From Chlorella sorokiniana (taxonomy: Eukaryota > Chlorophyta > Trebouxiophyceae > Chlorellales > Chlorellaceae), in NCBI GenBank assembly GCA_025917655.1, contig CP084611.1:3410001-3474000 (forward strand): a stretch of DNA of 64,000 nucleotides, read 5' to 3'. The number at the start of each line of letters is the position of its first letter. The first letter of the stretch is position 1. The notes below the pieces were generated by a model, which saw nothing but the letters and a program-made list of their open reading frames with translations, did no database searches and had not been told where the DNA came from. The position numbers and the translations under genes were made by a program. Below are positions 1 through 64,000 of the stretch, one piece after another.

Positions 1-99
1 GGTCTGGCTGCCACGTGCATACATACTCGGCTATCACGCGGCTTGCCATGAGGCTGTTCCATCACGCGGCCACCCTTGCCGGTCAAGGCCCGGCGAGCG

Positions 100-3076
100 T
101 CAGGCGTCATGCGGCCGCCACCAGGCGCGATCGGCGCCACCGCGCGCCAGCCTGGCGGCGGGTGCGTCGCCGCAGGCGGCCGCCGCCGCGCCGCCCAGCT
201 GGCTGGGCTGCAGGCCGGCGTTGCACAGGTTGGCCAGTGCGCGGGTGTGGCGCATGCCATACTGGTCCAGCGTACCGCAGGCGCGCTCCCAGGCGCCCAC
301 CATGCCCTGAGAGGCAGGGGAGGTGGGGGAGGTGGCGGGGGCTGAGGGTCAGCAGCGGCGCGCACAACAGCCAGCGCTTGGCTTCTGCACTCCACGGCCG
401 TGTGCAGCCTCCCGCCCAGGACACCCACAGACGGTTGGCCACCCACCCGCAGGCACTCCCAGTCATCCACCAGGGGCGCGCCAGCGGGCGGGGCAGCGCC
501 GCCTCCACCACCAGCTCAGCCAGCTCTCGGGGGCGACCCCGCCGCGCACGCCCGACAGCAGGCGCGGCGGCAGGGCAGCGCCGTAGCGGGAGCGCAGCGC
601 GGCCAGCATGCCGGGCGTGGCCAGCAGGCGCTGCACCGCAGCGCGCACGGCAGAGTCCAGCTTGGCGCGCCGGGACACCTGGGGGGTTGGGGGCTGTCTC
701 AGCGATGCACCAGCGATTGAAGCAAAAATTGAACTACACAGACAACTACACAGACCTTTCGGCATGTGCCACAACTGTGTACGCCTCTGCCCCCACCACC
801 CACACAGCCCGGGGCCTCACCTCCTGCTCCAGGGCGCGCAGGGCGGCAGCCCTGGCAGGCCCCTCCTCTGCCGAGCGGTACGCATGGTACAGCGGCACAA
901 GGTCGGCCTCGCGCTGCGGCACCCCGCCCAGGGGCGTCCAGGGGCCTCCGCCGCGCCGTTGGCAGCCCCAGGCTGCGCCTCCGGGCCCTTGCCTGCAGGG
1001 CAGCAGCAGCAGGGGAAGGGGAGGAGCGGCTGAGCGAGCCCGGTGCGCCCACGCCAGCAAGGCAGGCAGCTTGTGGCCACGCCCGACACCCTCCTCCCTC
1101 CCGGTCCCCCCACCCACCCGTGTGTCCCTGCCCCTGGAACAGCGCCGCCGCCTCCTCCGCGATATCGTAGTCCCCAAAGCGCATGACGTGCGAGCCCTGG
1201 TTGTAGGTGTAGTTGCGGCTCACCCGCGCCTTCACCAGCTGGAACTGCTTCTTCAGGGTCTCTGCGCGCGGGCATGGGGCGAGCGGGTGTGGGTGCAAGG
1301 CAGGTGTGGGTGCAAGGGGGCGAGGACAGCGTGCGATGCGCCGGTGGGCGGCGCAGCCGAGACCACAACACCTCGGCAGCCTGGCCAGCTGATAGTGAGT
1401 GGGGATGGCGCAGCGCACCGGGAAGCGCGGCCTCGTCGCCCGCACTCACCCACGGTCAGGTCGGCGTCGTCGGCGTTCTCCAGCCAGGCCACGCTGTAGA
1501 GGTCGCCCAGGCAGGTGCCAAACTCAGGGGGAGGGGAGGGGGACATGCCCGGGCAGTAGGTGCCTGCGACGGACAGAAGGGAGCGCGGAGTTGGCTGGTC
1601 AAACTCAGCAACCTGCGGGAATATACCAGGTCAGGTGCATGCCGCCTCCCTCTTACAGCCACACCCCGCCCGGGCACCCACCCCAGCTGGACTCGTGCCC
1701 ATTGGCGGCGGTGGTGGCGTACACGCCCAGGTCGTCGGACAGCAGGCCCTCAAACATGGACCCGCTCTCACAAGCCTCGATGTAGCTGCGCGGCGCATGC
1801 GAGGCATGGGGGAGGGAGGCGGGGCAGTGAGCAGGTAAGCAGCAGCGACCAGAGCAGGAGAGGAGAAGTAGCAGGCACAGCGCATGCAGCAGGAGTGATG
1901 GGGGCATGCGGCGGCGCTTGCTTCCTCACAGGACCATCTCCTCGAAGCCCCCCCGCCCGCGACTTGTTGGCCACCACGGCGTGCAGCTGGTCGGCGTAGA
2001 GGAAGGGGCCGGAGGGCATGCCCACAATGCCGGGGCGCCGTGGTCGGAGTAGTAGACGAAGACGCGGTCGTGGGGGCCGCTGGCCACCACACGCCCGCTG
2101 GAGCCGCGCGACTGGGGGGCACGCCGCCCGCGTCGCCCGCCAGCACCGCCAGGAAGGTCTGGGCGTTGACGTGGTCGCCAGAGTAGTCCTGGCAGCATCA
2201 TGACAAGCGTTGAAAGTGTGAACGGAGGCGGCAGCCAGCTCAGCTCGTGGGACACGCAGCTCCGCGGCGGCCAGGAAGGTGAGGCGCCCGCTGGGTACCA
2301 ACGATGGGGTGAACCCAGCATGCGCAGCAGCGCAAGCCCCACAGCGTATTGCTGTCCAGCAGCAGCTGCGCTCACAATGGGCACGCCGGCATAGACGTCG
2401 GGACCGTGGGGCCTGTTGAACAGCTGGCCCGGGTGCGGGTTGGCAGGGTTGTCGGCAATGTCGTCGTACATCTGCGTGTTGCAGCGGGCGGACGAGTCGT
2501 CACCGACACTCCCAGTGATGTGATGAAGTCAGCAGCGCGAAACTATCCACAGTCCCCAGCTCACCATCGTTATAATGCGGTTCTCCTTCAGGCCGCCACG
2601 ACGCAGCACTTGGTAGGCCTGCACAATGAGAACCGTACCATCAATAACGGCTGGCTTTGAGCGAGGGATGGGCAGCGGCGGCAATGCGCACGTGACAACA
2701 GGCTGCAACCTACGTGCGCGACGTCAGCCTGGTGACGGTAATTGCCCCATCCAGCTGAACCCGCAATCAGCAGAGCCCACAGCTCGCCTGCAGAGGAATG
2801 GCACGCGCGTCAAAAGTGAAAACAACTGCACACGGGCGGCGGGCGGCCGCTGCAGCACAGCCGACTGCCGCCCTTTCCCGCTCGAGGTCCATTGCATCTT
2901 TCAGCCCCTTCGCCTTGTTTTACGACTCTGCCAGTAGGGCAGACAGCAAGGAGGCCGCGCCAGCGCGCATCCCAAGATTTGCTTGCCTTCTTGCTTGAGT
3001 TCGCGTGCAGCAACTGACACAAATAACGTGCTGGCTGCCAACAGGCAGAGCGCTGTCGACGCCCTCCTTTTGACAT
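100..3076 (-). CDS. Legumain / vacuolar processing enzyme (C13 asparaginyl endopeptidase)
   Basis: This is a cysteine protease of the secretory/vacuolar route that cleaves after Asn and matures vacuolar proteins. The first exon (2924-3076) encodes a hydrophobic signal peptide. Exon 2714-2787 carries [14 protein letters not shown], exon 2565-2618 [12 protein letters not shown], and exon 2376-2471 [19 protein letters not shown]-type residues. The catalytic His lies in YYSDHGAP (about 2045-2065) and the catalytic Cys in EACESGSMF (about 1755-1780). The C-terminal prodomain is present ([16 protein letters not shown], about 200-250), with a stop at 100-102, so the gene is full length. The frame breaks at A/G/C runs near 3068-3071, 2114-2119, 2032-2035 and 1948-1954. 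Each is healed by one added base, so I favour assembly error over decay. The start at 3076 depends on the first of these. Confidence 0.88.
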
Positions 3077-3540
3077 GGTGTCGAAGTGCAAGCAAGACCC
3101 GCAAGTGCGCTGAGCCTTGACACCCACGGCAGCCAAGGAGTATATAACAGTGAGTGAAGGCGTGCATTTGCGCTGACCAGATGAGGAGCTCCGGAGGAAG
3201 GCAACCCTGGGACCCTAGCCAGGGGCAGCTCATGTGGGCATGCAACACATGGCGCCTGTGTGCTGTTGGTGAATGCCCAAGCAGTTGTAGTTTTAGTTGA
3301 ATTATCATGAAACTTGCTAGTCCTCGCGCAGAAACGTCAACACCTCTCTGGGTTCCATCTCTATTTCGGTGGATCACTTTGCAGAAGAACAAGGTAGACC
3401 TGGGATCCTATATTGAATGCCTGACCTTGTGATGTTGCTCAGCATCGGCCCTTGGTCTATCTTCGTTGTCGGTCCTGCCTCCTGCCGCCGCCCTCGCAGC
3501 AAACAGGCTGCCTGCCCCGTGCTGCGCCCTTGCAGTTGCC
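3077..3540. promoter_or_regulatory. Divergent intergenic region, legumain / metallophosphoesterase
   Basis: This 464-bp gap lies between two divergently oriented starts. A TATATAA stretch at 3141-3147 sits about 65 bp upstream of the legumain start and could serve as its TATA element. No other recognisable element was seen. Confidence 0.35.
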
Positions 3541-4299
3541 ATGCGAGTAGGCGTGCTCAGTGACACACATGGCGTGTGTGATCCTGCTCTGGCAAAGCTG
3601 TTCCAGGGTGTGGACCAAATTCTGCACGCTGGCGACGTCGGCAATCATGGGGGCCACTCTGCGGTGCTGGGCATGCTGCAGCCCACGGCGCCGGTGGCGG
3701 CGGTGAGCGGCAACGTGGATGACGATGCGGCAGCCGCCGCGGAGCTGCCTGCGGTTGCTCTGATCGCCCTGGCTGGCTGGTCGGTGCTGCTGGTGCACAT
3801 CCTCGAGTCGGCGGAGGCGGCGTCAGCCATCCACGAGCACCAGCCGGACATCGTGGTGCACGGGCACAGCCACTCGTACAGCGAGCGCGTGGTGGGCCTG
3901 CCCGGCGGCGGTCGACGGCTGCTGCTCAACCCCGGCTCTGCTGGGCCCGCGCGCTTCAAGCTCGGCCGCTCCGTGGCGCTGCTGCACCTGCCCCAGCGAG
4001 GTGGGCTGGCCTTCTGCTTAGGAGCGCACAAGCAGCAGCAGCCCCAGCACACGGCAACTACTGCCCTCTCACTGATCCCGCCCCTGCAACCCATCTCCTT
4101 CTGTGCAGGCATGGGCGCCTGGCCCACTGTGCAGCGCATTGAGCTTGCAGCCAAGGCGCCACAACGATTGCCAGAGGCCCGCAGCAGCAGGCTGAGCAGG
4201 CCGCTGCATGGCAAGCAGTTAGAAAGCGGGCTGCCGGAACGGCAGTCCAGGAGGGAGGCGTATCGCAGCGGCAGCCAGAACAAGCGTCGGAGAGTGTAA
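3541..4299 (+). CDS. YfcE/MJ0936-type metallophosphoesterase
   Basis: A small calcineurin-like phosphoesterase, probably a phosphodiesterase. The ATG at 3541 gives MRVGVLSDTHG, the standard family start. The metal-binding motifs follow in order: DTH, AGDV (about residue 31), GNVDDD (about 60) and VHGHSHSY (about 105), then the LLNPGSAG strand. A 108-bp intron (4001-4108, GTGGGC...TGCAG) is a multiple of three, so the unspliced frame is also open. Splicing gives ...PQRGMGAWP.. and a protein of about 216 residues. The C-terminal tail of about 50 residues is basic and ends in KRRRV, which might be a nuclear-localisation-like tail. In vivo substrate is unknown. Confidence 0.88.
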   Translation: MRVGVLSDTHGVCDPALAKLFQGVDQILHAGDVGNHGGHSAVLGMLQPTAPVAAVSGNVDDDAAAAAELPAVALIALAGWSVLLVHILESAEAASAIHEHQPDIVVHGHSHSYSERVVGLPGGGRRLLLNPGSAGPARFKLGRSVALLHLPQRGGLAFCLGAHKQQQPQHTATTALSLIPPLQPISFCAGMGAWPTVQRIELAAKAPQRLPEARSSRLSRPLHGKQLESGLPERQSRREAYRSGSQNKRRRV

Positions 4300-4450
4300 G
4301 CAGGCAAGACTGCCACTACGGACCAGTCTGAGCGGTTTGAGAGGTTGAGAGGGGAGCACAGGAGCGCGAGCAGAAGAAGAAGGAAAGGGAAGCAAAAGCA
4401 ACAGAGATCAGCAGCGTAGGTGAGGTCGAACAAGGATGCAAGCGCAGGCC

Positions 4451-6317
4451 TCAGCCCTCGACGCCGTGTCGCCGGAACTGCGTGGGCGCGCCGCGGAAGG
4501 ACTGCGCGCCGTCCACGCTGCGCGCCATGCCGATGCCGCGCCACGCGCCGCCCTCTCGCATCGCCCGCCCCGAGTAGTAAAGCCGCCACTTGCCCCCGGC
4601 CATGGACACGGCCCAGGGGCAGCCCACGGCGCCGCCGTCCCAGGCCCCCGCCTCGCTGCTGGGCTCCAGGATGGGGTGCGGGTGGCGCTGCCACCCCGAC
4701 AGCCCGTCCTCCGACACAGCCACCCCGATGGAGCGGCCGCCGTCCGCCGCCACGCCCTCGTAAAACATGAAGTAGCGCTTGGTGTCGAGGTCGCGCACCA
4801 CGCAGCGGGACGCGGCGCCGCACGCGTCAAAGTCGTCGGGGAGGTGCCGCCCTGCAGGGTGGGCAGCGGGCAGGGGCGGCCCTCATTGCCTGCTGCCGCT
4901 GCCAGGGCAATAGTTGCCCTGCCCTGCACCCCCACCACATCTCCTCGGTGCTGTTGCAGAACTCTCTGCCTTCCAGGGGAAGGAGGGGGCTGAGGACGGC
5001 TGTGCAAGCCTCCCGCCCGCACCTCAAACACAGGCCCCTGCTTCTTCCACTTAAAGCCGTCCGGCGAGGTGGCCAGCCCCACAACGTAGCGCCCGCGCCC
5101 CGCATCATATGAGTGGTAGTACATGCGCATGTCGCGGGGCCAGCTGTCACCACCTGCGGGTGGAAGGAAGGGGGGGGCGCGGGGCGTGAGGAGGCAAAGG
5201 GTGGGAGGCTGTGGGCGCCGGCGCAGGTGAGAGCTGGGAGTTGGTGCTGCTGGCCCGCTGGCGGCAATGGCAGCACACGGGCCAGGCTGGCTGCGCGCGG
5301 GCGGCCAGGGCGGCTGGCGCTGCGCCCCACCTGCGGCCCCCGACGAAGAGCTGGTCCCACTCGCCCTCCGCCCCCACGTCAAACAGGGCCCCGTGTGGTG
5401 CTCCGCCTCGATGCGCGCCCAGTTCTTGCCGTCCTGGCTCATGGCCAGGCCGGGCGCAGGCGCAGGCCCTCCAACGCGCCACCCTCGTCGATTGAGGAGG
5501 ACTGCAGCCGGGTTGGCGGCAGGCATGCTTACAGTGGTTTGGCTACAGGAGGGACTGGGGACAGCCTGCCAGGCCCCAGCTGTCTGCGCCCTCTGCCAGC
5601 CGCCCACTGTACTGTGTGCCCAGCCATGCTGCCGGACCCTCACAAGGGCGCCGCAGTCTGGCCCCCGCCCACCCCATGGCACCCACCTGGGACATGCCGG
5701 CGGGGAGGGCCACGGGCTCGTAGGTGCCCCCGAGTAGAACATCCAGTACACGCCCGTACCGCTGCTCACAGAGGAGCTGGACAGGATCTGCACGTCCGCC
5801 ACGCTGAGGTGGCAGGTGTCGAACCACCACCAGTCGCCGTTGGGCTCCAGCACCTTGCCCACGTCCAGCGAGCGCTGGGGGCCACGCGCGCCCTCGATGC
5901 GCGCCGCCCCCGCACCCAGGAGACGCCGTCTGACGACACCGCCACGCCTGCGCGGGCAGCACAGAGGACGCGCTTGGAAGGACCGGCAGCACAGCATCCA
6001 AGAAGGGCATGGCGGCAGGGTTACAGCAACAGGTCAACCTCCTCTCGGGAGCATGGCGGCAGAGCGGCAGCCATCCAGCCAGCCGCACCGACGCTGCCCG
6101 AGGAGGGGAACACAGCGTCCATGTCCTGGCAGGCCGGCGAGCGCCCCGTGTACCACATGAACCAGCGCTGCTCGTCGTCGCCCAAGTAGTAGCGCACCAC
6201 GGCCTGGCCCACGCCGGCCTCGTCCCCGCGCCGCTCTCGCCACACGGCAGCAGCAGGCCAGGCTGCGTGGCCACATTGCTGGAGGCGCCAGAGCCATCGG
6301 CCTGCATCATAACGCAA
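4451..6317 (-). CDS. Five-bladed beta-propeller glycosidase-like protein (GH32/43/arabinanase-invertase type)
   Basis: Exons encode repeated propeller-blade motifs: VVRYYLGDDEQRWFMWYTGR, GVYWMFYSGG, LAMSQDGKNWARIEAEHHTG, MRMYYHSYDAGRGRYVVGLA.SPDGFKWKK, KRYFMFYEGVAADGGRSIGVA and GKWRLYYSGRAM. This pattern of alternating W/F-Y-S/G strands and S.DG.W turns is that of the plant arabinanase/levansucrase/invertase-like proteins. The stop is at 4451-4453. I did not securely identify a catalytic acid or base, so activity is inferred. The 5' end is uncertain: reading stays open to about 6317 without a clear ATG, and a possible signal-peptide exon lies at 6704-6766. Several one-base frame breaks occur. 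The gene is convergent with the metallophosphoesterase, 151 bp away. Confidence 0.65.
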
Positions 6318-6703
6318 CTGGGAGTTACTGCAAGTAAAGGCCTGCGCAAGCCCAGCAGGCAGGGCAAGCGTTCAAGGGGAGCACAGCTGGTTTCCCACCT
6401 GGCAGTTAAACAACCGTCGATTGCATTTTCCTTGTGATGCACGCTGCCGTCTCGCAAGTTTTCGGCTGTTGGGCGCACAGCGGTGCAGGGTTGACAACTG
6501 CAGAGCGCTGCACGTTGCTGCAGCTGCCATTTTTGTTTCTTTGTATCAAGAACAAAAATCGGACAGCGATAAAAAGTGCGATCGTTCACTTTGCAAAGCG
6601 GACCCATCTGGATGTGGCGGCGCCACGCGGGCAGGCAGACATGTCTCTCCTGTCTAGACAGGAGAGCTGCAGAGCACATTTGCTGGACGACTGCCTTGTT
6701 ACA

Positions 6704-6766
6704 TTGATAGTCAGCAGCAACCCAAATACGTAGGCAGCAAGCCAAGCGCCAGCGCAACGCGACATA
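6704..6766 (-). other. Candidate signal-peptide exon
   Basis: ATG at 6766 opens 21 hydrophobic codons (MSRCAGAWLAAYVFGLLLTIN) that end at a GTAACA donor. It could be the first exon of the glycosidase-like gene downstream, which otherwise lacks a start, but no exon joining the two was confirmed. Nothing else was recognised between 6318 and 6894. Confidence 0.3.
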
Positions 6767-6894
6767 TCAGCAGTTGGAGGGTGAGCTGCGAAAACGTCAA
6801 GCGGAAGCACAGCTTCGTGCCACGCTCCTCGAAGCTTGGGCATCTTCAGCCGCGAAACGTCCGGCTGGTCAGATTCAATGACCAATGAACAACC

Positions 6895-7884
6895 TCACGG
6901 CAGGAGCAGCACCGGACAAGGTACAAACTCTGCCAGCAGGTTTGCATCCACATGCTTCTCGTGGACAGCTGCAACAGGGAGGGGCCGCACAGAGGCATGG
7001 CATGTTGGCCACGTCTGGCAACCGCACTGCACAGCCACCAGCAGGTGAGATGGTCTGCCGCTCCAGGCTGCTCACCTGCTGTGCTGAGCACCACCAGATC
7101 GGCATCCAAGTTGTCGGCCACCTCGCCAACCGCTACCGACCCCTTGCTCACGGACGCCGCCTCCACCTCCTCCTCTACAAAGCTGACTTCCAGTCCGCGG
7201 CTCACCAGCTCGCCCTGCACCAGCTGCAGCCGCTGGTTGCTGACCTTCTGTCCTTGCTCATCGACAAACATGACGGTCCTGCGGGAGGCGGGGGTGGAGG
7301 ATGCAGCCAAAAGTGAAGTGCCTCTGACTGCCGCGGCAGGATGGGCTTTGAGCTTGGTGTGAGCATACACAAATGGAAGTGAAGCTGACAGCCATACAAA
7401 CAAAGTATCAAACGGCTCACAGCTTGCTGGAGTTTTGGGTTGCTAGCGCAGCAGCGGTGCCAAGCGCCGTGCGGGAGGCAGACGACAAGACGGGATTGGA
7501 GTCCAAGATGGCCAGAAGGATGTGGTCATACTTGAGCCCCTCCAACTACAGCACACCAGGGAACGTGTGCGGCACTGCCGCATGAACTGCCCTACAACCT
7601 GCACAAGCTTCCGACACGCTGCGCCTAGACCCTTCTCCCCTGGCGGCAAACGCAACCCTCACCTGAGCTCCATTGTTGCTAGCTTCAGGTGTCGCTGATG
7701 CACGAACTGGCCGCCTATATACAATGGCTGCGCAGAGAGCCGGAGAAAAGTGTTGGTCGGCGATCAGCGCTGCCCCCGTTAAACCGAAAGACTGGTCAAG
7801 CATACCTGAGCGGCGGCCATGCCGTGCTGCTGAGGGTAGCAAGGCTGCTGCTGGGCACCGTGGTCTCGAGAGGCGCAGGTTCAT
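6895..7884 (-). CDS. Universal stress protein-like (adenine nucleotide alpha-hydrolase fold) protein
   Basis: Five exons join without any frame break: 7806-7884, 7663-7682, 7421-7545, 7076-7278 and 6895-6968, totalling 501 nt and 166 residues. All junctions are GT-AG with compatible phases. The first exon gives an Arg/Ala/Ser-rich leader (MNLRLSRPRCPAAALL..) resembling a plastid or mitochondrial transit peptide. The domain then runs through DHILLAILDSNP, LTVMFVDEQG, a helix of about 50 residues, DADLVVLSTA and LAEFVPCPVLLLP. These are the alternating strands expected of a USP fold, with a C-terminal PCPVLLLP strand. Exon 2 is only 20 nt. The ligand and role are unknown. Confidence 0.72.
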
Positions 7885-8596
7885 TGCTCCGCAGTGTCTC
7901 CGACACGCAGCTGGACGTCGGAGAAGATGGGGAGTAAGATCTGCTTCGTATTTTCTACATTATCACCCAGGTTGCTTTCATGAGAAGGTTGCCTTAATGC
8001 CAGCAAGGCATGACTCGCCGCCACCACGCCGCAAGTCCTCCCCCACAACTGCATTCCAAGCAATGTTTGGTTACACCAGCTTATACATCTACTTCATGAA
8101 GTCTGCATCGAGAAGAATTGGGGGCTCAGCAACATCCGATCACCGGCTCTGCATACGCTCGTGCACACACAGCTGTACGGCGGTTTGAGTTTTTCTTGTG
8201 GGGTGGAGGGGCATTCGACTGTGCGGGGGTGGTTCTGGGTCCGCCTTGAGTAGCAGACAACTCAAAAAGCACGTGTTTGAGCGAGGGAGAGGTGGGCAAG
8301 GGTGGCCTGACCGAGGCAACACCAGGAGGTGCACTGCTAGAATTGGTGCAGCGCAGAATAGCACGCAGCAAGTCCACATGCCATGCATGCCCCAACAGAC
8401 CGAAAAGACATAACGGATCTTGGAAATGAGGTTTGAACTGGTTTATTCCTGCGGAATCCAGGGTGACAGTTCTCCAGTGCTGCCTGCGCTGTGCATGCTG
8501 CTGTGGTGCTGACATGGCAGCCATCTACCTGAGCAACGAGCAAACAACGAGCAGAGTGGGAGAGTGAGAAGTTAATCAACGAACAGGGGAAAGGCC
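7885..8596. other. Intergenic, no gene seen
   Basis: A 712-bp stretch between the start of the USP-like gene and the stop of the GT2-GH9 gene. GC is lower than in the genes. No ORF with family resemblance, RNA gene or repeat was recognised. Confidence 0.4.
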
Positions 8597-11500
8597 TCAA
8601 ACGGAGAGGTAGGAGCCGCAGATTGCGCTGGAGCGGTAGATGCCGTAGTCCTGCAGGCAGACCTCCCACAGGCCCGGGTCCAGCTGTGGGCAGGGGGCGT
8701 CAACAGTGGCTCAGGGACAGGGAGCCGAGGCGTCGAGCACGCGGCTGTCAGGGTTGGGCAGGCAGCGCGCGGCCCTGTCCCTGCATGCGCGCGTAGCACC
8801 CGCATCCGCTTGCCTGCACCACGCCGGCCAGCGCCGCCGCCAGGCCCGCGTTGTTCTCGATGCCCACCCTGTTGCTGTCCGCCTGGCGCACATCCTCAAA
8901 GGCGTCGCTGCGCCCGAGCCGTAGACCAGGGCGCCGCGCAGCGTGTGTGGGTCGGGGTCCGGGGACAGCAGGCCCGTCACGCGGTTGCACACCTGCGGAT
9001 GCACGGGGGAGAGGCTTGCACGCACACAGGCTGCGGCCAGGCGGCACGCAGGGCTGGACTGCAGGGGCGTGGGCCGACCAGGCCCTGGCTTCCCCAGCTC
9101 CCCTCACCTCTGGCGGTTCCGGGCAGGCGGCTGCGCGGTCCTGCGTGCGGCGCGGCGGGTTGCGTCCAAAGCCCACCATCAGGGAGCGTCCCGCGTCGCC
9201 CAGCACGTACCGCACCTGGGACAGCGCCCAGCAGCGGTACTCCCGCGCCAGCGGGCAGACTCCGCCTCCGCCAGGTCGGCGTACATGAGCGACATGGCGG
9301 CGGCGTTGGCGGTGGAGCCCAGGGATGCTGGGGGCAAGGCAAGGGGGTGGATGCAGCGTGTGGGGTGGAGCAGGTGCAGCGGAACAGGGCGACGTCCCCG
9401 TTCAAGTATGGCTGCCCGCAGCCTCGCCCTGCCTGCCACCCATACGAGGCTAGGCCATGCACTGCCAGCCCGCTCACCGCTCCAGGGATTGTAAGAGCGG
9501 CCGCGCTGCGTGTAGTTGGCCATGTTGCCGGCGCATATCCAGTTTTTGAGGAACAGCTCGCTCTGCTGGCGGAAGGTGGAGCGCCCCGTCTCCTGGGCCA
9601 GCAGCAGGTTGAGCGGCCAGAACACGTTGTCCCAGTCGTACGCATACCTGGTGCAGGCGGAGAGGCAGGGGGAGGTTGAGGACATGTTCAGGTGGACTCT
9701 TCCCGCCCTCCACCCCGGAGCAGGCCAGCACCCACTTGAGGTCTGCCAGGGCGGCCTCGTCCTCCAGGTGCTTCATGTAGAAGTCGTACACGTCGCTCAG
9801 GTAGGCGTCCTGGGGGGGGCGTGCAGGTAGGAAATGGTGGGTTCATCAGAAATCATGGGGTCGGCGATGCAGCGAGAAACCCACGCATGGACGGCATGCC
9901 GCGTTCCCTGCCTGGTGTTGCCTCTTCCAGGACCCCCCCACCGTCACCCCTTAGACCAGGGCCCACCTGCTTGGTGGCCTTGTAGAGCCAGCCCGCGGCC
10001 CAGGCCAGGTCGTCGTACAGGGTGGAGGAGTTGTAGAGCAGGGTGAGGTTGAAGTCGCCATCGCCAAACCGCCCCTTCACCGCCCGAGCAAACTCGTACA
10101 CCTGCAGAGGCGGGAGAGGGGCCAGCATTTCGCTTGCATTCTGCGGCCGTAGCGTTGCTGCTCGTGGTTGTGCACCAGGCGCCGCCGTTTGAAGTTTGCC
10201 TCGCAATTTGCACCGAGCGCAGCCCTCCCCACCTCCTGTGCCTTGGTCAGCAGCTGCGTCGCGTACTCGCTCTCGTTCTGGTTGCGGAACAGGAGGGAGG
10301 CGGAGGCCAGGGCTGCAGCCACCGACCCCCCAGGTCCGATCCCCCGTGGTGAGGTCAACAGTGAAGGCGGGGCGGGGCAGGGACTGCTCCTCGGGCCGGT
10401 ACCACAGCAGCATCTCGGTGTCAATGTCGCCCACCTGTGGGGGTGAGAGGGGGGAGGGGTGCAGGGTCGGTGTGGGTGTGACGGTGGTGGGTGGTTGTGG
10501 GCACATGGGTTCCGTAATGCTGAAGCTTCCACATCGGCTCGAAACAATGTTGCGTGCCCTTAGCTCCGCGCCAGATGGCAGTCTTGCATGCAACAGGGCT
10601 CACCCGCGTGACCAGCAGGCTGCTGTTGCCGTCTGGCAGGGGCTTGTGCACCTTCATCAGGTAATCGGTGCCCCAGCGGATGGAATCCAGGGCAGCTCCC
10701 GCCTGGCCGGCGGCAGTGAAGCCGCTGCCGAAGGACATGAGCGCCCAGACAAGCAGGGTGGTGGTGAAGGCGATGGGGCTGGTGGCCTTGATGTTGCCTG
10801 CCGGGGGAAGGGGGCATCAGCGGGCTGGTAAGGGCGCCTCAACTGCCAGGGCAGGCAGGAAGGTATGGCAGCGGCAGTTGAGAGTTCTTGAAGGCCATGG
10901 CCTTGCTGCCACAAACCGGGCTGCCCTGACACAGCACCCCACCTCCGCCCATGCCGCTGAACCAGCCGCCGCCCAGGTCCCAGGGCACGTCGGTGGCGGC
11001 CGCAGCTGCGGCGGACAGCGGATCGACTGCAGAGCTGCTGGCAAAGGGGTCGCCAAAGGGGTCGCCGCCAGTCCCAGCAAAGGGATCCGCTGCCGTGCCT
11101 GTTGCAAAGGGGTCAACGCTGCCCCCGCCGCTGGAAAACGGGTCAAGGCTCCCTGACCCGCTGGCAAAGGGGTCGCTTGCGCCGGTTGTGCTGCCGCTGG
11201 CAAACGGGTCAGCCTGGAACAGGCGCCTCCCTCGGAAGGGGTCGCTCCCAAACATGCCGCCAAAGGAGTCGAACCCAAACTCCTGTACGTAGGGTGGGTG
11301 AAGTGAGCCAACCAGCTCTCAGGCCTGGAAGGTTCCGCAGCAGCAAGCCCCTGCACCAACCAACCCCTCAGACCCCTCCTCACCGATCCAAAGCCCGCAT
11401 CCAGGGTGCCGTTGGGCATGGCGGCTGCCAGGCTGGCGGTGGTGTTGTAGTCCGCCACAAACGCGTCGCCCCGCCAGGTGGCCCCGCTGCCCAGGGGCAG

Positions 11501-14500
11501 GTAGCCCTCGCGCTGGGTGTTTAGGAAGAAGAGGCTGTCGCCCAGGGCCTGCGGCGGAGTGGAGGGCGGCTGCAACTTCAACAGACGGATGAACCAGATG
11601 CCTGACAGGCCGAGGCTGACTGGCAGCACTGAAAACCACTCCATCCCAGCCCACCCGTCGCAGCCCGCCCTGCCGCACCTGCTGGTAGTCGTAGGAGCGG
11701 GGGTAGAGCAGCCAGACGAGCACCACGCCCAGCACCAGCACCGCCGTGGACAGCAGCATGGCCGCCTTGCAGATGGCGTTGAACACGAGGGGCTTGCGGT
11801 ACAGGGTGTACTGCAGCAGCAGGTACTGCGGGATGATGTTGTACACCTGCACGCATGGGGGTGGGACAGAAACCCGAGTTTCCTCATGCCTGAGGGCTTG
11901 GAGGAGTGGAACAAAGACACGAGCAGCGGCTCTGAGGAACTCCCTTCAACCAGGCCACAGGCAGGGAAGGCACCAGCGCCCCCCCCACCACCACACCATG
12001 AAGATGAGGGAGATGGCCAGCGGGGTGTCCAGGGGCCCCTTGAAGAAGTGGGCGAGGCCAAAGCCCAGGCAGACCATGGAAGCCACGAAGAAGCAGGCAG
12101 ACACCCACACATCCCTGCGCGGTTGGGTGGGGGAGGGGCGAGGCTGAGGGCCGCTGGGCTGGCGCGGAACGTGGCAGCTGCGGAGGGCAGGCGCGCGCCT
12201 GAGCAGCCCCCCGTCGGCCCACCTGAGCGGCAGGTCTGCGATGCGCTGCAGGCCCTTGGCCGTGACCTTGAAGGTGATGCGCCCCGCGATCCAGCGGCCC
12301 AGCGTGGCGCGGTAGAGGGCCTTCAGGAAGGCAAACCACAGGATGGAGTTGGCCACCTGGGAGTGAGGGTATGGGTGGGTGGGAAGGTCAGGCAGCGGGA
12401 TGGCATGCCACACGTGCGCTGCTGCCATCGGGTGCGTGCCGCCCCTCCCTGGACTGGCCCCACGGCTTCTCAGCCTCCCCTCCCCCTTCCTCCCCCACCC
12501 ACCGAGGAGAACCACATGGATTTGAGGTGGGCCAGCGTACGGGTGTAGTACATCACCTGCACCACGGGCGGGGGCGTTGACGACACACAGCGGCCCACAG
12601 GCAGAGCCATCGCGCACATGCAGGCAGGGTGGGCAGGCATGCTGGGAGTGTGCGCACCAGCAGGGTGGCCGCGTAGTAGACCGTGATGGAGATGGCGGCC
12701 CACGAGTTGATGACGATGGGGAAGGAGCCCAGCCAGACCTGGGGAGGGGGGCAGGGGGCGAGGACGACGGAGTGGGGCTGTGAGGCCCCACCAGCAAAGC
12801 AAAGAGGCGCTTGTTTGGGTGGCGCGCCGCCGCCTGGCCGGCCCTCACCGTGACCATGGGCACCAGCATGAGCAGGGGGTGGAGGTGAAGGCGGAGAGGT
12901 AGGAGAGGATGACGCTGCCGTACATCCAGCGCATCAGCGGGCTCAGGCCCCTGGCAAACACGGGGTTGTGGCGCGAGAAGAAGACCTGCGCGGCAGCAGG
13001 GAGCGGTGGGCAGCTTGCCGACGCCTTTGTGCTGTCCTCGGCGCGCGCAACGACCCCTTTTGGCTGCTCCGTCTTACAAGCAGGCGCCCCCTTGCAGCCT
13101 CACAGCGACAATCACCGCACACCCAGCCACACCCACCTGGAAGTGCCCCTTGGACCAGCGGGAGCGCTGCTGGAAGCAGTTGCGGACCTCCTCGGGTGCC
13201 TCGCCCACTGCCAGGTACTCGCTCACGTAGCGGCACTGCCACCCCAGCCGCTTCAGCTCGATGCCCAGCGCAAAGTCCTCGGTCAGGGTCCACTCGGGGA
13301 ACCAGCCCGCCTGCGGGGGCAGCCGGCCGATCACGGGTGGCACACTGCGGACCCACACCTCAACGCGCGGGCCGGCGGCCCTTCCCTTGGTAGGGTTGCT
13401 TGCAAGTACGCAAGTACGCGCCCCCCCCAGTGGGTGGAGGGTAATCTGTGTGTGTGTGGTGGGTGGGGGCCCACCTGCTGGAAGGCGCGTGCGCGCAGCA
13501 GGAAGTTGGTGCCTGTGCAGGAGATGAGGCCCAGTGCGTCGTAGCCGGGCTGCGTGTAGTCCCAGAAGTGGACATTGGCGTGGTTGAAGATGTCGCCGGC
13601 GGGGTTCAGGTTGTAGAAGGTCTGCGGAGCGAAAGGAGGCGGTTGGTGTGGGTGGGTGGGTGGGTGGGTTGGGGGGGGATGGGCAAGCAGGGAGCCTGAT
13701 GAGGAGCGAGGGAAGTCTAGTCGGGCACCTGCGGCGACAGCACCATGCCCACGTCCTGGCCGCCGTCCAGCAGAGGCACGGTCTTGAGGAAGAAGTCGGG
13801 GTTGGGCACCTGGAAGGGGGCGCAGTGGGGAGGGCGCGGGGGCAGCTGGCTGGCCTGCCGAGCGGCGTGACCCCAAAGTCATGCGAGCCACGGACGGGTG
13901 AACCACCCCCACCACAACCCGCCCCCTCACCTGATCGGCGTCAAACACGCAGAGCACCTCGGTGAGAGGGATGGCCCGCCCCTCGGGGTAGACCCGGCGT
14001 GCGGCGGAGTTGATGTTGGCGCTCTTGCCGTTCATCTCCCCCTTGGCGCGCTTGCGTCCGCTGCGGGGAGGGAGGTGCCGTGGTGTGGGAGCAGCCCCAA
14101 ATGACCAGCAAGCCTCCCACCGACGATGTGTTCAGAGCACCCACACATGCAATCTCCTCCTGAGTCAGTGAAGGAAGTGCCCCCAGCCAGAGCCCAACCT
14201 GACGTAGACGGCGTTGGCCAGGCCCAGCCCCCGCATGAACTTCTTCTTCTCGATGTCCCGCCCATCATCCAGCAGGTACACTGCAGCCGGGGAAGGGGGA
14301 GCCGAGGGGCTCACAAGGAAACCGCATCAACTGTTACAGCTGGTCCGCCACCTCGGGCGAAAACTAGCGAGTTCTGTGCCTCTGCCGCAGCCTACTGGCA
14401 GCAGTCCGTAGTACCCAGGCACACCAGCACAATCTGCCCCCTGGCCTCACCCGTGCGGGAGCAGCCGGTGGGGATGGGCGCCACCAGCGCCGCCGTCACC

Positions 14501-16302
14501 GTCTTCTGCACCACCTCCAGCGGCTCCTTGTAGCAGGGCACCACCACGCGGATGTGGTAGCGCAGCGCGGTGTGCACCTGCAGGCAGCACAGGGCTTAGC
14601 AGCAGGCTCTTAGCCACGGGCCTGCGGGGACAGCAGGGCGGGAGCACGGAGGGCAGGCGGCTGGCGCGGGGGGAGCGCGTGCGCCGGCCCGTCTCCCACC
14701 TGCCCCTTCTCGTCTGGCGGCGGCACGTCGTTGTTTGTGACGCGCATGGTGAGGCAGAGGCCGTAGGGCAGCATGGCCAGGCCGCCCAGGATCTCCACAC
14801 CCAGCACGATGGCGCCGTACCTGGCGTGGTTGGCGGGGAGAAGCCAGGGAGAGGGTTGGGGTGGGGGCGGGGCTCGCCTGTCCCGCTGGGAGCACCACCC
14901 GTCTGCGCCTCAGGTTTGTAGTTCTTGTTTTTTCTTTTAACTTTCACGCTTGCACTGAGGCCACACCCAACCATTCCTTCCGCAGCCTACCGCTGTTGCT
15001 GAGCCAGGTGCGAGGCCCCTACCACACCTACCACACCCCACCTTCCCCACCCGTCGCACGCAACACACGCAACACACGAGCGTCACCCCATCCACACTCA
15101 CACCCACACCCACTAACCCACTCCCCCACCGCCACCCACCAGAGCATGGGCCCCAGGCCCAGCGTGTGCGTGGCTCGCGCCCACACGTAGAAGATGAAGG
15201 CTGCGATGAAGGCGAGGTAGGACAGCAGGCCCCACCAGTTGACAGCGCGCTGCTTGTGCAGGCGGTGCGGGATGGGAAGCGCCTCTGCAAGGGCAGGGGG
15301 CCGTCATCAGCCAGGGGAGCAACAGCACCTCGCAGGCGCCAGCTCCCCCGCTCGCCCCCCCCATAAACGCCGCTCACCCTGGCCCCCGCCTGCCTCCGCT
15401 GCCCCCGCAACCGCGGCATCGGCCGCCTCCTCCAAGTCCTCCGCCCGCCGGCTGGCGGCCCTGGCCAGCACCTGCTCCGCAAACCACGGCTTCACGTCGT
15501 CGCCTGCGGGCAGGGCAGGGGAACTGCTGTGCACAACCATGCATGGCTGGCACCTTGTGGGAATCTTCCAAACGGAGCAGCCGGCCGGTCGCCAGCCCTA
15601 GTACACAGTCAGCCCAGCCACCCACCCCGGTACTCGTCCTGCACAAACGCGGCCTTGAGCAGCGCCGTGGCTGCCGTGGTGGCGGCGGTGCTGCTGGTGG
15701 CGGCGCTGCTCAGGCTGAGCTTGTCGTCGTACGACGACTCGCTGGCGCAGTCCAGCAGGCCCACGCCCTCCAGGGCGGGAGAGATCTCGGGGTCGGCGCC
15801 CTGCCGCGGGAACAGGGAGACAGCCGGTCAGGCAGGGGACCCAAAGGGCGGGGCCGCATGGGGGGGGATTGGACGGGGGAAAGAGCGGCTTCCAGGGGCA
15901 GGAAGCTGCGCGGTCATCAACCCGCCCGCACTTCAGCATTGCCCCCTCCCACCTGCCCCTGCCGCGCCCCATCCCGCTGCTGCTGGCTGCCCCCAGAGGC
16001 CTGGGTGACGTGGCGAAGGATGTCCACCAGGGTGGCGGTGAGGCGCCGCACGTGCTGCACAGGCACCACCGCCGCAGGCTCGTCGCCGCCGCCGCCTGGC
16101 TGCAACGCCGCGGCGCGCCCAGCCTCAAGGTCGGCCATCGTAGCCACGGAGTCGCCACGCGCTGCAATGGCAGTCTCTGTTCGCCGAGTGTCGCCTGCAG
16201 CCAGAGGGGCACCTTCATCGAGCAGGAGCAGTGGCAGCAGAGGCAACAACGCACGCTTTGCCGTTGCAAGCAAGCCTTCATCCTCTTGCCCACCTGGCCG
16301 AG

Positions 16303-16334
<32 letters not shown>

Positions 16335-16624
16335 GCCACCGAGCCGGACATGGTCTCCAGGATCTCCACCAGGCTCTGGGTCATGCGGCGCAGGTGGCGG
16401 TCCCCGCCCGCGCCCCCGCCGCCGCTGCTGGGCGCCCCTATGCTGCTGGTGGAGCGGCTGTGCGAGGGGGCGTCATGCTGCGAGCCGCCGTTGTTCCCAC
16501 CAAGAGCTGGCGCGGGAGTGGCGGCAGCAAGCCCAGCCACTGGGTGCGAGGTCAGAGGGTTGGCAAACGTCTCCTCCTTGCCCGCCGCGACCGCAGGCTG
16601 CGCGGAAGTTTGCGCCGCCAGCAT
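8597..16624 (-). CDS. Cellulose-synthase-type GT2 fused to a GH9 (KORRIGAN-like) domain
   Basis: One multi-exon gene. The ATG at 16624 is preceded by an in-frame TAG, and the stop is at 8597-8599. Order: a disordered N-terminus with a polyQ tract; transmembrane segments near 15240-15170 and 14820-14740; a GT2 catalytic domain with LDDGRD (14250-14272), FDADQ (about 13940), TEDFALG (13275-13283) and QQRSRW (about 13150-13175); about five or six more membrane segments; then a GH9 domain beginning ALGDSLFFLNTQREG..WRGD (about 11550). The junction exons (11997-12114, 11846 downward, then the ALGD exon) share phase and are open, so this is one reading frame, not two genes. The synthase residues are intact; the GH9 catalytic residues are not (see findings). 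Frame breaks occur near 10335 and 8930. The likely site is plasma membrane or Golgi, with beta-glucan synthesis inferred. Confidence 0.85.
11020..11255 (-). repeat. DPF-motif repeat tract inside the GH9 domain
   Basis: Eight Asp-Pro-Phe motifs and one Asp-Pro-Leu occur in about 80 residues, mostly as DPFASGS-like units spaced 8-11 residues apart. The tract lies within an insertion between the GH9 WRGD and DLGGGW strands. It is coding, in frame and not present in ordinary GH9 proteins. Confidence 0.8.
16304..16333 (-). repeat. CTG/CAG microsatellite encoding polyglutamine
   Basis: Ten consecutive Gln codons in the N-terminal disordered segment of the GT2-GH9 protein, after SGSVA. Its length may vary between strains. 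Confidence 0.85.
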
Positions 16625-17360
16625 CTCAGCAGGCTACGCGAGCCTCCCCTGCCAGGGTCCGCTTTGCCAGGTTTGGGTGCCTGCATGAGCGGGCACATAT
16701 TGAGCCATGCCTGTTGGAGGCAGCCAGCGCTGCACGAGGCTACAAGGCTGAAGCGGCTGCCGCCCTCCCACCAACCTCCCACCCGCCGCTCATTGGGCAC
16801 CCTGCCCCACCTTTCAGCAGCCCACCGCTGGCTCTATTGCTGCGCTGCCCGAATCGGACACCTGAAAGCCGGTTCAAGGCCGATCACTGAGCAGCAAGCC
16901 TGGCATGCCTTCAGCACTGCTCGGGTGAGCCGCGCAACCCTGCACCAGCAGACCGACGATCGCGGCTAATTCGATGGCAGGCAGGCGTGAAATGACATGC
17001 AATCGAGTATGGTGGCTGCTGGCTTGCCTCGAGGCCACGAACGTGAGCAGCAACGAGGCAGCGGCAAGTACTGCCCTCCACAGCCCTAGGAAAGGGACCC
17101 ACAACCTGAAACCTGCCCAGCCGTTGCCAGAGTGTGCAGATTAAGCCCGGGTGCGCGTAGGGTTGTGCTCGGCGCCCGGGAGATGGAGGGCTGATGGAAA
17201 GGAGGAGTTGCTGGCCTTGGACAAGCCAAGCCTGGCTGGCGGAGACGCCGCCTGCCAGCTGCCGCTCCAGTGCCTGCTGCCCTCCCTCATCAAATGGTTA
17301 CAGATCTCAAAAAGTTGGCTGGAGTGGATCAATCCACATGGTACAAGCGTCTTGGTGGTG
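16625..17360. other. Intergenic, presumed promoter of the GT2-GH9 gene
   Basis: A 736-bp gap between the GT2-GH9 start and the stop of the D-ribulose kinase, both on the minus strand. No additional gene, RNA or repeat was recognised. Confidence 0.4.
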
Positions 17361-19451
<2,091 letters not shown>

Positions 19452-19675
19452 TTGGATGTTGGAGGAGTTTACAGGCTCGGCGGGGTGCACAAAGTCCGGC
19501 AGCTCGCGATCCAGGAACGAATAAGGAGGAATGAGAACGAGCATTGGCACAGGAGCAGGACAGACGCGTACTGCCGCCCGCTGCGGCCAGCGGGCCGGGC
19601 GGCGGCAAGGTGGCACGCACCAGGGAAGCGGAGCACCGAAAGAAATAAACGGGGAGGGGAAACGAGGAAGCACAG

Positions 19676-24598
<4,923 letters not shown>

Positions 24599-24967
24599 TG
24601 CCACTGTCGCAGCATCAGGAAGGGCAGTTGCAGAGGCATATCAGCGCCCCACACGGCAGCCCTGCAGGCTGGGTGATCACAGTCGGTCACGAGCCGCAGT
24701 TTGACTTTTCGCGACGCGTTTGGGTGATGTTGCCTAGCTACTGTGCATGTTGTTCGGAACAGGTTGCACCATCTACTAAAGAGGGGTGCGGCGCCATCCT
24801 CCCAGCATACACATCATCATGGGAGCCACGACCTGCAGCGCTTCATCGACCCGATTCTTTGATCACAATATATTGGAAACCACCTTGCTGACGGTAGACA
24901 GCTGAAACTTCACACACCAGGAGAGCGGGTGTCGGGAGGCGCCGTGTCCTGATTAGCGCAGCCGGGC
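24599..24967. promoter_or_regulatory. Divergent promoter region, BEACH-ARM / UPF2
   Basis: A 369-bp gap between two divergent starts, less GC-rich than the flanking exons. No TATA box or known binding site was identified with confidence. Confidence 0.4.
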
Positions 24968-27900
24968 ATGTCCCAGAATGGAAAAGTGGACGATACAGAA
25001 GCGGTTTCGGCACAGGCAGCCTGCTTGAAAGCTCTGAAGGTGCGGCCGCCGCCAGAGCGACGGCGACCGCTGCCTGCGCTCCCCCTTGCCCCTACCTCCT
25101 GCAGTATCTGTAGACGTTGATGGGAGGACAAGGAAAGCGATCTGTGTTAAATCGATGCGCATGCAGGAAGCCACCCAAAGAATCAATGAGGCTGCGGAGA
25201 CCCTGGAGTGGCGGGCCCAGCTGCGCGCCCTCAACCTCGCTCCGGAGCGCCCCGGTGGGCAGTGCGCGGCCTGCCTGTTGTTGCCTGTCCCGTTGGGTGT
25301 GCAGCGCCTCATCATACCCGCATGCTGCTGCGTAAGACTTGCCAACTTGCTGCTGCGGGCACCCCTGCAGGCGAGGATTCCCTGAAGAAGCTGGACAGCA
25401 GCATGAAGCGCAACACCGCGCTGATCCGCAAGCTGCGCGCGCTGAGCGAGGAGTCGCGCCAGTCTGTGCTGGACGACATCGCCAAGACCAACCAGAGCAA
25501 GGTGGGTCCGGCGGGTGGGGAGGGTGATGGGCCTGGGGTGGGCAGACGAGCGGGCCGCCGAGCTGCCAATGCGACGCAAGAAGAGGCGCGGTGCAGCGCC
25601 TGACATGCAGCTCTGCGCCGCCCGCCCCCTCACTCCTCAGTACGTCAGCGAGGTGGTGGGCGCCATCTGCGAGGCGCCGCTGCGCGTCAAGGACGTGGCG
25701 GCGGCGGCGGCCGTCTGCTCCGCGCTGCACCAGCGCTACGCAGACTTTGCGCGGGAGCTGGTGGGGGGCTGGCCAAGCTGGCGGTGGCGGAGGAGGAGCG
25801 TGCCAGCCTGGCGCGCAAGCGAGCGGTGCTGCGGCTGCTGGTGGAGCTGCTGCTGGCGGGGCTGTACAGCGCGCACGGCGTGCTGCTGCAGGTGGTGCGC
25901 CAGCTGGCGGGCGCCGCTGACTTCCGCAAGGACGCGGAGGTGGCGGCGGGCGCGCTGTCGCTGCTCACAGCGCTGGCCAAGGCGGGGCGGGAGGAGCTGC
26001 TGGGCCTGCCGCACGCGCTGCCCGTGTCGCTGGCGCCCGCCAGCCTGGAGGGGGCGAGGAGGGCGGCGGCGGCGACGCCAGCGTGGCGGCAGCAGCCGAG
26101 GCCTACGCGGCGGCAGTGCAGCGGTACGAGTCTGCGCTGGCTGCGCGGTACACGCTGCCCCCGAGGCCCAGCAGCAGCTGCGCTCCGCCCTGGAGCGCTG
26201 CTTCGAGGCTGCGTGCGAGGCGCTGCAGTCGGGCCACGCCGCGCTGCAGGCAGCCGAGGCGGAGAACGCGCGGGTGCTGAACAGCCGCGGCGACCTGCCT
26301 GACGACATGGCGGCGGCGTACGAGGCGCAGCGCAAGGGCTTCGAGGGGCTGCAGCGCTCGGCGGCGGCCCTGGCAGAGGTGCTGGACCGGCAGCTGCCGG
26401 AGCTGCGGCAGGCGGTGACGCGCATCGCGTCGGCGGCGCAGGACGGCGACGGGGGGCGAGGCCGGCGGCGGCGCGGCGCCGCAGGTGTTTGAGGATGAGG
26501 AGGCCCGCGCCTTTTACGAGGCCCTGGTGGACCTGCGGGCGGTGGTGCCGGCGGTGCTGCTGGGAGACAAGGGCAAGGAGGGCGGTGGGGAGGCGGAGGC
26601 GGAGGCCGTCGGCAGCGATGAGCAGCAGCAGGGCGCGGCACCCAGGCAGCCAGACGGCAAGGCTGGCGGCGAGGCGGGGTCCTCGGCTGCGCAGAAGGGC
26701 AGCAAGCAGGACCCGGCTTCGACGACATACTGGAGGTGAGCAGGGGCGGGCAGCAGCACGCGGCGTGGGGGCCGCTGGAAGGCGTCCCCGTCCGCAGCGC
26801 CTCCCCCGCCCAGCCTGCCTCCGCACATGCACACCTCGGCCCGCCCTTGCTTCTGCACGGGCCGCGCTGCGCTGCAGGGCAAGGCCGGGGAGGAGGCGCG
26901 CGAGCCCAGCCAGCTGGACCTGCTGCTGGCGCGGCTGCCGGGCTGCGTGAGCAAGGAGCTGGCGGACGAGGTGGCCGTGGCCTTCTGCTACCTGCAGAAC
27001 AAGGGGGCGCGCAGGCGCCTGGCCCGCGCCCTGGCCGCCGAGCTGCCGCTGGGCGCGCTGGCCCTGCTGCCCTTCTACGCCCGCATCGCCGCCACCCTGG
27101 CCCAGATCTTCCCAGACATGGCGCAGGGTGGGTGACAGGGGGCGGGGGGATGGCATTTGCTTGTTCTTGGGCAACAGCACCCCGGTTCAGTGCACTCCTT
27201 TCTAAACCTGATTCGCCCCCCTCGGGCCGCACACCCCCCAACAACAAAAATTTTGACAGGCGTGGTGTCCCACCTGGAGGCGGAGTTTGCGACGCTGCAG
27301 CGCTCCAAGGATGCCACTGCTCGCACGCTGGAGCCGCGCGTGCGCAACATGCGCTACGTGGGGGAGCTGGCCAAGTTCCGGCTGCTGCCCCCGGGCACCG
27401 CCTTCTCCATGCTGAAGACCCTGCTGGACGACTTCTCGGGGCACAACATCGACGCAGCCTGCGCGCTGGTCGAGACGGCGGGCGCTTCTTCCACAGGTGT
27501 GGAGGGGTGCCCGACCCAGTGAGGGCATGCGCCGCCCCTCGCGGCAGCTTGCACGCGTGCTGTGCAGCGACGCTAGCGCCGCCTCTGCTGGCCTGCATCG
27601 CTGCCGGGGGGCCACCGTGCCCTCCGTTGCCCACGCCCGCGCTGCGCAGGCTGCCGGAGACCTCCACCCGCATGTCTAACTTCCTGGAGGTGATGATGAA
27701 GCTGCGCAACGCGCGCAACCTGGACGCGCGCCAGTCGGCCCTCGTGGACTCCGCCTACTTTGCGGTGCGGGCGGCAGACCGGGCGGCGGCGCGGCGCCAG
27801 CGCGAGCCTGAGCGCGAGTACATCCGCCACCTGGTGTACGAGCGGCTGCCGCAGGGGCAGGTCACCAAGGTGGGGCAGGGCAGGGCGGCCCACCGGAGTT

Positions 27901-30135
27901 AGGACGGGCTGGACCGGCCTCAGCGACAGCCCCCGCGGACCAGCTCACAAGTTGAGGGGAGGTCGGGCGCTGCGTCGCGACCTGCTCGCACCCCACCAGC
28001 CCCCACCCTCCCCCGCAGGTGCTGAAGAAGCTGCGACGCCTGCCCTGGGCGCGGTACGAGCGGTACCTGCTGAAGACGCTGCTGCGCGCCAGCCACAAGG
28101 GCGCTTCTCCCAGATCCCGGCCATCGCCAGCCTGGCTGCGGGGCTGGCGCGGTACCACCCCAGCCTGGGGGTGGCCCTGGTGGACGAGGTGCTGGAGGCG
28201 GTGGAGGCGGGGCTGGAGGCGCCAGATGCGGGTGGGCAGCAGGCAGCTGGGGGTTGGGAAGGGGGCACGGGGGCTGTCCCAGGCCCAGCCGCAGCGCCTG
28301 CGCACGGGAGTTGCAGGGAGCGGCTGCGCCCCCAAGCCATCCTGCCTCCAAATCCTGCCTTGGCCGATGCCCCGCCGGCCGCGGACCCCCTGCCCGCGCG
28401 CAGGCATGTACCAGCGGCGCGTGGCCATGGTGCGCCTGCTGGGCGAGCTGTACAACTACAAGCTGGTCGGCTCGCCAGTCATCTTCTCCACCCTGCACCT
28501 CATCCTGGCCTACGGGCACGAGGCGGGCACGCCGCCGGAAGTCAGCAGGCACGCGCTCCCCTCCCCTCCCCGCCCGACCGCCTGGCTGGGGCACTCTGGC
28601 TGCCCTGCCCGCCCTTCTGCACTTGCCCTCGAGCTAGCCCCTCCACCACGCTCTCCCTCCCTCCCCCTTGACCCGCGCCGTCACCACGCAGGCGGCTGGA
28701 CCCCTCCAACTTCTTCCGCCTGCGCCTCGTCTGCTCCCTGCTGGAGGTGTGCGGGCAGTACTTCACGCGCGGCCCCGCCCGCCGCAAGCTGGACCGCTTC
28801 CTGCCCTGCTTCCAGCGCTACCTGCTGGCCAAGCCGCCGCTGCCGCTGGACGTGGAGTTTGACGTGCAGGTGGGTGGGTGGGGGCAAGGGGGGGGGTTTA
28901 AGCAGGGAAGGAGCAGGGTTCAGACGGTTCAAGTTATGTTCAGGGCTGGAGAGGTCTTGCAGAAGCAGGGCAAGTGTCAGGTGAACACCAGCTGAGCCGC
29001 TTCCGCAGCCTGGACCTGCAAGCAGATGTGACATGGCATGCGGGGCCGGCTGCTGGGGCTCCGCTCATGCCCACCACCATGCGCAACCCCTCCTCCCCCT
29101 GCTCCAACCGTCCAGGACCTGTGGGACCACCTGAAGCTGGCCCCGCCCCAGTACGACAGCTATGAGGCAGCCTGCGCAGCGGTGGCGGAGCTGGAGGCGG
29201 CGGAGGCGGCGGCCGCAGCCAGCGGGCTGGCCCCCATCGAGGAGGAGCAGGAGGAGAGCGAGGGAGAGGGGCCCGACGACGCTTCCGACGCCGCCAGCGA
29301 GGGCGAGGGGGAGGAGGGGGACAGCCAGGCGGAGGGCGAGGAGGACGAGGACGTGGCACGGTGAGCGGCGGCGCGCTGCCGGCAGCCTGCGCCGCTGCCT
29401 GCCTGTGGCCGTGCCTGAGAAGAGTCCTCTCGGGCAAGCAAACTCCCGCCCGTGCTCCGGCTCGCCCCCACACTCCCTGGCCCTGCCGCGCCGGCCGCCG
29501 CGACGCCTTCCCCTTTCCCCCGCCCCGCAGGCTGTCCAGCGAGGAGGAGGACGACGACGTGCGCATGGTGGGCCCCGCTCGCGCCCCCACCGAGGTGGAC
29601 GAAGACTTTGAGCGCGAGTTCTCGCAGCTGATGCTGGACCACCAGGGGCGCACCGCAGCAGCGGCGGCCACCGCGCCCCCTGGCGCGCGCGATAGGGCCG
29701 AGCGTGGCGCCCCCGCAGCAGCGGGCAGCAGTCAGGCGGGCGAGGCGGTGTCCTTCCGCGTGGTGATGCGCGGGGGGGGCGGGAGGACCGCACGCGCGAG
29801 CTGCAGATCCCCGTGACGGCCGGCATGGCGGCGCACCTGCGCCAGAAGGAGGAGCGCGAGGCGGCGGAGAAGGCGGAGCTCAAGCGGCTGGTGCTGGAGG
29901 CCAACAAGCGCGACCTGCAGGTGGGGCTGGGCGGTGCTGTCTGCGGGCAGCCGGATGCCCTCTGATTAGGAGATTGAAGCTCTATGACTGTGAGTCCGTA
30001 ATCCGGCGCATGCCTTGCTCGTGCGCAGGAGCAGCAGGAGGCACTGCGAGCGGCGCAGCAGCAGCGCCGGCCAGGAGCGCGGGGTACTACGGCCGAGGAG
30101 GTGGCGGCGGCAGAGGATCAAGCAGCCTGTACTGA
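24968..30135 (+). CDS. UPF2: UPF2, nonsense-mediated decay factor
   Basis: Bridges UPF1 and UPF3 in nonsense-mediated mRNA decay. It starts MSQNGKVDDTEA at 24968. The first MIF4G-like domain (25380-26480) includes LKKLDSSMKRNTALIRKLR, a hallmark UPF2 segment, and YVSEVVGAICEAPLRVKD. The second (about 26880-27490) includes LLARLPGCVSKELADEVAVAFCYLQNKGAR and SHLEAEFATL. The third (27650-28870) includes STRMSNFLEVMMKLRNARNLD, VLKKLRRLPWARYERYLLK and VAMVRLLGELYNYKLVGS. An acidic Glu/Asp segment (29215-29560) precedes the UPF1-binding region (DFEREFSQLMLD, FRVVMRGGG, VTAGMAAHLRQKEEREAAEK). The Gly/Arg tail ends at 30133-30135. There are about ten or more exons, and frame breaks occur at G/C runs (for example about 25770 and 26440). 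Confidence 0.93.
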
Positions 30136-30166
30136 TGCCTATGTTGACTGCAACCCTCGTCCATGC

Positions 30167-30171
30167 TGTAA
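30167..30171 (+). terminator. Putative TGTAA poly(A) signal of UPF2
   Basis: TGTAA, the chlorophyte polyadenylation element, lies 32 nt after the UPF2 stop in the short convergent gap with BUD31. Confidence 0.45.
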
Positions 30172-30280
30172 CAACTTGCGCCTGTCAGGCTCACATGCTG
30201 CAACAAACTCGAGCGCCAATCGGCAGGCATGCAGCTCCAAGGTCGGCTGGCTTCCCACAGCGGCAGGCTGTGCCGCGCCT

Positions 30281-31437
30281 TCAGCCCCGCAAAGCCTCCA
30301 ACCGCTTCTTCACCTCGTCGTCTATCTCATCCTCATCCTCCTCATACGGCCGCTTGCGGGACGGCCCCGCCCCGTCGTGCTCCCCTGCTGCTGCTGCTCG
30401 CCGCCGCCCGCCTGCGGCGGCACACCCGGCTGCGCCTCCTCCTCGCCCTGCCCCCACACCGCGCGGTTCTGCTCCGCCGTCTCCTCCGTGTCCTCCAGCG
30501 GCGTGTTCCACCAGATGGGCCCGCCGAAACGGCCGTCGCCAGAGGCGCAGCAGATACAGCCGGTCTGCACGTCGGGGTGATGCGCTGCTGCGCGGCGCGC
30601 TTGCGCATCGGCACGCGGCAGTGGCTGGTGGTGCCGAAGTTGTGGTTGCCCTTCTGGATGGCCAGCAGGGAGCACAGGATTTCGTAGCCAGGCTTGCGCC
30701 ACTTGGCAATCAGCGCGCCGTCGGCGATCTTCTCCCGCACCAGCCAGTCGTACAGCTCCTTGGACATGACCTGCAGCACCGTACGAGCAGGGAGGGGGAA
30801 GTAAACAAGAGGGAAGGAATGGAACGGCACTGTCTGGTGCATGTAGGCCAGGCAAGCGCAGCTGGCTCACGGAGTTGGCAACAGAGTCCTCAGCCGCTTC
30901 CGCCCACCTTGCGGTTGTACATGAGGTCGTATATGAAGCGGTTCTTTTCCCAGTGGATGCGTGTGATCTGCGGCTAGTGAGGAAACTTAGCGCCCGGCTT
31001 ACTCATCGGTAACCCCAAAAGTTGCACAGGCCAGCATGGGCGTCACAAGCACACTGCATAATTGCGAGCACACCTTCCACGTGGTCTCATTTCGCCGCTT
31101 GCCCGCCGTGTCCTCATTCACAGCATCCTTCATCTGATGCTCAAAGTCCTCAATCACCTCCTCAATCAGCTCCCAGCCCTCGGGTGGCTGCTTGCCCTTC
31201 AGCCTGCAAAGCCCAGCCAACAGAGCAGCGGCTGGAGCTGGCGGTGGTGCTGGCAGCGGCGTTTGCACTCCCTATGCCGCGCATGCCGTTCTATCACAAG
31301 CTAAATTCTCTATACGTGTAACCATCCGCTCTGTGAGGCTGGCACACACCCAAGTTGCTGCCGTCCCGACCACCTGCTACCTGCGCTAGCCCCAAGCCCC
31401 CAAAAACATCAGCCACTCACCTTCTTCTGAAAGACAT
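30281..31437 (-). CDS. BUD31: BUD31/G10 splicing factor
   Basis: A small zinc-binding protein of the activated spliceosome. Exon 1 is only the codons MSFRRR ending at a GTGAGT donor (ATG at 31437). Exon 2 gives LKGKQPPEGWELIEEVIEDF. Later exons give WEKNRFIYDLMYNRKVMSKELYDWL, ALIAKWRKPGYEILCSLLAIQKGNHNFGTTSHCRVP, then the Cys cluster TGCICCASGD. A lineage-specific C-terminal extension of about 80 residues follows (PIWWNTPLEDTEE, a Gln-rich run, KRPYEEDEDEIDDEV), with a stop at 30281. The usual family length is about 145 residues, so this protein is longer. One frame break at the GGGG run 30574-30577 separates RITP from DVQTGC, and a second lies near 30385. It is tail-to-tail with UPF2, 145 bp apart. 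Confidence 0.9.
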
Positions 31438-31508
31438 ATGTGCTGTCTGCTGCTGCGCGGGGAAACCAGCAATCACGGAGACGCCTTGCCAGTGCGCACG
31501 CCTAACCG

Positions 31509-32355
31509 CTAAAATAAGCCAAGTGTGGACATAAGGACGCAAACGGAGACATTGGGAAAGACTCGGCTGTGCTCTTTCAGCTTTGGTTTTGCGCAGCACG
31601 ACGCCAGCATGAGTTGCAGCCCCTCGTTCGGCTCCACAGGGGGCTCCAGGAGCGAGGACTTTCATTAGTTACAGTGAATACTTTGTAAACCTCCCTCACC
31701 CTGCAGTTGTCGCATCTGCCAATGTCTGTCGTCCTCCTGCAGCACCGTGTGCAAGCCACTACATCATTTACTGACCTAAGAGAGGCTGGCTGGCTTGCAC
31801 GCAGCGGATGAAAGTTTCTGCCATCAGCACGTCTAGGCTGGGCAGCCGGGCGGCTGCGGCAGGGTGCGCGAGTAAATCCACGTTGTTATTACTTACGCTG
31901 CCAGAGTTGGAGCTATCAAAATCTGTCCACAATCATTACAGGAGGGGGAAGGCGCAATCTGCTGGTCTGCCAGCACTTTCCTGGGTTGCCTCCCATTTGT
32001 GACAGCTGCTGTGTTACACGGTCCAGCAGCCGTACAGATTCAGCAAGACCATCCATGCAACTGATGTGGGCCATCGTCGCAATCCTTCGGGCACTAGAGC
32101 AGCCGGCCCGAAGGCTGATACGGCAAGCTTGCTTCTTGTCTATGATGGGCCAGAGCACCAGCGCCAACGCAGCTGAAGCAGGCCAGCGCCGCACTGGCAG
32201 CCAAGCCCACAGGCACGCTAGCCGAGCACGGCATCGAAGCAGGCCCGGCGTCGTCGCGGGCACAGCGAAGAAGAACGAGGGCATGACCTTCTGCACCAGA
32301 AGCAAACCAAGGGAGCTACCCTGGTGCATCCACATTGCCTTGCCAGGATCTCTCC
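31509..32355 (-). CDS. Unidentified multi-exon candidate gene
   Basis: I do not recognise this product. Reading leftward, a TTGCAG acceptor at 32356 follows a T22 pyrimidine tract. A long open exon then includes GSSLGLLLVQKVMPSFFFAVP, a second hydrophobic stretch (SAALALVLWPIID), and MDGLAESVRLLDRVTQQLSQMG. It is followed by a possible GTAAGT donor near 31891, the exon-like VDLLAHPAAAARLPSLDVLMAE (about 31870-31810), a 36-nt exon EDDRHWQMRQLQ flanked by AG and GT (about 31732-31697), and a possible last exon ending in TAG at 31509. The start codon was not found. It might be a small membrane protein, or chance open frames upstream of BUD31. Confidence 0.3.
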
Positions 32356-32386
32356 CTGCAACAGGCAAAGCCAGGGAGAAGAGATC

Positions 32387-32408
32387 AAAAAAAAAAAAAA
32401 AAAAAAAA
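32387..32408. repeat. Homopolymer A22
   Basis: Twenty-two A on the plus strand. It reads either as a pyrimidine tract of the minus-strand candidate gene or as a retroposed poly(A) tail. No matching insertion was recognised. Confidence 0.8.
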
Positions 32409-32470
32409 GGGGCAGGCGGTTAAAATGGTTTGACCTGACTCCTCAGTAAAAATTGTAACAAAAATACACC

Positions 32471-32555
32471 TGCACCTACGTGGGTTCGAACCACGGACCT
32501 CCCGCTAAATAGTGAGTGTACTAAACGGGTGCTACCACCACTGAGCTATAGGTGC
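32471..32555 (-). tRNA. tRNA-Thr (anticodon AGT) with 12-nt intron
   Basis: The acceptor stem GCACCTA/TAGGTGC is fully paired, with discriminator A. Bases 8-9 are TA. The D-stem is GCT/AGC with a GGTGG-containing loop. The anticodon stem CCCGT/GCGGG encloses a 19-nt loop, and the T-arm is CGTGG-TTCGAAC-CCACG. Removing the 12-nt intron at the canonical 37/38 site leaves a 7-nt loop with anticodon AGT and a 73-nt mature tRNA without CCA. The D-stem is one pair short, so the isotype is likely but not proven. Confidence 0.85.
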
Positions 32556-32616
32556 ATTTCATGATGGCGGCAAATTTCTTACTCTTCATGATCGTGTTGT
32601 TTTGACAACCCTCCCC

Positions 32617-32639
32617 AAAAAAATCCGCACCTACATCCA
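32617..32639 (+). repeat. Left 23-bp direct repeat flanking LINE copy A
   Basis: Seven A followed by TCCGCACCTACATCCA. It is repeated perfectly at 33878-33900, on the other side of copy A. This matches the target-site duplication of a non-LTR element. Confidence 0.75.
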
Positions 32640-33877
32640 TCGTGTTGTTCATCCATCTTTGCTAGAGTCGCCTGTCGCTGCAGGCCCCGTGCGGCCCTCC
32701 CCGCCCCACAGGGGCCCTTTCGGGGCAACACTTTGGGATTGGGGGCCCCAGAGCGAGTGGCCGCGATATCGCGTGGCTGCCTCGGCGCAGGGCGGGGGTG
32801 CCGGGTGCAGACCCCGCGATTCGGCGACTACGTACCCCGAGGCGGCTTCTGGAGCGCGGGCGGGCCCCGCGTGGGCCGGGCGTGCAGCGCGGCCCTTTGC
32901 GGGTTGGCTGGCAGCCCGCGGGCCAGCTCCGGCTCCTGGCCCGTTTATTTCGCAGCTTGCCGCGGCGACCGGCTTTTTCCACGCGGACAGAGCCAGCTCC
33001 AGCCGCGCAGCACGTGCTCCTCCTCCCCATCCCCAGATCGGCCCCTGGCAGCCAACCTCCCCTCCTTCGGACCGTCTCGCTGACTGGTGGGCTGTCGTGC
33101 ATGGTGGCTGTTGGGCGCAGCCCCAACCTGCCTTGCTGCAGCAGCCTGGCGGCACCCTGCCAGCGGCAACCAGGCGGCAGCGGTCCGCCCAGCCAGCACC
33201 CTACCCTTCCCAGGCTTTCCCCTGTTTTATCCCTCTTGACACCCAGTCCCCTGCCCCACGCTTACAATCTGCCGGGCTCCTCTCGCCCCCGCCTCGTGTG
33301 CGGCGCCCAACCCGCCTGTCTGGCCGCCTCCCGGCTCCTGTGCCGGGGCGGGCTTGGCTCGCTTTTGGTGGCGGCGTGCCTCGCTCGGGCCCTTCCCCTG
33401 GCCATCCCTGTCTGACCCGCTGCATGACGCTTCAGTGTCCCCTGGCTGCCCTGTGTCGTTTCCGCCCGCCCGTCTGGCCGCCTCCCGGCTACTGTGCCGG
33501 GCGGGTTGCGCCGCTTGGCTGTCAGCGGCCTGCTGCTGCCTTGCTGCGGGGCCCCACCTTCCCCCTTTCCATTCCCATTCTGACCCGTGCTGGCGGCCCT
33601 GCGGTGGCGTGCGATGGTGCCCGCATGCGTAACCGGCGCCCTGCCTCCCCGCCTTCCTGTGTTTGCTGCTTCGCTGGCGGCGCTTTGGGTGTGCTCCCAG
33701 GCGCCCTCCGCTCCCCTACCGCCCTCTGCGCCCGATCCCCGGCTTGAGCCGGTGCCTACAACCCTGCCCGCCCGCCCGCCTGCGATGCTTAGATGTTGTA
33801 CTGGAGCTAGTGGGATGCACTGCTGTGTGTCCCCAGCGCGTTACCGCGCATGGTCTCTGTAACAGTCAAGTCAAGTC
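32640..33877 (+). mobile_element. LINE copy A, 5'-truncated, no RT
   Basis: Its last 290 bp (about 33585-33870) match the 3' ends of copies B, C, D and E. It ends in CTCTGTAACAGTCAAGTCAAGTC. The segment about 32950-33410 also occurs in copy D (about 38742-39185) but not in the RT-bearing copy B, so A and D form a subfamily. The first 300 bp (32640-32940) have no second copy here. Direct repeats of 23 bp flank it. No intact coding region was seen. Confidence 0.7.
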
Positions 33878-33900
33878 AAAAAAATCCGCACCTACATCCA
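33878..33900 (+). repeat. Right 23-bp direct repeat flanking LINE copy A
   Basis: Identical to 32617-32639. It follows directly on the AAGTC tail of copy A and leads into copy B. Confidence 0.75.
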
Positions 33901-36900
33901 GTCCAGCCTCGGACCGCTGGCAGCGGCCGCCGCTGCTGCCTCCAGGCAGCTGGTGTGGGCGGCGACTTCAATTTCACACCTGATCCCCACCTCGACCGCC
34001 GCTACCTGAGCCGCACTCCCCTGCGGCGGTCCACCTGCCGCGGCGACGCATCCTCCCTCTCCGCCTTCCCCCTCTTCCTCCCCAGCCTGGTGGACGTCTG
34101 GCGCGGGCGCCACCCCCACCGGCGCGCCTTCACCTACTCCAACGGCGCCGTGTTTGGCCGCCTGGACCGCATCTACGTCTCCCGCCCGCTTGCGCCCCTA
34201 CGCCACCAGCGCCACCGTAGCGCGCGCCCCGTCGCCGACCACAACCCCGTCTCCCTCTCCATCCTGGGCACCCGGCCCCCTGGCGTCGGCCGCCAGCGCC
34301 GCCGCCTCCGCCTCGGCTTCCTCTCCTGCCCCGCTCTGTCCTCGCAGCTGCGGGACTGGCTGGCAGCCTTGGCGCCCCCGGAGGACCCTGCTGCCTTCAT
34401 CCAGTGGTGGCCCAGGTTCCAGCGCGCCCTCTACATCTTCTGCCGCCGCCTGCACCGCGCCAGCCGTGAGCTGGGCCCCGCGCCGCCACCGCCCTTGCTG
34501 CCCTGGAGGCAGCTGCTCAGCGGTGGGAGGCTGGGGACGACGGCGCCCTGCCAGAGCTTGCCGCAGCGCACGAGGCGTGGCGGCGGGCAGCCCACTCGGC
34601 TGGCATCGCCGAGGCCACCCAGTTGCGCCGCTACACCTGGCTGCATTGCGGCGAGCGGCCCAACCCCTCCACCTCCCGGCAGCTGCAGCCTGCCCGGCAT
34701 GTTACCACCATCCCTGCGCTGCGAGGTTCCGGCGGCGCCTTGCACACCGGCCCCTCAGCCGCTGCGGTGGCGGTGCAGGCAGCCGCGGCCATTTCTGCAG
34801 CGCCCACCACCTCTGCCGCCGCCCAGGATGAGGTCAGCGCAGCGGTGCGCAGTGGCCGCCGCCTCACCGAGCTGCAGGCAGCTTCCCTGGGCGAGGCTGC
34901 CTTCTCTGCCGAGGAGGTGCTGCGCGCCATGCGGCGCGTCAAGCCGGGCAAGTCGCCTGGCCTGGACGGCGTCCCCCCCGACCTGTACCGCCACTTCCGC
35001 ACCGCCTTTGCCCCCCTCTTCTCCCGCCTCTTCACCGCCATTGCCTCCACCGGCCAGCTGCCGCGCTCATTCCATGAGGGGCTCATCACCTTCCTCTTCA
35101 AGGCTGGCGACCGCGCTGACCCCGCCTGCTACCGCCCCATCACCCTGCTCGGCGCCGACTATCGCCTCTATGCGCTTGTGCTGGCCCGCCGCCTTGGGCC
35201 CTGCCTCGCCTCCGTCATCGACCCAGAGCAGGTTGCCTTTGTGCCCGGCCGCCGCATCGGCGACAACATCATGGCCCTGCAGCTCCTCCCCCACCTCCTC
35301 CGCCGTGCGGGCCGCTGGGCGCTGGCGGCCTTCTGCGACTTCCGCAAGGCCTACGACACCATCGACCGCTCCTTCCTCTTCCGCATCATGGCGGACCTGG
35401 GCGTCGGCGAGGGCTTCCTCTCCCTGGTCCGCCCCCTCCTCCACGGCACCCGCGCCCGAGCCCTGGTCAGCGGCTTCATCTCCTCCCCCGCCGACTTCCT
35501 GGCAGGCGTGCGCCAGGGCTGCCCGCTGGCCCCGCTGCTCTACCTGTTTGTCGCCCAGGCCCTGCTTGCCTTCCTGCGCCAGCGTGGCGTTGGCCTGCGC
35601 GACCTCCTGCCCGGCTCCCCCTCACCACCACCACCGGCTGCTATGCTGACGACGCGCACATCCTGTTGGACTCTCCAGCCCAGCTGCCCGCCTTCCTGGG
35701 CGCCATGGACACCTTTGGCGACGCCACCGGGCAGCGCCTCAACCCCTCAAAACGCAGCTGCTCCCCTCGGCGCCGTGCCCGCCGACGTGGAAGCGGCGCT
35801 GCCACCTCCCGCGGCGCGCCGCGGCCTGCGCGTCGTCTCCTCCGTCACCGCCCTCGGCATCCTTTGCCAACGGCGAGCCGCCCGCAGCCGCCACCGCCGC
35901 CACCTGGGCCTCCCTGCTGGCCCGGGTGGAGACCGTGTACGCCCGCATCGCCCGCCTTGGCCTCTCCGTCTTCGGGCGGGCCTTTGCCAGCGCCGGCTAT
36001 GGCGTGCCGAAGCTCCTCTATCACTCCGAGTTCCTGGGCCACCCCCGCCGCCATCGCTGACCGCCTTGCACGCATCACGGCGCGCCTTGTGGATCGCAGC
36101 CAGGGCCCCTCCGCCACGCAGCGGCGCTTTGCCGGCCTGCACCGCGACGTCCTGCCTGGGCGGCCTGCTGACGGCGGCTTTGGGGCGCTGCCCTGGCTCC
36201 TCCACATCTCGGCCCGCCATGCCAGCTGGGCGGCCCGCCTCCTCACCTCCCCTCCGCCTCCCCTCACACACCTCGCAGGGGCGGCGGCCCCTCCCCAGAC
36301 CCGCCACCTCCCTTGCCTCCCCTTCCGCCGCTCCCGGCCGCCGCCCCGCCCCGCCTCCCGACGCACCGGCCCCTCCGGAGGAGCGGCTCCCGCCCTGGGT
36401 GGCGCTGGCGTATGAGCTGCTTGACGGCCTGCCGCCAGCAGGCCTGCTGTTCTGGCCCATCCAGCAGCCCCTGCCGGCGTCGCTCGCCCACCTGCCGCCG
36501 CCCCTCCTCCGCCTGCGGGCAGCCCTCGCCTCCTTGCCACCCCCAGCCGACCTGGCGCCCCAGCAGCTCCGGCCCGGCCTCTGGTGCCTCTCCCTGCCCC
36601 TGTGGGGCAACCCCTTCCTGGTCTCAGCAGCCCACCCCGCCGGCCTGGACCACGCCTTCACCGACTTCCTGGCAGCAGGGGTGGGCACCCTCGGGCGCGC
36701 GCTCGCTGTTGCGCGGGCTGTGGCGGCAGCGCCCACGCAGGCGGCTTACGTCAGCCTGGTGCGCCACCCGCTCTTGGCCTCCTCCCGGCGTTTGCACAGC
36801 GCCACGTGGCGGCGGAGCGCCTCGCAGCCCTGCTGGCGGCGGTCCCCGCTGCTTGGGTAGCGGCAGCGCGCGCCGCCGCTGCTGCCGCGGCCCCACCGCA

Positions 36901-38430
36901 GCCGCCCTCCCCCGCCCACGTCCTCCACACCCTCCTCCTCCCTCGCCTGGCCTGGCGGCTGCCCGCCGGCCGGCCCGTCAGCTTCGCGCGGCTCACCGTG
37001 CGCTCAGCCACCGCGCTGCTGGCGGCGCCAGCTGCCCAACAGCGTGCCAGCCTCCACCTTGCCCCCTTTGCGGCGCTCGCCACCGCCGGCAGCCCCCTTC
37101 CCCTTCCCACCTCCCCGAGCTCCAGGCTGCCATGCGCCGGCTGTGGCACCTGCCCTGGGAGAATGGACGGAAGGAGGTGTTCTGGCGGCTGGCCTACGAT
37201 GCCCTCCCCACCGCAGCCCGCCTGCACCGCGACCAGCCGTGCGAGTGCGGCGCAGGCCCCCGCCCAGACCGCCACCACCACTTCTGGGCATGCCCGGTGG
37301 CGCAGGCCGTTGTCGCCGTTGTCCAGGCGGCGCTGGCGGCCGCGGGCGCCCCCTGCAGAGCAGCCTGCCCCCTTTTGCCGGCCAACATCTGGCTGGCCCG
37401 CGCCCCGCCCGGCCTTGACGCCGGGGTGTGGGGGTGGTCTGCCTGGCGGCTGTCGAAGCCATGGACCGTGGCCGGCGTTCTCTGGCTGCGGCGGCGCTGC
37501 GGCGCCGGAGCGAGCAGCAGCAGCAGCAGCAGCAGCAGCCCCGCCTCGTCCAGCGCTCACTTGACGGCTTCCTGCGGCAGCCCCGGCCTCCTGAGCCCCC
37601 TGGCGCGGCGGCTTCGGCCGCCGCCAGCCGGGAGCCCCCCCCCCCCCGCGAGCCGGCGGCGCCCCGGCGCCGCTGCCTCAGCCCCCCACAGGCCCCCTCC
37701 CAGCCGCCTGCCGGTCGGCGGTCGGTGCGTTTTGGTCTCTCCTTGCTGATTTTCATGCCCTGGACCTGGCGCCTGCCGCTTGGCTTGGCCGCATCCCCAC
37801 CACACACCCCTTCTTTTTCACAGACAGTGGCCGCCTGCAGTTGCGGCCTCCCCGCTCCCTGACGCCTAGCGCCTGATCCCAGGGCCTGTGCCCCGCCCGC
37901 CCTGCTGGGCCTGCGGGCGGCCCTGCCCTCGTCCCCGTCTCGTTCCTTTACAGTTGGTCCCCTCTGCTGCTCTCCTGCCTGACCCGCTGCATGACGCTTC
38001 AGTGTCCCCTGCCTGCCCTGTGTCGTTTCCGCCCGCCCGTCTGGCCGCCTCTCGGCTACTGTGCCGGGCGGGCCGCGGCGCGTGGCTGTCAGCGGCCTGC
38101 TGCTGCCTTGCTGCGGGGCCCCACCTTCCCCCTTTCCATCCCCATTCTGACCCGTGATGGCGGCCCTGCGGTGGCGTGCGATGGTGCCCACATGCGTAAC
38201 CGGCGCCTGCCTCCCCGCCTTCCTGTGTCATTTGCTTCGCTGGCGGCGCTTTGGGTGTGCTCCCAGGCGCCCTCCGTTCCCCTGCTGCCCCCTGCGCCCG
38301 ATCCCCGGCTTGGCCGGTGCTTACACCCCGCCCGCCCGCCCGCCTGCGATGCTTAGATGTTGTACCGGAGCTAGTGGGGTGCACTGCTGTGTGCCCCCAG
38401 CGCGTTACCGCGCCTCGCCTCTGTAACAGT
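33901..38430 (+). mobile_element. LINE copy B, RT-bearing non-LTR retrotransposon
   Basis: About 4.5 kb. The left part enters in the middle of the endonuclease domain (GGDFNFTP), so the 5' end, including any ORF1, is missing. The coding part runs to 37862. A 3' UTR of about 570 bp contains the block shared by all copies (38150-38420). It ends CTCTGTAACAGTCACCAGTCACC, a tail variant unlike the AAGTC tail of copies A and D. The organisation resembles Zepp, a Chlorella LINE known to pile up in head-to-tail nests. Confidence 0.8.
33930..37862 (+). CDS. LINE ORF2: APE endonuclease (partial), reverse transcriptase, Cys/His motif
   Basis: The endonuclease C-terminal half gives GGDFNFTPDPHLDR, GRLDRIYVS and VADHNPVSLS (33957-34260). 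Reverse transcriptase follows with RVKPGKSPGLDGVPPDLYR (about 34940), LITFLFKAGDRADPACYRPITLL, AFCDFRKAYDTIDRSFL and GVRQGCPLAPLLY, then the catalytic CYADD at 35639-35653. A late Cys/His cluster, CECGAGPRPDRHHHFWAC (about 37230-37290), resembles the RT-associated zinc finger. A Gln tract and a PIP-box-like motif lie near the C-terminus. The frame breaks at least three times (for example just before CYADD). Because the assembly drops homopolymer bases generally, this alone does not show that the element is dead. Confidence 0.8.
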
Positions 38431-38443
38431 CACCAGTCACCAA

Positions 38444-38700
38444 TCCGTGCCCACATGCGTAACCGGCGCCCTGCCTCCCCGCCTTCCTGTGTCATTTGCT
38501 TCGCTGGCGGCGCTTTGGGTGTGCTCCCAGGCGCCCTCCGTTCCCCTGCTGCCCCCTGCGCCCGATCCCCGGCTTGGCCGGTGCTTACACCCCGCCCGCC
38601 CGCCCGCCTGCGATGCTTAGATGTTGTACCGGAGCTAGTGGGGTGCACTGCTGTGTGCCCCCAGCGCGTTACCGCGCCTCGCCTCTGTAACAGTCACCAA
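38444..38700 (+). mobile_element. LINE copy C, 3' fragment
   Basis: About 250 bp nearly identical to 38186-38420 of copy B, starting at the GCCCACATGCGTAACCGG block and ending CTCTGTAACAGTCACC. It abuts copy B head-to-tail, consistent with insertion of a severely 5'-truncated transcript into B's tail. Confidence 0.75.
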
Positions 38701-38739
38701 CCATCCGTCCTGTAACACACAACAACAACAACATCCGTG

Positions 38740-39680
38740 TATTTCGCAGCTTGCCGCGGCGACCGGCTTTTTCCACGCGGACTGAGCCAGCTCCAGCCGC
38801 GCAGCACGTGCTCCTCCTCCCCATCCCCAGATCGGCCCCTGGCAGCCAACCTCCCCTCCTTCGGACCGTCTCGCTGACTGGTGGGCTGTCGTGCATGGTG
38901 GCTGTTGGGCGCAGCCCCAACCTGCCTTGCTGCGGCAGCCTGGCGGCACCCTGCCAGCGGCAACCAGGCGGCAGCGGTCCGCCCAGCCAGCACCCTACCC
39001 TTCCCAGGCTTTCCCCTGTTTTATCCCTCTTGACACCCAGTCCCCTGCCCCACGCTTACAATCTGCCGGGCTCCTCTCGCCCCCGCCTCGTGTGCGGCGC
39101 CCAACCCGCCTGTCTGGCCGCCTCCCGGCTCCTGTGCCGGGCGGGCTTGGCTCTCGCTTTTGGTGGCGGCGTGCCTCGCACGGTCCCTTCCCCTGGCCAT
39201 CCCTGTCTGACCCGCTGCATGACGCTTCAGTGTCCCCTGGCTGCCCTGTGTCGTTTCCGCCCGCCCGTCTGGCCGCCTCTCGGCTACTGTGCCGGGGCGG
39301 GTTGCGCCGCTTAGCTGTCAGCGGCCTGCTGCCGCCCTGCTGCGGGGCCCTACTTCCCCCTTTCCATCCCCATTCTGACCCGTGCTGGCGGCCCTGCGGT
39401 GGCGTGCGATGGTGCCCGCATGCGTAACCGGCGCCCTGCCTCCCCGCCTTCCTGTGTCTGCTGCTTCGCTGGCGGCGCTTTGGGTGTGCTCCCAGGCGCC
39501 CTCCGCTCCCCTACCGCCCTCTGCGCCCGATCCCCGGCTTGCGCCGGTGCTTACAGCCCTGCCCGCCCGCCCGCCTGCGATGCTTAGATGTTGTACTGGA
39601 GCTAGTGGGATACACTGCTGTGTGTCCCCAGCGCGTTACCGCGCCTGGTCTCTGTAACGGTCAAGTCAAGTCAAAAGCGC
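38740..39680 (+). mobile_element. LINE copy D, 5'-truncated, sister of copy A
   Basis: About 940 bp matching copy A from about 32950 to 33877 with few differences. It ends CTCTGTAACGGTCAAGTCAAGTC. The A/D subfamily is distinct from B upstream of the shared 3' block. Confidence 0.78.
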
Positions 39681-40017
39681 GCCTGGTCTCTGTAACAGTC
39701 AAGTCAAGTCAAAAAGTTGTTTTACAACCCTGCCCGCCCGGCCCGCCTGCGATGCTTAGATGTTGTACCGGAGCTAGTGGGATGCACTGCTGTGTGTCCC
39801 TACCGCGCCTGGTCTCGGTAACAGTCAAGTCAAGTCAATTGCGTTACCGCGCCTGGTCTCTGTAACAGTCAAGTCAAGTCAAAAAAGTGCGTGTTACCGC
39901 GCCTGGTCTCTGTAACAGTCAAGTCAAGTCAAGTCAAAATTGCCTGGTCTCTGTAACAGTCAAGTCAAGTCGAGTCAAAATTGCCTGGTCTCTGTAACAG
40001 TCAAGTCAAGTCAATTG
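39645..40017 (+). repeat. Ladder of repeated LINE 3' tips
   Basis: Seven occurrences of GCCTGGTCTC(T/G)GTAACAGTCAAGTCAAGTC-like sequence, counting the end of copy D. Most carry only 25-50 bp of element 3' end, separated by short spacers such as AAAAGCGC, AAAAAAGTGC and AAAATT. One unit (39720-39840) carries about 120 bp. The number of GTCAA units varies from two to three. Confidence 0.8.
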
Positions 40018-40318
40018 CATCCCTTTCGATCCCCATTCTGACCCGTGCTGGCGGCCCTGCGGTGGCGTGCGATGGTGCCCACATGCGTAACCGGCGCCCT
40101 GCCTCCCCGCCTTCCTGTGTCTGCTGCTTCGCTGGCGGCGCTTTGGGTGTGCTCCCAGGCGCCCTCCGCTCCCCTACCGCCCTCTGCGCCCGATCCCCGG
40201 CTTGCGCCGGTGCTTAAAATCCCTGCCCCCGCCCGCCTGCGATGCTTGAGTGTCGTACCAGAGCTAGTGGGATGCATTGTTGTGTGTCCCCAGCGTTACC
40301 GCTCTTGTCTCTGAGTAA
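40018..40318 (+). mobile_element. LINE copy E, 3' fragment closing the array
   Basis: Begins CATCCCTTTCGATCC and carries the shared 3' block. It ends CTCTGAGTAACTTC, where the TGTAAC and AAGTC tail are altered. It is the most divergent copy, so it may be the oldest and the original target of later insertions. Confidence 0.7.
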
Positions 40319-40527
40319 CTTCAAATATCACTATGCTTCTCAACAAAGCCATGCCATCTGATTGTCGCTTTAAATGTGTGGTCAGCCATCCTCGGCTCTG
40401 CTACTTTGCTACGGTTAAGGGAATGTGAGTGGTTGTCAATGGTGTCCGCCTTCAAAGCGATGGAACACACACAACCGAAGCCTAACACTCACATAAAGAA
40501 TGCTGGCGCAAAGAGCCTGGCAAGCCG

Positions 40528-43500
40528 TCAAACCCACGCCTGCCAACCAATGTAGTGCCTGCATAGCTTGTCTGGATCTTGTGCATCTTGCAACAACTGT
40601 TGCACCTGGCCTTCCACACCGCGTGCCTCACCCTCGCCTGCAAAAAGGCAGAGAGAAACTCAACCTGCTGCCATCAACAGTCAAAACACAGAGCTTCCTG
40701 GCAGCCAGCGTGCACCGAGCGCCTGACCTGCCTCCACCCCCTCCAACTTCTGCTTGATGCGCAGCAAGGTGCGCTCTGCGTCAGCATTTGCTAGGTTGAC
40801 GCCACCCACTGCCACCGTTGCTGCCATGCCGCCATCGTCGGTTTGCTGCAGTGAGAAAAGGGTACGATGGCCAGCTCGACGCCTACAGGCATCACAATAC
40901 CATCATGCGCATGCTGTGGCCCCGCCCATGGGCCCTGCCCACCTCCTCGCCGCTAGTGCGGGCATCGTCGTGCTGCCGGCGTGCGGCTGCAGTGGTGGTG
41001 AGGGCCCACTTGTAGAGGGGGTCGTGGATGAACACCTCGATGACCGTCAGGATGGAGGCCTTGCAGTCGCGCAAGACCTGGGAGGGGGCGGTTGGGAAGA
41101 GTGGGGGGTTGGCGATAGCACCTGGCAACTGGGCAAGGCAATGAACAGGCCATTGCGTGGGTGGAACAAACTGCGACTGTCCTGTAAGAACCAGCATGCT
41201 CGCGCCCCGTGACCACCCCCTCCCGCACCCGAAGCGCCTCCTCGCAGCAGCGGCGCATGACCCCCTCCACGCCCGCCACCCCATGCCGTCCACAACGTCG
41301 CGGGTGAGGCGGAAGGGCACCAGCTCGGGCGTGCGCAGGAAGCGGCCCTACGGCAGAACAGGCCAACAGTGCTAACACTGAAGCACACTGGTTGGGATTG
41401 CACCTTGAGCACATGGGCATGCCAGTGAAGCTCACGGGCGTGGGAGGAGCTCAGCGCACGGCCCCCACCCCCACCCGCGCACTCTCACCTGCTCAAAGGC
41501 GATGCCCAAGTCTATGTGCACCGCGTCGGCGGTGCGTGTGTCCAGCAGGATGTTGGCGGGGTGACGGTCGCCCAGGCCGATGATGTGGCCCGCCATGCTG
41601 TTCACCGCCATGCTGCGCGTGTAGGCCAGCCGCCGCTCAAACCAGGTGCCTGCAGGGGCAGCGGGGGAGATGCAGAAGTCACGGGAGCGCTTCGCGGGTG
41701 CCACCTCATACAACAGCCCACAGGCACCGCAGGCATCCAGCCGCGGTTCAAGCCTTGGTCTGTGCCCCAACCGCTTCGCTGCCAGCTGTCACCGCCCAGT
41801 CTCCAGCCTTGACCTCCCAAACGCAAACGCAGCCGTCCACACCACAGCCACCGCCGCCACCCACCCGGGTCCCTGAAGCTTTCCAGGAAGAAGTGGTGCA
41901 TGACGGGCGGGAAGCGCGCCCGCACCTCGTCAAACGTGGCGCGCAGCACCGAGGGGTCTGTGCCGGGCGCCTGGCTCACCTTCCAGAGCTGGGGAGGGGA
42001 GAAATGGGGCAGGGCAGCAGTGGGCTAGGCAGGCCTGGTGCCGCCACGCTGTCGGCCATGGACGCGCCCTGCGAACCTCTCATGGGCCAAGCCCTCAGCT
42101 GCAGGCCAGCAGCCCAGCCGCACCCCTCACCTTGGTGTATGCCTCCGTCCAGGTGAGGTCCCCGGGCGACGGTAGCGCATGTGCGCCCCGCCGCTGCGCC
42201 CGGGCCCAGCAGGTAGTCGCCCAGCGGCAGCGTGGCCTCCACCCACTCCAGCAGCCCCGCCGCGGGGCTGAAGGGGACCACCTGCGCACACGCCCCGCCG
42301 CTCACGCCGCCACCGTGCAGGCTTCCCCACCCCCATCGATATCGGCAGGCCTGGTTGCGGCGCGCGTGCGCGCGCCCCCCTGCTCGCCTTGAAGGTGCGG
42401 ATGAAGAGCGCGCGGCGGGCGGTGCGCGGCTCCTGCGCCAGGAACTGGTTGACCAGCCAGAAGAACTGCTGCATGACGGCGTCCTGGCGCAGGTCGTCGT
42501 TGCCGCTCTTCACCTGCATGGGCGCGCAAGCAGGGGGAGGTGGGCGGGCCTGCTTGCTCAGCCTGCGCGTCCACTCTGCGCCTCGACTGCTTCCTTGCCG
42601 GCCCCTGGCTTCCTCACACGCAACACGCACACCCAGCCCACCAGCTGGCGCCACTGGTGGCCCTCGCTGTCGGTGGCGGTCACGATCTTGGGCTTGTTCA
42701 CGCCCCCGCAAACTTGATGCGCTCGCCAAACGCCACAAAGTGCGGGAAGTCGGCGTAGCGGGCGGACGGGTCGACAGGCAGCGTGGCGCTGGTCACCGGG
42801 ATGTGGCGGTAGTTCCTGCTCACAGGCAAAGCAAGGGCACACTTCGGGGCAGGAAGAGGCCCAGATTAGCGCTGCCGCAACTTGCAGCAGGCAGGGCTGG
42901 CAGGCTGGGCTGGCAACACAGCAAGGCTGCCCTCCGCCCCCCCCATCTCCGTTAAGCCAGCCACTCACTGGCGCGAGCGGCGCAGCCCCCGGGAAGGCCA
43001 TCTCCTCGGCGTCCTTGGGCGGCGGCGTGGCCGCCAGCTCAATGTACGCGTCGATCAGCTCCGCCATCTCCCGCACCACCGCCCCGCACCCCTGGCTGTG
43101 CGCCGCCACACGGTCCAACACCTCCTGGGCGGCAGCCACCTTGTCCAGGTCGACTGGAGGGGGTCCCGGGAGGGGGAGAGCTGCGTGAGTGTGTGCGCCC
43201 TCCAGCCACCGTTCAGGCACACACGGTGGGTTGCCCCCAGAGGCCAAATTCACTCAGGGCCAGCAGGCAGCATCCCAGCTGACCCACAGCCTCCCTGCGC
43301 GGCCTGTACTGAGCCGCCACCCCCGCTCACCCGCATACGACAGGGCGGCGGTGGCCTGAGGGTCCGCCACGCGCCCGTCCCGCCCGCGGTTGCCGTTTTT
43401 CAGGAGAAGACCTGGTAGAGGGAGTGGTGGGGTGCTCCCGCCCCAGCCGCACCAGCAGCGCCGCCAGGTTGGCCTGGAACCCAGACTCCACCAGCGGGCC

Positions 43501-46500
43501 GGCACGGGCTGCGCCGCGAGGGGGTGTCGACACAAGGGAGCTGTCAAAACGGACAGACACATGCCTGGTATCCCTGCCGTGGCCCCTCCCACGGCGGCAC
43601 ATCTTCAACGCCATCCGCCGTCTGTTTCAGGCACCCCCAACACGCCTGCTGGCTGGCCTCCACGGCTCCCCGTTCCTCGGTAAGCCCCCCGGGCTGCTTC
43701 ACGCCCGCCGACAGGCGCGACGCCACCTGGTAGACCAGGGGCAGGAACTTGTGGGAGGGCACCTCGCGCAGGGCGGCGCCCACCAGCGCGTTCACCTCCG
43801 CGTCGCCGCCCAGCCTGCGCACACAGGCACCCTTAAAACCTGGAGCAGCGTGTGCCTGCTCCTCCCTTGCTCCACACAAGTGCGACGCCCGTGCTCGCCT
43901 CCCAGCCCGCTCGGCCGCCTGGACCGCCGGTTGCAGCGCCGCCCACCGCCCGCCTCCCACCTGAGCCAGAGCTGGACGATGCGGAAGGCGACGCGCAGGT
44001 CGTAGCCGTCCCCGTGGCCAGGCAGGCGCGGTAGTTGATCAGCGCGGTGCGCAGGAAGTGGCGCTCCTTCTCGTCCAGCAGCTGCGGCGGGCGGCGGGGG
44101 CGCCCAGGGCGGGCGTGAGCGTGACCGCGACCGCTGAGAGTGAGGGCGCGGTGGTGGGTGTGGCTGGCGAGGCGGGGCCAAGGCAGAGACACCCCACAGC
44201 ATGCGCCGCCCTTGTCTCACGGCTGACTCACCCCAGCCCCTCTCATCCCCACGCCCCCTGCACCGCCCACCCCAGCACATGCATCGCCCCCACCAGCCCC
44301 TCCCCTTCCCTCCCCCTCCCCCACCCGCTGCTCCTTCTCGTCCATCTCCAAGGGCCGCTGGTTGGCCTGGATCTGGTGCATCAGCGCGGCCGACTCGCGG
44401 TCTGGGCGCCCCGCGCGGTCCACCCGCACCTCCCCCGCGCCCGCCGCGCCTCCAGCGCCGCACCCAGCTCCTGCAGCTGCCGCCGCTTGAGCTCCACCAC
44501 CGCGCGGGCTGTCCTGTGCTCGGGGATGCCTTCTGGGCCTGAAAGGGGGAAGGGGGGGGGCACTGCACCTGAGAGGGAGGGAGTGCCTCAGCCCGGGCTG
44601 TGCGGACTGCCAAAGTCTCCTGCTCAGGACCGTGCATTGAGAAACAGCAGCAGGACGGGCTTGCCTCTATGTTGCGGTACAGCCCGTCGGCGTAGTCGGC
44701 CAGGCGGTACAGCACGCGGCACGCCGTCACGCGCTGCCCCGCTGAGCTGGCGGGATCGGCACCCAGCGCCTGCTCCGCCGCCTCCTGCAGCCCATCCAGC
44801 AGAGCGGGGCGGTGCCATCACGCGAGCGCCTTGCCCGGCACGCGTCCCACCCAAACAACAAACACGCTGCCGACCAAGTCGTGCAGACGCTGCCCGCGGC
44901 CTACAGGCACGGCCGCATGGCCCCCTCCCCACCTGCATCAGGCTGAGCACGTTGGAGGGGCTGTCTGAGCGGGTGCGGGAGAGCCACTTGGCGGCGAGGG
45001 CGCGCAGGTAAGCCTGCTGCATGGACCCGCCGCCGCCACCCTGCCGCCCCGCCTGCGAGGCCCTGCACAGCAGACGCAACACATTGCTCAACATGCGGCC
45101 GCTTGTGCAAAGACAGCGGGCGCTGCCGCTGATTGATATGGTCTTCCCCAGCAGGCTCCAGCCGGGCAAACAGCCCATGCAAGCGCCAGTCGGAAGCTCA
45201 GCTGAGGGTTGTGCGCCTGACCAGTGGCAGCAAGGGCCCGGGCCCCACCCACCCGGCGCCCAGCAGGCTGCGAGCCAGCGCCACAGCTGTGTCCTGCTGC
45301 CCCTGAGCCCACAGCAGCTTTGCCTCCTCAACCCGCCAAGCCGCGTCGGGGCCGCCAGGGCAGCCACCCAGACCGGCGTGGCGGCTGGTGCTCCCGACGG
45401 CGCTGCAGCTTGATGCTGATGCAGCAGGCCGCGCAGCCTGTAAAGGCTGGTTGTGGCCTGGGCAAAGTGGTCTGCAGGGTGCGAAACAACTCAACTTGCA
45501 GTATCTGGCAAGGCAAGTGCACACAGGTGGTGGCAGCGGGGCTGCATGCACCAGGGCCCCAGCCAGCCATGCGCGCACCGGTCTTGCGGGCTGCCATCGC
45601 CGAGCGGACGAGCGAGTCGGCCTGCTTGTCCGGGACGCGCAGGAAGTCGAGCAGGCGCAGGTGCATGGCCTGACGGGACGGGGGGGGGGGGGAGGCAGCG
45701 TCAGCGTGCGAGGAGGCCCGACAGCACAGGGCCGGCAGCAGCTGCCGCCCTGGCCCCGCACCTCCAGTGACGTGCCTCCCCCTCTCCCCAGCTCACCTGT
45801 AGCGGGGCCTGCAGGTCGTAGCGCCCCCGCACCTGCCGACGCCTCCCTGGCGCGCCACAGCTGCAGCACCCCGGGCAGCAGGGCGCCGCCGTTGCTGGCG
45901 GGTGCGTCGCGCTGGCGCCGCTTCCTGGGTGACCCCAGGGAGCCCAGATCCGGCTGCGCTGGCCAGCCCAGCTCCCAGGCCTCCGACACCCCCTGCAGCA
46001 TCTGCAGCTGCACCAGCGCGGGGTTGGCGTGGGCGGCTCCCTCCAGGCTGGCCGTCACCAGGCCCCCACCAGGCGCCGCCGCCCGCAGCACACCGCGTGG
46101 CGGCAGCGCTCCTGGCTGCCGCCCTGCAGCCCCGCCAGCGCCGCAGACAGCACCGCATCGGCGGAAAAGGCGGCGGCGGCGCCAGCGCTGGGGCCGCCGC
46201 CGCTGCCGGCGCCGCCGTCCAGCTGGCCCCACTGCCCCAGGCTCAGCGCCGCCTGTTCCGCGGTGTCCGCCGCTCCTGGCGCGCGCGCATACGAGCCCAG
46301 CAGGTGGGAGGCGCCCAGGTGCGACAGGCTGCGCAGCAGGCCAGCCACCGCAGCCTGCCTGCTGATGCCCTCAAACGTGTCGTGGCCGCCGCCGGCGGCC
46401 TCGACCCGCCGCTCGCCTGGCTTGCCTCGCTGCCGCCAAGCAGCTGGGAGGGCAGCTGGGAGGCAGCCACCTGCTGTTGCTGCTGGGTGGCGCCTGGGGT

Positions 46501-49500
46501 GCCGCCCTGACCCGTACCGCCCCCAGATGCTGCAGTACGAGGTCGTACGCCAGCAGTGCACGGGACCAGTCGCCCTCGTGCTCGTACCGCTTGAGCTGCG
46601 AGGTGGTGACAAGCAGCAGGCACGGCTGAAGGGTGGCCGCGTGTCGAGGCGGCTCCACACGCCGGGTTGCCCCGCTTGCCCAGGAAGACAAGGGCCCGTC
46701 GTGAGGCGGCCGGGCAGGGAAGCTTGCGTCTGTGCCCGCTGCACCGCCCCCTCACCCCCGTGCCCCCTGCCGCCCTCACCTGCGACAGCAAGCCGTGGGA
46801 GCGGCTGAAGGCGTAGATGGCGTCGGGCTCGCTGATCTGGCTGCACACGTCCAGCAGCAGGCGCTGCGCCACGGCCGCCTCGCCCTCGCCGGCGGCGCTG
46901 GCGGCGGCCGCGGGGGCGGGGTGCCCAGCGGGGCCAGCCAGCCGTGCCGCGCCTCCTGCCAGGCCTCGATGTACAGGAGGGCGGTGAAGTGGGCGCCGCA
47001 GCGCGCCGCCGCCGCCGCCAGCTGCAGGTAGTCGATCTCCAGCCAGTACACCTGCGGTACGGCAGGCCCACTTGGCACAGGGGCCCCGCACCTTGCCGGG
47101 ATGCGCACAGGCTGAGCTGGCGCATGCATGGCGGCCGCCTGAGCCGGGGTGGCCGCACGAGCAGGCCAACCTGTACTTGCACACCCTACCAGCCCTGCCC
47201 CCCTGCCGCCCCACCTTGCGCCAGAGCTCGACCTCGGAGGCAGCGGCGGCGCCCGCGCGGCCTTGCCCTTGGAGCCGCCCGCTGCGCCGCCCCCGCCAGC
47301 TTGGCGTCCAGTTGCAGGCCGCGCAGGTGGTTGAGGCAGGAGAGCAGCAGGCGCGCGGCCTTGGGGTGGCGGTGCAGGCGCGGCAGCACGTGAGCAGCCA
47401 CCAGGGCACCCAGCTCCAGGGCCGCGGCGCCGCCGCCGGGCTGCACCGCCAAGTCGGCAAAGGCGGCGGGCAGCAGCAGCTCCGCAAACGCGGGCTTGCA
47501 CTGCGCCATGGCGCGGCACGTGGCCAGCGTGGGGCTGGAGGCCTGCCCGGGGGGCAGCTGGCATGTCGCGGCAGGTGCGTGCAAGTGGCAAGGTGCCTGG
47601 TTCTGGATGCCCGCAAGCACGCCAAGGCCCCCGCCGCTGCATGGCCTCACCCTGTGCAGCGCGGCCCCAGCCAGGTCGCACACCCAGGTGCCGTACGGCC
47701 GCGTGTCGCACGCCACAGCTCCCCGCTGGCCAGCTGGAAGCGCGGCGGCGCCACCTCGGGCGCCGCCGGCAGCTGCAGCGCGTCGGCGCCGCCACGGAAG
47801 GCCTCCAGGTGGGGGCGCAGGGCGGGGTCGGCCTGCTGCAGCGCCTGCCGCCCCTCCGCCGTGCCAAACAGAAGGCGCAGCGTGGCCTGCGCCCTGCTGA
47901 TCACCTCCACACTCTCGTCCACCACGTAGCTGCCAAGAAGCTGCAGGGCGGTGGCCCACAGCGCGCCGCTGCCGCTCCCCCTTCACACCCGGGCTGGCCC
48001 GGGAGCGGGCGCCGCCGCGGCCAGCCTTGCTGGCGCCAGCGGGGCCGGGGTCTGCGTGCTCTGAGAGCGGCTGGAGGCGCCGCCGCCGCCCGGGGGCCAG
48101 CGCGGTCGCTGTCGCTGCCTGATGCGCGGGGAGCAGGCTGCCGCCGGGTCAAAGGCGATGGCGGAGGGGTCCAGCGGCCCCGCCAGCGCCAGCAGCTCGC
48201 CGGCAAACTCCTGCACAAGGGTGTTGGGTGAGGCGTGGGCGCGTGTGTGAGTGTGTGTGTGTGAGATTGGGGAGAGGGGGCATTGAGAGGGGGAGGGCAG
48301 GGCCTGGTGCCCAGCTGAGCCCCCTCCCGCCCCTGCAGCAGGTGGGCAGCAGCGCCACAGTGGAGGGTGCAGGAGGCGGGCAGCCCACCGCCAGCTCGGG
48401 GTCCCCCAGCTCGCTGCTCAGCACCGCCAGCTGCCACGCAGCCGCCGCCACCTCGGGCAGGCACGCCGCGCTGGCGGCGCCGCCGCCCGCAGCAAACAGC
48501 TGCTGCTGCTGGGTGGTCAGCGCGCGGCGCAGGGCGGCCAGGGAGCGGTGCCGCAGGGCTGGCGTCATGGACGCGGCGCGGGCGGCAAACTGCGAGGAGG
48601 GGGTGTGGCAGAAGACGTCAACCCCGCCTGCTGGCCTCGGTGGCTGGAGCGCGCCCGAGGCCTGGAACAAGCCTGCCGGACGGGCGTGCCGCACCTGCGT
48701 CAGGTGCTCGGTGGGTGTGACATCCCTTCGTGCTGCCGCCACCAGTGCCGCGGCTGGCTGCAGGGCAGGGATGCTGTCGGGGAGGGGGTCCACCTGCGAG
48801 GGGGCAGCAGCACAGGCGTCGATGTTGGACGTGGCCGAGCGAGGCGTTGTGCCTTGGAAGCGCCCTGTCGCTGGGCGGGGCTGCGGCCAGCGCGTGCAGG
48901 GCCGGGGCTGGGCTCGCCTGGCGCAGGAAGGGGCGCAGCCCCTGGGGCGCGCCGGTGGTCAGCTGCTCAACCAGCTCCAGCATGGCCCTGGCTGCGGGGG
49001 TGTCCGGGGCCGCCCCGCCGCGTGCTGCGCCTCCAGCCCCTGCCCCAGCGTGGACAGCAGGGCAGGCAGCAGCGCGCCCAGCGGCGCCAGGTCGCCGGCG
49101 GGGGCTGGGCCAGGGCGCGGGAGACGAGGGAGGACAGGATGGCGCAGCAGTGGTCCTGGAGCTCGCTGCGGGCGGCGCAGGGAGGGGCGGCAGCACGGTG
49201 AGGGAGCAGGCGCGGGCAGGGCAGGGAGGCATGGCGACAGCCGAGCCCCCACAAGTCCTTGCGGCGCACAGGGAGCGGGCAGCCCGCTGCGCCCCCCCCA
49301 CCCCCACCGCGCGAGGCACGCGCCCACCTGACGTGCAGCAGGCGCAGCAGGATGGTGACCGCGTAGCGCAGCGTGGCGGCCTCGCAGGCCCGCCCCTCCA
49401 GCAGCGCTGCCAGCGCGCCCAGCGGGCACAGCGCCTGGGCCTGGTGGCGCGGGTGGGCCGCCAGCTCCAGCTGCGAGTGCATGGCCAGCAGGATGGCGGC

Positions 49501-52500
49501 CAGGCTGTCCACGCCCAGCAGCTGCAGGGGGCAGGAGGGGAGGTGGGCAAGGGGCGGGTGTTCGCGACCCACGGCAGAAAGGAACCTCAGGGGCAAGAGA
49601 ATTCCGGTGCAAGGCCCAGAGGCTGGGTCGCAGCGGCACATTGACGTGGCATGCATGCCGTGGCCAGCCAGGTGAGCCCAGCTGGGGGCCAACCTTGTCC
49701 AGCAGGGCCTGCTGCGCACGCTGAGCCGCAGCGCCGTCGCCGTCCCCCTCGCCCATGCGGGCCAGGCTGCGCACCGCGCGCACCAGCAGGCGGGGGCTGT
49801 ACCAGGGGGCGGGTCGCGCTCGCCCTCGCCGCCGCCGCCGCGCGCCATGAGCAGCAGCTGGGCGGCGATGCCCACCAGCCGATCCTGCATCAGCTGCTTC
49901 ATCTCCGCCACTGCGGGCGGCCCGAGAGCGAGGGGGCGCCAAACAGGTGAGAGGGGATGCACGCTGAACGATTGCTTGGGCACTGCTCCCCACCAGGCTG
50001 TGGCCCTGACCAGCCACACTGCCCGTCAGCCGGGGCCCCTCCCCGCCGCCGCTCACCCGGCAGCATGGCAGCCATGCTGGGCCCGCTGAGCTTGGCAGCT
50101 GCTGCGCGCCGCTCCTCCTCCCCCGGCCAGCGAGGCCGGGTACACAGCCGCCATCAGCGCCTCAAAGTGCTGCGCCACCAGCGCCCCAGGCTCTGAGGGA
50201 GGGAGGGGGAGGCGTGGTTGAAAGGGCACGTAAGCAAACATGCCGCGAGGGGTTGGCACGAAAGGCGTCGAGGGAAAGATTGCAGGGGACGCCATCAGCC
50301 AGAAGCGCGCCATGCCCCAAACACAAAGACACCAGACCGAGAGCTGAGCAGGCGCACCCAGGTGCAGCTGCTCCGCCACCGCCCGCAGCTCCAGGTCCCG
50401 GCCCCCCACACCAGCATGGCGGTGAGGGGGGGGCGCAGGCCGCCAGGAAGGCCTGCGCGTCGCCGGCGGCGGCCTCGGGCGTGGGCGCCACCAGCGCCTG
50501 CACGCCGCACCACGACACCAGGCTCCACCCCCCGCCACCCATCGCAGCAGCAGGCCGCGCTGGTGCCAGGCGGCGTAGGCGTGGCGGTGGGGGTAGCCCA
50601 GGCGGACGGCCAGCCAGTCGAGGGCGGCGGCGGCCAGGGCGCCGTCGCGGGCGCCAGCGCCGCCTGGCCCACCAGCAGCAGCAGGCAGTCCAGCTCAACG
50701 TCGCCGCAGCTGGCGGCGGTCTCGGCTGCATGAGAGCGTGTGGGGGAGGTGTATGTGTCAATGGGGCGGAGGGAAGGGGGTGTCCTTGCAGGGCAGCGCG
50801 CGATGAAGCCGCTCTATGTGCCCCGGCCGCCCCCAGCGCCCCCCTCCCTCCCACTCAGCCCCAGCAGCCCGCCCCCGGCCCCCACCCACCCAGCATCATC
50901 AGGCTGCTCTCCACCAGCTGCTCCCTGTTGTCGGCGGGCCCCGCCCCCAGGCTGTCCAGGGTGAGGTAGGGGCGCAGGCCCTCCAGCACACCGCCGCTGT
51001 CGCTGAACTTGCGGAACAAGACCTGGCGGGGGGTGGAGGGCGGCGGGTTGGCGCGCAGCCGGCAGGCGGCGGCCGGGGGCGGGGCTGCACACGCAGCCGC
51101 TGGCTAAGCCGTGCCCTCGGGGCAGTCCCCTGGCTGGCCATGACCCGCGGGCAGGCCGTGCCCCGCAGCCAGCAGGGTGCCACAGCAGCGTGCCGCCGCG
51201 CCCCCGCTCGCCTGCACCAGGCGCGCCCCGCCAGGCGCGCGCCGTACGCGTCGTCCCGCAGCATGCGCTTCAGCATGTCCAGGGCCGCGTCCAGGGTCTC
51301 GGGGGCAGCAGGCGGTGATCGTACGACAGCAGGGCGGCCAGGGCGCGGGCCAGGGCCACGCGCAGGCGCCAGCCCGTGGCGCGCTCCCCCGCCCCGCCCC
51401 TCGGCCTCCTGGATGTTGACCAGGCAGTCGTCCACGACGTGCACGACCTCCTGCACCACAGCGCGCACAGCGGGCCCCGCCGCCGGCGGCAGCGCGGCGG
51501 CCGCCGCCACCAGGCGCAGCGCGCGGCGCGCCACAAACAGGCAGCGCGCGTTGTGCGACCGCGGCAGCCAGCTGAGCAGGCCGCCCTGCGTGGCTCCCAG
51601 CTGGCGGCACGCGCTCAGCCCCAGCTCGGCGCCCGCGGCGGGGTCTTGGGGCATTGCCGCCACCGTGCACTCCACCAGAGCATCCACCAGCGACAGGTGC
51701 GCCTCCTCGGCCAGCCCAGGCTGCAGAAGCGGGGAGTGATTGGGGACCCCCACAGATGGATGGGTGGTGGTCAGAATCAGAATCGATGGCTGCTGCGATG
51801 GCTCCTGCTGCTGCACTGCAGGGGCCGCCCGCCACCTGCCAGCCACGCAGCCCAGCCTGCTCACCCTGCCCTCCCGCCACGACTCCTCCAGCCAGTGCAG
51901 CGCGGCGGCAGAGCCCTGGGCGGGGCTCAACGGGCCCAGCAGCGCCAGCAGCGCCGCGCAGCGCGCCTTGCACGCCGCGGCCAGCGAGGCGGAGGTGGAG
52001 ACGGCGGCGGAGGGGCCCACGCTGCCGCCCCTGCACGCGTGCGCGGCGCCGACCATGCCGCGCAGTCAGCCGGTGATGGCCAGCAGGCAGAGCCTGCGCC
52101 TGTGCACTCCGGGCCCCTTGGCAGGGCCGCGCCTCCACCTTGCAGTCACAGCAACTGCACCCACCGCTCCCCCACCATCCCCACCACCACGTGTGCCTCG
52201 TCCCCCCCCCACACACACACACACACACACACACTAGCGCACCTGGCCGCCAGCGGCGCCCTCCCCCACATCCAGGTCGTCGTCGAGGAAGTCGGCGCCC
52301 AGCTGGGCGCTGGCGGCGGCCATGCCCCGCGAGGCGGCGGCCGCCTGCGTGGCGCGCGCCACGTCGCCCGCCACCGACGCGGAGGAGGCCCCCAGGAACA
52401 GCGACTGCACCTGGGGCAGGCACCTGGGGCAGGATGGGGAGGGGGTGGAGGGGCTTCAAACACGGGCAGGCCGGCTCGCCAGTGGCTCAGGAGGGGGAGC

Positions 52501-55500
52501 GGGGCACGCAGCGGCAGGCTCCCGGCACAGCAGCAGCAGCAGCAGCAGCAGCAGGCAGGGGCTCACTGCAGCAGGCTGTCCGCCAGCTCGCTGCTGCCCA
52601 GCTGGCGCTGGTAGTCGTGCAGGGCGGCCAGCAGCGCCCGCAGCGCGGCGTCCTCCCCGGGCAGCAGCCCCTCCAGCCGCTTGCAGGCCTCGGGCAGCTC
52701 GACGCCGCACTCCACCAGCACCAGGCACAGCTTGGTGGCCAGGGGGCCCGCCGGCAGCCAGCAGGGGGCACCGAGGCGCGCGCGCGCGCGCCGCCGCCGC
52801 CCGCGCAGCGACGGCCACGGCGACGGCCGCCGCGCCGAGCAGGTGCGCCAGGCGGGTGTTGTGCTGGGCGTGCAGGGTGGTGGTGGCCAGGGGGCGGCCG
52901 CCTGGCGCAGCACATCCTCCAGGCGCTCCTCCAGCAGCGCCGCCGCCGCAGCCTGCACGCCCTCCGGCGCAAGCCCAGCGCGGGTGCGCGTGGAGCGCAG
53001 GCGCTCCGCAGCCGCCGCCGCCCGCCGCTGCTCCAGCAGCACCAGCGCCCGCGCCTGCAGCAGCAGCTCGCCTGCAGAGGGTGCCGACACACGGGATTGC
53101 GTGCTTTGAGCGGGTAGCATGTGGGCCGCGGGCTTTGTCCCCCTCCACCACCGCTGTCTTCAGGCGCGACCGAGGCGTGCAAGCGGCCCCCACCTCGGGT
53201 CAGCTCCGCCAGCTGTGCCTCCAGTGCCGGGTCCTCGTGCCACCAGTGCCACCAGCGATCCCCATCCCGCGGCAGCCGGCTCAGGCTCGCCGCCTCCTCC
53301 TCCTCCTCCTCGGCACCGCCCGCCAGCCCGCCGCCGCTGCTTGGCCCGCCGCCGCCGCCGTCCAGCTCCCCGGCGCCCGGCAGCCTGAGCACAGCAGCAA
53401 TGGTGGCCGCAAGGCTGCGCGGGTCCGCCGCGGGCGGCGCCGCCCGCAGCCACTGCAGCAGGGCTGGTTGCCACGCGCCGCCGTCCACCGCTGCGCCCCG
53501 CCCCGCCTCCGCCGCCGCAGAGACCAGGTCCAGGGCAGCACCGCCAGGCACCTGCTCCAGCAGCGGCAGGCCCCACAGCCTGTGGAAGCCGGGGGCAGCT
53601 GTACCAGGCGGCGGCGCGCCAGGGTGGCCAACAGGGGCAGGGCAGCGGCGAACGACGCGGGCTGCACGTGCGGCGCCTGGGCATGGCCCAGCGCGGCCTC
53701 CCACACAGCCTGCAGGTGGTGGGGCGGCGGCATGGCGGGGGCGTCTGAGGGGTGGAAGCGGACACGCTGTGTGTGTGTGTGTCCGGCTGTTGGCCTGGCC
53801 AGCCCACCTGCCACATCTCCTCCACCGCTGCCGGCGTCGGCAGCTCCTGCTCCCGCCCGCGGGCGGCGGCTGCAACCCCGCGCTGCCGGCGCCCTGCCCG
53901 GACAGGTGCAGGGGCCAGGCCAGCGCCAGCGCGTGTGCCAGGCGCAGCAGCCAGAGCGCTGAGTCCGCGTCGTGCTCGTCAGGCATGAAGTGGGGGCAGG
54001 TGGCGCGGCGCCCCCGGGCCAGCTGTGCCAGCATGGCGGCGTACGCGGCGGCGGGCACGCCCAGACCGTACGACAGCAGCAAGCGGGCGGCCACAGGGGC
54101 CCACAGCGCCGGCTTGGACACCAGCCGCTCAGCCAGCGCAGCGAGCAGCGGGGGAGCGCCGCCGCTTCGGCGCCGGCAGCGGCGACGCTTCAAAATCATC
54201 CAACTCCTCTCCGCCCCCGCGCTGCTGGCCTCGATGCCGCCGCCACCGCCGCTGCTGCTGCTGCTGTGGAAGTAGACCGCCGCAACGACGTCCAGCAGCG
54301 CCGTCTGCTGCCGGGGCAGCAGCAAGCGCCCCTCGCGGCTGTCCTCGCCCCTGCAAGCACGCCGCCAGGTCAGCCAGCGGCGTCTGGCAGCCTGCCCTCG
54401 CCAGCAAGCGCAGGGCCAGCCTCAGCGGCCAAGCGCTTGCGGGGCGGGGTGAAGGAGGAGCCATCCTCAAGCGGGATGCATGGGCAAGCTGCACGCTCCC
54501 GCATGCTTGCAGGCCCTCCCGCAACCCTGCCCGGCCTCCTTGCCTTGGGCCCGCCCCCCGCCCCCGCTCCCACCACTTGAAGCCCGGCTGTCCCAGCTCC
54601 CGCTCCGCCCAGTCCCGAATCTCATCCAGCTGGCGGCAGCTGCCCCGAAGCGTGCCCAGCGCCAGCTGTGCCCGCAGGTACGCCAGCACGGCGTCGCGCA
54701 GGCGCGGGTCGCGCCCCGCTGCGCAGCACCCCGCTGTGCAGCGCGTCGTGCAGCGCGGGCAGCGCGGCCGCCACGTCACGCCCGTTGCGCAGCAAGAAGG
54801 CGTTGACGGCTGACAAGGTGGGGCCCAGCAGGCGCGCTGCGGCGCTGCATGCAGGCGGCAAGGAAGCGGGCCGAGCGTTAGGTGGCCAAGCACCAGCTCA
54901 AGTGCCAACCATGTGCGCAGCTGCTCGGGACGCAGCCCGGGCAGCGACACTAACAAGCAGCACCCCCTTCCTCCCAGCCGGCCACCCCCAGTCGCACCTA
55001 CACAAAACTGCCCACCCACACCACCCACTCCACCAGACCACAAAAACAACAGTTGCCCCACGCTCTAAAACAAACTCCCTCTCTCCACACCCACCCACAC
55101 CCATCCCCACCTCGGTTCTGCCTCCCTCATCTCCTCCAGCCTGACCGCCAGCTCCCGAAGAACGCCAGGCAGTCGGCCTGGAACACAGGCTGCATGTCGC
55201 CCGGCAGGGCGGCCAGCAGCGAGGCGGCGGTGGAGAGGGCGCGCGCCGCCTCGTCCGCCCCGCCCCAGCCCCCCGCCCGCTCGCTCCGCTCCTCGATGAA
55301 GGCCATGTGTGCCGCCAGCAGGCCTGCGCTGGCAAAAGGGAAGGGTTTTTTGTTGTACTGGGGGCGGGTTGCAGCAGAGACGGCCAGCCAGCCCAGGGGG
55401 CCCTGCAAGTGGAGGTGGGTGCACGGCAACGGCCCCGCCGCAGCCCCAGCCCCGCCCACTCTGGAAGGTCTGGGCGTTGGAGCAGGCGCAGTAGTCGGGC

Positions 55501-56085
55501 ACGGTGAGCAGCTGGTTGCGCAGGGCGGCGCTGTACTCCAGGCCAATGGGTGAGGCCAGCCCCGCCGCCTGCAGCACCTCGCCCACGTGGCGGAAGAGGC
55601 CGCCCGCGCGGCGCAGCAGCAGCCGCCCCTGCCCGCACCGCCGCTCGCCCTCCTCCCGCGCGCCATGAGCAGGCGGAAGGCGCGCTGCAGCGAGGCGTCG
55701 GGGCCCTTCTTGCGGCTGGCCGCCGCGCGCACCTCCTCCCCCCAGAGCGCGCGTCAGCACGTGGGCCAGCCCCGGCCACGACGCGCCCGGCACCTGCGCG
55801 TCTGGGCGCAGCGCCACCGTCGCCTCATCCAGGCCCTGCAAGTACTTCGGGCTGTCGAGGATGCTGAGCAGCGACTTGAGCGCCTCCTGCGGCAGGGGGA
55901 GGTGCCAGCATGCAGTTGCAGGGGGCTCCGCCGCCAGGCTAGCGGCGGCAGAATGGCGCGAATGGCAAAGTGATCTGGGGCGCCTGCCGGTGTCACAAGT
56001 CTTCCGGCCGCCGTATGACGCTTGCCTTGCGCTTTGTGACCTTGTCGGACTTTAACTCCGTGTAGAGGGTCTCCAGCCTCTCCAT
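40528..56085 (-). CDS. ATM: ATM kinase (PI3K-like DNA-damage checkpoint kinase)
   Basis: Nuclear Ser/Thr kinase activated by double-strand breaks. The start at 56085 gives [20 protein letters not shown], then [25 protein letters not shown], which matches the TAN motif specific to ATM/Tel1. A long HEAT-repeat region follows in many exons. The FAT domain includes [20 protein letters not shown] (about 47040), [37 protein letters not shown], and [25 protein letters not shown]. The kinase has [55 protein letters not shown] (about 41580) and [10 protein letters not shown] (about 41500). The FATC domain ends [17 protein letters not shown] with a stop at 40528-40530. The TAN and FATC ends plus 15.6 kb of coding-rich sequence indicate a complete gene. 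The CCCCC run at 42703-42707 is one base short. Confidence 0.93.
52210..52234. repeat. (CA)n microsatellite in an ATM intron
   Basis: About twelve CA units just after a C-run. On the coding (minus) strand it reads (TG)n directly after a likely donor. A shorter (TG)n lies at about 53767-53781 on the plus strand. Confidence 0.8.
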
Positions 56086-56634
56086 GGCAGGGGAGCGTGC
56101 TACCCGGTGGCCATCATTGACGATCTATAATGCGTCGTTGCATAATTGCAGTGCCGGATGGGCGATCAAAGGTTTGCGAAGGCCGCCAAAAGGTACCGCA
56201 CCAACTGTATTGCTGCTTCTGCCTTCTGAGGGCACCATTCCCGACCTTGCTTGCGCATACCAGTCCGGCGAAGCGCTCCCTCCGGAGCGTGCGCCCCTTT
56301 AGCCTGAGCGGACCTGAGTAGGACGAGCCAGTGCGCCCCGGCTGTCCGGCCTTTCGTGGCCTGGCCGCAACCCGATCAAAGAGACCCTAGCCCTTTGCAC
56401 CTTGCGGCGGGAATCCCCTACGTGGCCCGAGGCGGGGAGCTCATCTCGGTTGGGCACCTCGCCATTGAGGGCCCCGCTGCTCCCTGGGGCCCCAAACGCT
56501 CTGAGCGGCTACCATGGCGACACCGTCCCTGGAATTGGGGCGCTTGTTCTCTCTTATGGAGGTGAGGGCCGTATCCTGGAAGGGCACTGTGCCCATCCCC
56601 GGTAGCCCGGCCCACCACCCCGCACCCTATCAAC
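56086..56634. promoter_or_regulatory. Divergent promoter region, ATM / B3-like factor
   Basis: A 549-bp gap between two divergent starts. The ATM side is AT-richer (56110-56160). No known element or small gene was recognised. Confidence 0.4.
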
Positions 56635-58886
56635 ATGCAGGGAGTGGACCCAGAAGGCCTGTTCAACGCCGCCCTGTTGCGGGCGGCGGAGGGGACCTGG
56701 GCGCCGCCGGCCTGTCGGCGCAGCTGACGCCCCACCCGCAGCCTGGGTTGGAGGGCTTGGAAGAGCGCGGCGCCGGCATGAAGGCAGACGGCTCACCTTC
56801 CGGTGACATGGAGGGCAATGGCAGCACGGATGACGAGGACGACAAGGGCTCGATGGGGGCCTTGCCGGCGGGCTCCCTGCCATTCCGCCCGGACCGGCTC
56901 CATCAACGACCGCAAGTGCACAAAGGTGCGCATTCAGTGGCCGGCGTCATCTGCTGGCGCGCCGCAGGCAAAGCAGCACCGGGCTGCTCGCTTTTCTCCT
57001 GGCAGTAATTGGGACCTGGCATGTGTGCTGCCAAGGCACACACGCCTCCCGCCCCCCGCCCAGCCGCGCCTCCCTGCCGCCCTGCTGCGCAGGTGCTGCC
57101 GGCCTCCAGCTCCGCCCCCAAGTACAAGTTTGTGGTGCCCAACGAGTACGTGTACAAGTTCATGAAGCACCTGGTGGAGCGCCCCTTCCACATGCGCGAC
57201 ATGAGCGGCAAGCTGTGGGAGTGCGTGCTCATCCAGCGCAAGAACAAGGTGGGGTGGCGGGGGAGGCGATGGTGGAGGGAGGGGGGGGGGCGCGTGCCCA
57301 GCATCCCCCTGTGCGGACGCAGCACCTGTCAGCACGCCTCAGTGCCAGCAGCTGCTCGTGCCCGTCGCGCGCCAGTGCTGGCTGGCCTCCCAACACATCA
57401 CCGTGCCGCCGCCCCCGCGCAGGAGAAGTACGAGTACATGATCCAGGGGTGGCGCCGCTTGGGGAGGCCACGGGGGTGCAGGAGGGGGACACCGTGACCA
57501 TCGAGATGGTGGATGACACCACGATGCAGCTCACGCTGGAGCACACCGGCGGCAGCAGCGCAAAGAAGCGGCGGAAGGGCGGCGGCGGCGGCGGCGGCGC
57601 CAGCCACATCCCGCTGTCGCAAGGCGGGCCGTCGCCCAGCGGCGCCGCCGCTCCCTCGTATGCGGGGTCGGACGCGGCCCGCGCGCAGATGATGGCGCAG
57701 GCGGCGCGCTGCCGCGCGGCGTTGACGAGGAGGCCAATGGGCTGCTAGCGGGCGGCGGGCGCGTGTCGCAGCAGGCAGGGCTGCCCATCCCCAGCATAGG
57801 CATGCAGCAGGGCGGCGGCCCCCAGCAGCAGCTCCCCTACGGCGGCGGCTTGGACGAGGGGGGCGGGGGCAGGCCCCCAGGGCTTGCTGGCCCTCATCCA
57901 GCAGCAGCATCAGCAGCACCAGCAGCAGGTGGGCGTGCACGGCGGCGGCGGCCCCGGCCAGCCGCTCACGCCGCGCAGCCTGTCGGCGCACCTAGCCAGC
58001 GGGCTGAGCGGGCCGCTGGGCCAGCTGGCGGGTGGCTCCATCAACGAGGCCCAGCTGGCGGACCTCACCGCCGTGATCAGCCACCTGGAGAAGCGGCAGC
58101 GCGTGGGCGACGCGCCGCTGGCGGCGGGGCCGGGCGGCGGCGGCGGCGCCATGCACCTGCTCAGCAACGTCGCCGACCTGGACAAGGTCATGCACGAGAA
58201 CCTGTCGCTGCGGGAGGAGCTGCGCATGATGCAGGCCAAGGTGCAGGGCGGCAGGGCTGGGCGGCGGCAGCAGGCCCGCCAGGGGCCGGCGCCGGGTGCT
58301 GCCACGCTGCTGGCTGCCCGGCTTGGCTTGCTGCCCAGGGCGCATGCTGGGGCTGTGGCCTTCTTTGAGTCCGCTTTGACGCCTGCCTGCCATCCTTCAC
58401 ACCCCACCCCCCACCCCCCACCCACCCACCCACACCCCCACACACTCCACACAGATTGCCACCCTGGAGACGGGCGTGCTCAACATCAAGTCGGTGCTGA
58501 CACGCAACACAGACCCGGGCCTGATCGCCATGACGGGCGTCATCAACCTGCTGGTGCGTGGAGGGGGAGAGGCAGCCCGTCGCACCCTGCTCCTGCCAGC
58601 AGGCACATGTCTGGCTGCCGCCACGCATGTGCCTTGAGCGCCGGCCCCCCCCACACCCACACCCACTCACACACACATCCGCCCCCCGCAGAACCAGATG
58701 GAGTCTCCCGACTTCCTGCCGGAGCTGGGCACCATCGGGCGCATGACGCTGACGGGGCTGTGCAGCGAGGTGCGGCGCCACCTCAACGGCGTGCTGCGCA
58801 TGGTGTGGATCCTGCGCTCGCTGCCCGACGACGTGCAGCAGCACAACATGGGCGCTGCGCCCACCAACAGCGGCGGCGGGCCGTGA
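56635..58886 (+). CDS. B3-like DNA-binding transcription factor with Gln-rich and coiled-coil regions
   Basis: Start MQGVDPEGLFNAALLRAAEG at 56635. An acidic stretch (GNGSTDDEDDKGS) follows, then a B3-like domain over two exons (57093-57248 and 57423 onward): YKFVVPNEYVYKFMKHLV, MRDMSGKLWECVLI, YMIQGWRR and GEATGVQEGDTVTIEM. This is the usual B3 order of strand, W-containing strand, GW..F and GD. A basic KKRRKGGG patch could be nuclear targeting. A QQQHQQHQQQ tract, helical segments (NEAQLADLTAVISHLEKRQR, HENLSLREELRMMQAKV) and the last exons (58455-58553, 58692-58886) complete it. Frame breaks occur at GGGG 56691-56694, near 56890, near 57455 and at two later points. The B3 assignment is by pattern only. 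Confidence 0.65.
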
Positions 58887-59271
58887 CGCGCGCTCTGGCT
58901 GCCCGCTGCTGCCGCGATGACTTTTCTGCAAAGACTACCCGCCGGTTCTGACTAGGGTCGACCCTGTTGTAATCCTGCTTGGCTAACCACGCGGCTATGC
59001 GCTTGGCCACCGCTGCGACTCACGTCCCTGCCTGAGCTGGCGACCCTGGCCCCTTCCCCAGCTTCTCGTCCCTGCATTTATTCCAGCTCGCCCCACTGCA
59101 AGAACCTGCACAGGTTCTCCTGTAATGTAGCCAGAAGCCAATGCCCAACTCCCAGCCGCCCAGTCCCAGCGCTGCATCAGCCTCGCAATGGTGCTCAAAT
59201 TTCTCAGTCACATGTGCTGCAGTTCTGGCTTAAAGGTCACATGCTGAAACCCTCTTTCCGTCCAGTGGATT
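58887..59271. terminator. Convergent 3' region with TGTAA signals
   Basis: A 385-bp gap between two convergent stops. TGTAA at 58968-58972, 82 nt after the B3-like factor's stop, and another at about 59119 on the same strand are candidate chlorophyte poly(A) signals. No gene was seen. Confidence 0.4.
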
Positions 59272-59434
59272 TCAGGAACGTGCTTTTGCTCGGTCGCACA
59301 CATCGCAGCTGCGGCGGCACTTGACGTGCATGAAGCCAGGGTTCTTCTGGCCTGCAGCCGCGGGGATGCCGCCGCTCAGCAAGCACCGCAAGATTTCTTG
59401 CAGCGGGCTTTCATAAAGCCGGGGTTGGCATCGC
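59272..59434 (-). other. Pair of alternative terminal ShKT exons
   Basis: Exon A (59376-59434) reads DANPGFMKARCKKSCGAC and stops with TGA at 59376-59378. Exon B (59272-59351) reads QKNPGFMHVKCRRSCDVCDRAKARS and stops at 59272-59274. Both follow a CTGCAG acceptor, begin with the same two bases (GC), and complete the TGC codon of GEC split by the donor at 59579. Either exon gives an in-frame, complete six-cysteine ShKT domain. Confidence 0.8.
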
Positions 59435-61284
59435 CTGCAGCACCGCGGCGCGCAGCGGGCGGCCGGGCACAGAGGCTCACCAAGCGGCGGGAGGCAGCCC
59501 ACTGGCAGCCAGGGCGACATCAGCGGCAGGGCAACACTGAGCGCAGGGCGGCAGCTTTGATGGGGGCAGCATGGCTCACATTCTCCCATGATGGACCACT
59601 CCTCGCACTTCTCCTCCTCGTCCACGCAGCCCTTGGGGCCGCCTGGTTGGAAGGCGGTGACGTGGATCCACCTGCGCGGAGGCAGGCATCACCGCTGAGG
59701 CACGGCACAGCAGCTTGCAGCCCCAGCTCGCTGCAGCCGCGCAAGGAGCAGCAGCGGCGGCCGGCGTCGCTGGTGGGAGTGGCCTGCCCGCTCACCGCGT
59801 TGCGCTCCACTTCTCCCCCGCCAGCGTGGGGCAGGAGCCGTGGGTGGAGGCCTGGTCCTCCTCCTCCCCGTTTGGCTTGAGTGAGTAGAAGAGCAGCGCG
59901 TTGCCCTTGACCGCCTTCACCGCCAGCCCCCGCCGCGCGCACTCGCTCCACCCCTCCCCCTCCACCTTCTTCTCGGCGTAGGGGAACACGGTCTCGCCGC
60001 CCTCGTCGGGCGTGGACAGGTAGATGAGGACGGTGGCCACGCGCTGCCCGCCGTTCTCAGGGCGCTGGTTGTACCTGCGGGGCGGGCAACAGCAGCGCTT
60101 CATGCCCTCGCCCTTGTGGTAAATGGCTGGGTGTGGGGGCGGGTGCGCTGATGGCCGGAGAGTGCAGCGATACAGTAGGCAGTTAGGTCCAACAGCCGGC
60201 GCCAGAAGGGTTGCGGGGGCTGACGGGAGCAGCCTGTCGGGCTGGCCAGCTGCCCTGCCCACGCACGCCCTGCCCCCTGGCGGGCCGCACTTGTCGTGGA
60301 AGTAGTCGGTGTGCGGCTCGTACTTCTGGCCATCCACGTACTTGAGTATTTGGATGGCTTCGCCGTTCTCTGCAGGCGGCAGCGCACGCCTCGGGTCGGG
60401 CCCAGCACAGGCAGCAGGGCAGGCAGGCCAGGTGATGGCGCGAGGTTGAGCGGGGCGAGCGGCGCAGCCGGGCCCTGCATGGCCGCACCCTCGGGGATCA
60501 TTGTGACGAGGGAGATGCGCTTCTCGACTGCGCGCACCACCTCGTCCTCGCCGCGCGCCAGGAAGGTGCCGCTGGAGGTGCGCACGGTGGAGTCCATGCT
60601 CTTGCCCGTCTTGTTGTCCACCACCGTGGACTTGGTGAGCCGCTTGCGCGCCAGGGCCTTCAGGTGCTCGCACTCCTCGTCGCTGAGGAAGTTGTGGAAG
60701 ACAAAGGCGCGGGGCGCCACGACACCTGCTCCACCCTGCCCCGCCACAGCTCCTGTGTCCCGGCAGGCACGCAGCAGCAGTGCAACGTGGGCATGCATGG
60801 TGGTGGGACGACAACGTGACAGCCACCCTGATGGTTATCTCAAGCCCACAGGCTTGGTGGAAAAGGTGTGTTCCGAGCAAGCACACCAGCACCAGCACCT
60901 TGCCAAGCTCGCCAAAGCCTACGGTATCGCCCACCCCCACGTCTGCGGGCAGCTCTCCACGCCAGCCAGGGAAGCGATCCGTGTCTTCAATATACTTGTC
61001 AAGTGCCTACAATGGCGAACAGGAGGGGTGCATCCCGCAACTCTCACGGGAGGCTGTGCCACGCCGCTGGCGCACAAGCGGGGCACCGCCAACGAGCCGC
61101 TGCAGGGGCACTCATACCAAGCCCGGAACTTGTGGGCTCGCATGGGAAACATCCGACACGGTTCTTGACCGAGATGACCCACCTGCGCCGCCCTGGGCGC
61201 CAAGAGAAGAACAAGCGCGGCCAACAAGTGTCCGGCCCCAAAGCAGGGCCCTGCCGTGGCTGGCCTCCTGTGTGAAGACCGCAT
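59272..61284 (-). CDS. Prolyl 4-hydroxylase with C-terminal ShKT domain
   Basis: Fe(II)/2-oxoglutarate dioxygenase that hydroxylates proline in secreted wall glycoproteins. Exons: 61183-61284 (signal anchor, LLAALVLLLAPRAA), 60899-61006 (ALDKYIEDTDRFPGWRGELP), about 60489-60752 (ELWRGRVEQVSWRP, AFVFHNFLSDEECEHLKALA), 60291-60369 (GEAIQILKYVDGQKYEPHTDYF), 59796-60074 (NGGQRVATVLIYLSTPDEGGETVFP, STHGSCPTLAGEKWSAT) and 59580-59671 (WIHVTAF, CVDEEEKCEEWSIMGE). The iron ligands HxD (in EPHTDYF) and His (in STHGSCP) and the oxoglutarate Lys (GEKW) are all present. Two alternative last exons finish the ShKT domain. One base is missing at GGGG 60711-60714; an ATG at 60798 gives an uninterrupted but N-terminally unusual alternative. 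Confidence 0.88.
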
Positions 61285-61598
61285 GCTGCACAGGATCTCA
61301 GGATACCGCAAGTTTGAGGGCTGGCACAGCGGTCGATGAGACGAGGGAGAGCTGCGTGTCCGAGTTGGGAGGTCACACGTCTCTGTGGATCACGAGGGGG
61401 ATCACGATGTTTGGGGTTCAGGATGCATGTTCCAGCATGCGTTTGTTAGGAGCGGAAGACTCGTGTGTTGCGTACTGCTTTGGATGTACCTGTTCCGATC
61501 TTTCACTTGTGCGGCGGGTAGTCCGTAGAAGCCGGTTGGACTGTCGACCATGCAGGCTCTGAAGGAGTGAGCTCGCCAGGCCTGGCAGCTTGCGCACC
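61285..61598. promoter_or_regulatory. Divergent promoter region, prolyl 4-hydroxylase / RING-FYVE-SYLF
   Basis: A 314-bp gap between two divergent starts, with lower GC than either gene. No specific element was recognised. Confidence 0.35.
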
Positions 61599-64000
61599 AT
61601 GGCCAGGTGACCTTGCCAGCCGTCTTTGGGCGCGCTGGCCGCGCAGGCGGAGTGGGCCAGATGTTTTTATGTGGCGAGGGACCTATCGCACCCCGTGCTG
61701 CGCTCTTGACGCCCTGGGGCGCCCTGTGGGTGTTTGGCGCCCAGGCGCAGGCGCTGGCGGCCCCTGCCGCACCTCGTTGCGACAATCTCCCACCCTGCCT
61801 TTTGTCTCGGGCCTAACGCAGGGACAACAGCCTTCCGACATGCCCATTGTGCACAGAGACGCTGGGCACGTATGGCGGGCCGACGACGCTGCCATGCGGC
61901 CACAACCTGTGCCTGCACTGCACCACGTACTTGCAGCAGCGCCAGCCGCAGTGCCCCCTCTGCAGGGTGGATTTTCCCGCCAGCCTGCCCCTGGTGAGGC
62001 TGCTTGGAATTGGAGGCTGAGGGTGCACGGTGGTCTGCAAGCGGTGCTGTGAGCTGCAGGGCTTCATCGAGCACACCCTTGAACCCCCACACACACACCA
62101 CCACCCACCCAAAACACAACAGGCCGTCAACTGCGAGCTGCGGGAGCTGATGCGCATGGCTCAGGCCCTGACGGCAACCACGGTGGAGGGAGACTGGCAG
62201 GCGGTGACCTCGGAGGCCCAGGTGGGGGAGAGCAGGGGGTGCGGGGAAGGAAGGGGGCTGGCGGGGGCCAAGTCTGCTGGAGCTGCGGTGCGCACGCTTC
62301 AGCTCCCTCGCTGCGCTAGGCGCCAGTCATGCACCCCGCCTGCTGCCGCCTGCCCGCTCTTGCGCCTTGCAGGTCGACCTGGCCTCCTGCAAGCATGGTG
62401 GCGGCGGGGCCAGCCCGTGTGCGCTGCACACGCCGCTTGGCTTGGCTGACGTGGCTGCGGGGGCGGGGTCTGTGATGGAGCTGTGGCCGCAGCCCTGGGA
62501 GCCAGACTCCAGCTCACCCACCTGCCGGGCAGCCGCCTGCGGCAAGCCCTTCTCCTTCCTGTTGCGCCCCCGCCACCATTGCCGTTGCTGCGGCCAGCTG
62601 TTCTGCGGCGCGTGCACCACAGGTGCGTGCCGCGCCCTCCGCTGCCGCATCCCCGCTGCGCAGCAGCCTGCTCTTGCAGCGTGGCACTTGTGCCCTCCCT
62701 GTGTCCACGTGTCGGTGTCAATGCCCGCCCTCCCTGGCCAATCCCCCTTCCCTCCCCCACCACACACATTTTCCCCGCCCGCAGAGCGCATGCTGCTGCC
62801 GCCGCGGTTCCAGCTGGGCGAGCCTCAACGAGTGTGCGTGGCGTGCGCCGCGCTGCTGGCCCCCATCCAGCCGCTGCTGGCGGGCAGCATCGCCCCAGCC
62901 GTGCGCCAGCCGGTGCACGATGTCACCGACTGGTCTGCGGCGCGCAGCCTGCTCAACCCCGCTGTCGTCGCGCCTGGAAACCGACATCTACACAGCCACC
63001 AACATTGTGCGGCGGCGCGCAAGGGTGGGTGGCAGGGCGTCCCTGGCGGATGGGCAGCCCGCGAAGGGGCGCCTGCCAGTGGGCTGCTGCCAGCTGCTGG
63101 CCAACGGACAGGGCGCAGCTCTGCCGCGATTGCAGGCATGCGCAGCTCAGCAGAGCCTCCCCCTCTTGTTGCGCTGCAGTGGGCAGCCTGCCTTCTGAGG
63201 CCTCCATTCCGCCCTCCTTGCTGCGCGACTGCGCGGGGCTGGCCATCCTGTCGGTGGCGCGCGCGGGGCGGGCTGGTCGCTGGGCGTGGGCAGCGGGCTG
63301 GTGGTGGCGCGCGCTCAGCCCGGGGGCGGCCGCCTGGTCGCCGCCCTCCGCGCTGCTCAGCCTGTCGTCGGCTGTGGGGTGGCAGCTGGGCGTGGAGGTG
63401 CAGGACCTGATCCTGGTGCTGCGCAGCCGCTCCGCGCTGCGCGCCTTTGCCGCCGCGGGCCAGCTGGGCGTGGGCGGCAGCGTGAGCCTGGCGGCGGGCC
63501 CGCTGGGGCGCGCCGCTGCAGCCCGCGCGCTGGCCACGCTGGGCGGCGGCGCCGTGGTCTACTCGTACTGCGCCACGCGCGGAGCCTTTGCGGGTGTGGC
63601 GCTGGAGGGGACGCTGCTGGCCACGCGCGACTCGCTGAACAGGGTGCGCCGTGCGGCTGGGGGGGGGCTGTCACCGCGGGGCATGCGCCTGCCTGGCCTG
63701 CGGCGCCTGCCTCGTGCAGCACCAACCGCGATGTGAGCGCCCTGCCCCCCTGCCTGCAGCAATTCTACGGGCGCAAGGTGTCGGCTCACCAGCTGCTGCT
63801 GTCGGATGCGGTGGCGCCGCCCCCGCCGCCGCTGCCCTGTACGCCGCGCTGGACGAGCTGCTGGCTGCGGCAGGGGAGCGCAGCAGCCGCAGTTCTTGTC
63901 TGCGGCAGAGGGCGGGGAGAGGGCCAGCGAGCTGATGCTGCCGCCTGCGGTGTCGGCGGCGCCAGGCGGCGGCAGCAGCGAGGATGAGGATGAGTGGGAG
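61599..64000 (+). CDS. RING-FYVE-SYLF protein, 3' end beyond the window
   Basis: Probably an endosomal, phosphoinositide-binding protein with a ubiquitin-ligase-type finger. Exon 1 is 8 nt (ATGGCCAG, 61599-61606). Exon 2 (61831-61993) gives a C3HC4 RING: CPLCTETLG, PCGHNLCLHC, CPLCRVDF. Exon 3 is 62123-62221. Exons 4 and 5 (62373-62622, 62784 onward) carry a FYVE finger: WEPDSSSPTC, CGKPFSF, RPRHHCRCCGQLFCGAC, QRVCVACAAL. The SYLF lipid-binding domain follows: ETDIYTATNIV, SIPPSLLRDCAGLAILSV, GWQLGVEVQDLILVLRS, LGVGGSVSLAAGPLGRAA, GAFAGVALEGTLLA, FYGRKVSAHQLL. The sequence ends in an acidic EDEDEWE run at the window edge. The CCCC run at 62957-62960 and a G run near 63270 are each short by a base. 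Confidence 0.85.

Follow-up and report, generated by a model that had tools for sequence, protein, structure and literature searches.

The dependence of cellulose synthesis on a cellulase is a long-standing puzzle, both in plants, where the cellulase is KORRIGAN, and in bacteria, where it is BcsZ. KORRIGAN, a plant class A GH9 enzyme, is a separate and catalytically active protein that is linked to cellulose synthesis and carries a membrane helix before a GH9 domain on the outer side. Bacterial BcsA has a C-terminal PilZ domain on the inner side. In the green alga Coccomyxa subellipsoidea C-169, four fusion proteins with GH9 domains attached to cellulose-synthase-like domains have been reported (Blanc et al. 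2012, PMC3446292). The section of that paper on cellulose metabolism names C-169, C. variabilis and Emiliania huxleyi as the only algae with such CesA-like domains, deduces the presence of cellulose in the Coccomyxa wall from the two domains, and does not discuss the catalytic residues of GH9. It also ascribes cellulase activity to the tunicate synthase fusion; two other papers doubt this activity for the GH6 domain of tunicate CesA (PMC7464555, PMC10334666). Green algal CslP proteins are placed near the tunicate, oomycete and bacterial CesAs in the Zygnema genome preprint (PMC9915684). A preliminary description of the locus analysed here knew of no described GT2-GH9 fusion, but the Coccomyxa fusions had already been reported (PMC3446292). 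The architecture is already known, and the apparently dead GH9 domain is the new point: the literature accessible to us, mostly papers open without subscription and these in part (including PMC7464555, PMC10334666, PMC3797821, PMC3446292, PMC10762512 and PMC9915684), yielded no description of a loss of GH9 catalytic residues in a GT2-GH9 fusion.

The window, a stretch of 64,000 nucleotides (G000:C1:3410001-3474000), belongs to a eukaryote-like assembly of 15 contigs and 38.8 Mb, and its G+C content varies between 60 and 76% in 2-kb steps. The intron-rich genes and the gene content suggest a green alga, probably a trebouxiophyte. The fused gene occupies 16624..8597 of the minus strand and was modelled with 28 exons, from an ATG at 16624 to a TGA at 8597. 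Its introns are 88-319 bp long (median 130) and of the GT-AG type except for the last one, which is GC-AG. The start ATG is preceded by an in-frame TAG nine bases upstream, and the first TGTAA 3' of the stop was found by a motif scan at 8071..8075 of the same strand. The product, with an X placed at each frame change (see below), has 1,442 residues, in which an N-terminal extension is followed by a GT2 domain of the BcsA/CesA type and then by GH9. The order, strand and coordinates given in the preliminary description, which had put both domains in one gene, are confirmed, and each half has its Pfam match. The extension (exons 1-4, 15378..16624, minus strand, approximately aa 1-291) is rich in Ser, Gly and Gln and carries two copies of a motif H.RR.T..LV.IL....S. 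Exons 1-4 were chosen from splice signals only, and their borders are the least certain of the model because this low-complexity extension has no Pfam match. Neither the extension nor the flanking reading frames matched Pfam (three entries, two of which are the same downstream ORF).

The synthase half comprises exons 5-18 of the minus strand. Exons 5-6 (14700..15284) encode the first two predicted membrane helices (aa 309-327 and 341-361), exons 7-13 (12849..14577) the GT2 catalytic domain, and exons 14-18 (11679..12738) the other predicted helices, a gating-loop-like motif and an extra last helix (aa 831-852). In this half, the Pfam matches are PF13641 (E 1.2e-19), PF13632, PF03552, PF00535 and PF13506. 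The D, DxD, TED and QxxRW motifs of the BcsA/CesA cellulose synthases are all present and intact as YLLDDG (aa 424), FDAD (489), LTED (578) and QRSRW (617). The gating-loop-like motif reads RITFKVTAKG, and its VTAK at aa 749 aligns to VTAK of BcsA; we take FxVTxK to be the gating-loop motif of BcsA/CesA. Among solved structures, phmmer ranks the chains of 5ej1 and 4hg6, which we take to be Rhodobacter BcsA, at 4.8e-26 and 6.1e-26. Further chains of bacterial-type cellulose synthases follow at 2.9e-21, and the matches to plant-type CesA/Csl are far weaker. The NCBIfam model of UDP-forming BcsA, TIGR03030, is matched with an E-value of 1.4e-41 and 142.4 bits, which is below its cut-off of 699.1 bits. 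Pfam gave no PilZ match anywhere in the fused protein at E-values up to 1.

The fused GT2 domain has no close second copy in its own genome, as all eight matches fall on the fused locus itself. Two more loci with PF13632 were found, on contigs C11 and C6. The own-genome search listed no PF00759 match on C11, and on C6 the GH9 domain and the GT2 domain are some 19 kb apart and on opposite strands; tblastn gave no convincing GT2 match near the other GH9 loci, L012-L016. Further afield, plasmid records match the GT2 core with 31-33% identity (best 12 of 509 matching records). A single-protein query with this core, which is suited to close relatives only, confirmed none of 22 pattern stretches in the genome-contig collection, and the same kind of query, with the same reach, gave no pattern match in viral contigs.

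The GH9 half (exons 19-28, 8597..11548, minus strand, ending in LSV and the stop) matches PF00759 with an E-value of 3.9e-83 and 280.7 bits and GH9 enzymes in the PDB with E-values down to 1.9e-67. Pfam finds no domain other than PF00759 in this tail, and no GH6. The catalytic residues are missing from this otherwise recognizable domain. At the site of the Asp pair (10943..10970, minus strand), the sequence reads GGWFSGMGGG(NIK) where its relatives have GGWYDAGD(HVK); at the site of the active-site His (9135..9152), RRTQDR stands in place of the PHHR type; and at the site of the catalytic Glu (8868..8873), NE has become NR. In alignments to 8ihw, 3wc3 and 8ihy, GGWYDAGDHVK corresponds to GGWFSGMGGGNIK, NEVANDYNAG to NRVGIENNAG and PHHRSSSCP to TQDRAAACP. 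The domain has thus lost its active-site His, both of its catalytic Asp residues (SGMGGG in place of DAGD) and its catalytic Glu (NRVG in place of NEVA), and the structure alignments, the spliced alignment and the protein alignment of the exon model agree on these losses. We take the Asp pair of DAGD, the Glu of NE and the His of the PHHR type to be the active-site residues on the grounds of GH9 enzymology. The most likely explanation of the sequence is that the fused GH9 domain does not hydrolyse its substrate. A tie between synthesis and an active glucanase finds no support, as the Asp pair and the Glu are replaced. The preliminary description, which spoke of a glucanase fold, did not mention the missing residues.

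A comparison of the exon model with 8ihw and four intact paralogs shows how much of the remaining domain is kept. Of 104 columns that are invariant in these five proteins, 67 are preserved, including D31 and five of the six invariant tryptophans (W65, W89, W118, W212 and W272). The 37 lost columns include D45, D48, H115, H349, H350, Y398, E402, W291 and R295. A Trp is found one column ahead of the lost W291; with W291 and R295 both lost, the cleft is only partly preserved. A large share of the lost columns falls outside the active site. A low-complexity insert of about 80 residues, in which DPF and ASG are repeated, lies ahead of the former Asp loop in exon 20 (11011..11243, minus strand, limits set by eye). 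Exon 19 contains a DAG triplet (LDAGFGSEFGF), whose distance from RGD is similar to that of the canonical loop. The genome has at least five other GH9 loci. DAGD, NE and HH are all kept by L012 and L013 on contig C2, L014 on C5 and L015 on C6, whereas at L016 on C10 the DAGD is replaced by ESGG; this locus retains the Glu (TEPT) and 54 of the 104 invariant columns.

The hydrophobic segments of the product were located at aa 309-327, 341-361, 656-681, 684-707, 715-733, 762-784, 795-817 and 831-852. Within GH9, three further stretches stand out more weakly in the hydropathy scan (peaks of 1.25-1.51), and we took these to be buried helices. Both BcsA and CesA have an interface helix. If, by analogy, the segment at aa 715-733 is such a helix, seven helices would cross the membrane and the GH9 domain would come to lie outside. 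The numbers of Lys and Arg residues beside the presumed inner ends of the helices (3, 1, 4 and 3) and beside the presumed outer ends (1, 0, 1 and 0), with none after the last helix, broadly fit this topology. N-glycosylation sequons occur at none of the 22 Asn residues of the GT2 half and at 7 of the 21 Asn residues of the GH9 half (Fisher p 0.0036). From the helix count, the charges and the sequons taken together, we infer that GH9 is on the outer side. The preliminary description had asked whether it faces outside, and the predicted topology agrees with this placement.

We consider it rather probable that the gene encodes a single membrane protein composed of a glucan synthase and an outer GH9 domain, which handles the chain and does not cut it. 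A processive beta-glycan synthase of the BcsA/CesA type with intact motifs would make the chain, and the extra C-terminal helix would place GH9 outside, where BcsA has PilZ inside. At the exit of the channel, the GH9 cleft with its remaining tryptophans may receive, bind and steer the nascent beta-1,4-glucan. The fused domain would then be a tethered, non-catalytic counterpart of KORRIGAN. Binding and guiding of the chain by GH9 is put forward purely as a proposal, and cellulose is our best guess for the polymer, other beta-glycans being possible. The genome in which the apparently dead GH9 is fused to a synthase also keeps separate, intact GH9 genes.

A somewhat doubtful alternative is that the protein is indeed single and its GH9 domain dead, and that this domain serves a different role, either in protein-protein contacts during assembly of the synthase or in folding and trafficking only. 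The same sequence facts suit this explanation, and a core that is kept without catalysis would fit any scaffold role. The retention of all but one of the invariant tryptophans slightly favours contact with a glycan, but it is not decisive.

It is also conceivable, though unlikely, that the fused gene is a decaying pseudogene. As literally read, it contains four frame changes in 4,339 nt, and these, together with the several active-site losses in the same gene, could be signs of decay. All four are changes of a single base on the minus strand. The first is located in the GT2 half in exon 13 (12870..12885), and the other three in the GH9 half in exons 22 (10325..10350), 26 (9250..9265) and 27 (8907..8925). 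Those in exons 13 and 26 were found by hand reading, and those in exons 22 and 27 by hand reading and by a purpose-written spliced, frame-aware aligner, which was also used for the control genes. In the fused GH9 domain, this aligner flagged positions 10356, 10330 and 8917. The first two lie on either side of a single event, and the frame change in exon 26 escaped the aligner, which took a wrong splice there. Because one site was missed and another doubled, the hand reading was used for the fused gene.

The control genes show that such breaks are not peculiar to this locus. The four catalytically intact GH9 paralogs contain 7 frame changes in 4,734 aligned nt, a rate similar to that of the fused gene (Fisher p 0.55). 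The aligner had flagged 11 sites in the five other GH9 genes, 10 of which were inspected in three frames and 7 accepted as exon-internal; L012:3433, L014:5033 and L016:5663 were set aside as gap or splice ambiguities and L016:1800 was left out. In seven HSP70 loci, aligned with E. coli DnaK as the query, the same aligner counted 9 frame changes in 10,737 nt, a count that was not checked base by base and that leaves out three further HSP70 clusters. Adjacent HMM matches alone give a lower HSP70 rate, with one visible frame join in 57 matches (10,365 nt), and at this rate the probability of four changes in the fused gene would be about 0.0009, which speaks for decay. However, counting by HMM matches misses breaks within short exons, and the frame-aware alignment was trusted above it because it covers whole exons, although the comparison sets a hand reading of the fused gene against aligner counts for the controls. 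Inspection by eye found no adjacent-frame joins in PF00133 (28 matches) or PF00501 (23 matches, 15 of 95 candidates scored), with a method that likewise misses breaks in short exons. Since HSP70 and the intact GH9 paralogs show similar rates by frame-aware alignment, the four frame changes are most likely assembly errors of a kind common across this assembly, and not decay. We have dropped the frame changes as evidence for a pseudogene from our leading view. Against decay also stand some 1,442 codons without an in-frame stop, the frame changes aside, the intact motifs of GT2 and a GH9 domain that is still matched at 3.9e-83.

The remaining question is whether the two halves are really joined. 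Two head-to-tail genes, one for a GT2 synthase and the other for a KORRIGAN-like type II membrane GH9 protein, might have been united only in the model. A Met that stands where the last helix begins (AMLLSTAV, aa 831-832) could serve such a second gene, and a helix followed by GH9 recalls the layout of KORRIGAN. The exons at the junction, 17 (12114-11997), 18 (11846-11679) and 19 (11548-11384), are joined in phase 0 without a stop. The preliminary description was correct in this respect; an uninterrupted frame, however, is not confirmed for the gene as a whole, which as literally read has the four single-base changes. The splice between exons 17 and 18 falls within a predicted helix of the synthase, with LAISLIFM before it and VYNIIPQYLLLQYTL after it. 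Exon 18 (11679..11846, minus strand) encodes the second part of this helix, the extra last helix and, directly after the latter, the first residues with GH9 homology, SYDYQQ. The homology continues across the next splice into exon 19, where SYDYQQ followed by ALGDSLFFLNTQREGYLPLGSGATWRGD (which begins with ALGDSLFF) matches residues 2-35 of 1ks8 (E 0.0012 with a query of 174 residues). As a helix spans one splice and the GH9 homology the other, one exon is common to both halves: it starts within the synthase and ends within GH9, which is difficult to reconcile with two genes. Introns 17 and 18, at 150 and 130 bp, are of ordinary size compared to the gene median of 130 and therefore leave little space for a gene boundary. 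A scan of 7000-18000 found TGTAA on the minus strand only at 17302, 14338, 13078 and 8075 and none between the GT2 and GH9 halves; we assume this motif, by analogy with other chlorophytes, to be the polyadenylation signal in the present genome. The same kind of fusion has moreover been described in Coccomyxa (PMC3446292). Two separate genes are accordingly improbable. The gene model gives good support to a single GT2-GH9 protein, and we infer that both halves share a single transcript.

As for the missing residues, there is a small chance that the Asp loop of the fused domain is misplaced in the alignment and that the DAG of exon 19 represents it, and the missing Glu might, though this is unlikely at the observed error rate, result from two single-base errors that lie only a few bases apart and compensate each other. 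A synthase with an active GH9 domain that trims the nascent chain through non-canonical residues or through this DAG is very improbable, since, in spite of the good overall GH9 match and of the DAG and subsequent FGF of exons 19-20, which are spaced from RGD much as the canonical loop is, DLGGGWFSGMGGGNIK lies over the canonical loop in three alignments and is followed by a well-matched helix, and the Glu and His are gone too.

A synthase with a covalently attached and apparently non-cutting cellulase would split binding from cutting, so that the reason why synthesis needs a cellulase could be tested in one polypeptide. The degenerate GH6 domain of tunicate CesA is a parallel from a distant lineage and another cellulase family, and in view of it a common non-catalytic role is more plausible than decay by chance. 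We tentatively suggest, as a possibility that we rate somewhat short of even, that algae and tunicates have converged independently on a synthase with a dead cellulase (GH9 and GH6, respectively) at its outer end, which would bind or steer the chain instead of cutting it. If this convergence is true, it would also suggest that KORRIGAN-type cellulases contribute to synthesis in part without catalysis.

In summary, the fused gene resembles four known systems, each in a different part. With BcsA (5ej1, 4hg6) it shares the GT2 motifs, a gating loop similar to FxVTxK and the membrane core, but it differs in having no PilZ match and in its extra last helix and GH9 domain. With KORRIGAN it shares a membrane helix directly ahead of GH9 (here the predicted helix at aa 831-852, then SYDYQQ), but KORRIGAN is a stand-alone protein with a competent GH9 domain, whereas here the domain is fused and its catalytic residues are gone. 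With the Coccomyxa fusions it shares the presence of GH9 and a CesA-like GT2 on one protein, which is taken here from the gene model. Tunicate CesA, as described in PMC7464555 and PMC10334666, likewise joins a synthase within one protein to a downstream domain of a cellulase family without the catalytic Asp, and a separate paralog of that hydrolase mostly keeps the catalytic Asp in tunicates. The tunicate protein differs in that it is an animal protein and its cellulase domain is GH6, whereas that of the present gene is GH9.

The N-terminal extension of the fusion protein carries the motif H.RR.T..LV.IL....S twice, at about 16340-16400 (HLRRMTQSLVEILETMSGS) and about 15995-16055 (HVRRLTATLVDILRHVTQAS) on the minus strand, with a poly-Gln run separating the copies. 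Its GH9 domain contains a DPF-rich low-complexity insert at 11011-11243 (minus strand). This insert has a tblastn match (E = 0.011) to an SPF/ASSF-rich stretch of L018 (2533-2682, minus strand), close to the C11 GT2 gene.

The Asp loop is also non-canonical (GGYYESGGSGLK) in a second GH9 of this genome, matched at about 5810-1800 (minus strand) within locus L016 (G000:C10:973000-981900), which retains the catalytic Glu (TEPTIVYNSG). Its first exon reads WLVPPCRYAYNEALTKALIYY, upstream of which there might be a membrane anchor. Two further GH9 matches with intact catalytic residues, G000:C2:4701731-4705132 (plus strand) and G000:C2:4709750-4713200 (minus strand), are convergent genes, both inside 12 kb.

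Single-base frame changes occur at ~0.8-1.5 per kb of coding sequence in the GH9 loci L012-L015 and also in the HSP70 control genes (L024-L030). The whole assembly seems to contain many small indel errors, and frame-based claims drawn from it therefore call for caution.

Elsewhere in the genome, all 21 listed profile matches to Condensation (PF00668) and 18 of the 23 to AMP-binding (PF00501) fall in two regions near the ends of their contigs, G000:C10:13576-41062 (minus strand) and G000:C11:2051501-2079119 (plus strand), where the two domains are interleaved with a spacing of ~5-6 kb. Judged by this arrangement, the two regions of this alga-like genome are predicted NRPS-like genes, each of them multimodular.
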